Shown here: positions 1 through 64,000 of the stretch, piece after piece | Layout of the letters: the number at the start of each line of letters is the position of its first letter | Position numbering within the stretch: the stretch's first letter is position 1 | Assembly (NCBI GenBank): GCA_011503125.2 | Contig: WWBZ02000062.1 | Location: 2,542,001 to 2,606,000 of the forward strand | Reading direction: 5' to 3' | Length of the DNA stretch: 64,000 bases | DNA from: Botryosphaeria dothidea | Taxonomy: Eukaryota > Ascomycota > Dothideomycetes > Botryosphaeriales > Botryosphaeriaceae | Notes under the pieces: model-generated | Told to the model about the DNA's origin: nothing | Databases searched by the model: none | What the model saw: the letters and a program-made list of their open reading frames with translations, nothing else | Position numbers and translations under genes: made by a program

Positions 1-1155
1 CCCAGTCGGATCGGGGGCCCGTTGACCGCCGACAGAGTACATCTGCTGGAAGGGCAGTCAGAAGACGTCTGGACAGGGCATCATGGCCGATTTACCTGTT
101 GCGGCATCTGGTAGCCTCCGTACATCGACGGGTCGAACATTTGCTGTGTTGGCTGCCCGTATGCCGCCGGGTCATTCTGCACTGGCGGCGCAAACATGCC
201 CTGCTGCTGAGCGCGATAGTCCGGCTCCTGCATGTGTTGCGCCATGCCGTAGTCCGGCGGCGCCATGGGGTGCGGCGGCGGGTGCATGCCCGTCTGTTGC
301 TGGACAGCGCCTGGCTGTGCTTGCGTGTTGGCTGATGCCGCCGCAGCACTGCTCTGGCCACCGCTCCGCTTGTGCGACGACGCCTCCTCGCGCGGGACAA
401 TGTCGATCAGAAAGTCGAACATGTCCGACTTGGCTAGGGCCGACGCGATGTCCGAGCGCTGCAGCGTCCTGCGCTTGTTCTCCTCCGCGTGTATCCAGGC
501 GCGCATCGTCAGCTCCGTGATGAAGATGTCACAGCCCTTCGCAAACAATATCGGCGCCTCGGCCGAGATCATCTTCACCTCGGGATCTGCCTTCATGACC
601 TTCTTTATCCGCGCCAGCGGTAGCTGGTGGAGCTTATAGTCATGTTCGTCCGTCTCGAGCTTGGTGACTTGTTGCTGCCAGTACGTGTTCAGAATGTCGC
701 GGTATTGGCCGCTGAGGCCTTGGTTGACCTATCCGCCAGTTAGCAACGCAGCTCACAAAGGGGTGGAGAGGGGTGGTTGTACGTTTGCCCATTGACCGGT
801 GAAGACCTGCGGATCTGGAGCGTGTCCCTGGGCGGCTATCTGGACCAAAGTATCAGCTAACGAGCTCGGCCAGAGCTGGTGGAGAAACCAAGGGAGCAGA
901 CGGAGGACGTACGCTGGCGCTTGCACCTGTAGAATCGCGCGTCAGCAGGTGTGATGGTTGGTAGCCGGGCCGTTTGCTGTCGGCTTGGCCGGGAAAGCTT
1001 GACTTATGCAAGGTAAACAGGAGCTACTCACCATAGTGGCCGCCATTGGAGGGGTCGTAGAGCGGGTTGCCGTTCTGGCCGTCGTAGCGACGGGGCGGAG
1101 CATTCTGGCGCATCTTCTGCTGCTGGCCATGGCCTTGGAGATTCGCTGGGTCCAT
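1..1155 (-). CDS. HAP5: CCAAT-binding factor subunit HAP5/HapE (NF-YC), 3' end outside window
   Basis: Histone-fold subunit of the heterotrimeric CCAAT-binding complex (HAP2/3/5; HapB/C/E), a nuclear transcription factor. I read five exons on the minus strand: 1032–1155, 913–926, 783–839, 96–728 and 1–45 (still open at the window edge). Introns are 50–105 nt, with GT/AG ends and branch-like CTGAC/GCTGAT motifs. ATG is at 1155–1153. Residues about 66–100 hold the fungal block before the fold (VNQGLSGQYRDIL); the NF-YC histone fold is about 100–176 (LPLARIKKVMKADPEVKMIS, AEENKRRTLQRSDIA). After it comes a Gln/Met/Pro/Gly-rich tail. A TGA at 81–83 would end the protein if the last intron were ignored, but a GTAAAT donor and TTCCAG acceptor join to 15 more open codons. 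Oddity: a 14-nt microexon. Family certain; the last intron is inferred. Confidence 0.93.
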
Positions 1156-3484
1156 GGCTAGGGCGGTTGCGCGCGCGATTGCGGCAGGGCTCGTCGCATG
1201 CGCAGGCGGAAGGAGCGAGTGCGGGTCTGGAGCGGCGCGAGTGCAGGAGGGGCGCGTTGGGACCGAATTGATTCGCCGGGGCAGTGGAGTTGGGCGGTGA
1301 TGGAGAGGCGATGGGCGGGTGTTGCAGGCTTGCGCGGTGCCGTCAGAGATGCGGTGACGCCGAAGTTGGCGCAAAGGAAACGGAAGTGGGGAAGAAGCCG
1401 GCGATCGGAGACACCAGTGCTCGCGCGCTTGCTGGGGCGACAATGCTTGCTGCTTGCTTGGGGGAGGTCGCGCTGGAGAGCAGCAGCCGGTGTTTACTGC
1501 TGCTTGCTCACTCGCGCACGCGTTGGCTGCTGCTCAAGGCTCAAGCTCGTCCCTGGTGGAGCTGGCGGCCAGCGAATCGGGTGCGGCGCAGGCTGGGGAC
1601 GCTGCGACGGCGACGAACCACGGGCGCGCTACGTGCGCGATCTTCTGGACGCGAGTCCTGGTTCCCGCGGCCACGCGACCGAGGCTGGGGGGCCGGGACG
1701 GGGGCCAGGCTGGCAGCGCTGCTGGGTGGGTGCTGGGTGCTGGGAGCTGGGAGCTTTTTCCCGTGACGTGCTGCGATGGGCGGATCTGGGGGAGGCTGGC
1801 AGCGACAGTGCAGTCTTCTTCAACGGCAATGCATTGATTGAGGCAGAGATCGCCCAGCGCAGCACGCCGCCGCTACTTAAGCTGGACCAGACGACAGCTC
1901 AGCGCGCTGGCCTGCCGCTCAAATCACTATCACACCTGCCATCGCGACGGAGAAAGGCAGGGCGAGACAGGCGGTGCGCTGCCCTCAGCCTCGACGGCTC
2001 CCCAGCGCAGCGGTAACTGGCTCGTGGGGGCTAGAGGTACAGGTTCATGGCGCATGCAGCCCGCTCGCCCTGCGCGCTGATTCGACGCGCCTCCTGCATG
2101 CTCAGGCTCTGCGATGCGTTGTCCCGGCTTGAAAATTTTGCATGTCATCATTGTCGAGGGCCAGACTGCGTGAACGGGCTCGCGAATCGAGAATCACGGC
2201 GATGCAGAGCGGCGCGGTGGAGTGAGAACGTCGCTGCTGGCGATCGTCGAGGGATCGCTGCTGCTGCTTGGAGATCCATCCTTCCCTTCCTCCTGTGCAC
2301 AATCATGAGCTCGGCGGCGTGCCTACAATTTTCCGCTCCTTCCTCCGCCATCCCTCGCCATGCATCTGCTCACCCAACATGGATGGATGTGCCAACGCAT
2401 CCCATCCCCCATGGCTCTCGCTGATGATGACGATGGATCGAGATTCTGTTGAAGCAGGCTGAGGTCAGGATGCGTGACAAAGCCACGTTGGACCAGCACC
2501 TGCATCACTTCGAACTGTCCAGACTCAATATCGCCCGACTTTTCGCTCCCGTACACACGCTTTGAGGATGGTCGTAGCTGGCACGTATTCACCTTGTCTA
2601 GCTTGACCTCAACAGCCGGGGGTGACGTTATTGTCAAGGCTAAGCAGGCAGAGGCATGTTCTGGCTTTCCTTGCCTCCGCTGTGAGGGAAACAGGCCCAA
2701 TTTTCTCCCTTGAGCAAATACGAGAGTCTGTCTTGGACTTTCTATGCAGCACTGAGAGTTCTAGACATGGTTGCTCTGACGGCATCATCTTCACTGCCCT
2801 GCATCTGACTTTCCATCCCGTTCATGTTCTGATAACGACCTACCGGAAGAAGATCAACACCGAGAATTATTTGATGTGTTGAGGCAGAGCTTCTAAATGA
2901 AGAAAGAAGCTCCGGAACACTGTGATGCACAATGTAGCGAGCAGTGCCGTCGTTGAATAATGAAGAGGACCTATCCTTTATCTCTTGGATTCTCTCAGGC
3001 AAGTACCTCCGTTAAAGGCTCGACTAGGTGCTTTAGTGATCATTCATGAAATTTTGGGGCACACAGAGTAAGTCAAGAGATGGTTAAACATGAAGGAGAA
3101 TTCAACCAGATCAAAGGGGTAAGTACGGCGAAGCTTAGACGAAGAGTAACTATACGACAGCTTCCAATAAGAGCACGATGCCATGAATAAGCCGGTATAA
3201 CTATAAAAGGGTGAGCCCGAAGATACTGGATCCTACCACGTCACGGACGTCGCTCCGCGCCCCACCTGATCTGCAGATGTGACGGCTTGAAAACGGTGGC
3301 TTCCCAGTGGTTCTCTAAATACAGCCTCACTCAGGGCACAACATGCCTGACGCTAAGTACATCGGGACAACCCTGCATCATTCGGCCCCTGCCTAGCCCT
3401 GTTCGCCGGGAGATCTCCAAACCAGTGGGGTCCGGTCCGACCTACCAGGCACAGTTGGCCTAGTCTCTAGCCGGATTGGCTATC
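1156..3484. other. Intergenic: HAP5 upstream region and 3' flank of the PNP gene
   Basis: About 2.3 kb lie between the HAP5 start codon and the PNP stop codon. The HAP5-proximal part (about 1,160–2,000) is GC-rich, with a run of GCTGGGT-type repeats near 1,720–1,755; the rest is balanced in composition. Several long open frames cross it on both strands, but they are Arg/Ser/Pro-rich, overlap one another and match no family I know. I treat it as promoter, 5' UTR and 3' UTR. No RNA gene or transposon was recognised. Confidence 0.55.
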
Positions 3485-4902
3485 CTATGCAGCGCCCAAG
3501 TCAGAGAGCACCTGCTTCACCAACTCCTGAGGGAGAGCATCAGTAAACTTGAAACAAACAGCCGCCACCTCATCAATATCAGGCTTACCTGCATGTCCTT
3601 CGCTGCTTCTCTACCGGCTTCGAGAACCTCTTCGTGATTGGCCTTGCCCTTGCTCAAGTAGGCATCAAGGTCAGCCTTGTTCATACTCTGGACGACGGGG
3701 TCATCGCCACGAGGACCAGCCTCGAGCACGGCGTTGTTCGTGACCAGACTGAACGCAAGAACCCTGATACCCGAGTGTCTGGCAACGACGATTTCAGGTA
3801 CGGTCGACATCCCCACCACGTCAGCTCCAAATGCGCGCAGCATGCGGCACTCGGCACGTGTTTCGTAACTGTTGTTGGCCACACGATTAGCCAATTGAAC
3901 CGAACTATCTCTCGCTGCCGTTTCCACACCATGCAGGAGACACATCGCTTACCTGGGACCAGCGACGAACGCGTAGACACCCTCGTGCAGCTTTCTCTTG
4001 CTCTTGTCGAGGCCCAGTTTCTTCCAAGCCTTGTGCACTCGCTGGCGCAGCTCGAGATCGTACGCGTCGGAGAGTGGAGGGAAGCGAGGGCCGAGCTCGT
4101 CAGCATTGGGTCCGCGCAAAGGGTGAAATCCAGTAAGTCCAGCGAAGTTCAGATGCTGTTGTGGTTTGGGGGCTTCGTTAGCCGTACCATGCTCTCACCC
4201 CTGATGTTGGTTGCATGCAAAGAGTGGCTTGCTTACATCGTTCAAGCACACGATATCACCAACAGCATACTCAGGGTTCAAGCCGCCCGCGGCGTTGGTG
4301 ACTACGTGATTAATGTCAGCCAGAGCTACTCCCTGACGACATTGAAGAGGCCAAACTATGATACACGGAGGAGGAGACGCACCAATCATTGTTTCCACGC
4401 CGATAACTTTGCACACGCGCGTGGCAAACGTGACCAGGTCCATGGTGTGACCCTCATAAAAATGAGCGCGGCCAACAAGCAGCACGACAGGCAGCTTGGC
4501 AGGCCCAATGAGACCGAAGACTAGCTTTCCCGCATGTCCCGCAACTATATCGCAGACGGAGCACCCAGTATCAATATTTGTCTTTTCAGCGGAGTTTTCG
4601 AGAACCTCCGGTGTACTATGGCATCAGAGGGTGCGCAGCCAGTGAAGCCGGGGGATGTGTTTTCCGAAGAAGGCAGTTCACGCACCAGTACTCTTGGGGA
4701 AATTAGGAATTTTGGCATATGGGGTCTCGTAGACGGGCTCTTTGTGGATGGTCTCGGTAAGCCCACCCAGGCCGGAGCCGCATACAATGGCGACCTTGGG
4801 GTTACGCAACTCGGCGGGCACATTCGCTTGCAGAAACTGGGCGGTTTCGGTGGCGCGCTGGTAGGCGCCGCGCACGTTGGCGACGATGTCGTCGGAGGAC
4901 AT
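3485..4902 (-). CDS. PNP1: Purine nucleoside phosphorylase (PNP/MTAP family)
   Basis: Phosphorolysis of inosine and guanosine to the base plus ribose-1-phosphate in purine salvage (EC 2.4.2.1), cytosolic. Six exons on the minus strand: 4686–4902, 4383–4544, 4237–4301, 3953–4155, 3589–3868 and 3485–3526; all five introns (62–141 nt) have GT/AG ends and join in frame to give 322 aa, close to the usual trimeric PNP length of about 290–320. Motifs: phosphate-loop GSGLGG at residues 42–47, [13 protein letters not shown], the phosphate-site [30 protein letters not shown], and [20 protein letters not shown] (base and ribose site). ATG at 4902 starts directly before the conserved N-terminus. No defects seen. 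The MTAP branch is less likely, because the VTNAAGG and MSTVPE motifs are PNP-like. Confidence 0.95.
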
Positions 4903-5388
4903 GGCGAGGCAGACTTCTCTGCGGGTTTGGCGGGGTAAGCGGGGGGCGTGGATCGTGCGATTCTGCCAGAGGTGAGTGTAGCAGCACGGCTTGTCAGAAG
5001 GAAGCCGGTCTGAATGGAGACTCTGAAGTGGGCTCGGCGTGTATTTGAAGGGCTGGCCAAGGCACGGGGTTAAGAGCAGCTAGCGTGGAGCTGGGTGAAT
5101 GCGGAAGGTGGGATGTGCGTCGTGAGGGTCGGCCTCGGAGGAGCCCGCCGCACCGCTCGCCGCACGCGCTGCCGTTGGCCTTCGCCGTCGGCCATTTAGT
5201 CGTTGCCGCCACACACCGCGCCATCGCTTTCGCTCAGCATCCTGCAACACTAATGCTCACAGCCCAGTCGTTCGTCATCAATCATATTTCCAGCTCTCTA
5301 ATCTGTCTCTTACGTCTGTTTAAGTCCGAGATATCAAGCAGCATCGAGTTCCGTTCTTCTTCAAGCCGCACAGAAAGCAAAACTCGGA
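4903..5388. other. Intergenic: upstream of PNP, 3' flank of next gene
   Basis: About 490 bp between two minus-strand genes. It should hold the PNP promoter and 5' UTR and the terminator of the gene ending at 5,389. I see no TATA box, RNA gene or repeat that I can defend. Confidence 0.5.
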
Positions 5389-7524
5389 CTACCGCTGCCA
5401 GTATTCTGTGGCATTGACGCAGTATGGTTGCCACAGATCCTCCTCATATCCCCATCGAGGTGGTCCAGGGCGTCTTGGCACCTCTTCGGCTTCCTGCCGT
5501 CTCCCACCTCCAAGCCCGTTGAACATGACTGGCCACATCGGGATGTAGCAGATCTCCTACAATGACACATTAGCATCATTCCGAATGCGTCGACGATCGC
5601 TAGAAAAGAAAAGACTTACATCGGATCCACAAGGGCCTTCGCAGCCCGTCCATTGTTCTGCCCATCCCAGCCACGCCATGAGCTCTTCGACAGCCATTTT
5701 CCACCGCTTTCCGTCTAGTAGCAGGGGATTCTCCTCAAAATGGCTACTCTTGTGCCTCTCGGGGTCCTGGTTGAAGTGAAGCAGCCATCTGTATTCGACG
5801 CCCAAGCCAACCTCAAAAATGGTCTGACAAATGCCACCTAACGTTTCGTCGACGGCCCAGGACAGGAGCCTCTCTCCCTCAACAAGCTGGTTGATTCCTT
5901 CGGTGCCATATTGGAATTGACATCTCTCCAGGGCTTCTTGCATAACTGGAGAGTCCATGGAGAGATCCACCCGCAGAGACTCATTCGTATAAGGGCCACG
6001 TGGATACTCCAAAAACGGCATTATGAACCAGTGGGTCAACATCCGGATCGACTCAAGCCAACTGCGGATGGTAAGCCAGTGTTTTTCCGTCTTTGCCGGC
6101 TGTTCTTCAAGAATGTGGAGGAGGTTTCGAAGGTTTGTGCTGTAAAACGTGACTATCTCCTGCATCGTCAGTTGCCAGTCAACACCGCTACACGACGAAT
6201 TACTACTCGTGCGTTCGCTTTCGAGAACAGCACGCATCCGGTTCTCAACAGCCGTGCGCATGTACTCTCCATCATCTGAGCTGACATGATTGGCCCGGTG
6301 TGGACGTCTCCGTCTCAAGAGTTTCTCCAGTGCAGCAGCTCGCATACTCGGTTCTTCCGGGCCGTCCCACCATCCGTCTGCAGAGATATTGAGAGACGTC
6401 CGCTCAGACTCTACACGAGCAGCATCTTGATCTTCCATATCAGGGTCGTAAAAGGTGAAAATTCCACAAGTGTTCACCCTGACCCGAGCTTCGCCTCTTC
6501 CAGTACCTGTTCCAGAGGTGCCGGAGAAGCCGTATCGCCGTGCTGCAGCAGTGAACCACATCCAGTTAGCCACGCCGCGGAATGGTTCGCTGGGATCCGT
6601 CAATCCCGGACCATGGGGACCTTCTGGCGAGTCTGCCTGATGGACTGGCTTCCCATCTTTCAGCACGACCTGTCCAACAGGCGGACTACGTATCATTTTG
6701 TTGCGCATTCTCGGCTGTCTCCGATTCTCCATCTCAATCCTTGGGGCGGAAACGTTGAGATTGGAGACCAGTCGCAGCGATGGCGAATCGAAGTCGCACC
6801 AGATGAGCTCGAAACCAGCATTCATCCGAACTATGCCCTCGAACCCCCATCCCTTGCCCCCAAGACCCTTTTCTTTGATCCAGTTGCACAGCCCCGCTGC
6901 ACGGTAATACTCATCATCCAACGGATTCCAGCGTCCAAATGGCGGGCGCTCGTCCCTTTGAGCTTCGGGGTTGCCTGGTCTCTTCCCAGGTGGACCTCGC
7001 CGCGGCGGTCCGTCTCCAGGTGGTTTACCCGGCCGACCCGGGCGCGGCGGCCAAGGACGAGATGGAATGCTGTCACTGTCTCCGTATAAAAAGGTCATCT
7101 GCGACTCAACTCCGTCGCTCATCAAGTTGGCCGACATGCCATCGAAATATAGACACTTGATGGCTCGCGTGGTGCGATAAGAGAGCATGCGCGAGTTCGG
7201 CAGACTGCCCATGATTCCATAGGCCATCTCGATGTCGAAGGACAGCCACTCTGGGCTAGGCGGCAGCTCGGAGTCATGTCGACCATGGTATAAGAGGGTG
7301 TGCGCAGGGATCCCGCAGGCTGCAATGGTGTGGCCATTGGGGAAGAATGTGTTGGACCATTGCTCCAAGAGACCGTTGACAGAAGAAAAGATATACGGTG
7401 CGGGAGATGAGAAGTTGAGATGTGGTGAGCTCGGGCCCGTCGGGTTGTTCGGGTTGTCCAAGGCAGCCACGATGTGCAGCAACCCCATCGGGAGTGTAAA
7501 CATCGTGTGCGACCTCATCGTCAT
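5389..7524 (-). CDS. Conserved fungal protein of unknown function, possibly secreted or membrane-anchored
   Basis: Two exons on the minus strand: 5620–7524 and 5389–5556, with a 63-nt intron (GTAAGT donor, TGCTAAT branch, TTGTAG acceptor), giving 690 aa from the ATG at 7524. From memory this resembles a widespread, functionally uncharacterised ascomycete family; I know no catalytic assignment. Visible features: a short hydrophobic stretch near residues 9–21 that could be a weak signal peptide or anchor; a conserved-looking block at about 77–130 (LYHGRHD, SPEWLSFDIEMAYGIMG, IKCLYFDGMSA); a Pro/Arg/Gly-rich insert at about 155–190; several N-glycosylation sequons; and a Cys-containing C-terminus (CEGPCG...EICYIPMWP...PYCVNATEYW). 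The start is uncertain: an upstream 5' exon with a better signal peptide is possible, but I could not identify one. Confidence 0.78.
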
Positions 7525-8084
7525 GCATGACCGTCGAGATCTCGGCGCAAGCAGAATCGAACAAAAGGTTTGCGGGGAATGTGGGACACGGCGTTGCGGA
7601 TGAGGGCGGTCGTGACAATATTATCCAGGCTTGTTATCGGCGACGCGTCATTCGCCAGATGCGTCGTCGTGGCATCGTGTGACAGTGCCTATCTCTTGCC
7701 CTAACGCTGAGACTTGCTCGTAGTGCCGTCTCTTGGCTCGATGCCCTTTGTTCATACGGGCGGGCCTGGATTCAGTGTGCAACAAGGAGGTCAGAAATAG
7801 GTCTGCCGCACAGGCAAGCTCTCCGGGTAAATTATCCATCACCAGGTCAGCTCCCGCCACTCAACGCACGTCCCTTGCCTTCTACATCTAACATCTCATT
7901 CTCCATAATGGCGGTCTATCCAAGCGTGCGCTTCAGAGTCCCCTTCGCCCCAATGCCGTACGATACCAGGTGCGCACAGCGCTTTTGAAAGAGGAAACCG
8001 ACCAAACTCCGCCGGGGGGGGGCTCATGGGAGCTGTCATGCCCAATCCATCTACTCTCATCTGCTTCGCCTCGTCTTTCTCATT
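7525..8084. other. Intergenic between two minus-strand genes
   Basis: About 560 bp holding the upstream region of the 5,389–7,524 gene and the 3' flank of the TM-protein gene. The short minus-strand open frame at 7,648–7,860 shows no recognisable domain. An extra first exon of the 690-aa gene could lie here, but I could not support one. Confidence 0.45.
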
Positions 8085-8952
8085 TCATCTCATATACAAT
8101 CCCTTTTCTTCGTCAGACATGTTTTTATCGAACGGGCTCGAAAGCTCTGCCGGGGGCACACTCCCTGCCGCCTCAAATTTGCTTGACTCTGGGAGCTCAA
8201 ATTTGGATTGCCCTGGTGGCATCTCTGCATTTTGGGTTTTCGGGCGCTCCCCGAGTCCTTCGGCCGGATAATGATGCCGCAGTTGCTCCTGATAAGCTCG
8301 GAGGGCCTCCTTTTGTTCGCGAAGGAGTTTTCTTCGTGGACGAATCAAACAGAAGTAGAGTGGGATGGTGAGTATCAACGCGAAAAGAGCCACTCCGCCG
8401 ATCACACCTCCAACGATTGCTCCCACAAGGGCGCTGTTGTCGTTCGAGCCCGAGGAAGAGGAGCTGGTAAACGTGCTTCCTCCAGGTGTGCAAAAGTCGA
8501 TGCTGTAGTATACCCAAGACGAGTTGTAGCAGGTCTGCACGTCCGCGAGGAAGGTTGGTGCCGTCTCGCTGCACATCTCTTCACCATCGCTTCCGTAGAG
8601 AGTCACTGCATCAAATCAGTTGAGCTGAGGTGTGTTGATGGAGTCGCTGTCTTTACCAGTGCATCCTTCGTCCAAGCCAGTGATCATAAAACTCGAGATC
8701 TCACTCTGGGCTTGGGTACGCAGGCTCGTACACGAGCCATTGGGATATCCATTTGGACCATCTATCAGAAGGCGTTAGCGCGGCGCACTACACTATAAGG
8801 CGCAGGTGGATAGATGAAGTACCCCACTCAGCGAGAAGTTGTGTACATCCAGTGTCTGAAAATGACGAAATATAGCTGTTGGCTAGTCCCACACTCGCCC
8901 ATTGGACAAGTAGTAGAGTCACTAGTACAATCGCATTCGTGCCCTTCGCCAT
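8085..8952 (-). CDS. Signal-peptide, single-TM fungal protein with Ser-rich stalk (WSC/Mid2-like layout)
   Basis: Three exons on the minus strand: 8823–8952, 8657–8761 and 8085–8605; introns of 61 and 51 nt have GT/AG ends and keep frame, giving 251 aa. Residues 1–24 are a clear signal peptide (hydrophobic core IVLVTLLLVQWASVGLA). The ectodomain (about 25–118) has several Cys residues (GCTQ, GSCTS, EGCTV, EMCSE, QTCYNSS, DFCTP) and sequons. A Ser-rich linker (about 121–135) leads to one TM helix (about 137–165, Gly/Val/Ile-rich) with a basic stop-transfer (RPRRK), then a cytosolic tail of about 85 aa rich in Glu, Pro and Ser. The layout is that of fungal plasma-membrane sensors and related uncharacterised proteins. 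I do not recognise the Cys pattern as WSC, so sensor function is only an analogy. Confidence 0.83.
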
Positions 8953-10198
8953 GTTTGCAAGAAACGTTCCGAGGGGAGTGAAAGAAGGACGATGTCACAC
9001 GGAGATCAAAAGTTCACGAACCCTTCTTTGCACCAGACCACTCACGGCGTTCAGGATGCAGCTGGACGGCCTTTAGCGCTGCCTCAGCCGCAATATGGAG
9101 CGAGACTTTAACGAGATTTGGCTTGGAGGCACAGAGGGTGCCATGGCTGTGGGTCTCAGCCCAGGCCAAATTACGGATCAAATCCCTCGTTTGGTCGCAA
9201 AGTTTGGGGGCCATTTTCGGTAGTGCATGTTCCGGTCTCCCTTGCCGCAAAACACATCTACTTGTACTTTGATATAGTTCTCGCAACAAAATAGTTCTAT
9301 TCGTATCCACATATTGAACACAGTTTGTATCGCTTCCATTCAGAGCGCGTGCTCATTCCGACCGTACGGCGTTCTTCTCCGCTTCAGCCAAGCGTGCTGG
9401 CTTGGCATATCGTATCTCCAGCTTTACATGATTCATGGGGTCCTCAATTTAGAGCACGGTGGCAGATCTCTCCAGGGTGTTGTCTGCTCAATCAGCTTTC
9501 AAACACCCTGTGGGTGTACTGAGGTATGCATCAGTTCCATTGCTGGTCCTGGCCACTCCCAAAGAGCGATTGTAATGTGAAGCAATCCAAACGAATGCCG
9601 GCGATCACTGACTCTACCACTTTTCTATTACTTGGCACCACTACTCACCATGACGCTATCACACGAGCTTTTTCTTCGCCCCCACATGGGCCGGCAGCAC
9701 GATGTTCGTATATACTAGGTCTGCACGGACATCAACACCACTGTTTATGGAGAAACTCGTCAGCATTGAAAATCGTACTCGTGCTCTTAAAGACACGAAT
9801 CAAGGAAAACAAGCCGCCAATATTCAACTTTCAATGACCACCAACACCAAGACATATCTGCGCAATACGCATGGCAAATGATCAAATAATAAAGAGATCC
9901 ATCAACTTCATGGGAAATGAGAGTGATGTTGGCCTCCACAACCCCAAATCTCGCCGTCGAAACAACGCAGAGAATCCATACCAAATCTCAACCTCATCGT
10001 ATGCAGTCATCAGTCACACGGCATTGGCTATTGGGTTCTCAGCTGGCGAGACAGAGAGCTTGGATGCAGAGGGAGCAGGGGTTCAACATCCAACGCTTCC
10101 CTTCCAGTGACGCAACTCCGGGTACTTTCACAGCGGGCTGCCTTCGACTTTACCCCACTTCTCCTCCGACCCGGACGGTTTAGCGATTGATCACAACC
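8953..10198. other. Intergenic between divergent genes
   Basis: About 1.25 kb between the 5' end of the minus-strand TM-protein gene and the 5' end of the plus-strand regulator pseudogene, so both promoters should lie here. Open frames in it (for example 9,526–9,837 on plus and 9,014–9,310 on minus) are short, overlapping and without recognisable domains. No tRNA or repeat identified. Confidence 0.5.
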
Positions 10199-12417
10199 AT
10201 GGCTTCACCGGAGGCTTCATCAAGCAATGCACCCTCGCGTGCAAAACTTGCTTGTGACCGTTATCGGTGAGTCTGGAAGGCTCGTGAGCCCAGGCGCAAG
10301 CTGACACCAGATGGAGCAAGAAGAAGGCAAAATGCTCTGGAGAATAGCCTGCATGCTCGCTGTGCCAAAGGTTGCACCAGCCATGTACGTACAAGGCTCA
10401 GACAGACAACTTTCGCCAATTCAGGGTCTCCAAATCCACCGACGACAGCACCGTATGTTCTTTCGGTTCTTGAACTCTGCAGCCTACTAAATGATTCAGG
10501 AGAACCGTTTACGTCGGCTGGAGGGTAATTATGGACGCATCAGTCAGCTCGAGGCGAAAATTGATCAACTTTTGGGCAACTCCAGGTAATTAGGCTGAGG
10601 ATCCTTCAAAGACGGGGCAATTGACATCTATCAAGGCCTGGGCACAGCGCTATTGAGATCTCTACTTCAAACGGGCAAACCCCCGACCCCCAACTACGGC
10701 ACAACGCTCGTTCCCTTGGCTCTGATGACGACGCCTTTGATGAGCAGTCCGCTGTTTTTGAAGCAGGACCAGGAATAAACCCGGCACCATCCGAGGCTAT
10801 CAGGCCTCCTCCGCAGGTCCTCCAACATGTTGTTGACCTCTACTATGAGCTCTGCGAGAACCAGCCGCTTCCCTTACTGGCCCGGGAATATGATCCAGTC
10901 CAATTCTCGGACCTTACCATTTTCGGGATCATTGCCGTGGCTGCGCGGTATTCAAATCACGTCTTCTTTCGGCACGAACTGTCTTCCGCCCAAGCATTCA
11001 ATCGAAAGGCCCGACGTGTTATATTCAGCACCCTGGAATCATGCGAGACGAAGCTTTCAACTATTCAAGCAATATGTCTTATTACACTTGCGGACTACTA
11101 AGGTGAGCGTTGCACTGTATTTGCGCGGCCAACACTGATGCTTGACTAGATGGTTCCGTGCAGAGAGCCAATCTCACTCTCGGAATTGGCATTCGTCTTG
11201 CATACTCGATGGGGCTGCTAAGACCTAGAACTTTGGATTATGTATCTGATGAGGATGATGTCTGCCGTTGCTGTTGGTCTCTTTTCACCATGGAAAGATT
11301 GTTCTCGTTGGGATCTGGAACTTTCGTACCACTCATCGATGAAAATGACCTGCCACGATATCCAAGCTCACCTGAATTGCCGCCGCACGTAATACCAGCC
11401 GTAGCAACAGCCGGTCAGACACCGGTTGACCTTGGTATCATCGCTTGCTGCCTGCCGCTCGTTGCAGTGTGGGGTAAAATCATGAAGTGCATCCAACGAA
11501 ACAAGCTCGCTGGTGACTCGCAGCTTCCCTGGATGGCAGACTCATCGTACAACCAGATCGTGTCTCAGATGCTGCATTCCGAAGCAGTCTGCCCAACCCA
11601 TCATCGATGGGAGATGGTCCGGTTCCCGCAACAAAAGCCGGAATGTTTGCAGAGCTCAAGAGCATACTGGGGACCATGGCTTCTCATGCAATTTTTGCAT
11701 CACTCTTGCTTCGCTCTGCTGAACCACCCAGTCTTCTTTCTCGGCGAGACGCCGACGGTATTTTCACAGCTTCCACCACCCTTTGCGCAGTCCGTCTCAA
11801 CTCAGGCTCCAGTGCATTCTCGGTGGATAGCATATTTTGCACACCTTCTCCGGGAGAAAGACCTCAAAGCGGTCGTTCCATTCATGGCCTACGGCGCATC
11901 CATCGCTGCTACAATACATGCGTTTTACGCCGCCGCCCAGAACCAGGAAGTCTCTCAACGGGCGAGAAAGGACTTTGCCATTTGCGCCCAGCTCGTTGCA
12001 GAGATGAGCACCACATCCCCTTCGCTGCAGAATCTTGTAATCCAGCCCTCCTCCATCTCAGTGCAAAACTTGTTCACGCTTGATTAGGTAGGAAAGCTGC
12101 AGAGATTGCAGCAAGAAAGTCAGGTCCATGGGCCGGCAACAGCCCATCCAGCTCTGTCTCAAGAATCCTATGCTGAGATCGTCTGGAGTGTCTTGGAATA
12201 TACAAAACCATCCGAGGGCTCTCTCGAAAGTCAAGCTAGCCAGCTCAACGCATCAGTCGAAGCTTCAGTTGATCTTCTTCAGCCCGACCACGCTGATGGT
12301 CAACAGCGACAGTTCGCCACAGACGCGCTGGTCAGTAGTCTTGGAATACTCGCTCCCTTCTCTTGTCCGGAATTTGCGCAGTCGTCAGTCGATGAATGGT
12401 CCATCGGCAACTTATGA
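10199..12417 (+). pseudogene. Zn(II)2Cys6 fungal transcription factor, inactivated
   Basis: The order of parts is that of a GAL4-type regulator: N-terminal binuclear zinc cluster, short coiled linker, Fungal_trans domain. Exon 1 is 10199–10266, followed by a 44-nt intron within the cluster at the site common in this family, then ...RWSKKKAKC. A further exon at 10500–10585 encodes the linker coil (RLRRLEGNYGRISQLEAKID). From about 10,640 to 11,101 and 11,150 to 12,417 runs the regulatory domain (QHVVDLYYELC, FSDLTIFGIIAVAARYS, RANLTLGIGIRLAYSMGL). It is broken by in-frame stops at 10345 (TAG, inside the cluster), 11099 (TAA) and 12085 (TAG), each where Gln is plausible, and the second cluster Cys reads Tyr (TAT). 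Frame resumes after every stop. Position next to the oxidase gene suggests it once regulated it. Exon ends in the middle are approximate. Confidence 0.8.
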
Positions 12418-12692
12418 AGCGGACCGTCCCTGCAGTGCCCGTGGCGGCGGCCGCAACCCTAATCCCAAAGAGGAAACACGGTCCGCCTTCCGTGTCTGCC
12501 TCTCACTGCTTTCCACTTCTGCTTAGAGCATAGCATCAGTAGATACTTTATTAGGTAACCCGGGCCGCGTCCAGGCTATGAATACTGCTCAACCACGTCA
12601 CATCCTCCCGCCATTCGTTCCATCCCTCATTCTTCCAAAAGCTTGCGGCCTACAGGTCTACTCCTCTTCGCCCTTATGCACTGTATTCCTCG

Positions 12693-13787
12693 ATGGCTTC
12701 TGACCGGGAGAACCGCATCGTCATCATTGGCGCCGGGGCCTTTGGTCTTTCCACAGCCGTGGGACTCTCAAAGCGCGGATACCGAAGCATCACCGTACTC
12801 GACCGTTATCCTCCACCAGCCATTGACGGCTCTAGTGTGGACATCTCCCGCGTCATTCGCAATGATTACGCTGATCCGGTTTACGCCCATATCGTGAGGG
12901 AAGCCATGTCACTCTGGCAATCCAAGTATCCTGAATTCTTTCACCACTCCGGCTTCGTGCTATTGTCGTCTCAGAACAGCGAATATCTCGCTGGGTCAAG
13001 GAAAACCTTGCAGGAATCGTCCCATCCATTCGAGGATTTCAACGGCATGGCCGAGTTGAAGCACCTGTTTCCAGGCTTCCAAGGTGATGTCTCTGGAGTC
13101 TCAGGCTACATGAACCGCGTCTGGGGTTGGGCAAACGCTGCTGGGGCGATCGAAGCATTGGCTAAAGAATGCGTCGTCAGTGGAGTGAGCCTGATTACTG
13201 GGCCACGAGGAACCGCCATTTCCCTCCAGAAATCTGGACATGGCCAGATTCAGGGTGTCATTACAGAGGAGGGAGTTGTACCAGCCGACCGGATCATTTT
13301 TGCTGCTGGAGCTTGGACAAACCAGCTGGTGCATATGCACGATGCATTCATTGCCACGGCCCAACCGGTTGGGTTCATACAGCTCACCGAGCAAGAGGCT
13401 CGCGATCTCAAGGATGCTCCAGTCATGTTTGATTTCGACCAAGGATTCTTCACGTTCCCGCCCACGCAAGACACACATGTTCTCAAGGTGGCTCGTCACG
13501 GATGGGGGTATGAAAGGCCCGTTGAGGTTGATTACAGCAGCCGCGGCAAGAACATCGTGTCTTCCCCGGTAATGAAACGAAGCGGACATACGACTACCTT
13601 CTTGCCCGTTGATGCAGAGGATGGACTGCGGAAAGGCCTCAAAAAGCTCTGGCTAAGGTTTGCTGACCGAGCCTGGAAGGACACAAGGCTGTGCTGGTAC
13701 TGCGACACCCCAACCAGCGACTTTATTATCGACGACCATCCAGACTATCGGGGGGTTTTCGTGGCATCGGGAGGAAGTGGGCAGTAA
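12693..13787 (+). CDS. Amadoriase / fructosyl amino acid oxidase-like FAD oxidase, C-terminally truncated
   Basis: FAD-dependent oxidase of the DAO/MSOX superfamily; family members deglycate fructosyl amino acids with release of H2O2. One exon of 364 aa from ATG 12693. Residues about 8–23 hold the Rossmann motif (IVIIGAGAFGLSTAVGL) and LDRYPPP; the middle has FAAGAWTNQLV, and near the C-terminus RLCWYCDTPTSDFIIDDHPD, where the Cys of R-x-C-W is the residue that carries covalent FAD in this family. The frame stops at TAA 13785 inside the conserved GGSGH..YK segment. The following bases look like the same segment with small indels, and no good downstream splice site restores about 70 expected C-terminal residues (usual length about 435). 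It is therefore probably a recent pseudogene or a severely shortened enzyme. It lies 275 bp after a dead Zn-cluster regulator. Confidence 0.82.
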   Translation: MASDRENRIVIIGAGAFGLSTAVGLSKRGYRSITVLDRYPPPAIDGSSVDISRVIRNDYADPVYAHIVREAMSLWQSKYPEFFHHSGFVLLSSQNSEYLAGSRKTLQESSHPFEDFNGMAELKHLFPGFQGDVSGVSGYMNRVWGWANAAGAIEALAKECVVSGVSLITGPRGTAISLQKSGHGQIQGVITEEGVVPADRIIFAAGAWTNQLVHMHDAFIATAQPVGFIQLTEQEARDLKDAPVMFDFDQGFFTFPPTQDTHVLKVARHGWGYERPVEVDYSSRGKNIVSSPVMKRSGHTTTFLPVDAEDGLRKGLKKLWLRFADRAWKDTRLCWYCDTPTSDFIIDDHPDYRGVFVASGGSGQ

Positions 13788-14275
13788 GCAGTTGTCCTCC
13801 CATTTTCTGGTTGACGGGAGCAGAGGAGGTCCGCAACGTCGTCGACTTGACGCGGCTGAGCTTTCTCGGCTCTAACAAGGGCTTTATGATCTTTTGGTAT
13901 GGCAAGGATAGTTCTTAGTGTTAAGACTTTTGGTAAGGGGCAGATTACATGGCAAGGGCGGAGGGCAGAGTCACAAATACAAGTGCATCTACCAGACGAG
14001 TGGATCCTACGGTTAACGGCTCAAATCTTTGTTCGCAACCACACGCAAGCTCTCTGTGCAAGTCGAGACGACTTACTAAGGTCTCGGAGTGGATGGATAT
14101 TTTAGGCTTGTTCGCTTTGTGGTCTGTCGTCTACGGGTCCCTCCTGATTACTTTCTAAGGTCATTGAGGGAGGAAGTATACATGTCACTCTTTTTCTTAC
14201 ACGCTGTGCATTTCTTCCCTTTCCTGAGTTGAGGCAGCCCCTGATCTATACGGATATGAGGTTGCGGTGCTTGGT
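13788..14275. other. Decayed 3' end of the oxidase gene and gap to the repeats
   Basis: About 490 bp. The first 100–130 bp probably derive from the lost C-terminus of the FAD oxidase in shifted frames. The remainder has no recognisable gene or repeat; transposon-derived sequence begins at 14,276. Confidence 0.5.
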
Positions 14276-14476
14276 TGTAACGAGCGGGCCTCTGCCTCTA
14301 AGGATCCAAACACCAAAGAGGGAGAAAACCTGTCGAGGGGTTTTCCTTGAGTTGGTACAAGAAGAGGTACGCGAGGAACGAGTAGACGACTGAAGACTGA
14401 GCACTGTGTGCGAAGGCCTTGTTACCAATAGAGTCCAATTTCTATTGTGAAGTTGACCACGAAGGTCAAAGCTATC
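14276..14476 (-). repeat. Gypsy LTR fragment (3' part), same family as 28,331–28,808
   Basis: Starts TGTAACGAGCGGGCC and follows the left LTR of Gypsy-C (28,331 onward) closely for about 200 bp, then stops where a Copia LTR begins. It is less RIP-mutated than the copies further right (it keeps ctctg and ccaaacacc). Its remaining part is not found beside it, so it is a truncated solo LTR invaded by the neighbouring Copia element. Confidence 0.85.
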
Positions 14477-14624
14477 TGTTGGATTGTTGATGAACAACGA
14501 TGATCCATTGATGATTGGCATGAAGAGGAAGAGGTTAGGTGACCCGCTTGCCTCTTATACGAGTGATTCTGGCTAAGCTATGTGGTGTGATATAAGGAGA
14601 CACCAAAACACGTGATATCCAACA
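14477..14624 (-). repeat. 3' LTR of the Copia-1 family fragment
   Basis: 148 bp, the same length as both LTRs of Copia-1 at 21,912 and 27,169, with TGTTGG/CCAACA ends. It carries more differences from them than they do from each other, so it is an older insertion. Confidence 0.85.
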
Positions 14625-15170
14625 CACCCCCTTCGCGTGGTGTCCGAATGGGCAGTGCGCGATAATCTGCTTGGTGTTGACCTTCAAAAGGTGTAAAAGG
14701 AACGTGATTATCGAAATACGTAAATGAAATGGTGATAATCTGATTTAAGCGGCGTGTACGCTTATAATCATTGTTGTAGTGATGAGAGGCCTAAGCCTTG
14801 CACAAAGTGGGCGTGCTTATGCTTTGATAACGGCTTTGTGAGACCGTCTGCGATTATTTGAGCTGTTGGTATCCACTTGAAGTGAACGTTGCCTGCTTGA
14901 GCCTCTTGCCTTAGCCAGTGGTGATGGATGTTAACGTGACGAAGCTTCGTGACGAGCTTGCCGACGTTCTCTTCTATAAGGCGAAGCGTCTGCGTGTTGT
15001 CACACTCGATCTAAACGAGGTAACCTGGCTTAAATTGGATGCCTCTGAAGAATCGTTTCCACTAGTATGCTTGCTTTGCAGTCTCTAATAGAGCGAGGAG
15101 CTCTACTTTCGTTATTGAGGTCGTCATAGTTAGTTGCTTAGAGGCTTTCTAGTCCACGGGTCCGTCGAAC
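14477..15170 (-). mobile_element. Copia-1 family fragment, 3' end of pol plus 3' LTR, inverted
   Basis: Reverse-complement match to the right end of Copia-1 (about 26,625–27,316). It comprises a 148-bp LTR at 14,477–14,624 (TGTTGG...CCAACA), a polypurine tract read as its complement (cacccccttcgc), and the RNase H-coding end of pol, cut off within the segment that reads GPVDW in Copia-1. It is orientated opposite to Copia-1, and the two copies lie about 6.7 kb apart. Truncated, not mobile. Confidence 0.88.
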
Positions 15171-15323
15171 TGTTACGAACCTACCTGTATATAGAGTTGT
15201 TGGGGCGCGATCAGCCACCAGGCTGATCATTGCTGAACCTTTTATCGACTGAGAGTCGACGGGAGGTTGGCCGAATGGTCTTACACACCGATTGAAACCC
15301 AACACGGTCGATCCGTCGTAACA
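15171..15323. repeat. Short LTR-like element with inverted ends
   Basis: A 153-bp segment bounded by TGTTACGA and TCGTAACA, 8-bp perfect inverted ends typical of Gypsy LTRs. It is GC-balanced and unlike the other LTR families here. No 5-bp target duplication is visible: the left flank is the truncated Copia fragment (cgaac) and the right flank is aaagg. It could be a solo LTR whose insertion site was later rearranged. Confidence 0.45.
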
Positions 15324-15689
15324 AAAGGCTATAATAATATCGTCTATAAAAAAATATAAAAAGATATTTATTTATATAAAGATATATCGTATCTAGTATA
15401 GGCTCTAGTTCTAGATCTTTAAATATAGTTTAAAAATACTTTCACTATAACGCTATATAACGGCGAGCCTCTTCTACTAGATTTTAGAGTAAATGTGCGG
15501 ACGACCCGCACGCATCGGGAAGTTGAGGGCACCATTCGTGGAAAGGCGCGTCCCATTGGCCACCCCTGTTGGTGCCAAGACCCCATCACGACCGCGCAGC
15601 ATAAAAAGGCGGCCTTCCCTCGCTGTTTTAACGATCCCGCCCGTCTCTTCATCCCGCTACAACGACCGTGCCGCTGCGACTCCGGGGCC
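15324..15689. other. AT-rich relic and short GC-rich stretch
   Basis: About 15,324–15,490 is very AT-rich and TpA-rich, as in RIP-mutated repeats. It then changes abruptly to GC-balanced sequence that leads into the duplicated unit. No gene recognised. Confidence 0.45.
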
Positions 15690-16330
15690 CCTGCGCTGCT
15701 AAGCCCACCTGCTGAGGCATTTTTCCATCTCATAGATCCTTCTAGACCACCACAATACTCGATCCCGGTCCAGCGTTATCGCCGCACCGTCTAATAGCCC
15801 ATTCCTCCTAAACCTTCGCACGGTCGAAATCGCCTTACCTTGCCTTTTCTGAGGTTTTCTTACTCTTAGCTTCTACGTAGAGCTACCGGTTTGGGGATTC
15901 CAAGTCACGATTCCGCCTTACATATACTATTCCGCCTCGTTTATTGAGCCGCTAGCGAGATATTACAAGCATCAACTTAGGTTGATAATTATTCGTGGGC
16001 TTCCATCGGAACATATAACGGAATAATGAGCTGATTTTGTCTTCGTAGGCCGTCTTGACGCTTCTAGACTACCACAGTCATATCGATGTCACCCGATCAG
16101 TTGGTAGCATCTAAGCCAGACACAGTATAATTCGCCACCATTTCGAGACTATAACATCTCCGAAAAGGTATTAGTTCTCTTGAGCGTGCGGAATTTCCCT
16201 CATGCACGGCCCTCCATGTGAGGAACGGCTGAGACACCCGAATCACTGCTTCTTCTAGCGGACGATAGTCACAACAACGCAGAGCTACAACTTTGAGGCC
16301 CAAGAATTCTTGGCTAGTACCTCAGTCTCC
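15690..16330 (+). repeat. Diverged tandem duplicate, unit 1
   Basis: Shares an ordered series of matches with 16,425–17,410: ctgaggcatttt/ctgaggcatttc, tagcccattcctcctaaacc/cagtccattccttccaaacc, ccttcgcac, gagctgatt, tcgatgtcac/tcgatgtcat, ggctagtacctc/agctagtacctc. The order is kept, and identity is moderate with indels. No terminal repeats, coding potential or known family recognised. Confidence 0.6.
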
Positions 16331-16424
16331 CAGAAATCGGCCCATTTTCTTGCATGACTGCACAGCCCGAGCGTTATCTCACGCAGCACAGGTGTGATTG
16401 CGTTAGGAGAATAACGCTCCGCAA

Positions 16425-17410
16425 CTCCTGCGTTTTCAAGGCTGCTCACTGAGGCATTTCCTCCAACTCTCCGATCCTTTGGGCTGCCACGACGCCTAGC
16501 CCTCGTCTAGTGCTTCACCGTGCCGCTCAGCAGTCCATTCCTTCCAAACCTTCGCACCCTCGCTGCAGCCTCACTTTCTTCAGCTATGGCCTTCTTGCCC
16601 TTAGTTGCTTGGCAAAACTACTAATTCGGGGATAAGAAGCCGCAATTCTGCCTCGAGTCTGTCGGACGATCGCCAGGAAGAGGCAACGATCCCCCTTTCC
16701 ACGGTAAGGACCGTTCCAGAGCTTACGTTGGATCCTATGGCGTGATAGTGAGCTGATTCCTGCATTTATAGTCTGCATTAACTCGTTATTTTAATCGTCA
16801 TAGTTAAGTCGATGTCATCTGGACACTTCTCAGCTTCTAAGCCACTTGTAGCATAACCGCTGACCATATTCGGTATCAGGGCGTCCCCAAAACGACATTA
16901 GCCTCTAGAGGCTCGTTTCCGTGCAGTTCTCATTTGGGAAACAACCGAGACAGTGGGATAACTACATGCGCTAAAGTTACCAGAACTATTCGAGCGATTG
17001 GCCTATCTAATGCCAGCTGTACCTAAGGAATGCGTCGACGGAATGGGAAGGGAGGCAGGGGTGTGTGGAGCCGTACCCAAGAGCCGTTATCTGGATGCCG
17101 GTGCGAGTCTTGCCAGCTTCTGCGTTGATGGCATGGTTGAACGACCCGTGCTCGAAATGGAATTCCCTAGCTGGACCGTGGGCTGAGGGCTTGAGGACAA
17201 CACTGCGGCAGATTGGTTTCTTTTGCCTCAGAGGGCCCATCACTACCTCACTCACCAAGAGTACTACGCTTAAATTGCCGGAGACGATGCTCGGAGACAG
17301 CTTTCGTTATAACGTTGTAACTCTTCCGATGGTCGACGATGGTTACAGCACAGGATCACAGCGTTAATGCCTAATATTTCTTAGCTAGTACCTCGGATTG
17401 TAGGCAGCTA
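16425..17410 (+). repeat. Diverged tandem duplicate, unit 2 (longer)
   Basis: Second copy of the unit at 15,690–16,330. It is longer because of an extra segment at about 16,980–17,330 that is absent from unit 1. Two short open frames at about 16,998–17,258, one on each strand, overlap and look random. Nature unknown: it could be an old duplicated non-coding region or two relics of one unknown repeat. Confidence 0.55.
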
Positions 17411-17781
17411 GTCCGTCTGTCGATTGGGTTGTACGGCCAGGCCAGTGTCTTACGCGGCGCATGCGTGGTTGTGTTGGTAGAAACCCTCCGCAACCATCCG
17501 ATTCGGAGGGACCTTCAGCGAGAGTACAAAGATCTAGACCCGACACCCTAGTAGCTCACGAGTCTGAGCCACTTACGCCAGCTACTACGGCATTTATGCA
17601 GCTCCCGGGATTACTGACTACAGGGGTAGCAGCTGAAAGACCGAATAGATGGGCATGTGATAGATGACAGAAGGTTGGTGCTAATGGCGCTGATGCCTCT
17701 GCCCGCTCGAGGGCGAGGCCTATTTAAGGACGCGATCCGCCATGCTACACCGAAGGCCAGACAAGCTTCATCATCAGAAAA
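17411..17781. other. Upstream region of the 17,782 gene
   Basis: GC-balanced 370 bp between the duplicated repeat and the start codon at 17,782. Apart from the possible TATA-like box listed separately, nothing recognised. Confidence 0.4.
17721..17729 (+). promoter_or_regulatory. Possible TATA-like element
   Basis: The sequence tatttaagg lies about 55 bp before the ATG at 17,782 in otherwise GC-rich sequence. The position fits a core promoter with a short leader, but this rests on the motif alone. Confidence 0.3.
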
Positions 17782-19181
17782 ATGGCAACCTCTTTTTCCA
17801 CACTTTCCTTCCCGCCGCGCACTCAACGTCCGGTCAGTTTCGTGCACTACAGCGGGCCCAAAACAGTTCACAAGCCCGCCCCGGGGCGAGCTACTAGGGG
17901 TGATGAAGTGACCGACATCGAGGCTTCTTTGGTCAACTCTGTGGCGACCAATGCCTCCCGAGAAACCATAGAGCCGTCTGGCCCGGCCTGGAGAGGACCA
18001 ACGATAGCCATGGCTAATGACGCATACTCCGAGACTTATGGTTTGTTTTCGAGAAGCTCGACGATTAAGGTAATACATTTTAACAAGCCTTAGGTTTAGT
18101 AGACCACGTTGAATGCGGAAGAGGTGTAACGGTCGATCCTTTTGCTGAAGGACGAGTGTCAACCGATGCCGGCGAAGAGAATACAGCTCAAGGTACGGAA
18201 GTTGCATGTCAATTTCGTCACAGAACGTGGGCGGCCATCAGTGACTAATGTGTTCTGAAAATTCAGGCGATCGTCAGCGGTGCGGAAATCTGACGCCCAC
18301 TCAACGAAATCCTGAATTACAGCAAAAAGCTCTATCCCCCCGTCCGACGAAGAGTGATGGAGCGGAGTTTGACTATCTATTCGACACCCCGATTGAAATA
18401 CACGAGCCTACTCTATCGCCGCGCTCGGGCAGTAGCAGCCGTAGCAGATCGTTAAGCCAAAGCGACCTTGGCGCGGACATATCCGATACCAGTTCTCTAC
18501 ATCATTCTAGCCAACGGTCTAGAAAGCGTACAAAACGCTCTTATCCAGAGAGAAGCGTCGAAAATTCATCTTTGTTATCCGTCAGCCCGGACTCTTCTAC
18601 GCACGAAGGCACTATACAAGAGCAAGGACGTTGTATACGTGGTGAGAAAGATCATCCACCTGATCGCAGCAAACCGGTCGTCTCCGCCGTTGATAGAAGA
18701 CTTCGACAACGTAGAAAGAGCGGAAGTAGTGTGCGGTCTCTTGCAAGAGGTGTTTTTATCCATCGGGCGCAGTCACGCGACACCGTTTCCGAAGTCTCCC
18801 AGGAAAAGACCAACAGTCTGCAGACGCCAGGGCGAGAGCCACAGGTTCAACAAGCCTTTCGGGAACGCTGCAAGATTCGCGATGCTAGTAGAATACTTCG
18901 TCAAGAAGAATCTGCAAGCCGCATTATGGCCTCGAAAAAATGCGCTAATAGGCGGTTTCGGCGCGCAACATACGGGTCGCTGGTCCCGAAAACGTCTCTT
19001 AGTCGCCTGGCTACTATGCAAACTTCGCCGGCCGTTGCATCTCCACGAGCCATATGGAAAGGCGCAAGAGAAATGTGCATGCAGTCAATATCTCCGGAGC
19101 TATCTTTTTTGTTTTGCATACTCCCTGATTTGGCCAGCGTCCAAGCCCTTATACATCCGGAAGACGGCCAGGGACCCGTAG
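17782..19181 (+). CDS. Hypothetical multi-exon gene, function unknown
   Basis: Inferred model of four exons: 17782–18040, 18094–18192, 18267–18527 and 18586–19181, giving 404 aa. Introns of 53, 74 and 58 nt have GT/AG ends and keep an open frame through three different genomic frames, which argues against chance. The ATG follows aaaa, a good fungal start context. Residues 1–120 are Thr/Ala/Gly/Pro-rich. About 120–205 is a Ser/Arg-rich low-complexity stretch (LSPRSGSSSRSRSLSQSD) with a basic run RSRKP. The C-terminal half looks folded, with alternating hydrophobic and charged residues (KDVVYVVRKIIHLIAANRSS, EVVCGLLQEVFLSIG, LVEYFVKKNLQAALW). No domain recognised. The end is uncertain: an additional intron could lead to the open frame at 19,280–19,495 (acidic, with NQRWSKEDVMRLDAA). 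It is flanked by repeats on both sides. Confidence 0.5.
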
Positions 19182-19639
19182 CAAGCCTCGGGGATTCTGA
19201 TGCGCTGGATAACGTGATTGTCAAGCAACTTGGCCCGACAAATTGGCTAGTGGCAGGGACAGTGCGGACTTAGCCCAAGGTGTCCCCTGTAGGTACTACG
19301 GAAGAAGGCCTGTCTAATCAAAGTGTGGAGAGCGCAAGCGCGGATGAGGATACAACGGAACTCTCTGATAATTTTTTAGAAGAGCAATTCGCGGCCAAAA
19401 ATCAACGATGGTCTAAAGAAGATGTAATGAGACTCGATGCTGCTACAGAGAGGTCGCACAAAGTGCGAGAGTCTACGTACAAGCGAGAGCTATAAAGTTG
19501 CGAAGTACGTGACGTCACCGCGTGCACGCGCGTCTGCTGCCTACACGTCATCACGTACACTGCCTCAACACCACTTCTTCGTTCAGCCGTTACACCTATA
19601 GCTAACCAAGAAGAATCGAGCCAGCCTACCCTAGTTCGA
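19182..19639. other. Possible 3' extension of the hypothetical gene, then boundary of Copia-3
   Basis: An acidic open frame at 19,280–19,495 on plus shares the frame of the Ser-rich exon and may be the true C-terminus of the gene at 17,782 if a further intron exists. About 19,500–19,600 is GC-rich with several cacgt/acgtg words. Copia-like coding sequence begins near 19,640. Confidence 0.35.
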
Positions 19640-21395
19640 AAATTATTACGCCCTAAGATTTAGATAGAGAAGGGCTAAACTTATCGAAGAATTATAGAAG
19701 CACGCACCGGTAAACCTGGACGCCCACGCACTATTCTGTCAATTCTACCACTAATTACGGCATATTATTTTGCCATCGGGCTGGATCACGCGCCTAAAAT
19801 CAAGGACCTACCACTAGAACCACGAGACTAGACTGAAGCTATGAATTATCCTCTTAGGGATTATTGGATGCAAGCTACCACGAAGGAAATTAATCAACAT
19901 AAGAAGAATAGCACCTAGATACTTACTGAGCCACCTAATTTAGCTAGGATCTTACCCTATACCTGGGTCTTTAAGTATAAGGCTGATTTAACCGGAAATC
20001 TCGCATCTTATAAGGCAAGACTTTGTATTAGAGGAGATAAGCAACGCCCTAGACTTGACTATCTTAAAACCTTTGCATTAGTCGTTAAGCTAGCTACCTT
20101 TAAGATTATTATAGCTCTTATTATAATTCTAGATCTCGAATGCCACCAATTGGATATCTCTTTAGCATTTATTAACGGCAAGATCGATAAGGATAATGTC
20201 TATATAGCACTTCCACCGGGATTTAATAACTAACCAAATAGAACTAATCTCGTTGTATATCTCCGGAAGGCACTCTATAGATTAAAATAAGCTCCACGTA
20301 TCTAGTAGCAGGAGATTACTTAACATCTCGCAACTGTCCAATACTACCCACTAGAATCAGATCCCTGTATATTCTAACATGCTCAGCATAAGGGAATTAT
20401 CATTATCTACGTAGATAACTTGATCCTTATTTACCAGGACAAGGATATCGTTAACCTTATAAGAAGTCAACTATCAGCCAAATACGAACTACGCGATTTA
20501 GGACCAATTTATTACTACCTCGGCATGAGAATCGTTAGAGATCGCCCAAACAAGACAATATAGATCAGTTAAGAGTCCTACATTCAGAGGATACTATCCA
20601 GGCATCACATAGAGAATTGCAAGCCAATATCAACACTAATGGAACCATCTAGAGCTTCATTCACACTAAGAGCTGAAGGACAAGCCCCAATCAACCTAAT
20701 TAATAAATATCAATCCCTTATTGGATCAATTGGATACGCGGCGAATATAACACGAGCTAATATTACTTACGCAACCCACAAGCTCTATTAGTTCACTCAT
20801 AACCCCTCAGAATCTCATCTGAATGCAGCCTACCGGATTCTCAGATATTTAAAGGGTAAACTAGATCTTTTAATCAAATTCCAAGCCTCCAAAGATAATC
20901 AGCTAAATCTCCAGGGATTCAGTAATGCTGCTTATGCTAATAATAAGGAGAATCGGGCTAGTACTCAAGGATACGTATTTCTGGCTGCCGAAGGACCCAT
21001 CTCGTTCAAATCAACTAAGCAAAGCAATGTGGCTACATCATCCACTAAAGCTAAATACGTGGTAATAACCCTCGCGGCAAAGGAAGCTCTCTGGATCAAG
21101 AATCTCCTCAATAAACTCGGATATCATGGATCTGACTTAGCACTAATCCAAATAAATGGCGATAATCAACTAGCAATCAGTCTCACTCGACCTGACCGCA
21201 AGGACAATTCCAGGATTAAATATATTGAGACTTAGTATCACTTTATTCGCCAGCAAGTCGAAAAGGAGAAGATCAAATTAAACTACGTCCCAACTGAGCA
21301 TATAATTACCGACGTGCTCACTAAACCATTACCCAAATTAAAGTTTAAACGTTTTATCAATCAAATTGGACTTTGTAAGCAACCCAGATTGTAAA
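19640..21395 (+). pseudogene. Copia-3 pol remnant (reverse transcriptase and RNase H)
   Basis: Conserved Ty1/copia RT order is readable in one frame: TWVFKYKAD, LCIRGDKQ, QLDISLAFINGKID (motif A, LDxxxAFLxG type), LRKALYRLK, IIIIYVDNLILI (motif C, YVDD reads YVDN), RDLGPIYYYLGMRI, then the RNase H block GYVFLAAEGPISFKSTKQ, STKAKYVV and LTKPLPK near the end. It is interrupted by many TAG/TAA codons at positions expected to be Gln or Trp, as RIP produces. The N-terminal half of the polyprotein is absent. Confidence 0.85.
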
Positions 21396-21481
21396 GCATT
21401 AATTCTATATTCTGTTATTTTGCTCTTATATTACTACCTTCCTTATTTGGCAATCAGTCTAGAGGTAATTGATCTAGAGGG

Positions 21482-21652
21482 TGTGATGGAAAATAAGCTC
21501 AATCACCTCCGTTATCTGTTATTAGATAGTATATTTATTAGCTTAGTCATTCATTCTGAGACGTCTTGGGAGCAACACCACGAGCGCCTCAGCAACCAAG
21601 CAATCAAGTCATTCATTCATCGATTCCGACCGATCAAGCGCAAATTCCATCA
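21482..21652 (+). repeat. Putative 3' LTR of Copia-3
   Basis: 171 bp starting TGTGATGG directly after a purine-rich run and ending CCATCA, so the ends are inverted repeats. It lies about 90 bp after the end of the pol remnant, as expected for a Copia 3' LTR. No second copy exists in the window to confirm the ends. Confidence 0.55.
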
Positions 21653-21911
21653 ATAATAAAGATGGCCCGCAGAGAATGGGTAAAAGTAATAGCATATGCA
21701 AAGAGCAGCCACTAGAAGGACTTTCTAGATAATACAGGGAAAGGCAACTAGCTATAGAAGGCAGCCAAATACGCTAGCCCAAGCGATAATAATAGCAATA
21801 TTCCCCCACTCTCTATAGGCAATAACAAAGCCACAGAAAATGGAGAGAAGGCGCAGCTTCTGCTAGACACCTTCTTTCCAAAGCCAACCAGCCTACAACT
21901 ACTAGCTTAAC
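21653..21911 (+). mobile_element. LINE-1 segment a (upstream of RT)
   Basis: Open reading with scattered stops resembling the region between endonuclease and RT in Tad-type LINEs (ARREWVKVIAYAKSSH, GEKAQLLLDTFFPKP). It ends in ttaac, and Copia-1 starts at 21,912. The reading continues at 27,317 after the second ttaac copy, which shows that segments a and b are one element. Confidence 0.8.
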
Positions 21912-22059
21912 TGTTGGAAATCACGTGTTTTGCATATTGCTTTTGCAACACCAGATAGCTTAGTCACTCACTTACGTATATAAGGAGGGTGGGCCACCTA
22001 CGCCCTTCCTCCTCATGCCAATCATCAATAGATCATCATTGTTCATCAACATACCAACA
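21912..22059 (+). repeat. Copia-1 5' LTR
   Basis: 148 bp, TGTTGG...CCAACA. Contains a CACGTG word near the start (tcacgtg) and a TATA-like tatataagg in the middle. Matches the right LTR except at two CA/TA sites. Confidence 0.93.
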
Positions 22060-22073
22060 GTTATGAGCCCGGA
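22060..22073 (+). promoter_or_regulatory. Primer-binding site of Copia-1 (half-tRNA iMet type)
   Basis: Directly after the LTR the sequence gttatgagcccgg is complementary to the anticodon stem-loop of eukaryotic initiator tRNA-Met (CCGGGCTCATAAC, with the CAT anticodon). Drosophila copia uses such an internally cleaved tRNA-iMet fragment. Assignment by complementarity, from memory of the tRNA. Confidence 0.65.
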
Positions 22074-22367
22074 ATCACTTCCAAAACTCGTTATCCATCG
22101 TTTGATCTCTGTATAAGCGTCTCATACGCTTATAACGTTCTCTCTGCGGCATCCAGAAGAACACTGTGTTGTTGCACCCTGCTGTAACACACTGCGACCG
22201 TGCGACGGCTTCCCTCCACGTGTCATTTCATCAACAGTCATCACGACACAGCTATTTGCCTCAACATCGAGCATCTCAAGTGTCTGATACACGTTCCTAG
22301 CTAGCTTTAACCCTTTTGGTTAGCTGTACGACGTCAACTGACGAATAGCACCTATTCGTCACCCACC

Positions 22368-25300
22368 ATGTCGTCTTCGAAGCCAATCATCGTCCTCAAG
22401 TCTTCGCAAGACTGGGATGAATGGTTCTTCATCGTCCAATCGCGTGCAAAGAAGGCTCGCTTATACGACTACATCGATCCAACCAAGGACTCACGTCCGC
22501 AACAACCAATCGCGCCCACCAAGCCTCCTCTACCAACAGGCAACATCACCGACGCGGATCGTGAGGAGCACAAGTGGAAGCGCGAGGACTATAAGGAGGA
22601 TAAAAAGGAGTACGACAGGCAGATGCGAGAGCTCAATGACCTCTCATCACTCATTGAAGACTCAGTGTCTCAGCCACTACTACCACTCCTGCGCAAGGTC
22701 GAGGATTCACATCCTTACGCACAGTTGCGCGCCTTACAAGCACGACTTCAACCTTCCACCTCTACACAACAGGAGTTCGTTCTTAATAAGCTCCGCGAGC
22801 TTGAGAAGCCTCCAACTACCCAGAGCACTGAAAAGTGGCTCACACAATAGGAAGAGTGTGTATTCAAAGCACGCTCTCTTGGCCTCTCTGATGTCGAAGG
22901 CTCTCGAGGAGTAAATGCATTCCTCAAGCCTATCATGCAACACGACTCAGAATACGCTAGCCCTATCCTTCGTGAGCTGCGACTCGGTACTAAGACGCTT
23001 GACGTTTCAGATGTCATTGTCGATTATCGTGAGCATGCTCGCCAGAAGCAAGCGCTCATAACGAACAAGACTCATGCGACCTTCGCAGCTACTCTACGAG
23101 GCGAGGAGCAGCCGCAGAAGCCTCCTAAATGCTTATGTGGACTCCTACACTGGTACTTCCAGTGCTTCTATCTCAATCCGAACGCGCCCAACCGTCCTGC
23201 CGACTTCAAACCAAACAAGAAGGTCCAGGATAAGATCCTTAAGCTCATAAAGAATGACAAGATCAAGACGCAAGTTGAGAATGCACTCAAGCGCGGTACA
23301 CCGCCAACACCTCACACATAAGGTAATAAGGGTAAAGGCAAGGAGCCTAAGCCTAACACGCTTGCAAATGATGACAATAGTGATGACGAGCAAGGATCTA
23401 TTAAGTCCTTCCCAGCCGTTATTGCGCAGTCATTTGCTACGCACCGAGACTCGCGTCCAACCACGTTGGAGCTCTCATGGATCGCAGACACTGGTACCAC
23501 TCATCACGTGTGTAACAGATATATGCGCAAAAGGTTTATCAAGACACGCAACGCAGGTCCAGATGACTTCGTGATCTGCGGCAACACGCGTGTGCCTATT
23601 AAGAGCTTCGGGAATGTCATAGTCAATGCCCGCAACGGAAAGAAGAGCAAGGTTATCACCCTTCGTGATATAGCCTACGTCCTAGCATTCATGGGCAACT
23701 TAGTCTCTATTTCTAAGTGCAATGAGAAAGACGTTCATATGGACACTAAGAGTCTTCGACTCTACAAGGACGACACTACAGTGTGTGTCCTTACTCCGTC
23801 TGAAGGACAGTTCTTTCTTGAACTACACCAAGCAGAGTCCGTACCAGCCATTACGAGTGCTGCGACCACCCGTAGTCTCCCAGCTGAACAGTGGCATGGA
23901 GTCTTTGCTCATGCCAACTACCACGCTATCAAGGCGTTGCTCACAGCTGTTACCGGCGTAGAGTTCACGAACGACGTCGTGCCTGTTCACTGCGACACCT
24001 GCTCGCGAGCAAAAGCTCATCAGCTTGTTGCGCGAGACTCATCACCAGAGGAAGCTCGCAACGAGTCATTCTTCCGAGTCTCATTTGACCTCATCCAGAT
24101 GACGCCCGCCTTCAATCAACACGAGTGGATCACTCATATCGAGTGTATAAAGAGCAACTATGTCTTCACCCGCACCTATATGCTCAAATTAGACTGCAAC
24201 ACGCTCATTCTCGATATTCTGAGTATAATCGAACGTCGCTTTGACGCTCTCACTGCGTTCTTTCGAACTGATGGCGAAAGATCACTTAACACCGCGTTTA
24301 AGGCTGAACTTAAGCGAAGAGGAATCACAATAGAGGTCTCAGCACCCTATACACCTGCTCAGAACGGACATGCCGAGAGAACTGGTCAGTCTATTATCAT
24401 CAAAGCACGAGCAATGCGTATCGGGGCAAACCTCCCTGAACGCCTATGGCCAGAGACAGTCCTGGCAGCAACGTACATACACAATCGGACGCCAAGCAAA
24501 GTCCTCAAGTGGAAGACGCCCTTCGAGCTTGCTCATGGCATTAAACCAAACGTAGCTCACATGAGAGTCTACGGATGCAAGGCCTACGCCCTTAACAAAA
24601 CCATCCCGCGTAGTAACAAGCTCTAAGAACGAGCCCTCGTTGGCTATCTTGTTGGGTATGACTCCACCAACATATACCGGATATGGTATCCACCAGGGGA
24701 CCGTATCATCCGCTCAAGAGACGTCAGTTTTGACGAGTCATCAAAATACTCACCAGATGAGCAAGAGCAGTATCAAGAAATCGAGGATATAGAAGAGGAG
24801 CCTCAGGAGGTAATTCCTCGCATCCGTCTGGGCTCTGAGGACCTCATTACGTCAGATTCGTCATCCAGTGAAGATGAGGAGGTTACTCATGAGCAAGCCA
24901 CTGATATAGAAGAACAACCTACTTCGTTATCAGATAGACAACAACAAGGCATACTGCCTGATAAACCAGATATACAACACACTCAACTACATATACTATC
25001 GCCGTCCACCACGGACAACAGTATACTATACCCACCAAGCGATGACGTCTTGCCGTCACCTACTCTCAGAGACTCGCACACCTCAGGGGGTAAGGAAGAC
25101 GAACAATAGTAAGAGGGACGCCTTGGTCGTCTCCTCCCTGTTTAATACGATACTGAGCCTGACCTAGGAGCAGCACGGGGCAATCGTGCACCCCTTGCAG
25201 CCAATATCAACGCGGACCCCAACCCGAACCTTATCATCGAAGGTCCAAGGAATCGAAGAAGAGCTGCGCATGCCGCGAAGGTTATCAGTAACGCTTACTG

Positions 25301-27026
25301 TGAGCAGACCTTTCTCGCCGCGAGCATGTGTGCACTGCTTAAACACGCTCCTACGGGTAATCACGAGCAAATATCTCAACCTACTGCACACGAGGATCCT
25401 CTACCCTCATATTAGTTAGAGGAGCTTCCTCCTCTACCACGCATTCATCGGGACGACCTTCCGCCCGAGCCTCGTTACTATAAGGATATCCTCAAACACC
25501 AACTCAAGCCTTATCTCTTTTAAGCACTCTACCGTGAGCTGCAGGAAGGCAATGGTAAGGGGGTGTGGATCGTTGTAGACGAGGATCAAGCACGCAAGGC
25601 CAACAAAGAGGTCATTCCTCTTACATGGGTCTTCAAATACAAATTCGATAAGAAGGGATATCTCACTAAGATCAAGGCACGAGTATGCGTACGAGGTGAC
25701 CTCCAAGTCTCCTACCAAGACACATATGCGGCTACCCTTGCCTTCCGCATCTTTCGCACGCTTATGGCGATTGTCTACGCATTCGACCTCGAGATGTGGC
25801 AATACGACGTCGTTAATGCCTTTCCTCATGTCCCTCTCGATTAACCAACCTTCTACCGAGCACTAGAAGGCATAATACTTCCTTATAGGAAGATCTTGTT
25901 GCTTAAGAAAGCTCTCTATGGGCTTAAAGAGTCGCCAGCGTTGTGGCAAAAGCACTTTCAAGCCACGCTCAAAGACCTAGGACTTGAGCCTGTGCCAGAT
26001 GCTCCATGTCTCTACGCAAACGAGCACCTCTTTGTATTCTTCTTCGTAGACGATATTATTATGGCCTTTCCTAAGAAGGATGAGCTATTCGCGCACGTAT
26101 TCGAACAAGACCTCTTTTAGCGCTACGAGATGCGTAAGATAGGAGAAGTTCAGTGGTTCTTAGCTTTACGAATCGTCCGTGATCGAAGCAAGCAACTGCT
26201 ATGGCTATCACAGGAGTTATACCTTACCAGCCTTAGGGCTAAATATAACGTCAAAGAATTATCGGTTGCCACGCCTCTTCCGATAGAGGACCTACCTACC
26301 CCAAATAACGAGGCTTATGCAATACCTCAAGACATCCACACGTTCTAGAGCAAGATGGGATCTGCCCAGTTCGCTGCTATTAGCACGAGACCTGATATAG
26401 GCCACGCCTACTCAGCCCTCTCTGCGTATTTAACGAACCCTTCTAAGCGATACCTCTATCTTGCACACCGCCTCCTAGAATATCTCGTAAACACGAAGGA
26501 CCTCGCAATTATATATAACGGCAACGTGGTAAATAATTAACGCATCTTCGTGCCTAGTAGTGATGCATCCTTCGCAAATAACACGGCTACACGCCGTAGT
26601 TACCAAGGATTACTTATAATGCTGTTCGACGGACCCGTGGACTGGAAAGCCTCTAAGCAACTAACAGTGACGACCTTAACAACGGAAGCAGAGCTCCTCG
26701 CTCTATCAGAGACTGCTAAGCAAGTATACTAGTGGAAACGCTTCTTCAGAGGCATCCAATTTGAGCCAGGTCACCTCGTTTAGATCGAGTGTGACAACAC
26801 ACAGACGCTCCGCCTTATGGAAGAGAACGTCGGAAAGCTTATTACGAAGCTTCGTCACGTTGATATCCATCACTACTAGCTTAGGCAAGAGACTCAAGCA
26901 GGCAACGTTCACTTCAAATGGACACCAACAGCTCAGATGATCGCAGACGGTCTCACAAAGCCGTTAACAAAGCAAAAGCACGCCCACTTTGTGCAAGGCT
27001 TAGGCCTCTCATTACTACAACAGTGA
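22368..27026 (+). pseudogene. Copia-1 gag-pol polyprotein, nonsense-broken
   Basis: One frame runs from ATG 22368 to TGA 27024–27026, about 1,552 codons, with no frameshift; it is broken only by internal TAG/TAA codons (for example 22848, 23319 and 24624). Order: Gag with a Cys/His segment (KCLCGLLHWYFQC); aspartic protease (DTGTTHHVC); integrase with HHCC finger (HGVFAHANYH, CDTC) and catalytic D-D-E (SFDLIQM, FFRTDGE, TPAQNGHAERTG); a long acidic spacer; RT (TWVFKYKFD, VVNAFPHVPLD, LLLKKALYGLKESPALW, FFFVDDII); and RNase H (SSDASFANNTATRRSYQG) ending in DGLTKPLTK. The stops sit mostly where Gln or Trp is expected. Confidence 0.93.
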
Positions 27027-27158
27027 TTATAAGCGTACACACCGCTTAAACCAGATTGTCACCATTTTATTTATATATTTCGGTAATCACGTTCCTTTCA
27101 CACTGTTAAAGGTCAACACTAAGCAGATTATCGCGCACTACCCGATCGGACACCACGC

Positions 27159-27168
27159 GAAGGGGGTG
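27159..27168 (+). promoter_or_regulatory. Polypurine tract of Copia-1
   Basis: gaagggggtg lies directly before the right LTR, the usual site for plus-strand priming. Confidence 0.7.
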
Positions 27169-27316
27169 TGTTGGAAATCACGTGTTTTGTATATTGCTTT
27201 TGCAACACCAGATAGCTTAGTCACTCACTTACGTATATAAGGAGGGTGGGCCACCTACGCCCTTCCTCCTCATGCCAATCATCAATAGATCATCATTGTT
27301 CATCAATATACCAACA
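27169..27316 (+). repeat. Copia-1 3' LTR
   Basis: 148 bp, same ends as the left LTR; the two visible differences are CA in the left and TA here. Followed by TSD ttaac and the resumption of LINE-1. Confidence 0.93.
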
Positions 27317-28330
27317 TTAACCCACCACAGCAACCTCTATAGGGTGGGAACCAATCATAGAAGCTGAAATTTACCAGAGCCTAAGCGCGACCAAAGCCAA
27401 CTCTACCCCTAGGGAAGACGGTCTTCCCATACTTATCTGGTAGAAGCTTTGGCCATATATTACTAAATATATCTACCACATCTTCTCTGCATCCATTAAC
27501 CTTAGCTACTACCTAAAGGCCTAGCGAATAGTAGTAATTATTATCCTTCGGAAGAGTGGCAAGCCTAACTATATAATGCCCAAAGTATACCGCCTAATCT
27601 TACTACTTAATACTCTTAGAAAGCTACTAGAAGTAGTAATAGCAAAGAGACTATCTTTCTATACTAAGAAACACAACCTCTTACCGGCTACCTAGTTTAG
27701 GGTAAGACTAGGCAGATTAATAGAGTAAGCTCTCCTTATTCTAGTTAATGCTATTTAGAAGGCTTAGAAAGAGCATAAAGTAGTTACGCTTATAACATTC
27801 GATCTAAAAGGTGCCTTTAATGCAGTTGGCAAAGAGGTACTAGACCACTGCCTGGCTAAGAGAGGGATTCCAACTAAAGCAAGGTACTAGATCAAGAGCT
27901 TTATAGAGAACAGAACAGCCTTAATATCGTTTAATAACTACACCAAGCCAGCTGCAGCTCTTAACCACCCTAGTCTCTCTTAAGGCTCACCTCTCTCACT
28001 AATTCTCTTTGCCTTCTACAACGCCGACCTAGTTAACTAGCTAGTTGACTTCACTAGAGGATTATCTGCCTATATTAATAATTACTACCGGTGGCGAACG
28101 AGCCTATCTATAAGCAAAAACCTTGTAGCCTTACAAAGGGAGGATATACCAAGAATACAGCGCTAGGTAGAGTAAACTGGATTAAGCTTTGAAGCAGATA
28201 AGATAGAGCTTATACACTTTATAAGAAGTCCGGATCAGAACTACTCAGGCGTAATAGTTATGGGCAACTATATAATTAAGCCTAAGCAAGAAGTGAAGCT
28301 ATTAGGAGTTATCTTTAACTAGCAACTCCG
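27317..28330 (+). mobile_element. LINE-1 segment b (reverse transcriptase)
   Basis: RT of a non-LTR element with many stop codons: GWEPIIEAEIYQSL, then KPNYIMPKVYRLILLLNTL (expected ...YRPISLL), LPATQF-type block, LITFDLKGAFNAV (motif A, FDxxxAF), IENRTALISF, SLSLILFAFYNADLV (motif B), and KQEVKLLGVIF. It stops at ctccg, where Gypsy-C begins; the coding sense resumes at 63,321. The Tad-like clade assignment rests on overall order and the RNase H found further on. Confidence 0.88.
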
Positions 28331-28808
28331 TGTAACGAGCGGGCCTCTACCTCTAAGGATCTAAACACTAAAGAGGGTGGAAACCTATCGGAGGGTTTTC
28401 CTTGAGTGGGTATAAGAAGAGGTACGTGAGGAACGAGTAGACGACTGAAGACTAAGCACTGCGTGCGAAGGCCTTGTTACCAATAGAGTCTAAATTCTAT
28501 TGTGAAGTTAACCATAAAGGTCAAAGCTATCTAAGGAGTATAGTTTATATATACGTATAAGATTGTCTATAATCTATGTGCTCAGTTAATAGAGCGCGAT
28601 TAGTTAGCCTTGGCAACTGATCGAGGGTTACTAACTAAGCGTACTAGCTTAGTTGGCTCTGTCTGCTTAGTTGGCCTTAGTAACTAAGCGGGTGGGTCCA
28701 ACTAATCGCGAGGGTCACGTGACCTCGGATCCTTATGACTCCGACTTCTGTCGTTCCCTGCGGGGCTGATCCTTAACTTCCTTAACCTGTGGAGGCTACG
28801 CCGTAACA
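28331..28808 (-). repeat. Gypsy-C 3' LTR (type X)
   Basis: 478 bp, TGTAACG...CGTAACA as read on plus. It contains several aactaagcg/cttagttggc repeats in both orientations and a GGTCACGTGACC palindrome near 28,712–28,723. Directly followed by ctatccccccctt, the complement of the polypurine tract. Less mutated than its partner at 62,838. Confidence 0.92.
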
Positions 28809-28905
28809 CTATCCCCCCCTTAAGGATCTTCGGCCCGAAGATTCTTCCGTATCGCCTATTTCCCTATGAACTCGTCCGGTCTTACTTTCTTTCCGTAAGT
28901 CCATT
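28809..28905 (-). other. Polypurine tract and leader between Gypsy-C 3' LTR and accessory gene
   Basis: The complement of 28,809–28,822 reads aaggggggggatag, directly before the LTR in the element's own sense; the same tract precedes the right LTRs of Gypsy-B (52,262–52,275) and Gypsy-D (53,979–53,992). The remaining bases are the short leader of the accessory gene and contain the palindromic-looking cttcggcccgaag. Confidence 0.7.
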
Positions 28906-29736
28906 ATATCTAAACGTAAGCGGGATACTACTAAGGAGCGGCAGCGTTTAGCAGATCTAGTAGAGTCTATTCCTTTACCCGCCGAACGTTCCTATTTTAA
29001 ATGCGAGTTGTATAGCGTGGTTTGCAAGGTTCTACTAGGTCGTACTCGTTATAGTACTTATCTTGCGAAGGGGTTTACGATATGCGATACGAGGGGTTTA
29101 TCGCTTGCTAGAGGTGAGTCTTAATTCCTTCCTCTATCCGTGTGTATTAACTACTACCCTAGCTCGTAACCTTCGTCGTAAGTAGGAGAAGTTGAAGGCT
29201 AAGGAGGCCGAGGCTTATAAGAAGTTCCTTACTTCTCTAGCCGAGCTAGATCGGTTATAGAAGAAGCGGGCCCGTTTGCACGCTAAGCAAGAGAGGGCTC
29301 GCTTAGCTTATAAAGAGAGCCTACGCCGTTAAGAGAAAGAGCTTAGAACTATTACGGCTCGTCTAAAGCGTTTACGAGATAACTAACGTTTATTAGAGAA
29401 GAGAGGTTTCCGGGCCCTTCTTACTAAGTCCGATAATCTTAATACGTTAGATAAGTATAATCGTCGGGAGGCGGAGGAGCTGCTAGCTGCGTTGGCCGAG
29501 GATAAGGGGTACGCTCCTAACCCTAAGAATTCTAAGGGTCCGTCCGCGTTAAAACGGCCACGTTACGAGACGGTGGGTCTTGCTACGCCGTATATAGCTA
29601 AGTCTACCGAGTCTACCGGCGAGCCTATAGCTAGTACGAAGTCTCTATACTCTCCTAAGCCTATAAATTCTACCCGTTTATCTCCCTATCTTAAGGGTCT
29701 CCCGCCGTTCTCGTTCGGGGACGGCCTCGTTTCCGT
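28906..29736 (+). pseudogene. Accessory antisense gene of Gypsy-C: Zn-cluster/coiled-coil protein, RIP-damaged and cut by Gypsy-D
   Basis: Lies on the strand opposite to gag-pol, between pol and the 3' LTR. Exon 1 (28,906–29,113, 208 nt) aligns with exon 1 of the Gypsy-D copy, which is also 208 nt after removal of its inserted LTR. The start codon reads ATA, and several cluster Cys codons read Tyr or other residues (TG-to-TA changes). An intron (29,114–29,162, GTGAGT...CCCTAG) follows at the same site as in the D copy. Exon 2 encodes the charged coil (EKLKAKEAEAYKKFL) and a Ser/Pro-rich tail (SPYLKGLPPFSFGDGLVSVG) and ends where Gypsy-D is inserted (TSD aggag 29,737–29,741); about 12 codons of C-terminus lie beyond 54,453. 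Confidence 0.75.
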
Positions 29737-29741
29737 AGGAG

Positions 29742-30202
29742 TGTTACGACACAGCCTTCTCAGGTCAGAGAATTACGGATCAACTCCGACGAAACAGCGA
29801 GAAGTCGGAAGTCTCACAGAACCGAGGTCACGAGATCACGGATTCTACCACGTGAGTTGTCACGTGCGACCCACCTGTGCCCTCAATAAACGGCACACCA
29901 ACGCGTGCCCTCAAGTAACGGCACGCTCAGCGATGCCCTCAAAAGACGGCACCACCAGATTGTACACACTCTCCATAGTATATATAGCTTCACTCCCTAG
30001 CTAGTATTTGACCCTCCGTAGTCAACTTTACAATAGAATTTAGACTCTATTAGTAACAAGGCCTTCGCACGCAGTACTCAGTCTTTAGTCGTCTACTCGT
30101 TTCTCACGTACCTCTTCTTGTACCCACTCAAGGAAAACCCTTCGACAGGTTTCCACCCTCTTTAGTGTTTGGATCCTTAGAGGTAGAGGCCCGCTCGTTA
30201 CA
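29742..30202 (+). repeat. Gypsy-D 5' LTR (type Y)
   Basis: 461 bp, TGTTACGACACAG...CTCGTTACA. Its first 240 bp are almost free of RIP changes and carry two CACGTG words (ccacgtgag, tcacgtgcg) and short repeats (accaacgcgtgccctcaa, cggcacgctcagcgatgccc). Confidence 0.92.
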
Positions 30203-32274
30203 CTTTAACTACCATCCTTGCAAGGAGAGGGACCTTTTTAGAAACGAGTTTATTAGGTTAAGTATTACCCCGCCTAACGCGTTTAGGGAAAGTATATAAT
30301 AGCACCGGGATCTCAGATGGATGTCGACCTAATAGAGGGCCGCGCTAAGGGTGCTTAGGGGCGTGCTCCGCCCGCGTAGCAAATAGAGCCTACTCGAGAA
30401 GAACTCTAGGCACTTGTTTAGGAATAAAAAGCCTAGATCGAGCGCCTGCTGGCGCACTAGATAAAACGGAGCGCTACTAAGGTTAAAGTAGCGGTACCCG
30501 AGAAGTTCGATAGGGATAGGAAGAAGCTCTAATCCTTTCTACTCTAGATGCAACGCTACCTCTAGTTTAACTAAGTATAATTCGATAACGACGCCAAGGA
30601 AGTACTCTTCGTATTAACCTACCTTAGAGGAACGGCAGAGGTATAGATAGAACTATACCTTCGCGACTACCTAGCTAACGAATACTCTCTCGAGAAGAGA
30701 CGGGTAAAGACTAAGGAAATCTTCGACACCTATACGGGATTCGCAGATAACCTTAGGGCTACTTTTAACGATCGGGACGAAGTCCGTAAAGCCTCTAACG
30801 ATATTATAACCGTTAGATAGATAGGATCTATAGCTATCTACGTAACTAAGTTTTAGTAGCTAGTAGCCTACCTCGAATGGTTAGACGAGACTTTCCGCGA
30901 CCTCTTCTATAAGGGCCTAAAGAACGAAGTTAAGAAGAATATAATTACTTACGAATACCTATCTACCTTCTAGAAGATAGTAGACCTTACGTCTTAGATC
31001 GACGGTCGTATATACGAATAGAAGATAGGTTCTCGATAATCTAATACTTCGAAGCTACGCCGTAAAAGAATAACCCTCGAAGGCGGAGACGCTATAGCCC
31101 TCGACGCGGCTAATAGATAGGATTCTAAAAAGGGCAATAATGGTTATAATAATAAGAAGCCTAAGGGACCTAACCCGAACTAGACGGATAAGTAGAAATA
31201 GCGCTATAAGAATCGACTCTGCATTACCTACGGTAGTAATAAATACTTCTCTCCTAAGTGTCCGTAGAACCCTCGTAGTAAGAAGGATAATAAGTAGACT
31301 TCGAGCGCTTAGCGTAAAGCGTCGGTTGCATCTCGCTAAGACAACTACGATACGCTATACTAGACAGCCTATTACGATAACGGCTATTAGACGCATTAAA
31401 CCAGCAAGGATATCTCTAGATAGTACCCCCACGAACCTCGAAACTTCGGTATAATAACTAGGAACGAAGAAGTTATCGAAACCGACGATATTATCGATAG
31501 TTTCCCTCTTGACGACGAACTTATTAACAGCGAAATAGGAGAACTATACGAGAGTACTAGTAAAACGTAGTTAGATAATACACCTATACTATCGGATAAG
31601 CTAGACACCCTCGTCTCGCTAGAAATTCTCGCTAAAAGATACGGTATTAGCAACTATCTACGGGACGAATAGGGTAATCTTAGCTAAATAATCTAGATTC
31701 CGCATTAGAAAAGCATCGCGCTTACGGTTATTTGGGGATGGCGTTAGAATATCCTTTAGGAAACCCGAATCGAATAAGACGGAAAGAAGTACGAACTCCT
31801 AGTAACTAAAGAAACGATACTCGTCGAACGCTACTACTAAGGAACCTTAGTACGCGAGTAAGTAGACTACGACTCCCTCCGGGAGCTAGCACGGATTCTC
31901 TACTAGTACGGCACGGCAACGATCTAGTATCGTACACTCTAGTAGATTCCGGACAAGAAGCTTAATCGACTAATCTTTAGATATTAGGTTCGAAAGGATA
32001 AAGTCTATTGGCGAAGGAAGCAGAACGCCGACAAATAGACTAACTAGAAGCAAGTATACCTTTAAGTTAACGAATAGGAAGACTATATACACAGCGAAAT
32101 CTACGGCTACCCTATACTAAAAAACTAGACGGCCCTACGGCAACGGGACTAACCTAGGGGCTATAGTCTAGGTCCCTTTATATAGTATTACGCACATCGG
32201 AAACGGAAACTCTTACCGGACCAAATCTATAGAAATAGTTCAAGACATAGGGAATACTTAACGGAGTACCTACT

Positions 32275-32513
32275 TGTTAGACTTTCTTGCCTTACTACCT
32301 TAGGCATCTTAGTTATCTCGAATGTTCTATCCTTTATATAATAATACTCTTTAATGCCCAACCCCGCATCGGTACTCTCTCTCGGATCTTTAGTATCCTC
32401 GGTTATATAGTCATTACTCGTGTATATAAGCAAGTCTACCGACCTCCCTCTTAGGAGACAGGCAGAATCTACTCTCTTTTCTAACCTCATACTCTTTACT
32501 CTCAAATCCAATA
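32275..32513 (+). repeat. Copia-2 5' LTR
   Basis: 239 bp, TGTTAGAC...CCAATA (the last CA mutated to TA). Same length as the right LTR and as the solo LTR at 53,472. Confidence 0.92.
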
Positions 32514-32527
32514 GTTATAAGCCCGGG
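32514..32527 (+). promoter_or_regulatory. Primer-binding site of Copia-2
   Basis: gttataagcccggg follows the LTR directly and equals the Copia-1 site with one TG-to-TA change. It is complementary to the anticodon region of initiator tRNA-Met, as in half-tRNA-primed copia elements. Confidence 0.6.
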
Positions 32528-32746
32528 GGACGCTACGGCTAGACGCTAAGACTACCCCACTTCTTAGCTCTTTACTAATTAACTCTTCTACTTAACTAAG
32601 TACTCTTTACTAACACGCAACTACTATTATCTACGGCTTCTGCCCGGTTATAGGCTACGGCGACTAAACTAACAACTTAACACGGAGCCACACTAGCTAC
32701 TACCTCTACTCGAATCCAACTAGACTAATAACAACTTACTAATAAC

Positions 32747-35700
32747 ATGGGAGACTCTACTAAATCCCACATACTTACTAAGTCTTCGGACTGGAACTAC
32801 TAGTTATTCCTAGTAAAAGGAAGAGCCTAGAACACTAATATCTGGAGCCTCGTTAATCCTTTACTAACAACTAAACCTTAGGGTACAACTAAATCTAAGA
32901 AACTAATAATTTAAGGCATAGTTACTGCTGATAAGAAGCTTACTTATAACTATAAGATAAGCAACTACCGCGCTAACTACGCACTCTACGAAAAATAATA
33001 AAAGGCACTTGCTAATCTTGCAACCTATATCCAGGACTTAATCGCTATAAATCTGCTCCCGTATATTAGCAACACGGATTCGGATAATCATCCTTAGACC
33101 TATCTGACAACGCTTAAAGCTAAACTTGCACTAACTAACGAAGCTATAGATCTAGAACTCGAATAGCAGTACAATTAGCTCAAGCGAGGTCTATCTAACT
33201 AGAATATTAAGAAATAGCTTTAATCTTAGGAAGAGGTCTACACTAAAGCTAAGCAACGCGACTTACTACAAGTTAAAGACGACCGACTAGTTAGAGACTT
33301 TCTCCTCTCCCTTCGAGGAATCGATTCCACCTACTCTTAGATGGAACTATACCTTCTACGAGGCCAAGAAACTAAGCTAACCCTTTATAAAGCTGTTAAA
33401 GACTACAGGCAACACCTACGCATCGAGAATCTCAAGAAACCATCCAAATCCTCGAAGCACTCAGCCTTCCCGGCCACTTTCAAGGGCAAGGAACAGGAAA
33501 ATAACGAAAAGCCACCTTGTATCTATAGACTCAATCACTAGTATAAGGACTGTTTCTACCTAAACGAGGACATACGGCCTAAGCACTAGACACTAAACAA
33601 GGCTACTTAAACACGTATCAACGAGAAACTTAAGAATCTAAAAATTAAGGCACGAATCGACTATGCACTAAATCGAGAAAAGGAAAGATAACTTAGTTCT
33701 CTATCCACTACAAACACGACTACAACTCTAACACCTAACGTTTAAAGCAAATCACCTTTAATCGAAGTCGCCTTATTCTCTATTATTAGCCACTCTATAA
33801 GGAGAGCTAATACCTCTCTTTAGTTATCCTAGATTCTCGACTCTAGAATAGATCATCATATCTATAACCGATCTATATAGGATAGATTCAAACAAACCAG
33901 AGCTGCTGAACTAGACGAATACCTCACCTATAGAGAAATAACTACACTAATCACTGCGTATAGAACAGTTACTATTAACGTCAAGACACCATCTAGTAAA
34001 GGCTATATTACTCTCCAAGATGTTGCAATGTCTCCATCTTTTATAGCTAATCTTATATCGCTTAACAAAGCTCTTAAAGTAGGAATCGACTAGAACCCAA
34101 GGACTGGAACTCTAAGCAAGAATAATCAAACTCTCTGCTTCACTAAACGATATAACGGATATTTCTACCTTAAACGCAACACAGCACCGCTCTAAGCTCA
34201 CTCTTTACTTCTCGCAACTCAACCAACTACTTTCGTAACCAAAGCCGCACATATTACCAACTAGCACCGTATCCTTGGCCACGCTAGCCAGGAAACTCTT
34301 CAACATCTTAAAGAATCCACCGAAGGAACACAAATTACTCCATTACCATCTAAACAACCACTCCAGTACTGCGAAACCTATACACTATTAAAGGCACACA
34401 GGATCGTCTCTCGATCTTCAGATAAAGAAGAAGAACCAACTAAGCCTTTCTCACGCGTTATATTCGATCTTCTCCAGCTTATACCAGCTTATAACGGAGA
34501 TAAATAGACAGCTCATCTTGCTTACTTATCATCAAACTTCATCCTCCCATTTACATACAGGCACAAATCAAACACAGCGGAACTTGCCATCTATAGACTC
34601 AAAATTATTAAGATCCGCTACCAGGGCAAGGTTATCTTCTTTAGAACTAATAGAGAAACTACACTCGGAAATACCTTCCTCTCCTATCTCATGGATTATA
34701 GAATTACCCTTGAAACCTTAGCTCCTGCAACACCCGAGCAAAACGGACACTCTAAACGCTCAGGGAGTGTACTTCTTATTAGGGCACGAGCCATGCGAAT
34801 TGGCGCGAACCTTCCAGAACGACTATGGCCTAAAACCATCCGAGCCGCTGCCTATATCCACAATAGGACTCCACTCAAGAAACTCGGCTGGATCACACCT
34901 TTTGAAAGAGTCACTGGCAATAGACTAAATCTCTCGCATCTTAAAGCCTACGGATGCAAAGCCTACTCTCTACGTAAAGATCTTCCACGTACTTATAAGC
35001 TTGCTAAACGAGCATTTATCGGATATCTTATTGGGTACGACTCGACTAACATCTTCCGCATCTAGATCCCAAGCCAGGATAAAGTAATACGGACTAGAGA
35101 CGTCACGTTTAATAAAAATAGCTTCTTCGACCTATCAGAGACTAATATTAGTAAAGCCCTTAGAAAGGAGATAATTGAAACTCTCAATACTCCTGCTCTG
35201 CTATTAATCTATGGTCTCATACCTTAGGAAGAACCTAAATCCTCTACCCTCAATCAATATAATTAGACGACAAACTAATAATCTTAAGCTAAGAAAGACC
35301 CATCAACTCAAACGTTACCTACACCCTCAAAATCAGTAGAACCTAAAGTAGGACCTCTCGAATTAGAAGAAGAACAAGAATAAGAATAAGAACAAGAACA
35401 AGAGCAAGAGCAAACTAAACAACGACTTGGACCTCTACTCCCTGCTTAATATAACACTCTACCGCAACCAGGCGCTGCTCCCGGCAATAGAGCACCACGA
35501 GGAGCAGATATCTTAGCTATATTCACTAAAGAAACTATCATTCCAGAAAACAGCTCACGGAGTTCTCGAAATCAAAATCTAAACTATAGCAATAACCCTT
35601 TTAGAAAGCTACGAAAACCACGAAAAGAAGTATATACTGCAACACTTACTCAAGCTCAAGAACAACTAAAATCGACTTTCTACAACGCGTTCTCAGCTAC

Positions 35701-37333
35701 AATTAATACTCTAAAACCTAAGTCTAAAGTTTATCGAGACAATCTTCTACTAGAGCTAAAGACCTTCGAGGAACTCCTCAATTATCTATTTAAGGACGAT
35801 TTTTTAGCCTTACTCCTTAAGGAAATCAAGAAACTTAAGCAAATTTAGACCTGGATAGAAGTCCCTGTTACACAAGCACACAAGGCAAAGAAACGGATTA
35901 TTCTACTTACCTAGGTATTTAAGTACAAGTTTAACGAAGAAGGATACCTTATTAAGTTCAAAGCTCGACTCTATGTTAGAGGAGACCTTCAATCAACTGC
36001 TTAGGATACCTACGCTGCCACGCTTGCTGCACGAATCTTTAGAGGACTTATAGCAATTATAACTGCTTTCGACCTTGAATTAAGGCAGTACGACGTTATT
36101 AATACATATCCACACGTCCTAATTGATGAGGAAACATACTATAAACCACCACCAGGCATGAACATCAAGGACGGACTCGTTCTCCTACTCCTACGAGCAC
36201 TATATAGACTTAAATAATTACCAGCTCTCTAGTAAAAGCACTTATTAAAAATACTTCAAAATCTCGGCCTTACTGAAGTGCCAGAAGCTCCTTGCCTATT
36301 TATAAACGAACATATAGTCCTATTCTTCTTCGTGGATGATATCGTTATCATCTACCATAGGGATCACACTGCTTATATCGATAAATTCTAACGAAAACTC
36401 TTCGAAATCTACGAGATTCGATACCTTGGCGAACTCCAATGGTTTCTAGTAATCAGAATCATCCGAAACAGAGACGAGCGCAAACTCTAGCTATGCCAAG
36501 ACTCCTACATCGCCAAACTCGCTACGAAATTCAACGTTAAAGAGGACTCGAAGCGCTTAGTTCCTCTCCCTCCTAATAAACCTATTACTCAGAATCCCGA
36601 TAAAGCTACGGATTAAGACATATACGCTTTTCAGCAGAAAGTCGGATCAATCAACTACGCTGCAGTCTATACCAGACCAGATATTGTACACGCAGCATTA
36701 CGACTCTCTGAACACTTACAGAATCCTTCAGCTCAGCACCTTCATCTAGCTCAACGAGTTCTTAAATATCTATCATACACTCGAAGCTACGCTCTCACTT
36801 TCTTAGGCTTCACTCAGTCAACCAAAGATCTCTTTATTGCCTCCAGCGATGCCTCCTTTGCTTCGGATATCGACACAAGAAAGAGTGTTCAAGGCTTTCT
36901 TTTTCGACTCTTTAGAGGAGCTATCGACTGGAAAGTAGCCAAACAACGTACTATTACGACCAGCAGTACTAAAGCCGAATTACTCGCGCTCTCAACCACC
37001 GCTAAGGAAACTATATAGTAGGAAAACCTCTTCAAAGCAATCGACTTCTCGACTGGACATCAGACGAAGATCCAGTGTAATAACACTCAGACAATTCGCC
37101 TGCTTGACGAAGAGACCTATAAGCTTATTACGAAACTTCGTCATATTTAAATTCACAGCCACTGGCTACGCCAGGAAGTACAAGAAGGCAACATCTCAAT
37201 TTCCTGGACTCCTACTGCAGAAACAATTGCAGATAGACTTACGAAACCTCTTAACAAATAGAAACATTAATACTTTCTTCAACAGATTAGACTCGAAGAC
37301 ATCACTACCAAATTGCAAGACAACTAACTACTC
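32747..37333 (+). pseudogene. Copia-2 gag-pol polyprotein, nonsense-broken
   Basis: The frame from ATG 32747 (MGDSTKSHILTKSSDWN) is shared by all recognisable domains: Gag (LLSLRGIDSTYS, PPCIYRLNH), protease region (ILDSRIDHHIYNRS), integrase (HRILGHASQETLQHL, FDLLQLIPAYNGD, FFRTNRETTLGN, ATPEQNGHSKRSG), a Glu/Gln-rich spacer near 35,380, RT (TWVFKYKF-type block, LRQYDVINTYPHVLID, ILFFFVDDIVII near 36,330) and RNase H (IASSDASFASDIDTRKSVQGF, shortened here). Many TAG/TAA codons and lost catalytic residues; the 3' end is approximate. Confidence 0.85.
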
Positions 37334-37407
37334 TGCTCAATTTCTCACGCTCAATACTACTTTTACTATCACGACCCTCCTAATACGTACACGTCGTAAA
37401 GGAGGTG

Positions 37408-37646
37408 TGTTAGACTTTCTTGCCTTACTACCTCAGGCATCTTAGTTATCTCGAATATTCTATCCTTTATACAACAACACTCTTTAATACCTAATCCCGC
37501 ATCGGCACTCTCTCTCGGATCTTTAGTATCCTCGGTTATATAGTCATCACTCGTGTATATAAGCAAGTCTACCGACCTCCCTCTTAGGAGACAGGCAGAA
37601 TCTACTCTCTTTTCTAACCTCACACTCTTTACTCTTAAATCCAACA
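37408..37646 (+). repeat. Copia-2 3' LTR
   Basis: 239 bp, TGTTAGACTTTC...ATCCAACA. The left LTR carries TA at several sites where this copy keeps CA, and the reverse, so both copies were mutated independently. Confidence 0.92.
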
Positions 37647-40600
37647 CTACTAGAATCCTAATCGATATAGGATTAAGCGGAAATTTTATCTACAACGAGC
37701 TTGTATAAAAGATAAATATCCCGTACCGTAAGAAATAGGAACTATATCCCCTTAGTAGATTCGACGGATCCTAGGCAGCCTACGGAGAAGGCTAGGTAAA
37801 GATAGAAACGGAGGAAGCAACCCTCTAGATAGGGAACTATTAGGAACGGATTTCCCTCGACGTCTAACGTATTCCCGGGCACGATATTATTCTAGGTATA
37901 CCCTAGATCCGGATATAGAAACCTATCTTCGACTTCGGAGAAGGAGACTCTATTATCTTTCGAGAGGAGCTCGAGGACCTCCTACGAAAATAAGGATTAT
38001 AGAAGAAGAATAGGTTATTAGATACCCTTCGAAAACTTCTATCGATATTAATACGGAAAGTAGCTAGTATAAGGCCTAAATATAGTAACTATATAGGCGA
38101 CTCCGATAGTAGTATAAGTTAGTACTAGGATTACGACGTAAGTAGCGAAGCCTCCTTAGTAAAATATAGCCCTATTATAGGAATAAGCCCTACTAAGCGA
38201 AACGATACCCCCGACTTAAGCTACGACTCTAGCTACGATAGCGTAAGGCCTAGTAACGGTAGTATTAACGGTAATAATAGCGTAAGACCTAGTAACGGTA
38301 GTATTAACGGTAATCTTAAGAAAAGCGTAAGATAGGACTAGAATAGTAGCGTACGAGACGCCGCCTCCTCGGTAAAATATAGCACCTTAAGCGGAGTAAG
38401 ACTAACCGAGTCTAGTATTCCTAACGAATAAGTATAGTATACGTTACGAAGGACTACGAGGAAAAGGTATAAGGCTAAGAGTAAGGCTTCGCGTAAGCAA
38501 TTAGCAGCCGTAAATCCTTAGATTAACGTCTAGATAATCTTAGAAGAGGCATTTAAGCGTATAAGACGCCAAGGCTAGCAGGTCTACCTTATATATATTA
38601 AACCCTTATAGGTAGTATAATAGAGAGTACTAGCTAAGGCCGTACGGGAAAGGCTTAAGAATAAGGATAGTTCTACTCCTATTAGAGGAGACGATCCCGC
38701 GAAGATTAGAAGAGGATAACACGGTAGTTTAGAGATATAGAATAATCTATACGGAGAACCTCTAATACTAGAAATAGAAACGGTACCTAGCGAGTACTAG
38801 GACTTAAAAGCCGTTTGCTAAGAAAGAGGAAAAGAAGATTTACCGAAGTATTAACTATAGGACTACGAGATTCTACTTAAGCCGGGCACGAAGCTAGCTT
38901 ATAAGCCTATCTACTTCTTATTAGCAAAGGAAATAGAGGCTTTAAGAGAATACATCGAGAAGAATCTCGAACGTAGATATATTCGGCCTTTAACGTTATT
39001 AGCCGGATATCCGATTCTTTTCGTCCTAAAGAAGAATAGTAAACTACGCCTCTATATCGACTACCGACAACTTAACGATATTACGATTAAAAACCGCTAC
39101 CCGCTCCTACGTATCGATAAGCTCTAGAATAAGTTAGGGAAAGTAAAGTACTTTACGAAGCTAGACCTCCGGGAAGAATACTATCTAGTTAGAATTAAAG
39201 AAGGGAAAGAATAGAAGATAGCCTTTAGAACGAGGCTAGGACTCTACGAGTATACGGTTATACTATTCGGGCTTACTAACGCGCTAGCAACCTTCTAAAA
39301 TCTCGTTAACGATACGCTACGCGAATACTTAAATATCTTCTACTTAGCTTACCTCGACGATATCCTTATCTTTTTAAAAACTCTCGAGGATTATAAGAAG
39401 TATATTAGAAAGGTTCTAGAAGCCCTCTAGGCAAAGAATCTATCTATTATACCCGAGAAATACGAATAGCACGTTTAAAGAATAGAATTCTTAGACTTTA
39501 TTATCATCCTAGGTTACGTCGGTATAGACGACTCGAAACTAGATTCTATTAGAGAATAGCTAGTACCTAAGACGATTAAGGAAGTTTAGTCTTTCCTTAG
39601 ATTCGCGAACTTCTACCGAAAGTTTATTTAGAACTACTTAAAGGTTACGGAACCTTTAACGCGACTTACTTAAAAGGAGTAGGGCTTTAAATAAAGAGAC
39701 GATTAGTAGTAAGCCTTCGAATCGCTTAAACGCATATTTTACGAAGTACCGGTTCTAGGGATATACGATCCCGATAAACCTATCGAAGTAGAAACTAATA
39801 CGTTAGAATTCGCTCTCGGAGTATATCTTAGCTAGCCGGATAATTAAGGTAGATAGCACCTAATCGCGTTTTACTCTAGAAAGTTTATACCGGCAGAGCT
39901 TAACTATAATACTTATAATAAGGAGCTCTTAGCTATCGTCTTAGTATTTAAGTAATAGAGATACTATCTTAAAGGAGCTAGCTATTAGATAGTAGTATAT
40001 TACGATTATTAGAATCTTACGCGCTTTACTATAACTAAGGAGCTAAACCGACGGTAGGTTCGCTAGTTAGAAGAAATAGTCTTCTACGATTTTAAGATTA
40101 TATATAGAAAAGATATAGATAACGCCGCCGCTAACGCGCTTAGTAGAAGGATAGACTATATAGAAGAACGAATTAAGCCGTATTCTATAGTGTTCGTAGT
40201 AGATAGCGATAGATCGCTTACTCTTACTAGACCGTCTTTTCTAATACTTCGTATTAAGTTAAACCTATAGCATCTAAAGATCCGAGAAGTATACGTATAG
40301 AACTCCTTCGCGTAGGAACTTTTAGCGCTCGAGAACGACCCGCGTATTACTCGAGATAGGAAAGGAACGCTTCTCTTTAAAGAATTAATCTATATCCCGG
40401 TAAGACTGCGAGAAGCACTAGTTAAGAATATATACGAAGCACCCGCGTATAGATATTAGGGTATCGATAGAATAACCGAAAGAATTATACGAAACTTCTA
40501 CTTCCTAGGATTACGAAAGATAGTCTAGCGTATAGTCTCGTAATATAACCTTTATATTAGAAGTAAAGCTACGATACACGCTTCGTACGGATAACTATAA

Positions 40601-41646
40601 CCCCTAGAAGTTCTAGAACGACTATAGTAATTAGTTACGCTAGACTTTATTACGAAGCTACTATAGTCGAAGGACTCGCTTACCGGAGTTAAGTACGACT
40701 CGATCTTAGTCTTTATCGATAGACTTACGAAGTATACTTACTTCTTACCCTACCTCGAGGCATCGAATATAGAATAGCTAGCTTATACGTTCCTCCGATA
40801 TATCTTCGCGGATTACGGAATACCGGAAGAACTAGTTTCGGATAGGAATAAGCTAATATATTCTAAATTTTAGTAAACGCTTATGCGTTAACTTAGAGCT
40901 AAGAATAAACTCTCTATAACTATATACCCGTAAACGAATAGTTAGATAGAACGGATAAACCGGACTCTCGAATAATATCTCCGCTATTTCGTTAACTACC
41001 TATAGGACGATTAGGCTATATAGCTATCTATAGTATAGTTCGCCTATAATAGCGCTAAATAAGAGTTAACTAACGTATCCCCGTTCTTTACTAACTATAG
41101 ATTCGAACTAGACGCGTATAGAGAAGCTATTCTAAGTCGAAAATTAGCTTAGTAAGGTATTCTTAAAGCCGACTAGCTAAAAGAACTATATAAAGCTATT
41201 AGTCTCGACCTCGAGCACGTACGAATTATAATATCTAAGTACTATAATAGACGGTACTAGGCGGTACTAAACCTAAAGAGGGGGGATAAAGTATACCTCC
41301 TTATAAAAAATATTAAATCGAAGCGACTAAGCGATAAATTAGATTTTAAGAAAACCGGTCTATTCGAAATTGCAGAAAAACTCGGAAACGTTACGTATCG
41401 ACTTAAATTACTAATAACGATACGGATAAATTCTATCTTTTACGTAGTATTGCTCGAGCTAGTACTAGAAAACGCTATAATCCTAGAAACTCTAGAAGAG
41501 ATAATTCTAGAAAATCTAGATACTAAAGAAGACGAATACCTAGTCGAGAAGATCTTAGACTATAAAAGATTCGGATATTAGCTTAAATATCTTATTAAAT
41601 AGAAAGGATACGGAAATAAGAATAACTAATAGGTACCTAAGGACGA

Positions 41647-42125
41647 TGTTACGGCGTAGCCTCTATAGGTTAAGAAAGTTAGAGATTAGCCCCGCCGGAA
41701 TAATAGAAGTCGGGGTTATAAAGATCCGAGGTTACGTAACCTCGCGCTTAACTAGACCTACCCGCTTAGATTACTAAGGCTGCCTAAGCGGGCCCTACCT
41801 ACTAAGCTATTCTACTTAGTTATAATAGCTCGCTTAGAAGACTACGCGCTATTAAGCGTAACCCGCCTATTAAGTATATAGATTATATAGAACTCTCCTA
41901 CGTATATATAAACTATACTCCTTAGATAGCTTTAACCTTCGTAGTTAACTTTATAATAGAATTTAGACTCTATTAGTAATACGGCCTTCGCACGCAGTAC
42001 TTAGTCTCTAGTCGTCTACTCGTTTCTTACGTACCTCTTCTTATACCTACTTAAGAAAAACCCTTCGATAGGTTTCTACCCTCTTTAGTATTTAGATCCT
42101 TAGAGGTAGAGGCCCGCTCGTTATA
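41647..42125 (+). repeat. Gypsy-B 5' LTR (type X), heavily RIP-mutated
   Basis: 479 bp. Compared with the right LTR, almost every difference I see is CA-to-TA or TG-to-TA. The 18-bp palindrome is here CGAGGTTACGTAACCTCG (41,727–41,744), i.e. both strands mutated symmetrically. Confidence 0.92.
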
Positions 42126-44021
42126 CTTTAACTACTATCCTTACAAGAAGAGAAACCTTTTTAGAAACGAGTTTATTAGGTTAAGTATTACCCCGCCTAA
42201 CGAGCTTAGGGAAAGTATATAATAGTACTAGGATCTTAGATAGATGTCGACCTAATAGAGGGTCGCGCTAAGGGTACTTAGGGGCGTGCTCCGCCCGCGT
42301 AGTAAATAGAGCCTACTCGAGAAGAACTCTAGGCACTTATTTAGGAATAAAAAGCCTAGATCGAGCGCCTACTAGCGTACTAGATAAAACGGAGCGCTAC
42401 TAAGGTTAAAGTAGCGGTACCCGAGAAGTTCGATAGGAATAGGAAGAAGCTCTAATCCTTCCTACTCTAGATATAACGCTACCTCTAGTTTAACTAAGTA
42501 TAATTCGATAACGACGCCGAGAAAGTACTCTTCGTATTAATCTACCTTAGAGGAACGGCAGAGGTATAGATAGAGCTATATCTTCGCGACTACCTAGCTA
42601 ACGAATACTCTCTCGAGAAGAGACGGGTAAAGACTAAGAAAATCTTCGATACCTATACGGGATTCGTAGATAACCTTAGGGCTACTTTTAACGATCGGGA
42701 CGAAGTCCGTAAAGCCTCTAACGATATTATAACCGTTAGATAGATAGGATCTATAGCTGTCTATATAACTAAGTTTTAGTAGCTTATAGCCTACCTCGAA
42801 TAGTTAGACGAGACTTTCCGCGACCTCTTCTATAAGGGCCTAAAGAACGAAGTTAAGAAGAATATAATTACTTATAAATATCTACCTACCTTTTAAAAGA
42901 TAGTAGACCTTACGTCTTAGATCGACGGTCGTATATACGAATAGAAAATAGGTTCTCGATAATCTAATACCTCGAAGCTACGCCGCGAAAGAATAACCCT
43001 CGAAGGCGGAGACGCTATAGCCCTCGACGCGGCTAATAGATAGGATTCTAAGAAGGGCAATAATAGTTATAATAATAAGAAGCCTAAGGGACCTAACCCG
43101 AACTAGACGGATAAGTAGAAATAGCGCTATAAGGATCGACTCTATATTACCTACGGTAGTAATAAATACTTCTCTCTTAAGTATCCGTAGAACCCTCGTA
43201 GTAAGAAGGATAATAAGTAGACTTCGAGCGCCTAGCGTAAAGCGTCGGTTACATCTCGCTAAGATAACTATAATACGCTATACTAGATAGCCTATTACGA
43301 TAACGGCTATTAAACGTATTAAACTAGCAAAGATATCTCTAGATAGTACCCCTACGAACCTCGAAACTTCGGTATAATAACTAGGAACGAAGAAGTTATC
43401 GAAACCAACGATATTATCGATAGTTTCCCTCTAGACGACGAACTTATTAATAGCGAAATAGGAGAACTATACGAGAGTACTAGTAAAATATAGTCGGACG
43501 ATGCACCTATACTATCCGATAGGCTAGATACCCTCGTCTTACTAGAAGTTCTCGCTAAAAGATACGGTATTAGTAACTACCTACGGGACGAATAGGGTAA
43601 TCTTAGCTAAATAATCTAGATTCCTTATTAGAAAAGCATCGCGCTTACGGTTATTTAGGGATAGCGTTAGAACACTCTTTAGGAAACCCGAATTAAATAA
43701 GACGGGAAGAAGTACGAACTTCCGGTAACTAAAGAAACGATACTCGTTAAACGCTACTACTAAGGAACCTTAGCGCGCGAGCAAGTAGACTACGACTCCC
43801 TTCGGGAACTAGCACGGATTCTCTACTAGTACGGCACGGCAACGATCTAGTATCGTATACTCTAGTAGATTCCGGATAAGAAGCTTAATCGACTAACCTT
43901 TAGATATTAGGTTCGAAAGGATAAAGTTTACTAGCGAAGGAAGTAGAACGCCGATAAATAGACTAACTAGAAGCAAGTATATCTATAAGTCAACGAATAG
44001 GAAGACTATATATATAGCGAA

Positions 44022-45490
44022 GGCCGCGAAATCCTACTACACGCGTCCTCGTCGCCGCGGCTAGTAATATCTATTAGAGGAGAGTCTCTAATGGGTAGCT
44101 AAGTGTAGAGGTGATAGATAGTAGTCTGTAACACGCCATTGCGGGCTATTAGGGTACGGCTTCGACGCGATGAAAAATTTTTATCGACGCGCCGACCGCC
44201 ACTATAACTACGCTACCTACTGCCTCCGCTTAGGCAACGCGACTATCTATCTAGGGAGGCCCATCGAGGGAAACTAGGATACGAAAACCACCCGACGTAC
44301 GACTACCTAGCTCGCAGCCAGGCCCGACGCTAGCCCATCTAGCCAGCCGATGTAGACGCGCCCTAGGCGTACGATAGGACACCCTTAGGCTTGCACCGGC
44401 TCTAAGATCGCTAAGAATACGGCGAGGGCGTAGGGGAACCTCTTTTCTAAGAACTTGTTAAGACTAACGTAATGTAGACCCTCGGTACGAAACCTATTAA
44501 GGCCTCGAGGCCTCCGACCGCGAAGACCTTATTAAGGCTCGACCTCGAGAACTCGTTAAGGCCTCTCCGAGAGAGACGATCTAGTGCGTATATAGGAGAC
44601 CTAGCGGAGGGTCTTAATAGGCGTGGTGCTCGCAACCTAGCACGATACGACCGGTCGGCTCGACGAGACGGAAACACGGGCAAGCTCTAGAGAAGAGAAA
44701 CATAGGCCAGCTTCGACGGCCCTTAGCGAACCTATTAAGCGGGCGTCTAGGCGACTTAACGGAGGGTCTTAATAGGCGTGGAGCACGCAACCTACGACGA
44801 TAATATAGGCTAGCGGTAAGGGGAGGCTCTCGAGGAGTTATAGGCTAGTCGCGTAGAGACTTAACACGTTAGAAACATAGGCCAGCTTAGGATAAGAGGG
44901 GATACAAGCTTAGTTAGTAGGAGAGGGTGGAGCAGGTCGCCCGGCGTGGGATCTAGTCCGTTACCCCTTCTGTAAGACACGGTCGGCCTATTATAGGGAG
45001 ACCCTTACAGGCAACGCGAAACGGGGACCTAGTAAGTATAGGGTGTTGCGCCCCTATACGATATCTAGGCTGCCCGCGGGGCGTAGTACGTAGCAGCCAC
45101 TACTAGCTCCGAGGACCTCACCCCTTTACTAGGCTCTAACCCTCGGTGCACCTAGATAGTAGGCAGGATTACGTCCTAGCCGGAGAGACTACTGCGTGGC
45201 TCGAGAGAACGGATACGCGTATCGGTATGCATAGAGACGGAACTATTCGCCTCTAAACTAACGCTAAAGTAAACGATAATAAGAACTCGGAGGTTTTAGA
45301 ATAGAAGGCCGGCGATGTATGCTTAAGGAGCAAATAGGGATCACTTAGGCAGGAGGGGTTTAGTCCGGCCCTAACTGTGGAGGCCGCGATAAGAAGTGGC
45401 TGAAAACTGGGGTAGGGGCCTAAATAGCCCTTTGGGAGACTAGAGGTTATAGGCATATCGAACCCTACTGCAACTTTGTACATAGATATA
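44022..45490. other. Unexplained 5' block of LINE-2
   Basis: GC-richer 1.47 kb inside the TSDs, before the recognisable RT. It contains an imperfect repeat: ggagggtcttaataggcg at about 44,605 and again at about 44,762, each followed by similar sequence including gaaacataggccagctt-like words (about 44,698 and 44,870). Open frames on minus (44,447–44,683; 45,253–45,483) match nothing I know. It may be a LINE 5' UTR with tandem promoter repeats, an inverted 5' piece or an older insertion. Confidence 0.45.
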
Positions 45491-47206
45491 ATTATATAAT
45501 TTCCTGCCTTTCTATAGGACCGTACTACTTAGCTATCCTTCGGAGACTTTACTAGTCTACTAATCTAGACCTTAACCGGGATTCCCCAGGGATCCTTACT
45601 ATCTCCGATCCTCTACCTATTCTTTGCCTCTAACCTACTTACACAGCTACGTAGGGGTAATACCTTCCCCCTTAGATTCGTCGATAATACTAATATTCTA
45701 ACCTTTAGTAGATCTACAGAACAAAACTGTAGGACACTAGAGGGCGTATATTAAATTTGCGAGCGCTAGGCAGCTACCCACGGGTCAGCTTTCTCGCCTA
45801 ATAAGTATTACCTCATTTATTTTATAAGAAAACCAAGAAGATTTAATATGGCAGCAGAGATCCGTATCCCTGGATTTGCTAGATGCCTAGAGCCTATAAT
45901 TAAGATTCTAGGAGTCCACGTAGACAACAAGCTTAGATAGGGACCCTATATTAGGGAAATAGGAGCTAAGGCAATCAAACAGTGCACATCTCTCTCTAGA
46001 CTCGCAGCATCCACCTGGGGAGCTTCATTTACTAAAGCCCGCTATATCTATATGGCTGTGGTAAGACTAGTCATGACCTACGGCTGTGGGGTATAGCACG
46101 TCCCAGAGGGAACCCCAGGGTAGAGAAAGATAGCCACCCAGCCACTGCAGAAGATCTAAAACCAGTGCCTACGCACCATCTCAGGGGCATACAAGTTAAC
46201 CAGCACACAAACTTTAGAGTACGAGACGGGGATTTCCCCACTCTCACTCTACCTAGACGAACTGGCGCTAGCCTAGACTATTAGATCTAGGGATGGCCTA
46301 GTGGCAATAGTGGTAGAGGACACTTGCCAGAGCATTAAAGAGATAGCCCGGGCCACACTAGGCACTAGAGGCACAGCCGGCCTAGCCAGAAGAACTCTGC
46401 TTAGAGAAAGAGCAACAGCCCTCCTTAACTACTGCCCCCCTACCTACTAGAGTCTTCCGGAGCGAACAAGACTACGCATAGTATATAGGAACAAGTGGAA
46501 GAAGAGATGGACAAAGTTTACCAGCTAAGGAAGGCAAGATAAGCTAGTAGCCTAAAGCACACAGTGGAACCCAAAGATTCGATAAATCTACAGCGAACTG
46601 TCTAAGCCATAGAGCACACTCGCCACTCTACTGCGTACTGAGCATATTGGACTGGAGGACTTCCTCTCTAGGCGCAAGGTGCCAGGACACCCTAGCCCTA
46701 CCTGTCCATGCGGCTGGTATAGACAAACCCTAAAGCACATCCTCCTCTTCTGCCCCTACTTCTAACAGGGCAGGGCACAGATACTCTAAAGGGTAGGGAC
46801 TACGGACTACTATTCCCTCCTCTTAACGAAGAAGGGAATCAAAGCAGCAACAGACTGGTTCTTACGCCTAGGGCTGCTTAAGTAATTTAGCCTGGCAAGG
46901 GAACTAATCTAGGAGGACAACTAGGAAGAGGAACTAGGAGGACCACCAGGACCACTAGGATCCGGATAACTACGAGGACAAGGACTAAAGGGATAGGTCT
47001 AGTAGGTAAATGTAGGGCTACCATAGTAGCCGCTACTAGTAAGAAGGAAAAACAAGAACTAGTATAGGATAGCATGCCCAGAGAGAGAGGAGGGGTTTTT
47101 GCTAGGCGAAAAGGTTTTCTCCCTCGTGTAAAATAACTATAGATAGCCAGCCCCGCATAGACCCGTAAGGGAGCTATATCGGGAAGAAATGAATTTATCT
47201 ATCTAT
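44022..47206 (+). mobile_element. LINE-2: non-LTR element inserted in Gypsy-B
   Basis: Flanked by a 16-bp duplication ctatatatatagcgaa (44,006–44,021 and 47,207–47,222) and ending in an (atct)n tail, the marks of target-primed reverse transcription. About 45,490–47,090 encodes the C-terminal half of a LINE ORF2: RT motif B (LTGIPQGSLLSPILYLFF), motif C (FVDNTNILTFS, expected FADD), thumb (IKILGVHVDNKLR) and a CCHC-like end (CPCGWYRQTLKHILLFCPYF). The N-terminal half of RT is missing. Far less RIP-mutated than the Gypsy-B sequence around it. Confidence 0.88.
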
Positions 47207-50200
47207 CTATATATATAGCGAAGTCTACGGCTACCCTATGCTAAAAAACTAGACGGCCCTACGGCAACGGGACTAACCTAGAGGCTATAGTCTAGGTCCC
47301 TTTATATAGTATTACGTATATCGAAAACGGAAACTCTTACCGGACTAAATCTATAAAAATAGTTCAAGATATAGGGAATACTCAACGGAGTACCTACTAG
47401 AATCCTAATCGATATAGGATTAAGCGGAAATTTTATCCACAACGAGCTTATATAAAAGATAAATATCCCGTACCGTAAGAAATAGGAACCGTATCTCCTT
47501 AGTAGATTCGACGGATCCTAGGTAGCCTACGGAGAAGGCTAGGTAAAGATAGAAACGGAGGAAGCAACCCTCTAGATAGGAAACTATTAAGAACGGATTT
47601 CCCTCGACGTCTAACGTATTCCTAGGCACGATATTATTCTAGGTATACCCTAGATCCGAATATAGAAACCTATCTTTAACTTCGGAGAAGGAGACTCTAT
47701 TATCTTTCGAGAGAAGCTCGAGAACCTTCTACGAAAATAAGGATTATAGAAGAAGAATAGGTTGTTAGATACTCTTCGAAAACTCCTATTAACATTAATA
47801 CGGGAAGTAGCTAGTATAAGGCCTAAATATAGTAATTATATAGGCGACTCCGATAGTAGTATAAGTTAGTACTAGGATTACGACGCAAGTAGCGAAGCCT
47901 CCTCGGTAAAATACAACCCTATTATAGAAATAAGCCCTACTAAGCGAAACGATACCCCCGACTTAAGATACGACTCTAGCTACGATAGCGTAAGGCCTAG
48001 TAACGGTAGCATTAACGGTAATAATAGCGTAAGGCCCAGCGACGGTAGTATTAACGGCAACCTTAAAGAAAGCGTAAGATAGGACTAGGATAGTAGCGTA
48101 CGAGACGCCGCCTTCTCGGTAAAATATAGTACCTTAAGCGGAGTAAGACTAACTAAGTCTAACGTTCCCGACGAATAAGTATAGTATATATTACGAAGGA
48201 CTACGAGGAAAAGGTATAAGGCTAAGAGTAAAGCTTCGCGTAAGTAATTAGCAGCCGTAGATTCTTAGATCGACGTCTAGGCAATCTTAGGAGAGGCATT
48301 TAAGCGTATAAGACGCTAAGGCCACCAGGTCTACCTTATATATATTAAACCCTTATAGACGGTGCAATAGAGAGTATTAGCTAAGGCCGTACGGGAAAGG
48401 CTTAAGGATAAGAATAGTCCTACTCCTATCGGAGGAGACGATCCCGCGAGGATTAGAAGGGGATAATACGGTAGTTTGGAGACATAGAATAATCTATACG
48501 GAGAACCTCTAATACCGGAAATAGAGACGGTATCTAGCGAGTACTAGGACTTAAGAGCCGTTTACTAAGAAAGAGGAAAAGGAGATTTACTAAAGTATTA
48601 ACTATAGAACCACGAAATTCCGCTTAAGCTAGGTATAAAGCTAGCTTATAAGCCTATCTACTCCTTATTAGCAAAGGAGATAGAGGCTTTAAGGAAATAT
48701 ATCGAGAAAAATCTCGAACGTAGATATATTCGGCCTTCAACGTTATTAGCCGGATATCCGATTCTTTTCGTCCTAAAGAAGAATAGCAAACTACGCCTCT
48801 ATATCGACTACCGACAACTTAATAACATTACGATTAAGAACCGCTACCCGCTTCCACGCATCGATAAGCTCTAGAATAAGTTAGGGAAAGTAAAGTACTT
48901 TACGAAGCTAGACCTCCGGAAAGGATATTACCTAGTTAGGATTAAAGAAGGGGAAGAATAGAAGATAGCCTTTAGAACGAGGCTAGGACTCTACGAATAT
49001 ACGGTTATACTATTCGGGCTTACTAACGCGCTAGCAACCTTCTAAAATCTCGTTAACGACACGCTACGCGAATACTTAGATATCTTCTACTTAGCTTACC
49101 TCGACGATATCCTTATCTTTTTAGAGACCCTCGAGAATTATAAGAAGTATATTAGGAAGGTCCTAGAAGCTCTCTAGGTAAAGAATCTATCTATTATACC
49201 CGAGAAATACGAATAGCACGTTTAAAGGACAGAATTCTTAGGCTTTGTTATTACCCTAGGTCACGTCGGTATAGACGACTCGAAACTAGATTCTATTAGA
49301 GAATAGCTAGTACCTAAGACGATTAAGGAAGTTTAGTCTTTCCTTAGATTCGCGAACTTCTATCGAAAGTTTATTTAGAACTACTTAAAGGTTACGGAAC
49401 CTTTAACGCGACTTACTCGAAAGAAGTATAGCTTTAAATAGAAAGACGATTAGTAGTAAGCCTTCGAATCGCTTAAACGGATATTTTACAAAGTACCGGT
49501 TCTAGGGATATACGACCCCGATAAACCTATCGAAGTAGAAACTAATACGTTAGAATTCGCCCTCGGAGTATATCTTAGCCAGCCTAACGATTAAGGTAGA
49601 TAGCACCTAATCGCGTTTTACTCTAGAAAGTTTACACCGGTAGAGCTTAACTATAATACTTATAATAAGGAGCTCTTAGCTATCGTCTTAGTATTTAAGT
49701 AATAGAGATACTATCTTAAAGGAGCCAGCTATTAGATAGTAGTATATTACGATTATTAAAACCTTACGCGCTTTACTACGACTAAGGAGCTAAACCGACG
49801 ATAGGTTCGCTAGTTAGAAGAAATAGCCTCCTACGATTTTAAGATTATATATAGAAAAGGTATAGATAACGCCGCCGCTAACGCGCTTAGTAGAAGAGTA
49901 GACTATATAGAAGGACGAATCGAGCCGTACCCTATAGTGTTCGCAGTAGATAGCGATAGATCGCTCACCCTTGCTAGACCGTCTTTCCTAATACTTCGCA
50001 TCGAGTTAAACCTATAGCACTAGACGATCCGAGAAGTATACGCATAGGACTTCTTCGCGTAGGAACTTTTAGCGCTTAAGAACGACCCGCGTATTACTCG
50101 AGATAGGAAAGGAACGCTTCTCTTTAAAGGATTAATCTATATCCCGATAAGACTGCGAGAAGTACTAGTTAAGAATATACACGAAGCACCCGCGTATAGA

Positions 50201-51410
50201 TATTAGGGCATCGATAGGACAACCGAAAGGATTATACGAAACTTCTACTTCCTAGGGTTACGGAAGACAGTTTAGCGTATAGTCTCGTAATATAACCTTT
50301 ATATTAGAAGCAAAGCTGCGACACACGCTCCGTACGGACAACTACGACCCCTAGAAGTTCTAGAACGACTATAGCAATTAGTTACGCTAGACTTTATTAC
50401 GAAGCTGCTATAGTCGAGAGACTCGCTTACCGGAGTTAAATACGACTCGATCCTAGTCTTTGTCGATAGACTTACGAAGTACGCTTACTTCTTACCCTAC
50501 CTTAAGGCATCTAACGCAGAATAGCTAGCCTACACGTTTCTCCGATATATCTTCGCGGATTACGGAATACCGGAAGAACTAGTTTCGGATAGGGACAAGC
50601 TAATGCGTTCCGAATTTTAGTAAACGCTTATGCGTTAACTTGGGGCTAAGAACAAACTCTCTATAACCGTATACCCGTAAACGAATAGTTAGACAGAACG
50701 GATAAACCGGACTCTCGAACAATATCTCCGCTATTTCGTCAACTACCTATAGGACGATTAGGCTATATAGCTACCTATAGCATAGTTCGCCTATAATAGC
50801 GCTAAATAAGAGTTAACTAACGTATCCCCGTTCTTTGCCAACTATAGATTTAAACTAGACGCGTATAGAGAAGCTATCCTAAGTCGAAAATTAGCCTAGT
50901 AAGATATTCTTAAAGCCGAGCAGCTAAAAGAACTATATAAAGCTATTAGTCTCGACCTCGAGCACGTACGAATTATAATATCTAAGTACTATAACAGACG
51001 GCACTAGGCGGCACCGAACCTTAAGAGGGGAGATAAAGTATACCTCCTCACAAAAAACATTAAATCGAAACGGCTAAGCGATAAATTAGATTTTAAGAAA
51101 ACCGGTCCATTCGAAATTGTAGAAAAACTCGGAAACGTTACGTATCGACTCAAATTGCCAACAACGACACGGATGAATTCCACCTTTCACGTGGCATTGC
51201 TCGAGCCAGTACTAGAAAACGCTACAATCCCAGAAACTCTAGAAGAAATAATCCCAGAAAACCTAGATGCCGAAGAAGACGAATACCCAGTCGAGAAGAT
51301 CTTAGACTGTAAAAGATTCGGACATTAGCTTAAATATCTTATTAAATAGGAAGGATACGGAAATAAGGATAACCAATGGGTACCCAAGGACGATATACAT
51401 CTAGATCTCG

Positions 51411-52180
51411 TCACAGAATTCTACCGTTAAAATCCTAACCTCCCACGGAAACGAGGTCGTCCCCGAACGAGAACGGCGGGAAACCCGCGAGATAGGGAGA
51501 CAAACGAGCGGAATTCACAAGGTCAGGAGAACGCGGAGACTTCGCGTCAGCCATAGGCTCGCCGGCAGACTCGGTAGACTTAGCCACCTGCGGCGCAGCA
51601 GGACCCACCGTCTCGTAACGTGGCCGCTTTAACGCGGACGGACCCTCAGAATTTTCAGGGTCAGGAAGGCCCCCAGACGAGCTAGAAGCCTCAGCCCTCT
51701 TAAGCTCCTCCAGCGTCTCGAAACCCTCACGAATTATACGAGAACGACGCTCCTTTAAGAAACGCTGCTGTTTACGAAGGCGCTCTAGCTTGGCGGTTAC
51801 CAGCTAAAGAGCAGTAAAGGTCGCGCTCTCCTCCGCCTCCAAACGCGCCTGCGCCTAATTAAGCTTATCTACTAGAAAGGGTTAGTAAGGATAGACGGAG
51901 ACAGCGTAGAAGAAACCCACAACCTAAGTTGCTTGTCTTAGCAACATTACACTCTCCTCGACGAGCCTTAAGACAGGCCGCACACACCTACGGGTTATCC
52001 GGCAACGCGATGCACTCAGAACTACGCTCTAAGCAGGGAGTACAGGGAATCATCTTAACCCCGTTTAAGAGGATGTCCCGGAGTTATCGTTTACGAGAAA
52101 GAGTAGAACGATGCTACTTAGCAGGACGAGGAACGTCTTCGCCACCATCAGGACAAGCGCGCTTTAGAGTTATCACGGAA
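51411..52180 (-). pseudogene. Accessory antisense gene of Gypsy-B: Zn-cluster/coiled-coil protein, variant form
   Basis: Opposite strand to pol. The cysteine cluster (about 51,949–52,044) reads CTPCLERSSEC ... CAACLKARRGEC, spacing C-x2-C-x6-C-x9-C-x2-C-x7-C, within the Zn(II)2Cys6 range. Before it lies a basic segment (RSTLSRKR, then LRDILLNGVK). After ECNVAK an intron is likely (branch CTTACTAACC, acceptor TTTCTAG), then a charged coil (RLEAEE..., KLERLRKQQRFLKERRSR) and a tail nearly identical to the D copy (SEGPSALKRPRYETVGPAAP, FSFGDDLVSVGG). TGA at 51,411–51,413. In-frame TAG/TAA codons sit at Gln positions. The N-terminus differs strongly from the C and D copies while the tail is shared. 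The start is not resolved. Confidence 0.7.
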
Positions 52181-52275
52181 AGACTTACGGAGAGAAAGTA
52201 AGCCAGGAAGAACCCACAAGGAAATAGGCAATACGGAAGAATCTTCGGGCCGAAGATCCTTAAGGGGGGGGATAG

Positions 52276-52754
52276 TATTACGGCGCAGCCTCCATAGGTT
52301 AAGGAAGTTAGGAATCAGCCCCGCCGGAACAACAGAAGTCGGGGTTATAAAGATCCGAGGTCACGTGACCTCGCGCTCAACTAGACCCACCCGCTCAGAT
52401 TGCCAAGGCTGCCTAAGCGGGCCCCACCTACTAAGCCATCCTGCTCAGTTACAATAGCTCGCTCAGAAGACTACGCGCCATTGAGCGCAACCCGCCTATT
52501 AAGCACATAGATTGTATAGAACTCTCCTACGTATATATAAACCACACTCCTTAGATAGCTTTGACCTTCGTGGTCAACTTCACAATAGAATTTGGACTCT
52601 ATTGGTAACACGGCCTTCGCACGCAGTGCTCAGTCTCTAGTCGTCTACTCGTTCCTCACGTACCTCTTCTTGTACCCACTCAAGGAAAACCCTTCGACAG
52701 GTTTCCACCCTCTTTGGTGTTTGGATCCTTAGAGGTAGAGGCCCGCTCGTTACA
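52276..52754 (+). repeat. Gypsy-B 3' LTR (type X), lightly mutated
   Basis: 479 bp beginning TATTACGG (TG mutated) and ending CTCGTTACA. Retains most CA/TG sites and the intact palindrome at 52,356–52,373. Confidence 0.92.
52356..52373. promoter_or_regulatory. 18-bp perfect palindrome with CACGTG core in type X LTR
   Basis: CGAGGTCACGTGACCTCG. The 12-bp core GGTCACGTGACC recurs in both Gypsy-C LTRs (28,712–28,723 and 63,220–63,231). CACGTG is the binding core of fungal bHLH factors such as Cbf1; a role in LTR transcription is inference. Confidence 0.5.
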
Positions 52755-52776
52755 GACGATATATATCCAGATCTCG

Positions 52777-53894
52777 TCACAGAATTCCACCGTCAAAATC
52801 CTGACCTCCCACGGAAACGAGGCCGTCCCCGAACGAGAACGGCGGGAGACCCTCAAGATAGGGAGATAAACGGGCAGAATTCACAGGCTCAGGAGAGCAT
52901 AGAGACTTCGCACTAGCCATAGGCTCGCCGGCAGACTCGGTAGACTCAGCCACATGCGGCGCAGCAAGACCCACCGTCTCGTGACGTGGCCGTTTTGACG
53001 CGGACGGACCCTCAGAATTCTCAGGGTCAGGAGCGTACCCCTCATCCTCGGCCAGCGCAGCCAGCAACTCCTCCGCTTCCCGACGATCATGCTCATCCAA
53101 CGCGGCCAAACTACCAGACTCAGCAAGAAGAGCCTTGTAACCACGCTCCTCTAACAAACGCTGGTTAGCCCGTAACCGTTTCAAACGAGCAGCAACAGTC
53201 CCTAGCTCTTTCTCCTGGCATCGCAGGACCTCCTTATGACGACGATGCATCTCCTCTTGCTCCCGCTGTAAGCGCACTCGCTCTTCCTCCTGAATAGCAC
53301 GGAGCCTATTAAGATCAGCCAGAGAAGCCAGAAACTTCTCTTGAGCCTCGGCCTCCTTAGCCTTTAACTTCTCCTGCTCGCGGCGAAGACTTAAGGCTAG
53401 AAAACGTAAGCAAGCATCCCGGACAGAAGAAAGACCACCTACCTCTAGAAAGCGATATCTTCTTCGTATTATGTTGGATTTGAGAGTAAAGAGTGTGAGG
53501 TCAGAAAAGAGAGTAGATTCTGCCTGTCTCCTGAGAGGGAGGTCGGTAGACTTGCTTATATACACGAGTGATGACTACATAACCGAGGATACTAAAGATC
53601 CGAGAGAGAGTGCCGATGCGGGGTTGGGCATCAAAGAGTGTTGTTGTATAAAGGATAGAACATTCGAGATAACTGAGATGCCTGAGGTAGTAAGGCAAGA
53701 AAGTCTGACATATTACATATCGTAGTACCCTTCGCAATACAAGCACCACAACGATCGTGTTCCGGAGCAACCTTACACGGCCTACCGTTTAGTTTACAAT
53801 TAAAGCAGGGACGAATCGCGGGAAAGGAAATAGACTCCACGAGGGCCGCTAAACGACGTCGTTCCTCCGTAGTATCCCGCTTACGTTTAGACAT
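52777..53894 (-). pseudogene. Accessory antisense gene of Gypsy-D: Zn(II)2Cys6-like plus coiled-coil protein, best-preserved copy
   Basis: Encoded against gag-pol. ATG at 53,894; exon 1 (53,894 to 53,443, interrupted by the solo LTR) starts MSKRKRDTTEERRRLAALVE and holds CFNCKLNGRPC ... CGACIAKGTTIC, spacing C-x2-C-x6-C-x8-C-x2-C-x7-C (residues 30–60, 53,715–53,807). A 46-nt intron (53,397–53,442, GTAGGT...TTCTAG) precedes exon 2 (52,777–53,396), which has no stops: a Glu/Lys/Arg/Leu-rich coil of about 100 aa, then a Ser/Pro/Glu-rich tail and FSFGDGLVSVGG. Without the LTR and one TSD copy the parts join in frame to about 275 aa. The cluster spacing is that of GAL4-type domains; DNA binding and a role in regulating the element are inference. 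The 3' end overlaps the tail of pol. Confidence 0.8.
53472..53710 (-). repeat. Solo LTR of Copia-2 family in the Gypsy-D accessory gene
   Basis: 239 bp, reverse complement of the Copia-2 LTR, with a perfect TSD tatta (53,467–53,471 and 53,711–53,715). It carries few RIP changes and is one codon after the last cluster Cys codon of the accessory gene. A solo LTR arises by recombination between the two LTRs of a full element. Confidence 0.93.
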
Positions 53895-53992
53895 AATGGA
53901 CTTACGGAGAGAAAGTAAGCCAGGAAGAACCCACAAGGAAATAGGCAATACGGAAGAATCTTCGGGCCGAAGATCCTTAAGGGGGGGGATAG

Positions 53993-54453
53993 TGTTACGG
54001 CACAGCCTTCTCAGGTCAGAGAATTACGGATCAACTCCGACGAAACAGCGAGAAGTCGGAAGTCTTACAGAACCGAGGTCACGAGATCACGGATTCTACC
54101 ACGTGAGTTATCACGTGCGACCCACCTATGCCCTTAATAAACGGTATACTAACGCGTGCCCTTAAGTAACGGCACGCTTAGCGATGCCCTTAAAAGACGG
54201 TACTACTAGATTATATATACTCTCTATAGTATATATAGCTTTACTCTCTAGCTAGTATTTAACCCTCCGTAGTTAACTTTATAATAGAATTTAGACTCTA
54301 TTAGTAATAAGGCCTTCGCACGTAGTACTTAGTCTTTAGTCGTCTACTCGTTTCTTACGTACCTCTTCTTATACCTACTTAAGAAAAACCCTTCGATAGG
54401 TTTCTATCCTCTTTAGTATTTAGATTCTTAGAGGTAGAGGCCCGCTCGTTATA
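53993..54453 (+). repeat. Gypsy-D 3' LTR (type Y)
   Basis: 461 bp, aligned without gaps to the left LTR over the part I compared. The first roughly 120 bp are nearly unmutated; after about 54,115 nearly all CA and TG sites have become TA. Preceded by the purine tract aaggggggggatag. Confidence 0.92.
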
Positions 54454-57400
54454 AGGAGGTTAGGATTTTAACGGTAGAATTCTATAACGAGATCTAGATA
54501 TATATCGTCCTTAGATATCTATTAGTTATCCTTATTTCCGTATCCTTCCTATTTAATAAGATATTTAAGCTAATATCTAAATCTTTTATAGTCTAAGATC
54601 TTCTCGACTAGGTATTCGTCTTCTTCGGCATCTAGGTTTTCTAGAATTATCTCCTCTAGAGTTTCTAGAATTATAGCGTTTTCTAGTACTAGCTCGAGTA
54701 ATACTACGTAAAAGGTAGAATTTATTTATATCGTTGTTAGCAATTTAAGTCGATACGTAACGTTTCCGAGTTTTTCTAAAATTTCGAATAAACCGGTTTT
54801 CTTAAAATCTAATTTATCGCTTAGTCGCTTCGATTTAATATTTTTTATAAGGAGGTATACTTTATCCCCCCTCTTAAGGTTTAGTGCCGCCTAGTACCGT
54901 CTATTATAATATTTAGATATTATAATTCGTACGTGCTCGAGGTTAAGACTAATAGCTTTATATAGTTCTTTTAGCTAGTCGGCTTTAAGAATACCTTACT
55001 AGGCTAATTTTCGACTTAGAATAGCTTCTCTATACGCGTCTAGTTCGAATCTATAGTTAGTAAAGAACGGGGATACGTTAGTTAACTCTTATTTAGCGCT
55101 ATTATAGGCGAACTATACTATAGATAGCTATATAGCCTAATCGTCCTATAGGTAGTTAACGAAATAGCGGAGATATTATTCGAGAGTCCGGTTTATCTAT
55201 TCTATCTAACCGTCCGTTTACGGGTATACGGTTATAGAGAGTTTATTCTTAGCCCTAAGTTAGCGTATAAGCGTTTACTAGAATTTAGAACGTATTAGCT
55301 TATCTCTATCCGAAACTAATTCTTCCGGTATTCTATAATTCGTAAAGATATATCGGAGGAACGTATAGGCTAACTATTCTATATTTAATACCTTAAGGTA
55401 GAGTAAGAAGTAAGCGTACTTCGTAAGTCTATCGATAAAGACTAGGATTAAGTCGTACTTAACTCCGGTAAGCGAATCTTTAGACTATAGTAGCTTCGTA
55501 ATAAAGTCTAGCGTAACTAATTACTATAGTCGTTCTAGAACTTCTAGGAGTTATAGCTATCCGTACGGAGTATATATCGCGGCTTTACTTCTAATATAAA
55601 GGTTATATTACGAGACTATACGCTAGACTATCTTCCGTAACCCTAGAAAGTAGAAGTTTTATATAATCCTTTCGGTTATCCTATCGATGCCCTAATATCT
55701 ATACGCGGGTACTTCGTATATATTCTTAACTAGTACTTCTCGTAGTCTTACCGGGATATAGATTAATTCTTTAAAGAGAAGCGTTCCTTCCCTATCTCGA
55801 GTAATACGCGGGTCGTTCTTAAGCGCTAAAAGTTCCTACGCGAAGAAGTCCTATACGTATACTTCTCGAATCTTTAGATACTATAGGTTTAACTCGATAC
55901 GAAGTATTAGAAAAGACGGTCTAGTAAGGATAAGCGATTTATCGCTATCTACTACGAATACTACGGGATACGGCTCGATTCGTTCTTCTATATAGTCTAC
56001 TCTTCTACTAAGCGCGTTAGCGGCGGCGTTATCTATATCTTTTCTATATATAATCTTAAAATCGTAGGAGGCTATTTCTTTAAACTAGCGAACTTATCGT
56101 CGGTTTAGCTCCTTAGTCGTAGTAAAGCGCGTAAGATTTTAATAATCGTAATATACTACTACCTAATAGCTGGCTCCTTTAAGATAGTATCTCTATTACT
56201 TAAATACTAAGACGATGGCTAAGAGCTTCTTATTATAAGTATTATAGTTAAGTTCTACCGGTATAAACTTTCTAGAGTAAAACGCGATTAGATACTATCT
56301 ACCTTAATCGTTAGGCTAGCTAAGATATACTCCGAGGGCGAATTCTAACGTATTAGTTTCTACTTTAATAGGTTTATCGGAATCGTATATTCCTAGAACC
56401 GGTGCTTCGTAAAACATCCGTTTAAGCGATTCGAAGGCTTATTACTAATCGTCTTCCTATTTAAAGCTATACTCCTTTCGGGTAAGTCGCGTTAAAGATT
56501 TCGTAACCTTTAAATAGTTCTAAATAAACTTTCGGTAGAAGTTCGCGAATCTAAGAAAGGACTAAACTTCCTTAATTATCTTAGGTACTAGCTATTCTCT
56601 AATAGAATCTAGTTTCGAGTCGTCTATACCGACGTAACCTAGGGTAATAATAAAGCCTAAGAATTCTATCCTTTAAACGTGCTATTCGTATTTCTCGAGT
56701 ACGATAGATAGATTCTTTGCCTAGAGGGCTTCTAGAACTTTTCTAATATACTTCTTATAATCCTCGAGAGTTTCTAAAAAGATAAGAATATTATCGAGGT
56801 AAGCTAAGTAGAAGATATTTAAGTATTCGCGTAGCGTATTGTTAACGAGATTTTAGAAGATTACTAGCGCGTTAGTAAGCCCGAAGGGTATAACCGTATA
56901 CTCGTAGAGTTCTAGCCTCGTTCTAAAGGCTATCTTCTATTCTTCCCCTTCTTTAATCCTAACTAGATAATATCCTTCCTAGAGATCTAGCTTCGTAAAG
57001 TACTTTACCTTCCCTAACTTATTCTAGAGCTTATTAATACGTAGGAGCGGATAGCGGTTTTTAATCGTAATATTATTAAGTTATCGGTAGTCGATATAGA
57101 GGCGTAGTTTACTATTCTTCTTTAGAACGAAAAAAATCGGATATCCGGCTAATAACGTTAAAGGCCGAATATATCTACGTTCGAGGTTCTTCTTAATATA
57201 TTCCCTTAAAGCCTCTATTTCCTTTACTAATAAGGAGTAGATAGGCTTATAAGCTAGCTTCGTGCCCGGCTTAAGTAGAATCTCGTAGTTCTATAGTTAA
57301 TACTTCGGTAAATCTCCTTTTTCTCTTTCTTAGTAAACGGCTTTTAAGTCCTAGTACTCGCTAGATACCGTTTCTATTTCCGGTATTAGAGGTTCCCCGT

Positions 57401-58081
57401 ATAGATTATTCTATGTCTCTAAACTACCGTATTATCCTTTTCTAATCCTCGCGGGATCGTCTCCTCTAATAGAAGTAGGACTATTCTTATCTTTAAGCCT
57501 TTCCCGTACGGCCTTAGCTAGTACTCTCTATTATACCGCCTATAAGGGTTTAATATATATAAGGTAGACCTGCTGGCCTTAGCGTCTTATACGCTTAAAT
57601 ACCTCTTCTAAGATTATCTAGACGTTAATCTAAGAATCTATAGCTACTAATTACTTACGCGAAGCCTTACTCTTAGCCTTATATCTTTTCCTCGTAGTTC
57701 TTTATAATATATACTATACTTATTCGTCGGAGATACTAGACTCGGTTAGTCTTACTTCGCTTAAGGTGCTATATTTTACTAAGGAAGCGACGTCTCGTAC
57801 GCTACTATTCTAGTTCTATCTTATACCTTTCTTAAGATTACCGTTAATACTACTATTACTAGGTCTTACGCTATTATTACCGTTAATACTACCGTTACTA
57901 GGCCTTACGCTATCGTAGCTAGAGTCGTAGCTTAAGTCGAGGGTATCGTTTCGCTTAGTAGGGCTTATTTCTATAATAGGGCTATATTTTACTAAGAAGG
58001 CTTCGCTACTTACGTCGTAATTCTAGTACTAACTTATACTACTATCGGAGTCGCCTATATAGTTACTATATTTAGGCCTTA

Positions 58082-58695
58082 GCGGGGTAGTATACTAGTA
58101 GGATATACTTCTACGGTAACCTAGTCTTTCTAGAGTAGTATAGGTTCTAAGTTCGAATCTTAGACCGCTTATCTACTCGTAGTATATACGTTCTACGTTA
58201 AAAGTATACGTACCCGCGTTCTCTCTAGCGGTAATAAGGGGGAAAATCTATAAGTAGTTAGGGTGGGCTATAAGTAGTATATACGTCCTACTATAAAAGT
58301 ATACGTACCCGCGTTCTCTCTAGCGGTAATAAGGGGGAGAAGGGCCAGCTAGGCGCTTCTAAAAATAAATTTTAAGAGCGCTTTACTAGCGCTTATAAAT
58401 AGGTAAGCCGGGACTTCTTACGGCTTAGTCTTAAGATTTATAGTTATCTCTCTCTATAGTTCTTCTCCCTCTTAGCTACTCTTCCTACTTTAGATACCGC
58501 TACCGGTATATAGAAAAAACTATACTAAATAGAGTATCTATAGATACTACTATTATAGATAGGAAAGATTTTTACCCGGGCTATCCTAAGAAAGTAGCTA
58601 CGGTTTCTCCTTCTATATACTCTTATAGATAGCTATAGCTATATAGACCCTTCGGAGAGCTAAATTAGCTTAATTAAATTTATCTATCTATCTAT
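58082..58695 (+). mobile_element. tRNA-derived SINE inserted in Gypsy-C pol
   Basis: 614 bp flanked by a 16-bp duplication ctatatttaggcctta (58,066–58,081 and 58,696–58,711). The first 90 bp look like a type II tRNA: gcgg at the start pairs with ccgct near 58,167–58,171, an A-box-like stretch is near 58,087–58,102, and gttcgaatc is an exact B-box core at about 58,151–58,159. The body contains a duplicated segment of about 65 bp (58,180–58,243 and 58,277–58,340). The 3' end shares atagatagc, atagaccc, gagcta and aatttatctatctatc with the end of LINE-2. Strongly RIP-mutated. Confidence 0.75.
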
Positions 58696-59193
58696 CTATA
58701 TTTAGGCCTTATACTAGCTACTTCTCGTATTAATATCGATAGAAGTTTTCGAAGAGTATCTAATAACCTATTCTCCTTTTATAATCCTTATTTTCGTAGA
58801 AGGTTCTCGAGCTTCTCTCGAAAGATAATAGAGTCTTCTTCTTCGAAGTCGAAGATAGGTTTCTATATCTAGATCTAGGGTATATCTAGAATAATATCGT
58901 GCCCGGGAATACGTTAGACGTCGAGGGAAATTCGTTTCTAATAGTTTCCTATCTAGAGGGTTACTTCCTCCGTTTTTATCTTTACCTAGTCTTCTCCGTA
59001 GGCTATCTAGGATCCGTCGAATCTACTAAGGAAATACGGTTCCTATTTCTTACGGTACGGGATATTTATCTTCTATATAAGCTCGTTATAGATAAAATTT
59101 CCGCTTAATCCTATATCGATTAGGATTCTAGTAGGTACTCCGTTAAGTATTCCCTATATTTTAAACTATTTTTATAGATTTAGTCCGGTAAGA

Positions 59194-60816
59194 TTAATTA
59201 ATTAATTAATTAATTTATTTTACGTCTACTCTAAGTTAAAAACTATCTAGACGGCCCTATTTAAAGGAGCTTCCTAGAGGGTGCGTAGTTTCGAGAAAGG
59301 TAAAGGCACGTTAGAGAAAAGAAACGGTTAGATCTAGGCTTTCGAGATAACTAATACTAAGGAAAGTAAGAGGGTTTAAAGAAGTAGTAGGTAAGGAGCG
59401 TAAGCGGATAAGTAGGTATTTTAAATCCTCTCGGATAGTTCGTTAAGGCGCTATTTCCGCGTAGCGATCCTCGTTTCTTTTAGATATTCTAGTATAGCTA
59501 GAATACCTTCTCGGGTATTTAAAACCGAATTAAGGCTAGGGCGTAGTGTCTCTAGGCGTTCTTTTATTTTAAGCCGGGGGGCTTTATAAAGAGAACATTC
59601 TAGTATAAGGTGTCTAGGGGTTTATTTAGCCGTTCCGTACGTATATAGGTCCGTTTCCGCGTAGGAGAACCTATATAGGTAGGACTTAAAGTAGCCGTGT
59701 CCTACTTTTAGTTAGTAAAAGGCGGAGGCTATTTCCCGCTCCGTAGGAGGGAGATTTAGCTTTTTCCTTATTTTCTAACTAAACGTTTTTAAATAGGAGG
59801 ATTCTCGGGCTAGTTTCTTAAGCTTTTCCGCTTTAAAGAGCCACTCCTTATCTAGTTCTTGCTTTACTAGCATTCGGTAGAAAGCTAGGCTAGATTCTTT
59901 AGTTTTTAGAGAGTATTTTACCGCGTACTTTGCTAGGGAATCAGCTTCTTCGTTTCCTACTATATTCCGGTAGCCGGGAACCCATTCTAAGGTAGTTATA
60001 TTATCCCTTTCTCTTAGCGTTCTGGCCGCGCGTAGGGCTCTTATTTGGCACGCTTGTCCGGGGTTTCCGGATAGAGATTTAAGCCTGTAGAGGGCGGCCT
60101 AGTTATCCGCGTAGACTCTAATATCTTTCGAGGAGTATCTATTCTTAACGGCGAGCTCTAGGGCACTAGTTATACCTTCGAGTTCTCCGTTATAGACTAG
60201 TGAATTAGGTCCTAAGTTTAGGACTTTTCTCGTTTGCTCCTCTTTAGATAGGCTTCCCTTATCTACTACTATTCTAACTCCGATTCCCGTTTTATTAGGA
60301 ATAGAACTAGCGTCGGAATATATAGTTATTAGATTTTAGGGAGGGTTTTTAAGAAGGGTTAAGTATTCTTTTGCCTCTTCTTCCTTAGATTTACTAGAGA
60401 TTCTAACCGTATAAGGGGTTTCTTAGTTCTACGGAGAAAAATAAAAGGGATCTAGTTCCTCGTCGAGACCGAGGGGATTAGATAGAAGGAATTCTTTTAG
60501 TTTTTCTAGCCGTGTACTAGCTCTTTCGTACGGTTCTCCTAGTTCTATCCTATTAAGCGTAGCTTTTATAGAATAGGTTTTATCGAGTTTTAACGTTCTA
60601 AGCGCGTAATTCCGAATTTTCGCGTTAAAACGTGCCTCGGGGGGTGGGATAGCGGCTTCTAGCTCTAGCGGAATAATCGGGGCGGTTTTAAAAACCCCTA
60701 GAATCTTTCGGAGGGCTAGATTCTATAATAGGGTAGCTTGTCGTTTAAATGCGGGTTGGTTTTTCTAGTAGATTTCGCATGCGTAGTCTAGAACGGAGTT
60801 TACGTACGCTAGATAA
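59194..60816 (-). mobile_element. LINE-3: 5'-truncated non-LTR element with RNase H
   Basis: Inserted in Gypsy-C in the same region where gag is split in Gypsy-D. Flanked by a 13-bp duplication tagtccggtaaga (59,181–59,193 and 60,817–60,829). On the minus strand it starts within the RT C-terminus and reads through an RNase H domain: ITIYSDASSIPNKTGIG, NSLVYNGELEGITSALELAV, IRVYADN, TTLEWVPGYRNIVGNEEADS, then a C-terminal domain ending in HLILECSLYK. The 3' end is a (ttaa)n tail at the left, different from the (atct)n tail of LINE-2. Relatively few stops. Confidence 0.88.
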
Positions 60817-62837
60817 TAGTCCGGTAAGAGTTTCCGTTTCCGATATACGTAATACTATATAAAGGGACCTAGACTATAGCCCCTAGGTTAGTCCCGTTAC
60901 CGTAGAGCCGTCTAGTTTTTTAGCATAGGGTAGCCGTAGACTTCGCTATATATATAGTCTTCCTATTCGTTAACTTAGAGGTATACTTACTTCTAGTTAG
61001 TCTATTTATCGGCGTTCTACTTCCTTCGCTAATAGACTTTATCCTTTCGAACTTAATATCTAAAGGTTAGTCGATTAAGCTTCCTATCCGGAATCTACTA
61101 GAGTATACGATACTAGATCGTTGCCGTACCGTACTAGTAGAGAATTCGTGCTAGTTCCCGAAGGGAGTCGTAGTCTACTTACTTACGTGCTAAGGTTCCT
61201 TAGTAGTAGCGTTCGACGAGTATCGTTTCTTTAGTTACCGGAAGTTCGTACTTCTTTCCGTCTTATTCGATTTAGATTTCCTAAAAGATATTCTAACGCT
61301 ATTCCTAAATAACCGTAAGCGCGATGCTTTTCTAATACGGAATCTAGATTATTTAGCTAAGATTATCTCCTTCGTCCCGGAGGTAGTTACTAATACTATA
61401 TCTTTTAGCGAGAACTTCTAACGAGATAAGGGTATCTAGCTTATCCGATAGTATAGGTATATTATCTAACTACGTTCTACTAGTACTCTCGTATAGTTCT
61501 TCTATTTCGCTATTAATAAGTTCGTCGTCTAGAGGGAAACTATCGATAATATCGTCGGTCTCGATAACTTCTTCGTTCCTAGTTATTATACCGAAGTTTC
61601 GAGGTTCGTAGGGGTACTATCTAGAGATATCTTTGCTAGTTTAATACGTCTAATAGCTATTATTATAATAGGCTATCTAGTATAGCGTATCGTAGTTATC
61701 TTAGCGAGATATAACTAACGCTTTACGCTAAGCGCTCGAAGTCTACTTATTATTCTTCTTACTATAAGAATTCTACGGATACTTAGAAGAGAAGTATTTA
61801 TTACTACCGTAGATAATATAGAGTCGATCTTTATAGCGCTATTTCTACTTATCCGTCTAGTTCGGATTAGATTCCTTAGGCTTCTTATTATTATAACTAT
61901 TATTACTCTTCTTAGAATTCTATCTACTAGCCGCGTTAAGGGCTATAGCGTCTCCGCCTTCGAGGATTATTCTTTCGCGGCGTAGCTTCGAGGTATTAGA
62001 TTATCGAGAATCTATCTTTTATTTATATATACGACCGTCGATCTAAGACGTAAGGTCTACTATCTTCTAAAAGATAGGTAGATATTCGTAAGTAATTATA
62101 TTCTTCTTAACTTCGTTCTTTAGGCTCTTATAGAAGAGGTCTCGGAAAGTCTCGTCTAACTATTTAAGGTAGGCTACGAGCTACTAAAACTTAGTTACGT
62201 AGATAGCTATAGATCCTATCTATCTAACGGTTATAATATCGTTAGAGGCTTTACGGACTTCGTCTCGATCGTTAAAAGTAGCTCTAAGGTTATCTACGAA
62301 TCCCGTATAGGTATCGAAGATTTCCTTAGTCTTTACCCGTCTCTTCTCGAGAGAGTATTCGTTAGATAGATAGTCGCGAAGGTATAGTTCTATCTATGCC
62401 TCTGCCGTTCCTCTAAGGTAGATTAATATAAAGAGTACTTCCTCGGCGTCGTTATTAAATTATACTTAGTTAAACTAGAGGTAGCGTTATATCTAGAGTA
62501 GAAAGAATTAGAGCTTCTTTCTATTCCTATCGAACTTCTCGAGTACCGCTACTTTAACCTTAGTAGTACTCCGTTTTATTTAGTACGCTAGTAGGCGCTC
62601 GATCTAGGCTTTTTATTCCTAAATAAGTACCTAGAGTTCTTCTCGAGTAGGCTCTATTTACTACGCGGGCGGAGTACGCCCCTAAGTACCCTTAGCGCGA
62701 CTCTTTATTAGGTCGACATCTATCTAAGAACCCGATACTATCGTATACTTTCTCTAAACGCGTTAGGCGGGGTAATACTTAACCTAATAAACTCGTTTCT
62801 AAAAAGGTTCCTCTCCTTATAAGAATAGTAGTTAAAG

Positions 62838-63315
62838 TATAACGAGCGGGCCTCTATCTCTAAGGATCTAAATACTAAAGAGGATAGAAATCTATCGGAG
62901 GGTTTTTCTTAAGTAGGTATAAGAAGAGGTACGTAAGAAACGAGTAGACGACTAAAGACTAAGTACTACGTACGAAGGCCTTATTACTAATAGAGTCTAA
63001 ATTCTATTATAAAGTTAACTACGAAGGTTAAAGCTATCTAAGGAGTATAGTTTATATATACGTATAAGATTATCTATAATCTATATGCTTAGTTAATAGA
63101 GCGCGATTAGTTAGCCTTGGCAACTAATCGAGGGTTGCTAACTAAGCGTACCAGCTTAGTTGGCTCTGTCTGCTTAGTTAGCCTTGGCAACTAAGCGGGT
63201 GGGTCCAACTGATCGCGAGGGTCACGTGACCTCGGATCCTTATGACTCCGACTTCTGTCGTTCCCTGCGGGGCTGATCCTTAACTTCCTCAACCTGTGGA
63301 GGCTGCGCCGTAACA
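62838..63315 (-). repeat. Gypsy-C 5' LTR (type X)
   Basis: 478 bp, partner of 28,331–28,808. On plus it begins tataacgag and ends cgtaaca. The left two thirds (62,838 to about 63,110) are strongly RIP-mutated, while the last 200 bp, including GGTCACGTGACC, keep CA and TG sites. Confidence 0.92.
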
Positions 63316-63320
63316 CTCCG

Positions 63321-64000
63321 GTAGAGAGCCCATATTTAGAGAGTAGTCACACGAGCAACTAAGACCTACCTAGCTATAGGTAGACTACGACACCTCCGCC
63401 CAAAATAGATGCGCTAGCTCTACCAAGTATGCGTAGTTCCCTAAATAGACTATGCCTCAACTATATGGTACTCCCTAAAGAGATATAAATAGCAGGTAGC
63501 AGTGCTCTCTAGAGTCCAGCGAATGGCAATAACTAAGGCTATCTCAGCCTTCCGCACTGTATTAACTAAAGCTCTAGACTACGAGAACTATCTACTACTA
63601 ACAAAGCTACGTCTTTAAGCTAGAGTAGAGAGAGTTATCTATAGCCTTAAAACACTTCCAATCTTACACCTATATAATATACTAGTTAATTAAAGAATCT
63701 TAAAGCTCGACCTAGTAGTTAGCTTTCTTAGCCCTCTTAATATAATCCTTAAGCTACGGAGCCTAAGCCTAGTAGAGGACATTAAAATAATCGACACCTA
63801 CCCCCTGCCACCATGGAAGCCTACACTACTAGATAATATTTAACTACGGCTTCCGGACTCTTAGACTCTAGAGGACTTTAAGAAAAAGCTTTAACTAAAC
63901 CAGTCTAGAAGAATCTTTATAGACGCATCTAAAGTAAAGGAATAACTCGGAGCAGCTATAGTAATCCTTAACTAAATATAGAAAGTCCATAGGTAAGCCT
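63321..64000 (+). mobile_element. LINE-1 segment c (RT thumb and start of RNase H), runs off the window
   Basis: Resumes LINE-1 after the second ctccg. Reads with stops: VCVVP-stop-IDYASTIWYSLKRYK, VLSRVQRMAITKAISAFRTV (typical LINE thumb LxxxQ...I.GAFRT), LLLTKLRL, YPLPPWKP, and RRIFIDASK as the first RNase H motif (expected YTDGS-like) near 63,915, LGAAIVI. The 3' end of the element is outside the window. Confidence 0.87.

Follow-up and report, generated by a model that had tools for sequence, protein, structure and literature searches.

A spliced antisense accessory gene in Botryosphaeria dothidea chromoviruses and its putative exchange with the U3 region

Do Gypsy-type retrotransposons of Botryosphaeria dothidea carry a gene of their own on the strand opposite gag-pol, and if they do, what might its product be for? 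The window analysed here is a stretch of 64,000 nt (assembly GCA_011503125.2, contig WWBZ02000062.1, positions 2,542,001-2,606,000, forward strand), and all coordinates below refer to it. The initial annotation had described, in three elements called B, C and D, an antisense gene between pol and the 3' LTR whose product would be a GAL4-type DNA-binding dimer. Two copies of this gene, C and D, lie within 51411-53894, and both are damaged.

Three damaged copies in the window

The described gene architecture was recovered in all three copies: a six-Cys segment, a short intron of about 46-49 bp, a charged helical region and a common C-terminal tail. Each copy is damaged, B and C by TAG/TAA codons and D by a split. 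The proposed placement downstream of pol could be seen in copy C only; B and D are 3' fragments, B truncated by an LTR from another element at 29742 and D beginning in the chromodomain tail. The gene of copy B reads on the plus strand because that element is inverted.

Copy C:
51411..51871, minus strand: exon 2 (gene type F5, damaged)
51872..51920, minus strand: intron, GTGGGT...TACTAAC...CTAG, 49 bp
51921..52173, minus strand: exon 1, C-x2-C-x6-C-x9-C-x2-C-x7-C; 5' limit approximate, internal stop
52241..52257, plus strand: leader palindrome
52276..52754, plus strand: 3' LTR, U3 type a (the U3 of F1)

Copy B:
28331..28806, minus strand: LTR, U3 type c
28906..29113, plus strand: exon 1 (gene type F3, damaged)
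29114..29162, plus strand: intron, GTGAGT...CTAG, 49 bp
29163..29741, plus strand: exon 2, ending at the LTR of the other element at 29742

Copy D:
52777..53396, minus strand: exon 2, open frame with the charged helical stretch and the C-terminal tail
53397..53442, minus strand: intron, GTAGGT...CTAG, 46 bp (from the L010 alignment)
53443..53471, minus strand: remainder of exon 1 (from the L010 alignment)
53472..53710, minus strand: solo Copia LTR within exon 1, target site duplication TATTA on either side
53711..53894, minus strand: first part of exon 1, start codon to just past the sixth Cys codon, 96.7% identical to exon 1 of the undamaged copy L010
53958..53974, plus strand: leader palindrome ATCTTCGGGCCGAAGAT, adjoining the polypurine tract
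53993..54455, plus strand: LTR, U3 type d (elsewhere adjoining gene type F8)

A long intron in copy D was considered and rejected, as the interruption combines a short intron with a solo Copia LTR. The solo LTR is 239 bp long, has a perfect 5-bp target duplication and shares 95% identity with each LTR of the Copia element at 32275-37646. Exon 1 of D begins MSKRKRD and holds six Cys, and the first 31 residues of the listed 262-aa open reading frame of this copy are Copia LTR sequence; 83 of 146 genome rows matched only the start of that frame (residues 1-62 at most).

Undamaged copies on chromovirus pol

The spliced antisense gene is real in these retrotransposons. It is present in near-identical form (99.7-100%) at 20 places in the genome, and undamaged copies such as L010 have a spliced frame without internal stop that encodes a protein of 275 aa. 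A 1653-aa pol frame is listed at 13 places, which belong to the undamaged family F1, and all of them have the gene about 2.6 kb downstream; this count covers the places with that frame, and searches for the gene or the palindrome supplied the other gene types. The gene also occurs on a second chromovirus family, with a pol 72% identical (L050). A search with exon 1 gave 45 matches at E < 1e-6, and the 46th, at 0.14, led to type F6. The initial description of an element-encoded, antisense, spliced gene is borne out, for a long-helix protein, on many copies.

The host elements are chromoviruses, with RVT_1 matches in pol and with reverse transcriptase, integrase and a C-terminal chromodomain; in the partial frame of L010, Integrase_H2C2 and Chromo scored over their cut-offs and rve under its own. 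The placement strictly between pol and the LTR needs amending for undamaged copies, as the pol frame of L010 covers all of exon 2 and extends into exon 1. The gene is an accessory gene of the chromovirus lineage; it lies at the 3' end, on the strand opposite gag-pol, and is spliced a single time. Its antisense position at the pol-3' LTR end, shared by most copies of the family, also places it with the aORF-3R/brtn type.

Selection on the antisense frame

Overlap with pol raises an alternative in which the antisense frame is open simply through the pol frame or base composition. Both strands are indeed open in F1 and F6, and in 2000 plain synonymous shuffles of the antisense codons the pol frame stayed open in only 1% (F1) and 0.05% (F6), so the pol frame may be kept as well. 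This signal for a pol frame held open by selection was lost once codon junctions were preserved, when its openness became ordinary (p 0.12 and 0.155). With the pol protein kept and its codons shuffled, the antisense frame was open in 0 of 2000 shuffles.

Selection was assessed from transversions, which RIP cannot produce, and damaged copies that carry single-base indels, L043 among them, were left out. In four pairs among F1-F4, which share branches, the antisense frame gave omega_tv values of 0.17-0.37 for exon 2 and 0.06-0.53 for exon 1; values for the overlapping pol frame were 1.5-2.4. Transversions fell at antisense codon position 3 in 15 of 25 cases between F1 and F2 (p 0.0056), 23 of 43 in exon 2 between F9 and F10 (p 0.0051) and 11 of 18 between F5 and F5b (p 0.014); replacing L035 by L033 in the comparison with F1 gave the same result. 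The F5-F5b pair showed no significant synonymous excess (p 0.093), and a different sense frame, outside the pol phase, scored lower than the antisense frame (0.24 versus 0.45). Exon indels in the tested contrasts were all multiples of 3, and intron indels were 1-4 nt.

Judged from these comparisons, the antisense frame is under purifying selection as a protein. The evidence concerns the variable part of the gene, since the last ~80 residues are shared with conserved pol and the two frames are inseparable there. In that variable part, codon positions, indels, shuffles and omega_tv led us to reject a frame open by chance or via pol, and conservation merely through pol or LTR constraint, the objection raised beforehand, was not what F1-F4 displayed. 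The alternative is largely refuted for this part, and we regard it as highly improbable overall.

The encoded protein

Zn(II)2Cys6 regulators (PF00172) have the spacing C-x2-C-x6-C-x5-12-C-x2-C-x6-8-C, carry a basic stretch between the second and third Cys, and bind DNA targets with CGG triplets. That spacing is present in F1, F2, F9 and copy C (F5). F3, F4, F7 and F8, in which some Cys positions are Tyr in the copies seen, and F10, with one stop within the loop, are consistent with the spacing only, and F6 falls outside it with a first loop of 16 residues. The Pfam Zn_clus profile gave partial matches of 11.0 bits for F1 and 10 bits for F9 against a cut-off of 21, and no match for F2, F6 or F7. 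The loop between Cys 2 and Cys 3 is not basic in type, reading ELNGRP in F1 and RSSNSK in F9. A CGG-type operator in U3 was rejected, as CGG/CCG counts in 10 U3s were not above those of shuffles (p 0.40-0.97). With these profile scores and no CGG/CCG excess in U3, the GAL4-type identity first proposed is unsupported.

Searches of NCBIfam and PHROGs returned only weak matches, under any cut-off, and a profile search of PDB sequences a single match at E 1.1. An AlphaFold2 model of the window exon 1, built from 2 sequences only, had a pLDDT of 53. Exon 2 of copy D, from a single sequence, was predicted as one helix over residues 2-117, with pLDDT of at least 90 at 84 of 205 residues, mostly among the first 80. 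The protein has a basic N-terminus, the six-Cys segment and a predicted long helix, and the sixth Cys codon is followed by a candidate intron, after 28 nt in F1-F4 and F7 and after 25 nt in F9.

Gene versions and U3 types

About nine divergent versions of the gene (F1-F5, F7-F10) sit on almost identical integrase-chromodomain DNA, and one further version sits on a divergent pol; F3 and F4 are close to each other. The comparison between types spans the integrase onward, with gag and reverse transcriptase covered in F1; for F5b it consisted of 48 bp of integrase plus the pol tail. Relative to L010, transversions per site were 0.001-0.004 in pol (seven types with at least 250 bp comparable), 0.03-0.34 in the antisense gene and 0.11-0.33 in U3. 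The segment from palindrome through polypurine tract to LTR start had 0 transversions in 54-55 sites in eight types and 1 in 54 in F5b, and R-U5 had 0 in 120 in all six types covered.

Gene version matched U3 type in 27 of 30 rows, a tally that excludes 11 reference rows agreeing by construction and, with the copies being related, serves as no significance test. For each of F6-F9 a single row was typed. The three mismatched rows are C, L051 and D. Gene type F5 was seen beside U3 a twice and beside U3 g once, in L052, and U3 type d adjoins an antisense-gene match, judged by position, at 7 places. The 8-bp palindrome adjoining the polypurine tract is constant across versions; the leader palindrome has 64 exact copies in the genome (control 0), 63 of them at most 420 bp from an antisense gene. 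The gene-U3 pairing and the constant palindrome therefore suggest that gene and U3 behave as an exchangeable module. The palindrome (CGG-N1-CCG) was also considered as a target of the Cys segment, which is possible but unproven: the segment varies while the palindrome is constant, and a shared target is not obviously read by the segment, given that its residues from Cys 2 to Cys 3 are variable.

Possible function of the gene

Our tentative explanation, which we consider possible rather than probable, is an accessory antisense gene exchanged with U3 whose product is a trans-acting, self-limiting regulator for the matching U3. Recombination in reverse transcription, with strand transfer at R and then a template switch in the pol tail or leader, would exchange gene versions with U3, either jointly in a single block or each on its own at the conserved islands. 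Antisense transcription would start from the 3' LTR side, and the product, with its basic N-terminus, six-Cys segment and long helix, would form a nuclear dimer that acts in trans on elements carrying the matching U3 and affects their transcription or copying, a self-limiting effect. A new gene-plus-U3 pair could then evade the regulators made by resident copies and undergo renewed amplification. The gene-promoter pairing suggests, but does not prove, a self-regulation module, DNA binding and self-regulation by the protein are inferred, and the pairing may reflect mere linkage of neighbours. In lambdoid phage immunity regions, repressor and operator are exchanged as one module, and HTLV-1 HBZ is an antisense regulatory protein expressed from the 3' LTR; the proteins are unrelated to ours, and both serve only as analogies of mechanism. 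By such analogy, regulator and cognate U3 might be swapped as a unit so that a recombinant evades resident repression as heteroimmune phages do, a stricter version that we find doubtful.

Versions and U3s might instead have diverged in place through very fast evolution, with no exchange, and F1-F4 are indeed graded relatives in gene and U3 alike. Yet intron and U3 have diverged to the same degree as the exons, and in F2, F3, F4 and F7 the adjoining 1.2-1.4 kb of pol has 1 transversion each; the divergent stretch has sharp edges, and C, L051 and D are mosaics of different types. We consider divergence in place very unlikely. An active antisense RNA, forming dsRNA with the sense transcript that feeds or decoys silencing, would not require the codon-level selection and in-frame indels seen here. 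Such a role is in keeping with the overlap of gene and pol in F1, with the spliced non-coding antisense transcripts of retrotransposons reported for one fungus in the available text of PMC10648671 and with the dsRNA functions discussed for aORF-3R in that of PMC7264820; we judge it improbable.

More credible, though still unlikely, is a protein that aids a step of the element life cycle (nuclear entry, packaging or integration), its versions reflecting old divergence or host factors and U3 hitch-hiking. The basic N-terminus and long helix suit a carrier or adaptor no less than a regulator, accessory functions for such genes are proposed in the part of the review available (PMC7264820), and Tnt1, as described in its source, has U3 variability without any gene. 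This reading leaves unexplained why U3 changes alongside the gene while pol, a likely partner of a life-cycle factor, stays the same.

Relation to known elements

Antisense genes at this position are already known. In the passages available, brtn is the antisense gene of Boty-like retrotransposons of Botrytis cinerea (Zhao et al. 2011, via PMC7264820, PMC8365987, PMC4227169 and PMC5987419), and a gene of this type is reported in Sclerotinia too (PMC7264820). Like ours, it is an additional gene, antisense and located at the pol-3' LTR end, in an ascomycete Gypsy element whose gag-pol has a CHROMO domain; those passages, compared by description and not by sequence, make no mention of a Cys cluster, an intron, pol overlap or U3 exchange. 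The plant aORF-3R genes (Grande gene23, RIRE2 and Retand TRP28 ORFs; PMC7264820, PMC11963269) are likewise antisense, in the same place and in most copies, and the available descriptions suggest DNA binding or nuclear location and propose a regulatory role. They differ in encoding other proteins, in their plant hosts and in their long pol-3' LTR regions, and TRP28 (PF04195) was absent among the Pfam matches of our antisense proteins. What antisense accessory genes do in LTR retrotransposons is still described as an open question (PMC7264820, available part).

Exchange with U3 has partial parallels. The Tnt1 superfamily combines a conserved coding part with distinct U3 versions and modular evolution, but the available text describes no accessory gene moving with U3 (PMC1838419). 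Ty1 self-restriction and DRT2 resemble our proposal in principle, as element-derived, subfamily-linked restriction of retromobility, but act through a particle-associated capsid fragment and not an antisense Cys-segment gene, as far as the accessible account goes (PMC10951436). Our literature search, which covered titles and abstract openings and left subscription papers mostly outside, found no retrotransposon with an accessory gene exchanged with U3, which is no proof of absence. One genome here offers about nine natural gene versions and their U3s on near-constant pol, plus mismatched recombinants, a resource that makes the cognate-U3 specificity of each protein directly testable. If each protein does act on its own U3 only, retrotransposon copy-number control and bursts would follow a phage-like immunity logic. 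As a minor observation from the available literature, a Monilinia transcript resembles both pol and BRTN.

Structure of the antisense gene

Three damaged chromovirus copies in the window carry the antisense gene, in a 51.7 Mb genome in which transposons with RIP-like damage are numerous:

Copy C: 3' end of one chromovirus, 3' LTR at 52276-52754; antisense gene present
Copy D: 52755-54455, 3' fragment of another chromovirus; antisense gene present
Copy B: inverted 3' fragment; antisense gene cut at 29742 by the LTR of another element

Exon 1 of copy D is interrupted by a 239 bp solo Copia LTR with the duplication TATTA, and the first 31 residues of its listed 262-aa frame are Copia sequence. 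A genome search with this frame returned 146 rows, 83 of which matched the Copia-derived start alone (residues 1-62 at most), and the remaining 63 (62 places) were the antisense gene or its tail. The 83 partial rows show that LTR pieces of the Copia family at 32275-37646, an element with both LTRs inside a RIP-damaged Gypsy pol, are common genome-wide. The stretch 29742-42123 is not one simple insertion, since its LTRs at 29742 and 41647 have U3 types d and a, respectively, and the latter interrupts pol within the chromodomain.

Undamaged copies of type F1, one of the versions (F1-F10 and F5b) of the gene, provided its structure. Sequences 99.7-100% identical to the F1 reference, locus L010, were found at 20 places (21 loci, two being one place), two of them broken by one TAG (L028) or an indel (L036). 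The 1653-aa pol frame is listed at 13 places, with the antisense gene ~2.6 kb downstream at all 13. The spliced F1 product has 275 aa: its basic N-terminus MSKRKRD is followed by the segment CFDCELNGRPCKVAPEHDRCGACIAKGTTMC, then by a long charged helix and finally by a tail; the 47 bp intron falls between the segment and the helix. The initial annotation had placed the gene between pol and the 3' LTR, but the pol frame continues from the chromodomain across all of exon 2 and stops within exon 1 (L010:2270), showing that pol and the antisense gene instead overlap.

In F1 and in F9 (197 aa) the spliced frame is open throughout, and stops are present in the F2, F3, F4 and F7 copies read. In F1-F4 and F7 the best candidate intron lies 28 nt past the sixth Cys codon, and in F9 it lies 25 nt past it; no good one was found in F6 or F10. 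Just upstream of the F1 start codon, the antisense strand carries a splice-donor-like GTAAGT (53895-53910), also seen at the corresponding place in the F2-F5, F7 and F8 leaders read, a possible donor for an intron in the 5'UTR or for a variant without the Cys segment. The F1 copies (20 places, e.g. 34499-35370 on the contig containing the window) are almost identical and nearly RIP-free despite their number and the heavy damage of their relatives, suggesting that they spread recently in a burst, possibly without passing through sexual cycles.

The antisense frame is coding

Transversions were counted because RIP yields transitions only, and the frames are distinguishable because antisense position 3 in exon 2 is pol position 2, with exon 1 in another phase. 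Exon transversions fell at antisense position 3 in 15/25 cases for F1-F2 (p 0.0056), 28/53 for F1-F3 (p 0.0027), 26/54 for F1-F4 (p 0.017), 27/50 for F2-F3 (p 0.0021), 26/49 for F2-F4 (p 0.0034) and 4/7 for F3-F4 (p 0.17). Contrasts on other branches gave 23/43 in exon 2 (p 0.0051) and 10/18 in the Cys region (p 0.043) for F9-F10, and 11/18 for F5-F5b (p 0.014). For four F1-F4 pairs, omega computed from transversions in the antisense frame ranged over 0.17-0.37 for exon 2 and 0.06-0.53 for exon 1, compared to 1.5-2.4 in the pol frame; F9-F10 gave 0.35 and 0.26 compared to 2.84 in the pol phase. F5-F5b gave 0.45 compared to 0.88 in the pol phase, yet a third frame was lower still at 0.24, and the excess of synonymous changes in this contrast was non-significant (p 0.093). 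Exon indels in the contrasts tested were 12, 12, 12, 3, 42, 15 and 21, and intron indels 1-4. The last ~80 antisense residues, common with conserved pol sequence, carry no information in this test; the results show that the antisense gene is coding. Selection to keep the pol frame open appeared suggestive in a plain codon shuffle (1% and 0.05% of shuffles stop-free), a signal that disappeared when codon junctions were preserved (p 0.12 and 0.155).

Gene and U3 vary on a near-constant pol

Type representatives aligned to L010 had almost no transversions from integrase to chromodomain (F2, 1/1239 bp; F3, 1/1362; F4, 1/1168; F7, 1/1268; F8, 2/755; F9, 1/252; F10, 1/287). For F5 and F5b, 79 and 48 bp alone were comparable there, plus a 243 bp tail with 3 transversions each. 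In copy C, which carries gene F5, 6 transversions were counted over 1369 bp of integrase, and less clean copies have 14 (L043, partly at a small-indel cluster) and 176 (L045, alignable to L010 from position 1026 onward only). For the same representatives, transversions per site amounted to 0.03-0.34 for the antisense gene, 0.02-0.29 for the outer leader and 0.11-0.33 for U3. The divergence profile along L010 changes abruptly near 1740-1800 and, within the LTR, near 2820, with F9 and F10 diverging from directly after the chromodomain. Constant islands remain at the palindrome, polypurine tract and LTR start (0/54-55 transversions in eight types, 1/54 in F5b) and at R-U5 (0/120 in the six types covered).

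Gene and U3 were typed in 41 distinct rows, two being second views of the same places, with identical copies collapsed, F3 and F4 treated as one U3 class, and 11 rows serving as references that agree by construction. Types matched in 27 of the 30 non-reference rows (F1, F2, F3/F4, F5b, F10); the three mismatches were copy C and L051 (gene F5, U3 a) and copy D (gene F1, U3 d). Of three F5 copies listed, two have U3 a and the third (L052) has its own U3 g. L054 is the sole F8 copy read, and by position U3 d adjoins an antisense-gene match at 7 places. This pairing is suggestive only, because neighbors are linked in any case and the copies cannot be counted as independent.

Exact matches to the palindrome ATCTTCGGGCCGAAGAT, which sits between the polypurine tract and the antisense start codon, number 64 genome-wide, compared to 0 for the reversed pattern. 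Sixty-one lie no more than 420 bp from a previously listed match to the antisense gene, two more adjoin the gene in L057 and L059 (loci chosen via the palindrome), and one is 740 bp off. The palindrome is identical in 9 of 10 type representatives, including F6, with one change in L054. A CACGTG box at position ~86-101 is kept in the U3s of 8 of 10 types (L010, L035, L038, L039, L052, L048, L055 and L058; 0.01-0.07 expected in each) although these U3s otherwise diverge, and may be recognized by a host bHLH factor.

A proposed element-encoded regulator

A coding gene at this location, its many versions, their mostly matched pairing with U3s and the constant islands are best read as an element-encoded trans-acting regulator that would be exchanged with its own U3. 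The gene would be transcribed from the 3' LTR side, its product would form a nuclear dimer affecting the cognate U3, and the exchange would occur by template switching. Rival explanations are that the antisense protein is a life-cycle factor, or that the effect is exerted by RNA.

The initial annotation had proposed a GAL4-type protein. The Cys spacing in most types is indeed that of Zn(II)2Cys6, but the Pfam Zn_clus profile, with a cut-off of 21 bits, scores 10-11, F1 is without the basic loop, and CGG/CCG is not in excess in the U3s; thus the protein may act like a DNA-binding dimer, with membership of the Zn(II)2Cys6 family putative. Three protein searches of its own genome, in which not all of the weakest matches were looked at individually, revealed no stand-alone host relative.

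Excerpts of published accounts describe antisense genes at the same place as in the B. dothidea elements, namely the brtn gene of Boty, known from Botrytis and Sclerotinia, and the aORF-3R genes of plants (PMC7264820; PMC8365987; PMC11963269), as well as U3 modularity in Tnt1 (PMC1838419) and element-derived restriction in Ty1/DRT2 (PMC10951436). No case of an antisense gene and U3 being exchanged while pol stays constant appeared in the titles and abstract openings of the literature searched.

A second chromovirus family

F6 is the exception among types, with 0.161 transversions per site in pol relative to L010. Its protein, in a two-sequence alignment run without the low-complexity filter, is 26% identical to that of F1 across 269 aa (E 4e-8), and a genome search with the F6 protein found F5 copies down to E 1e-12 and F1 copies at 0.006 at best. 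In pol, the F1 and F6 tails can be aligned across their first 86 residues (E 5e-4). Locus L050 (C1:3341200-3344700) belongs to a second chromovirus family, with pol 72% identical and a related antisense gene that has no clear intron and a first Cys loop of 16 residues; its pol reading frame shifts just before the chromodomain.
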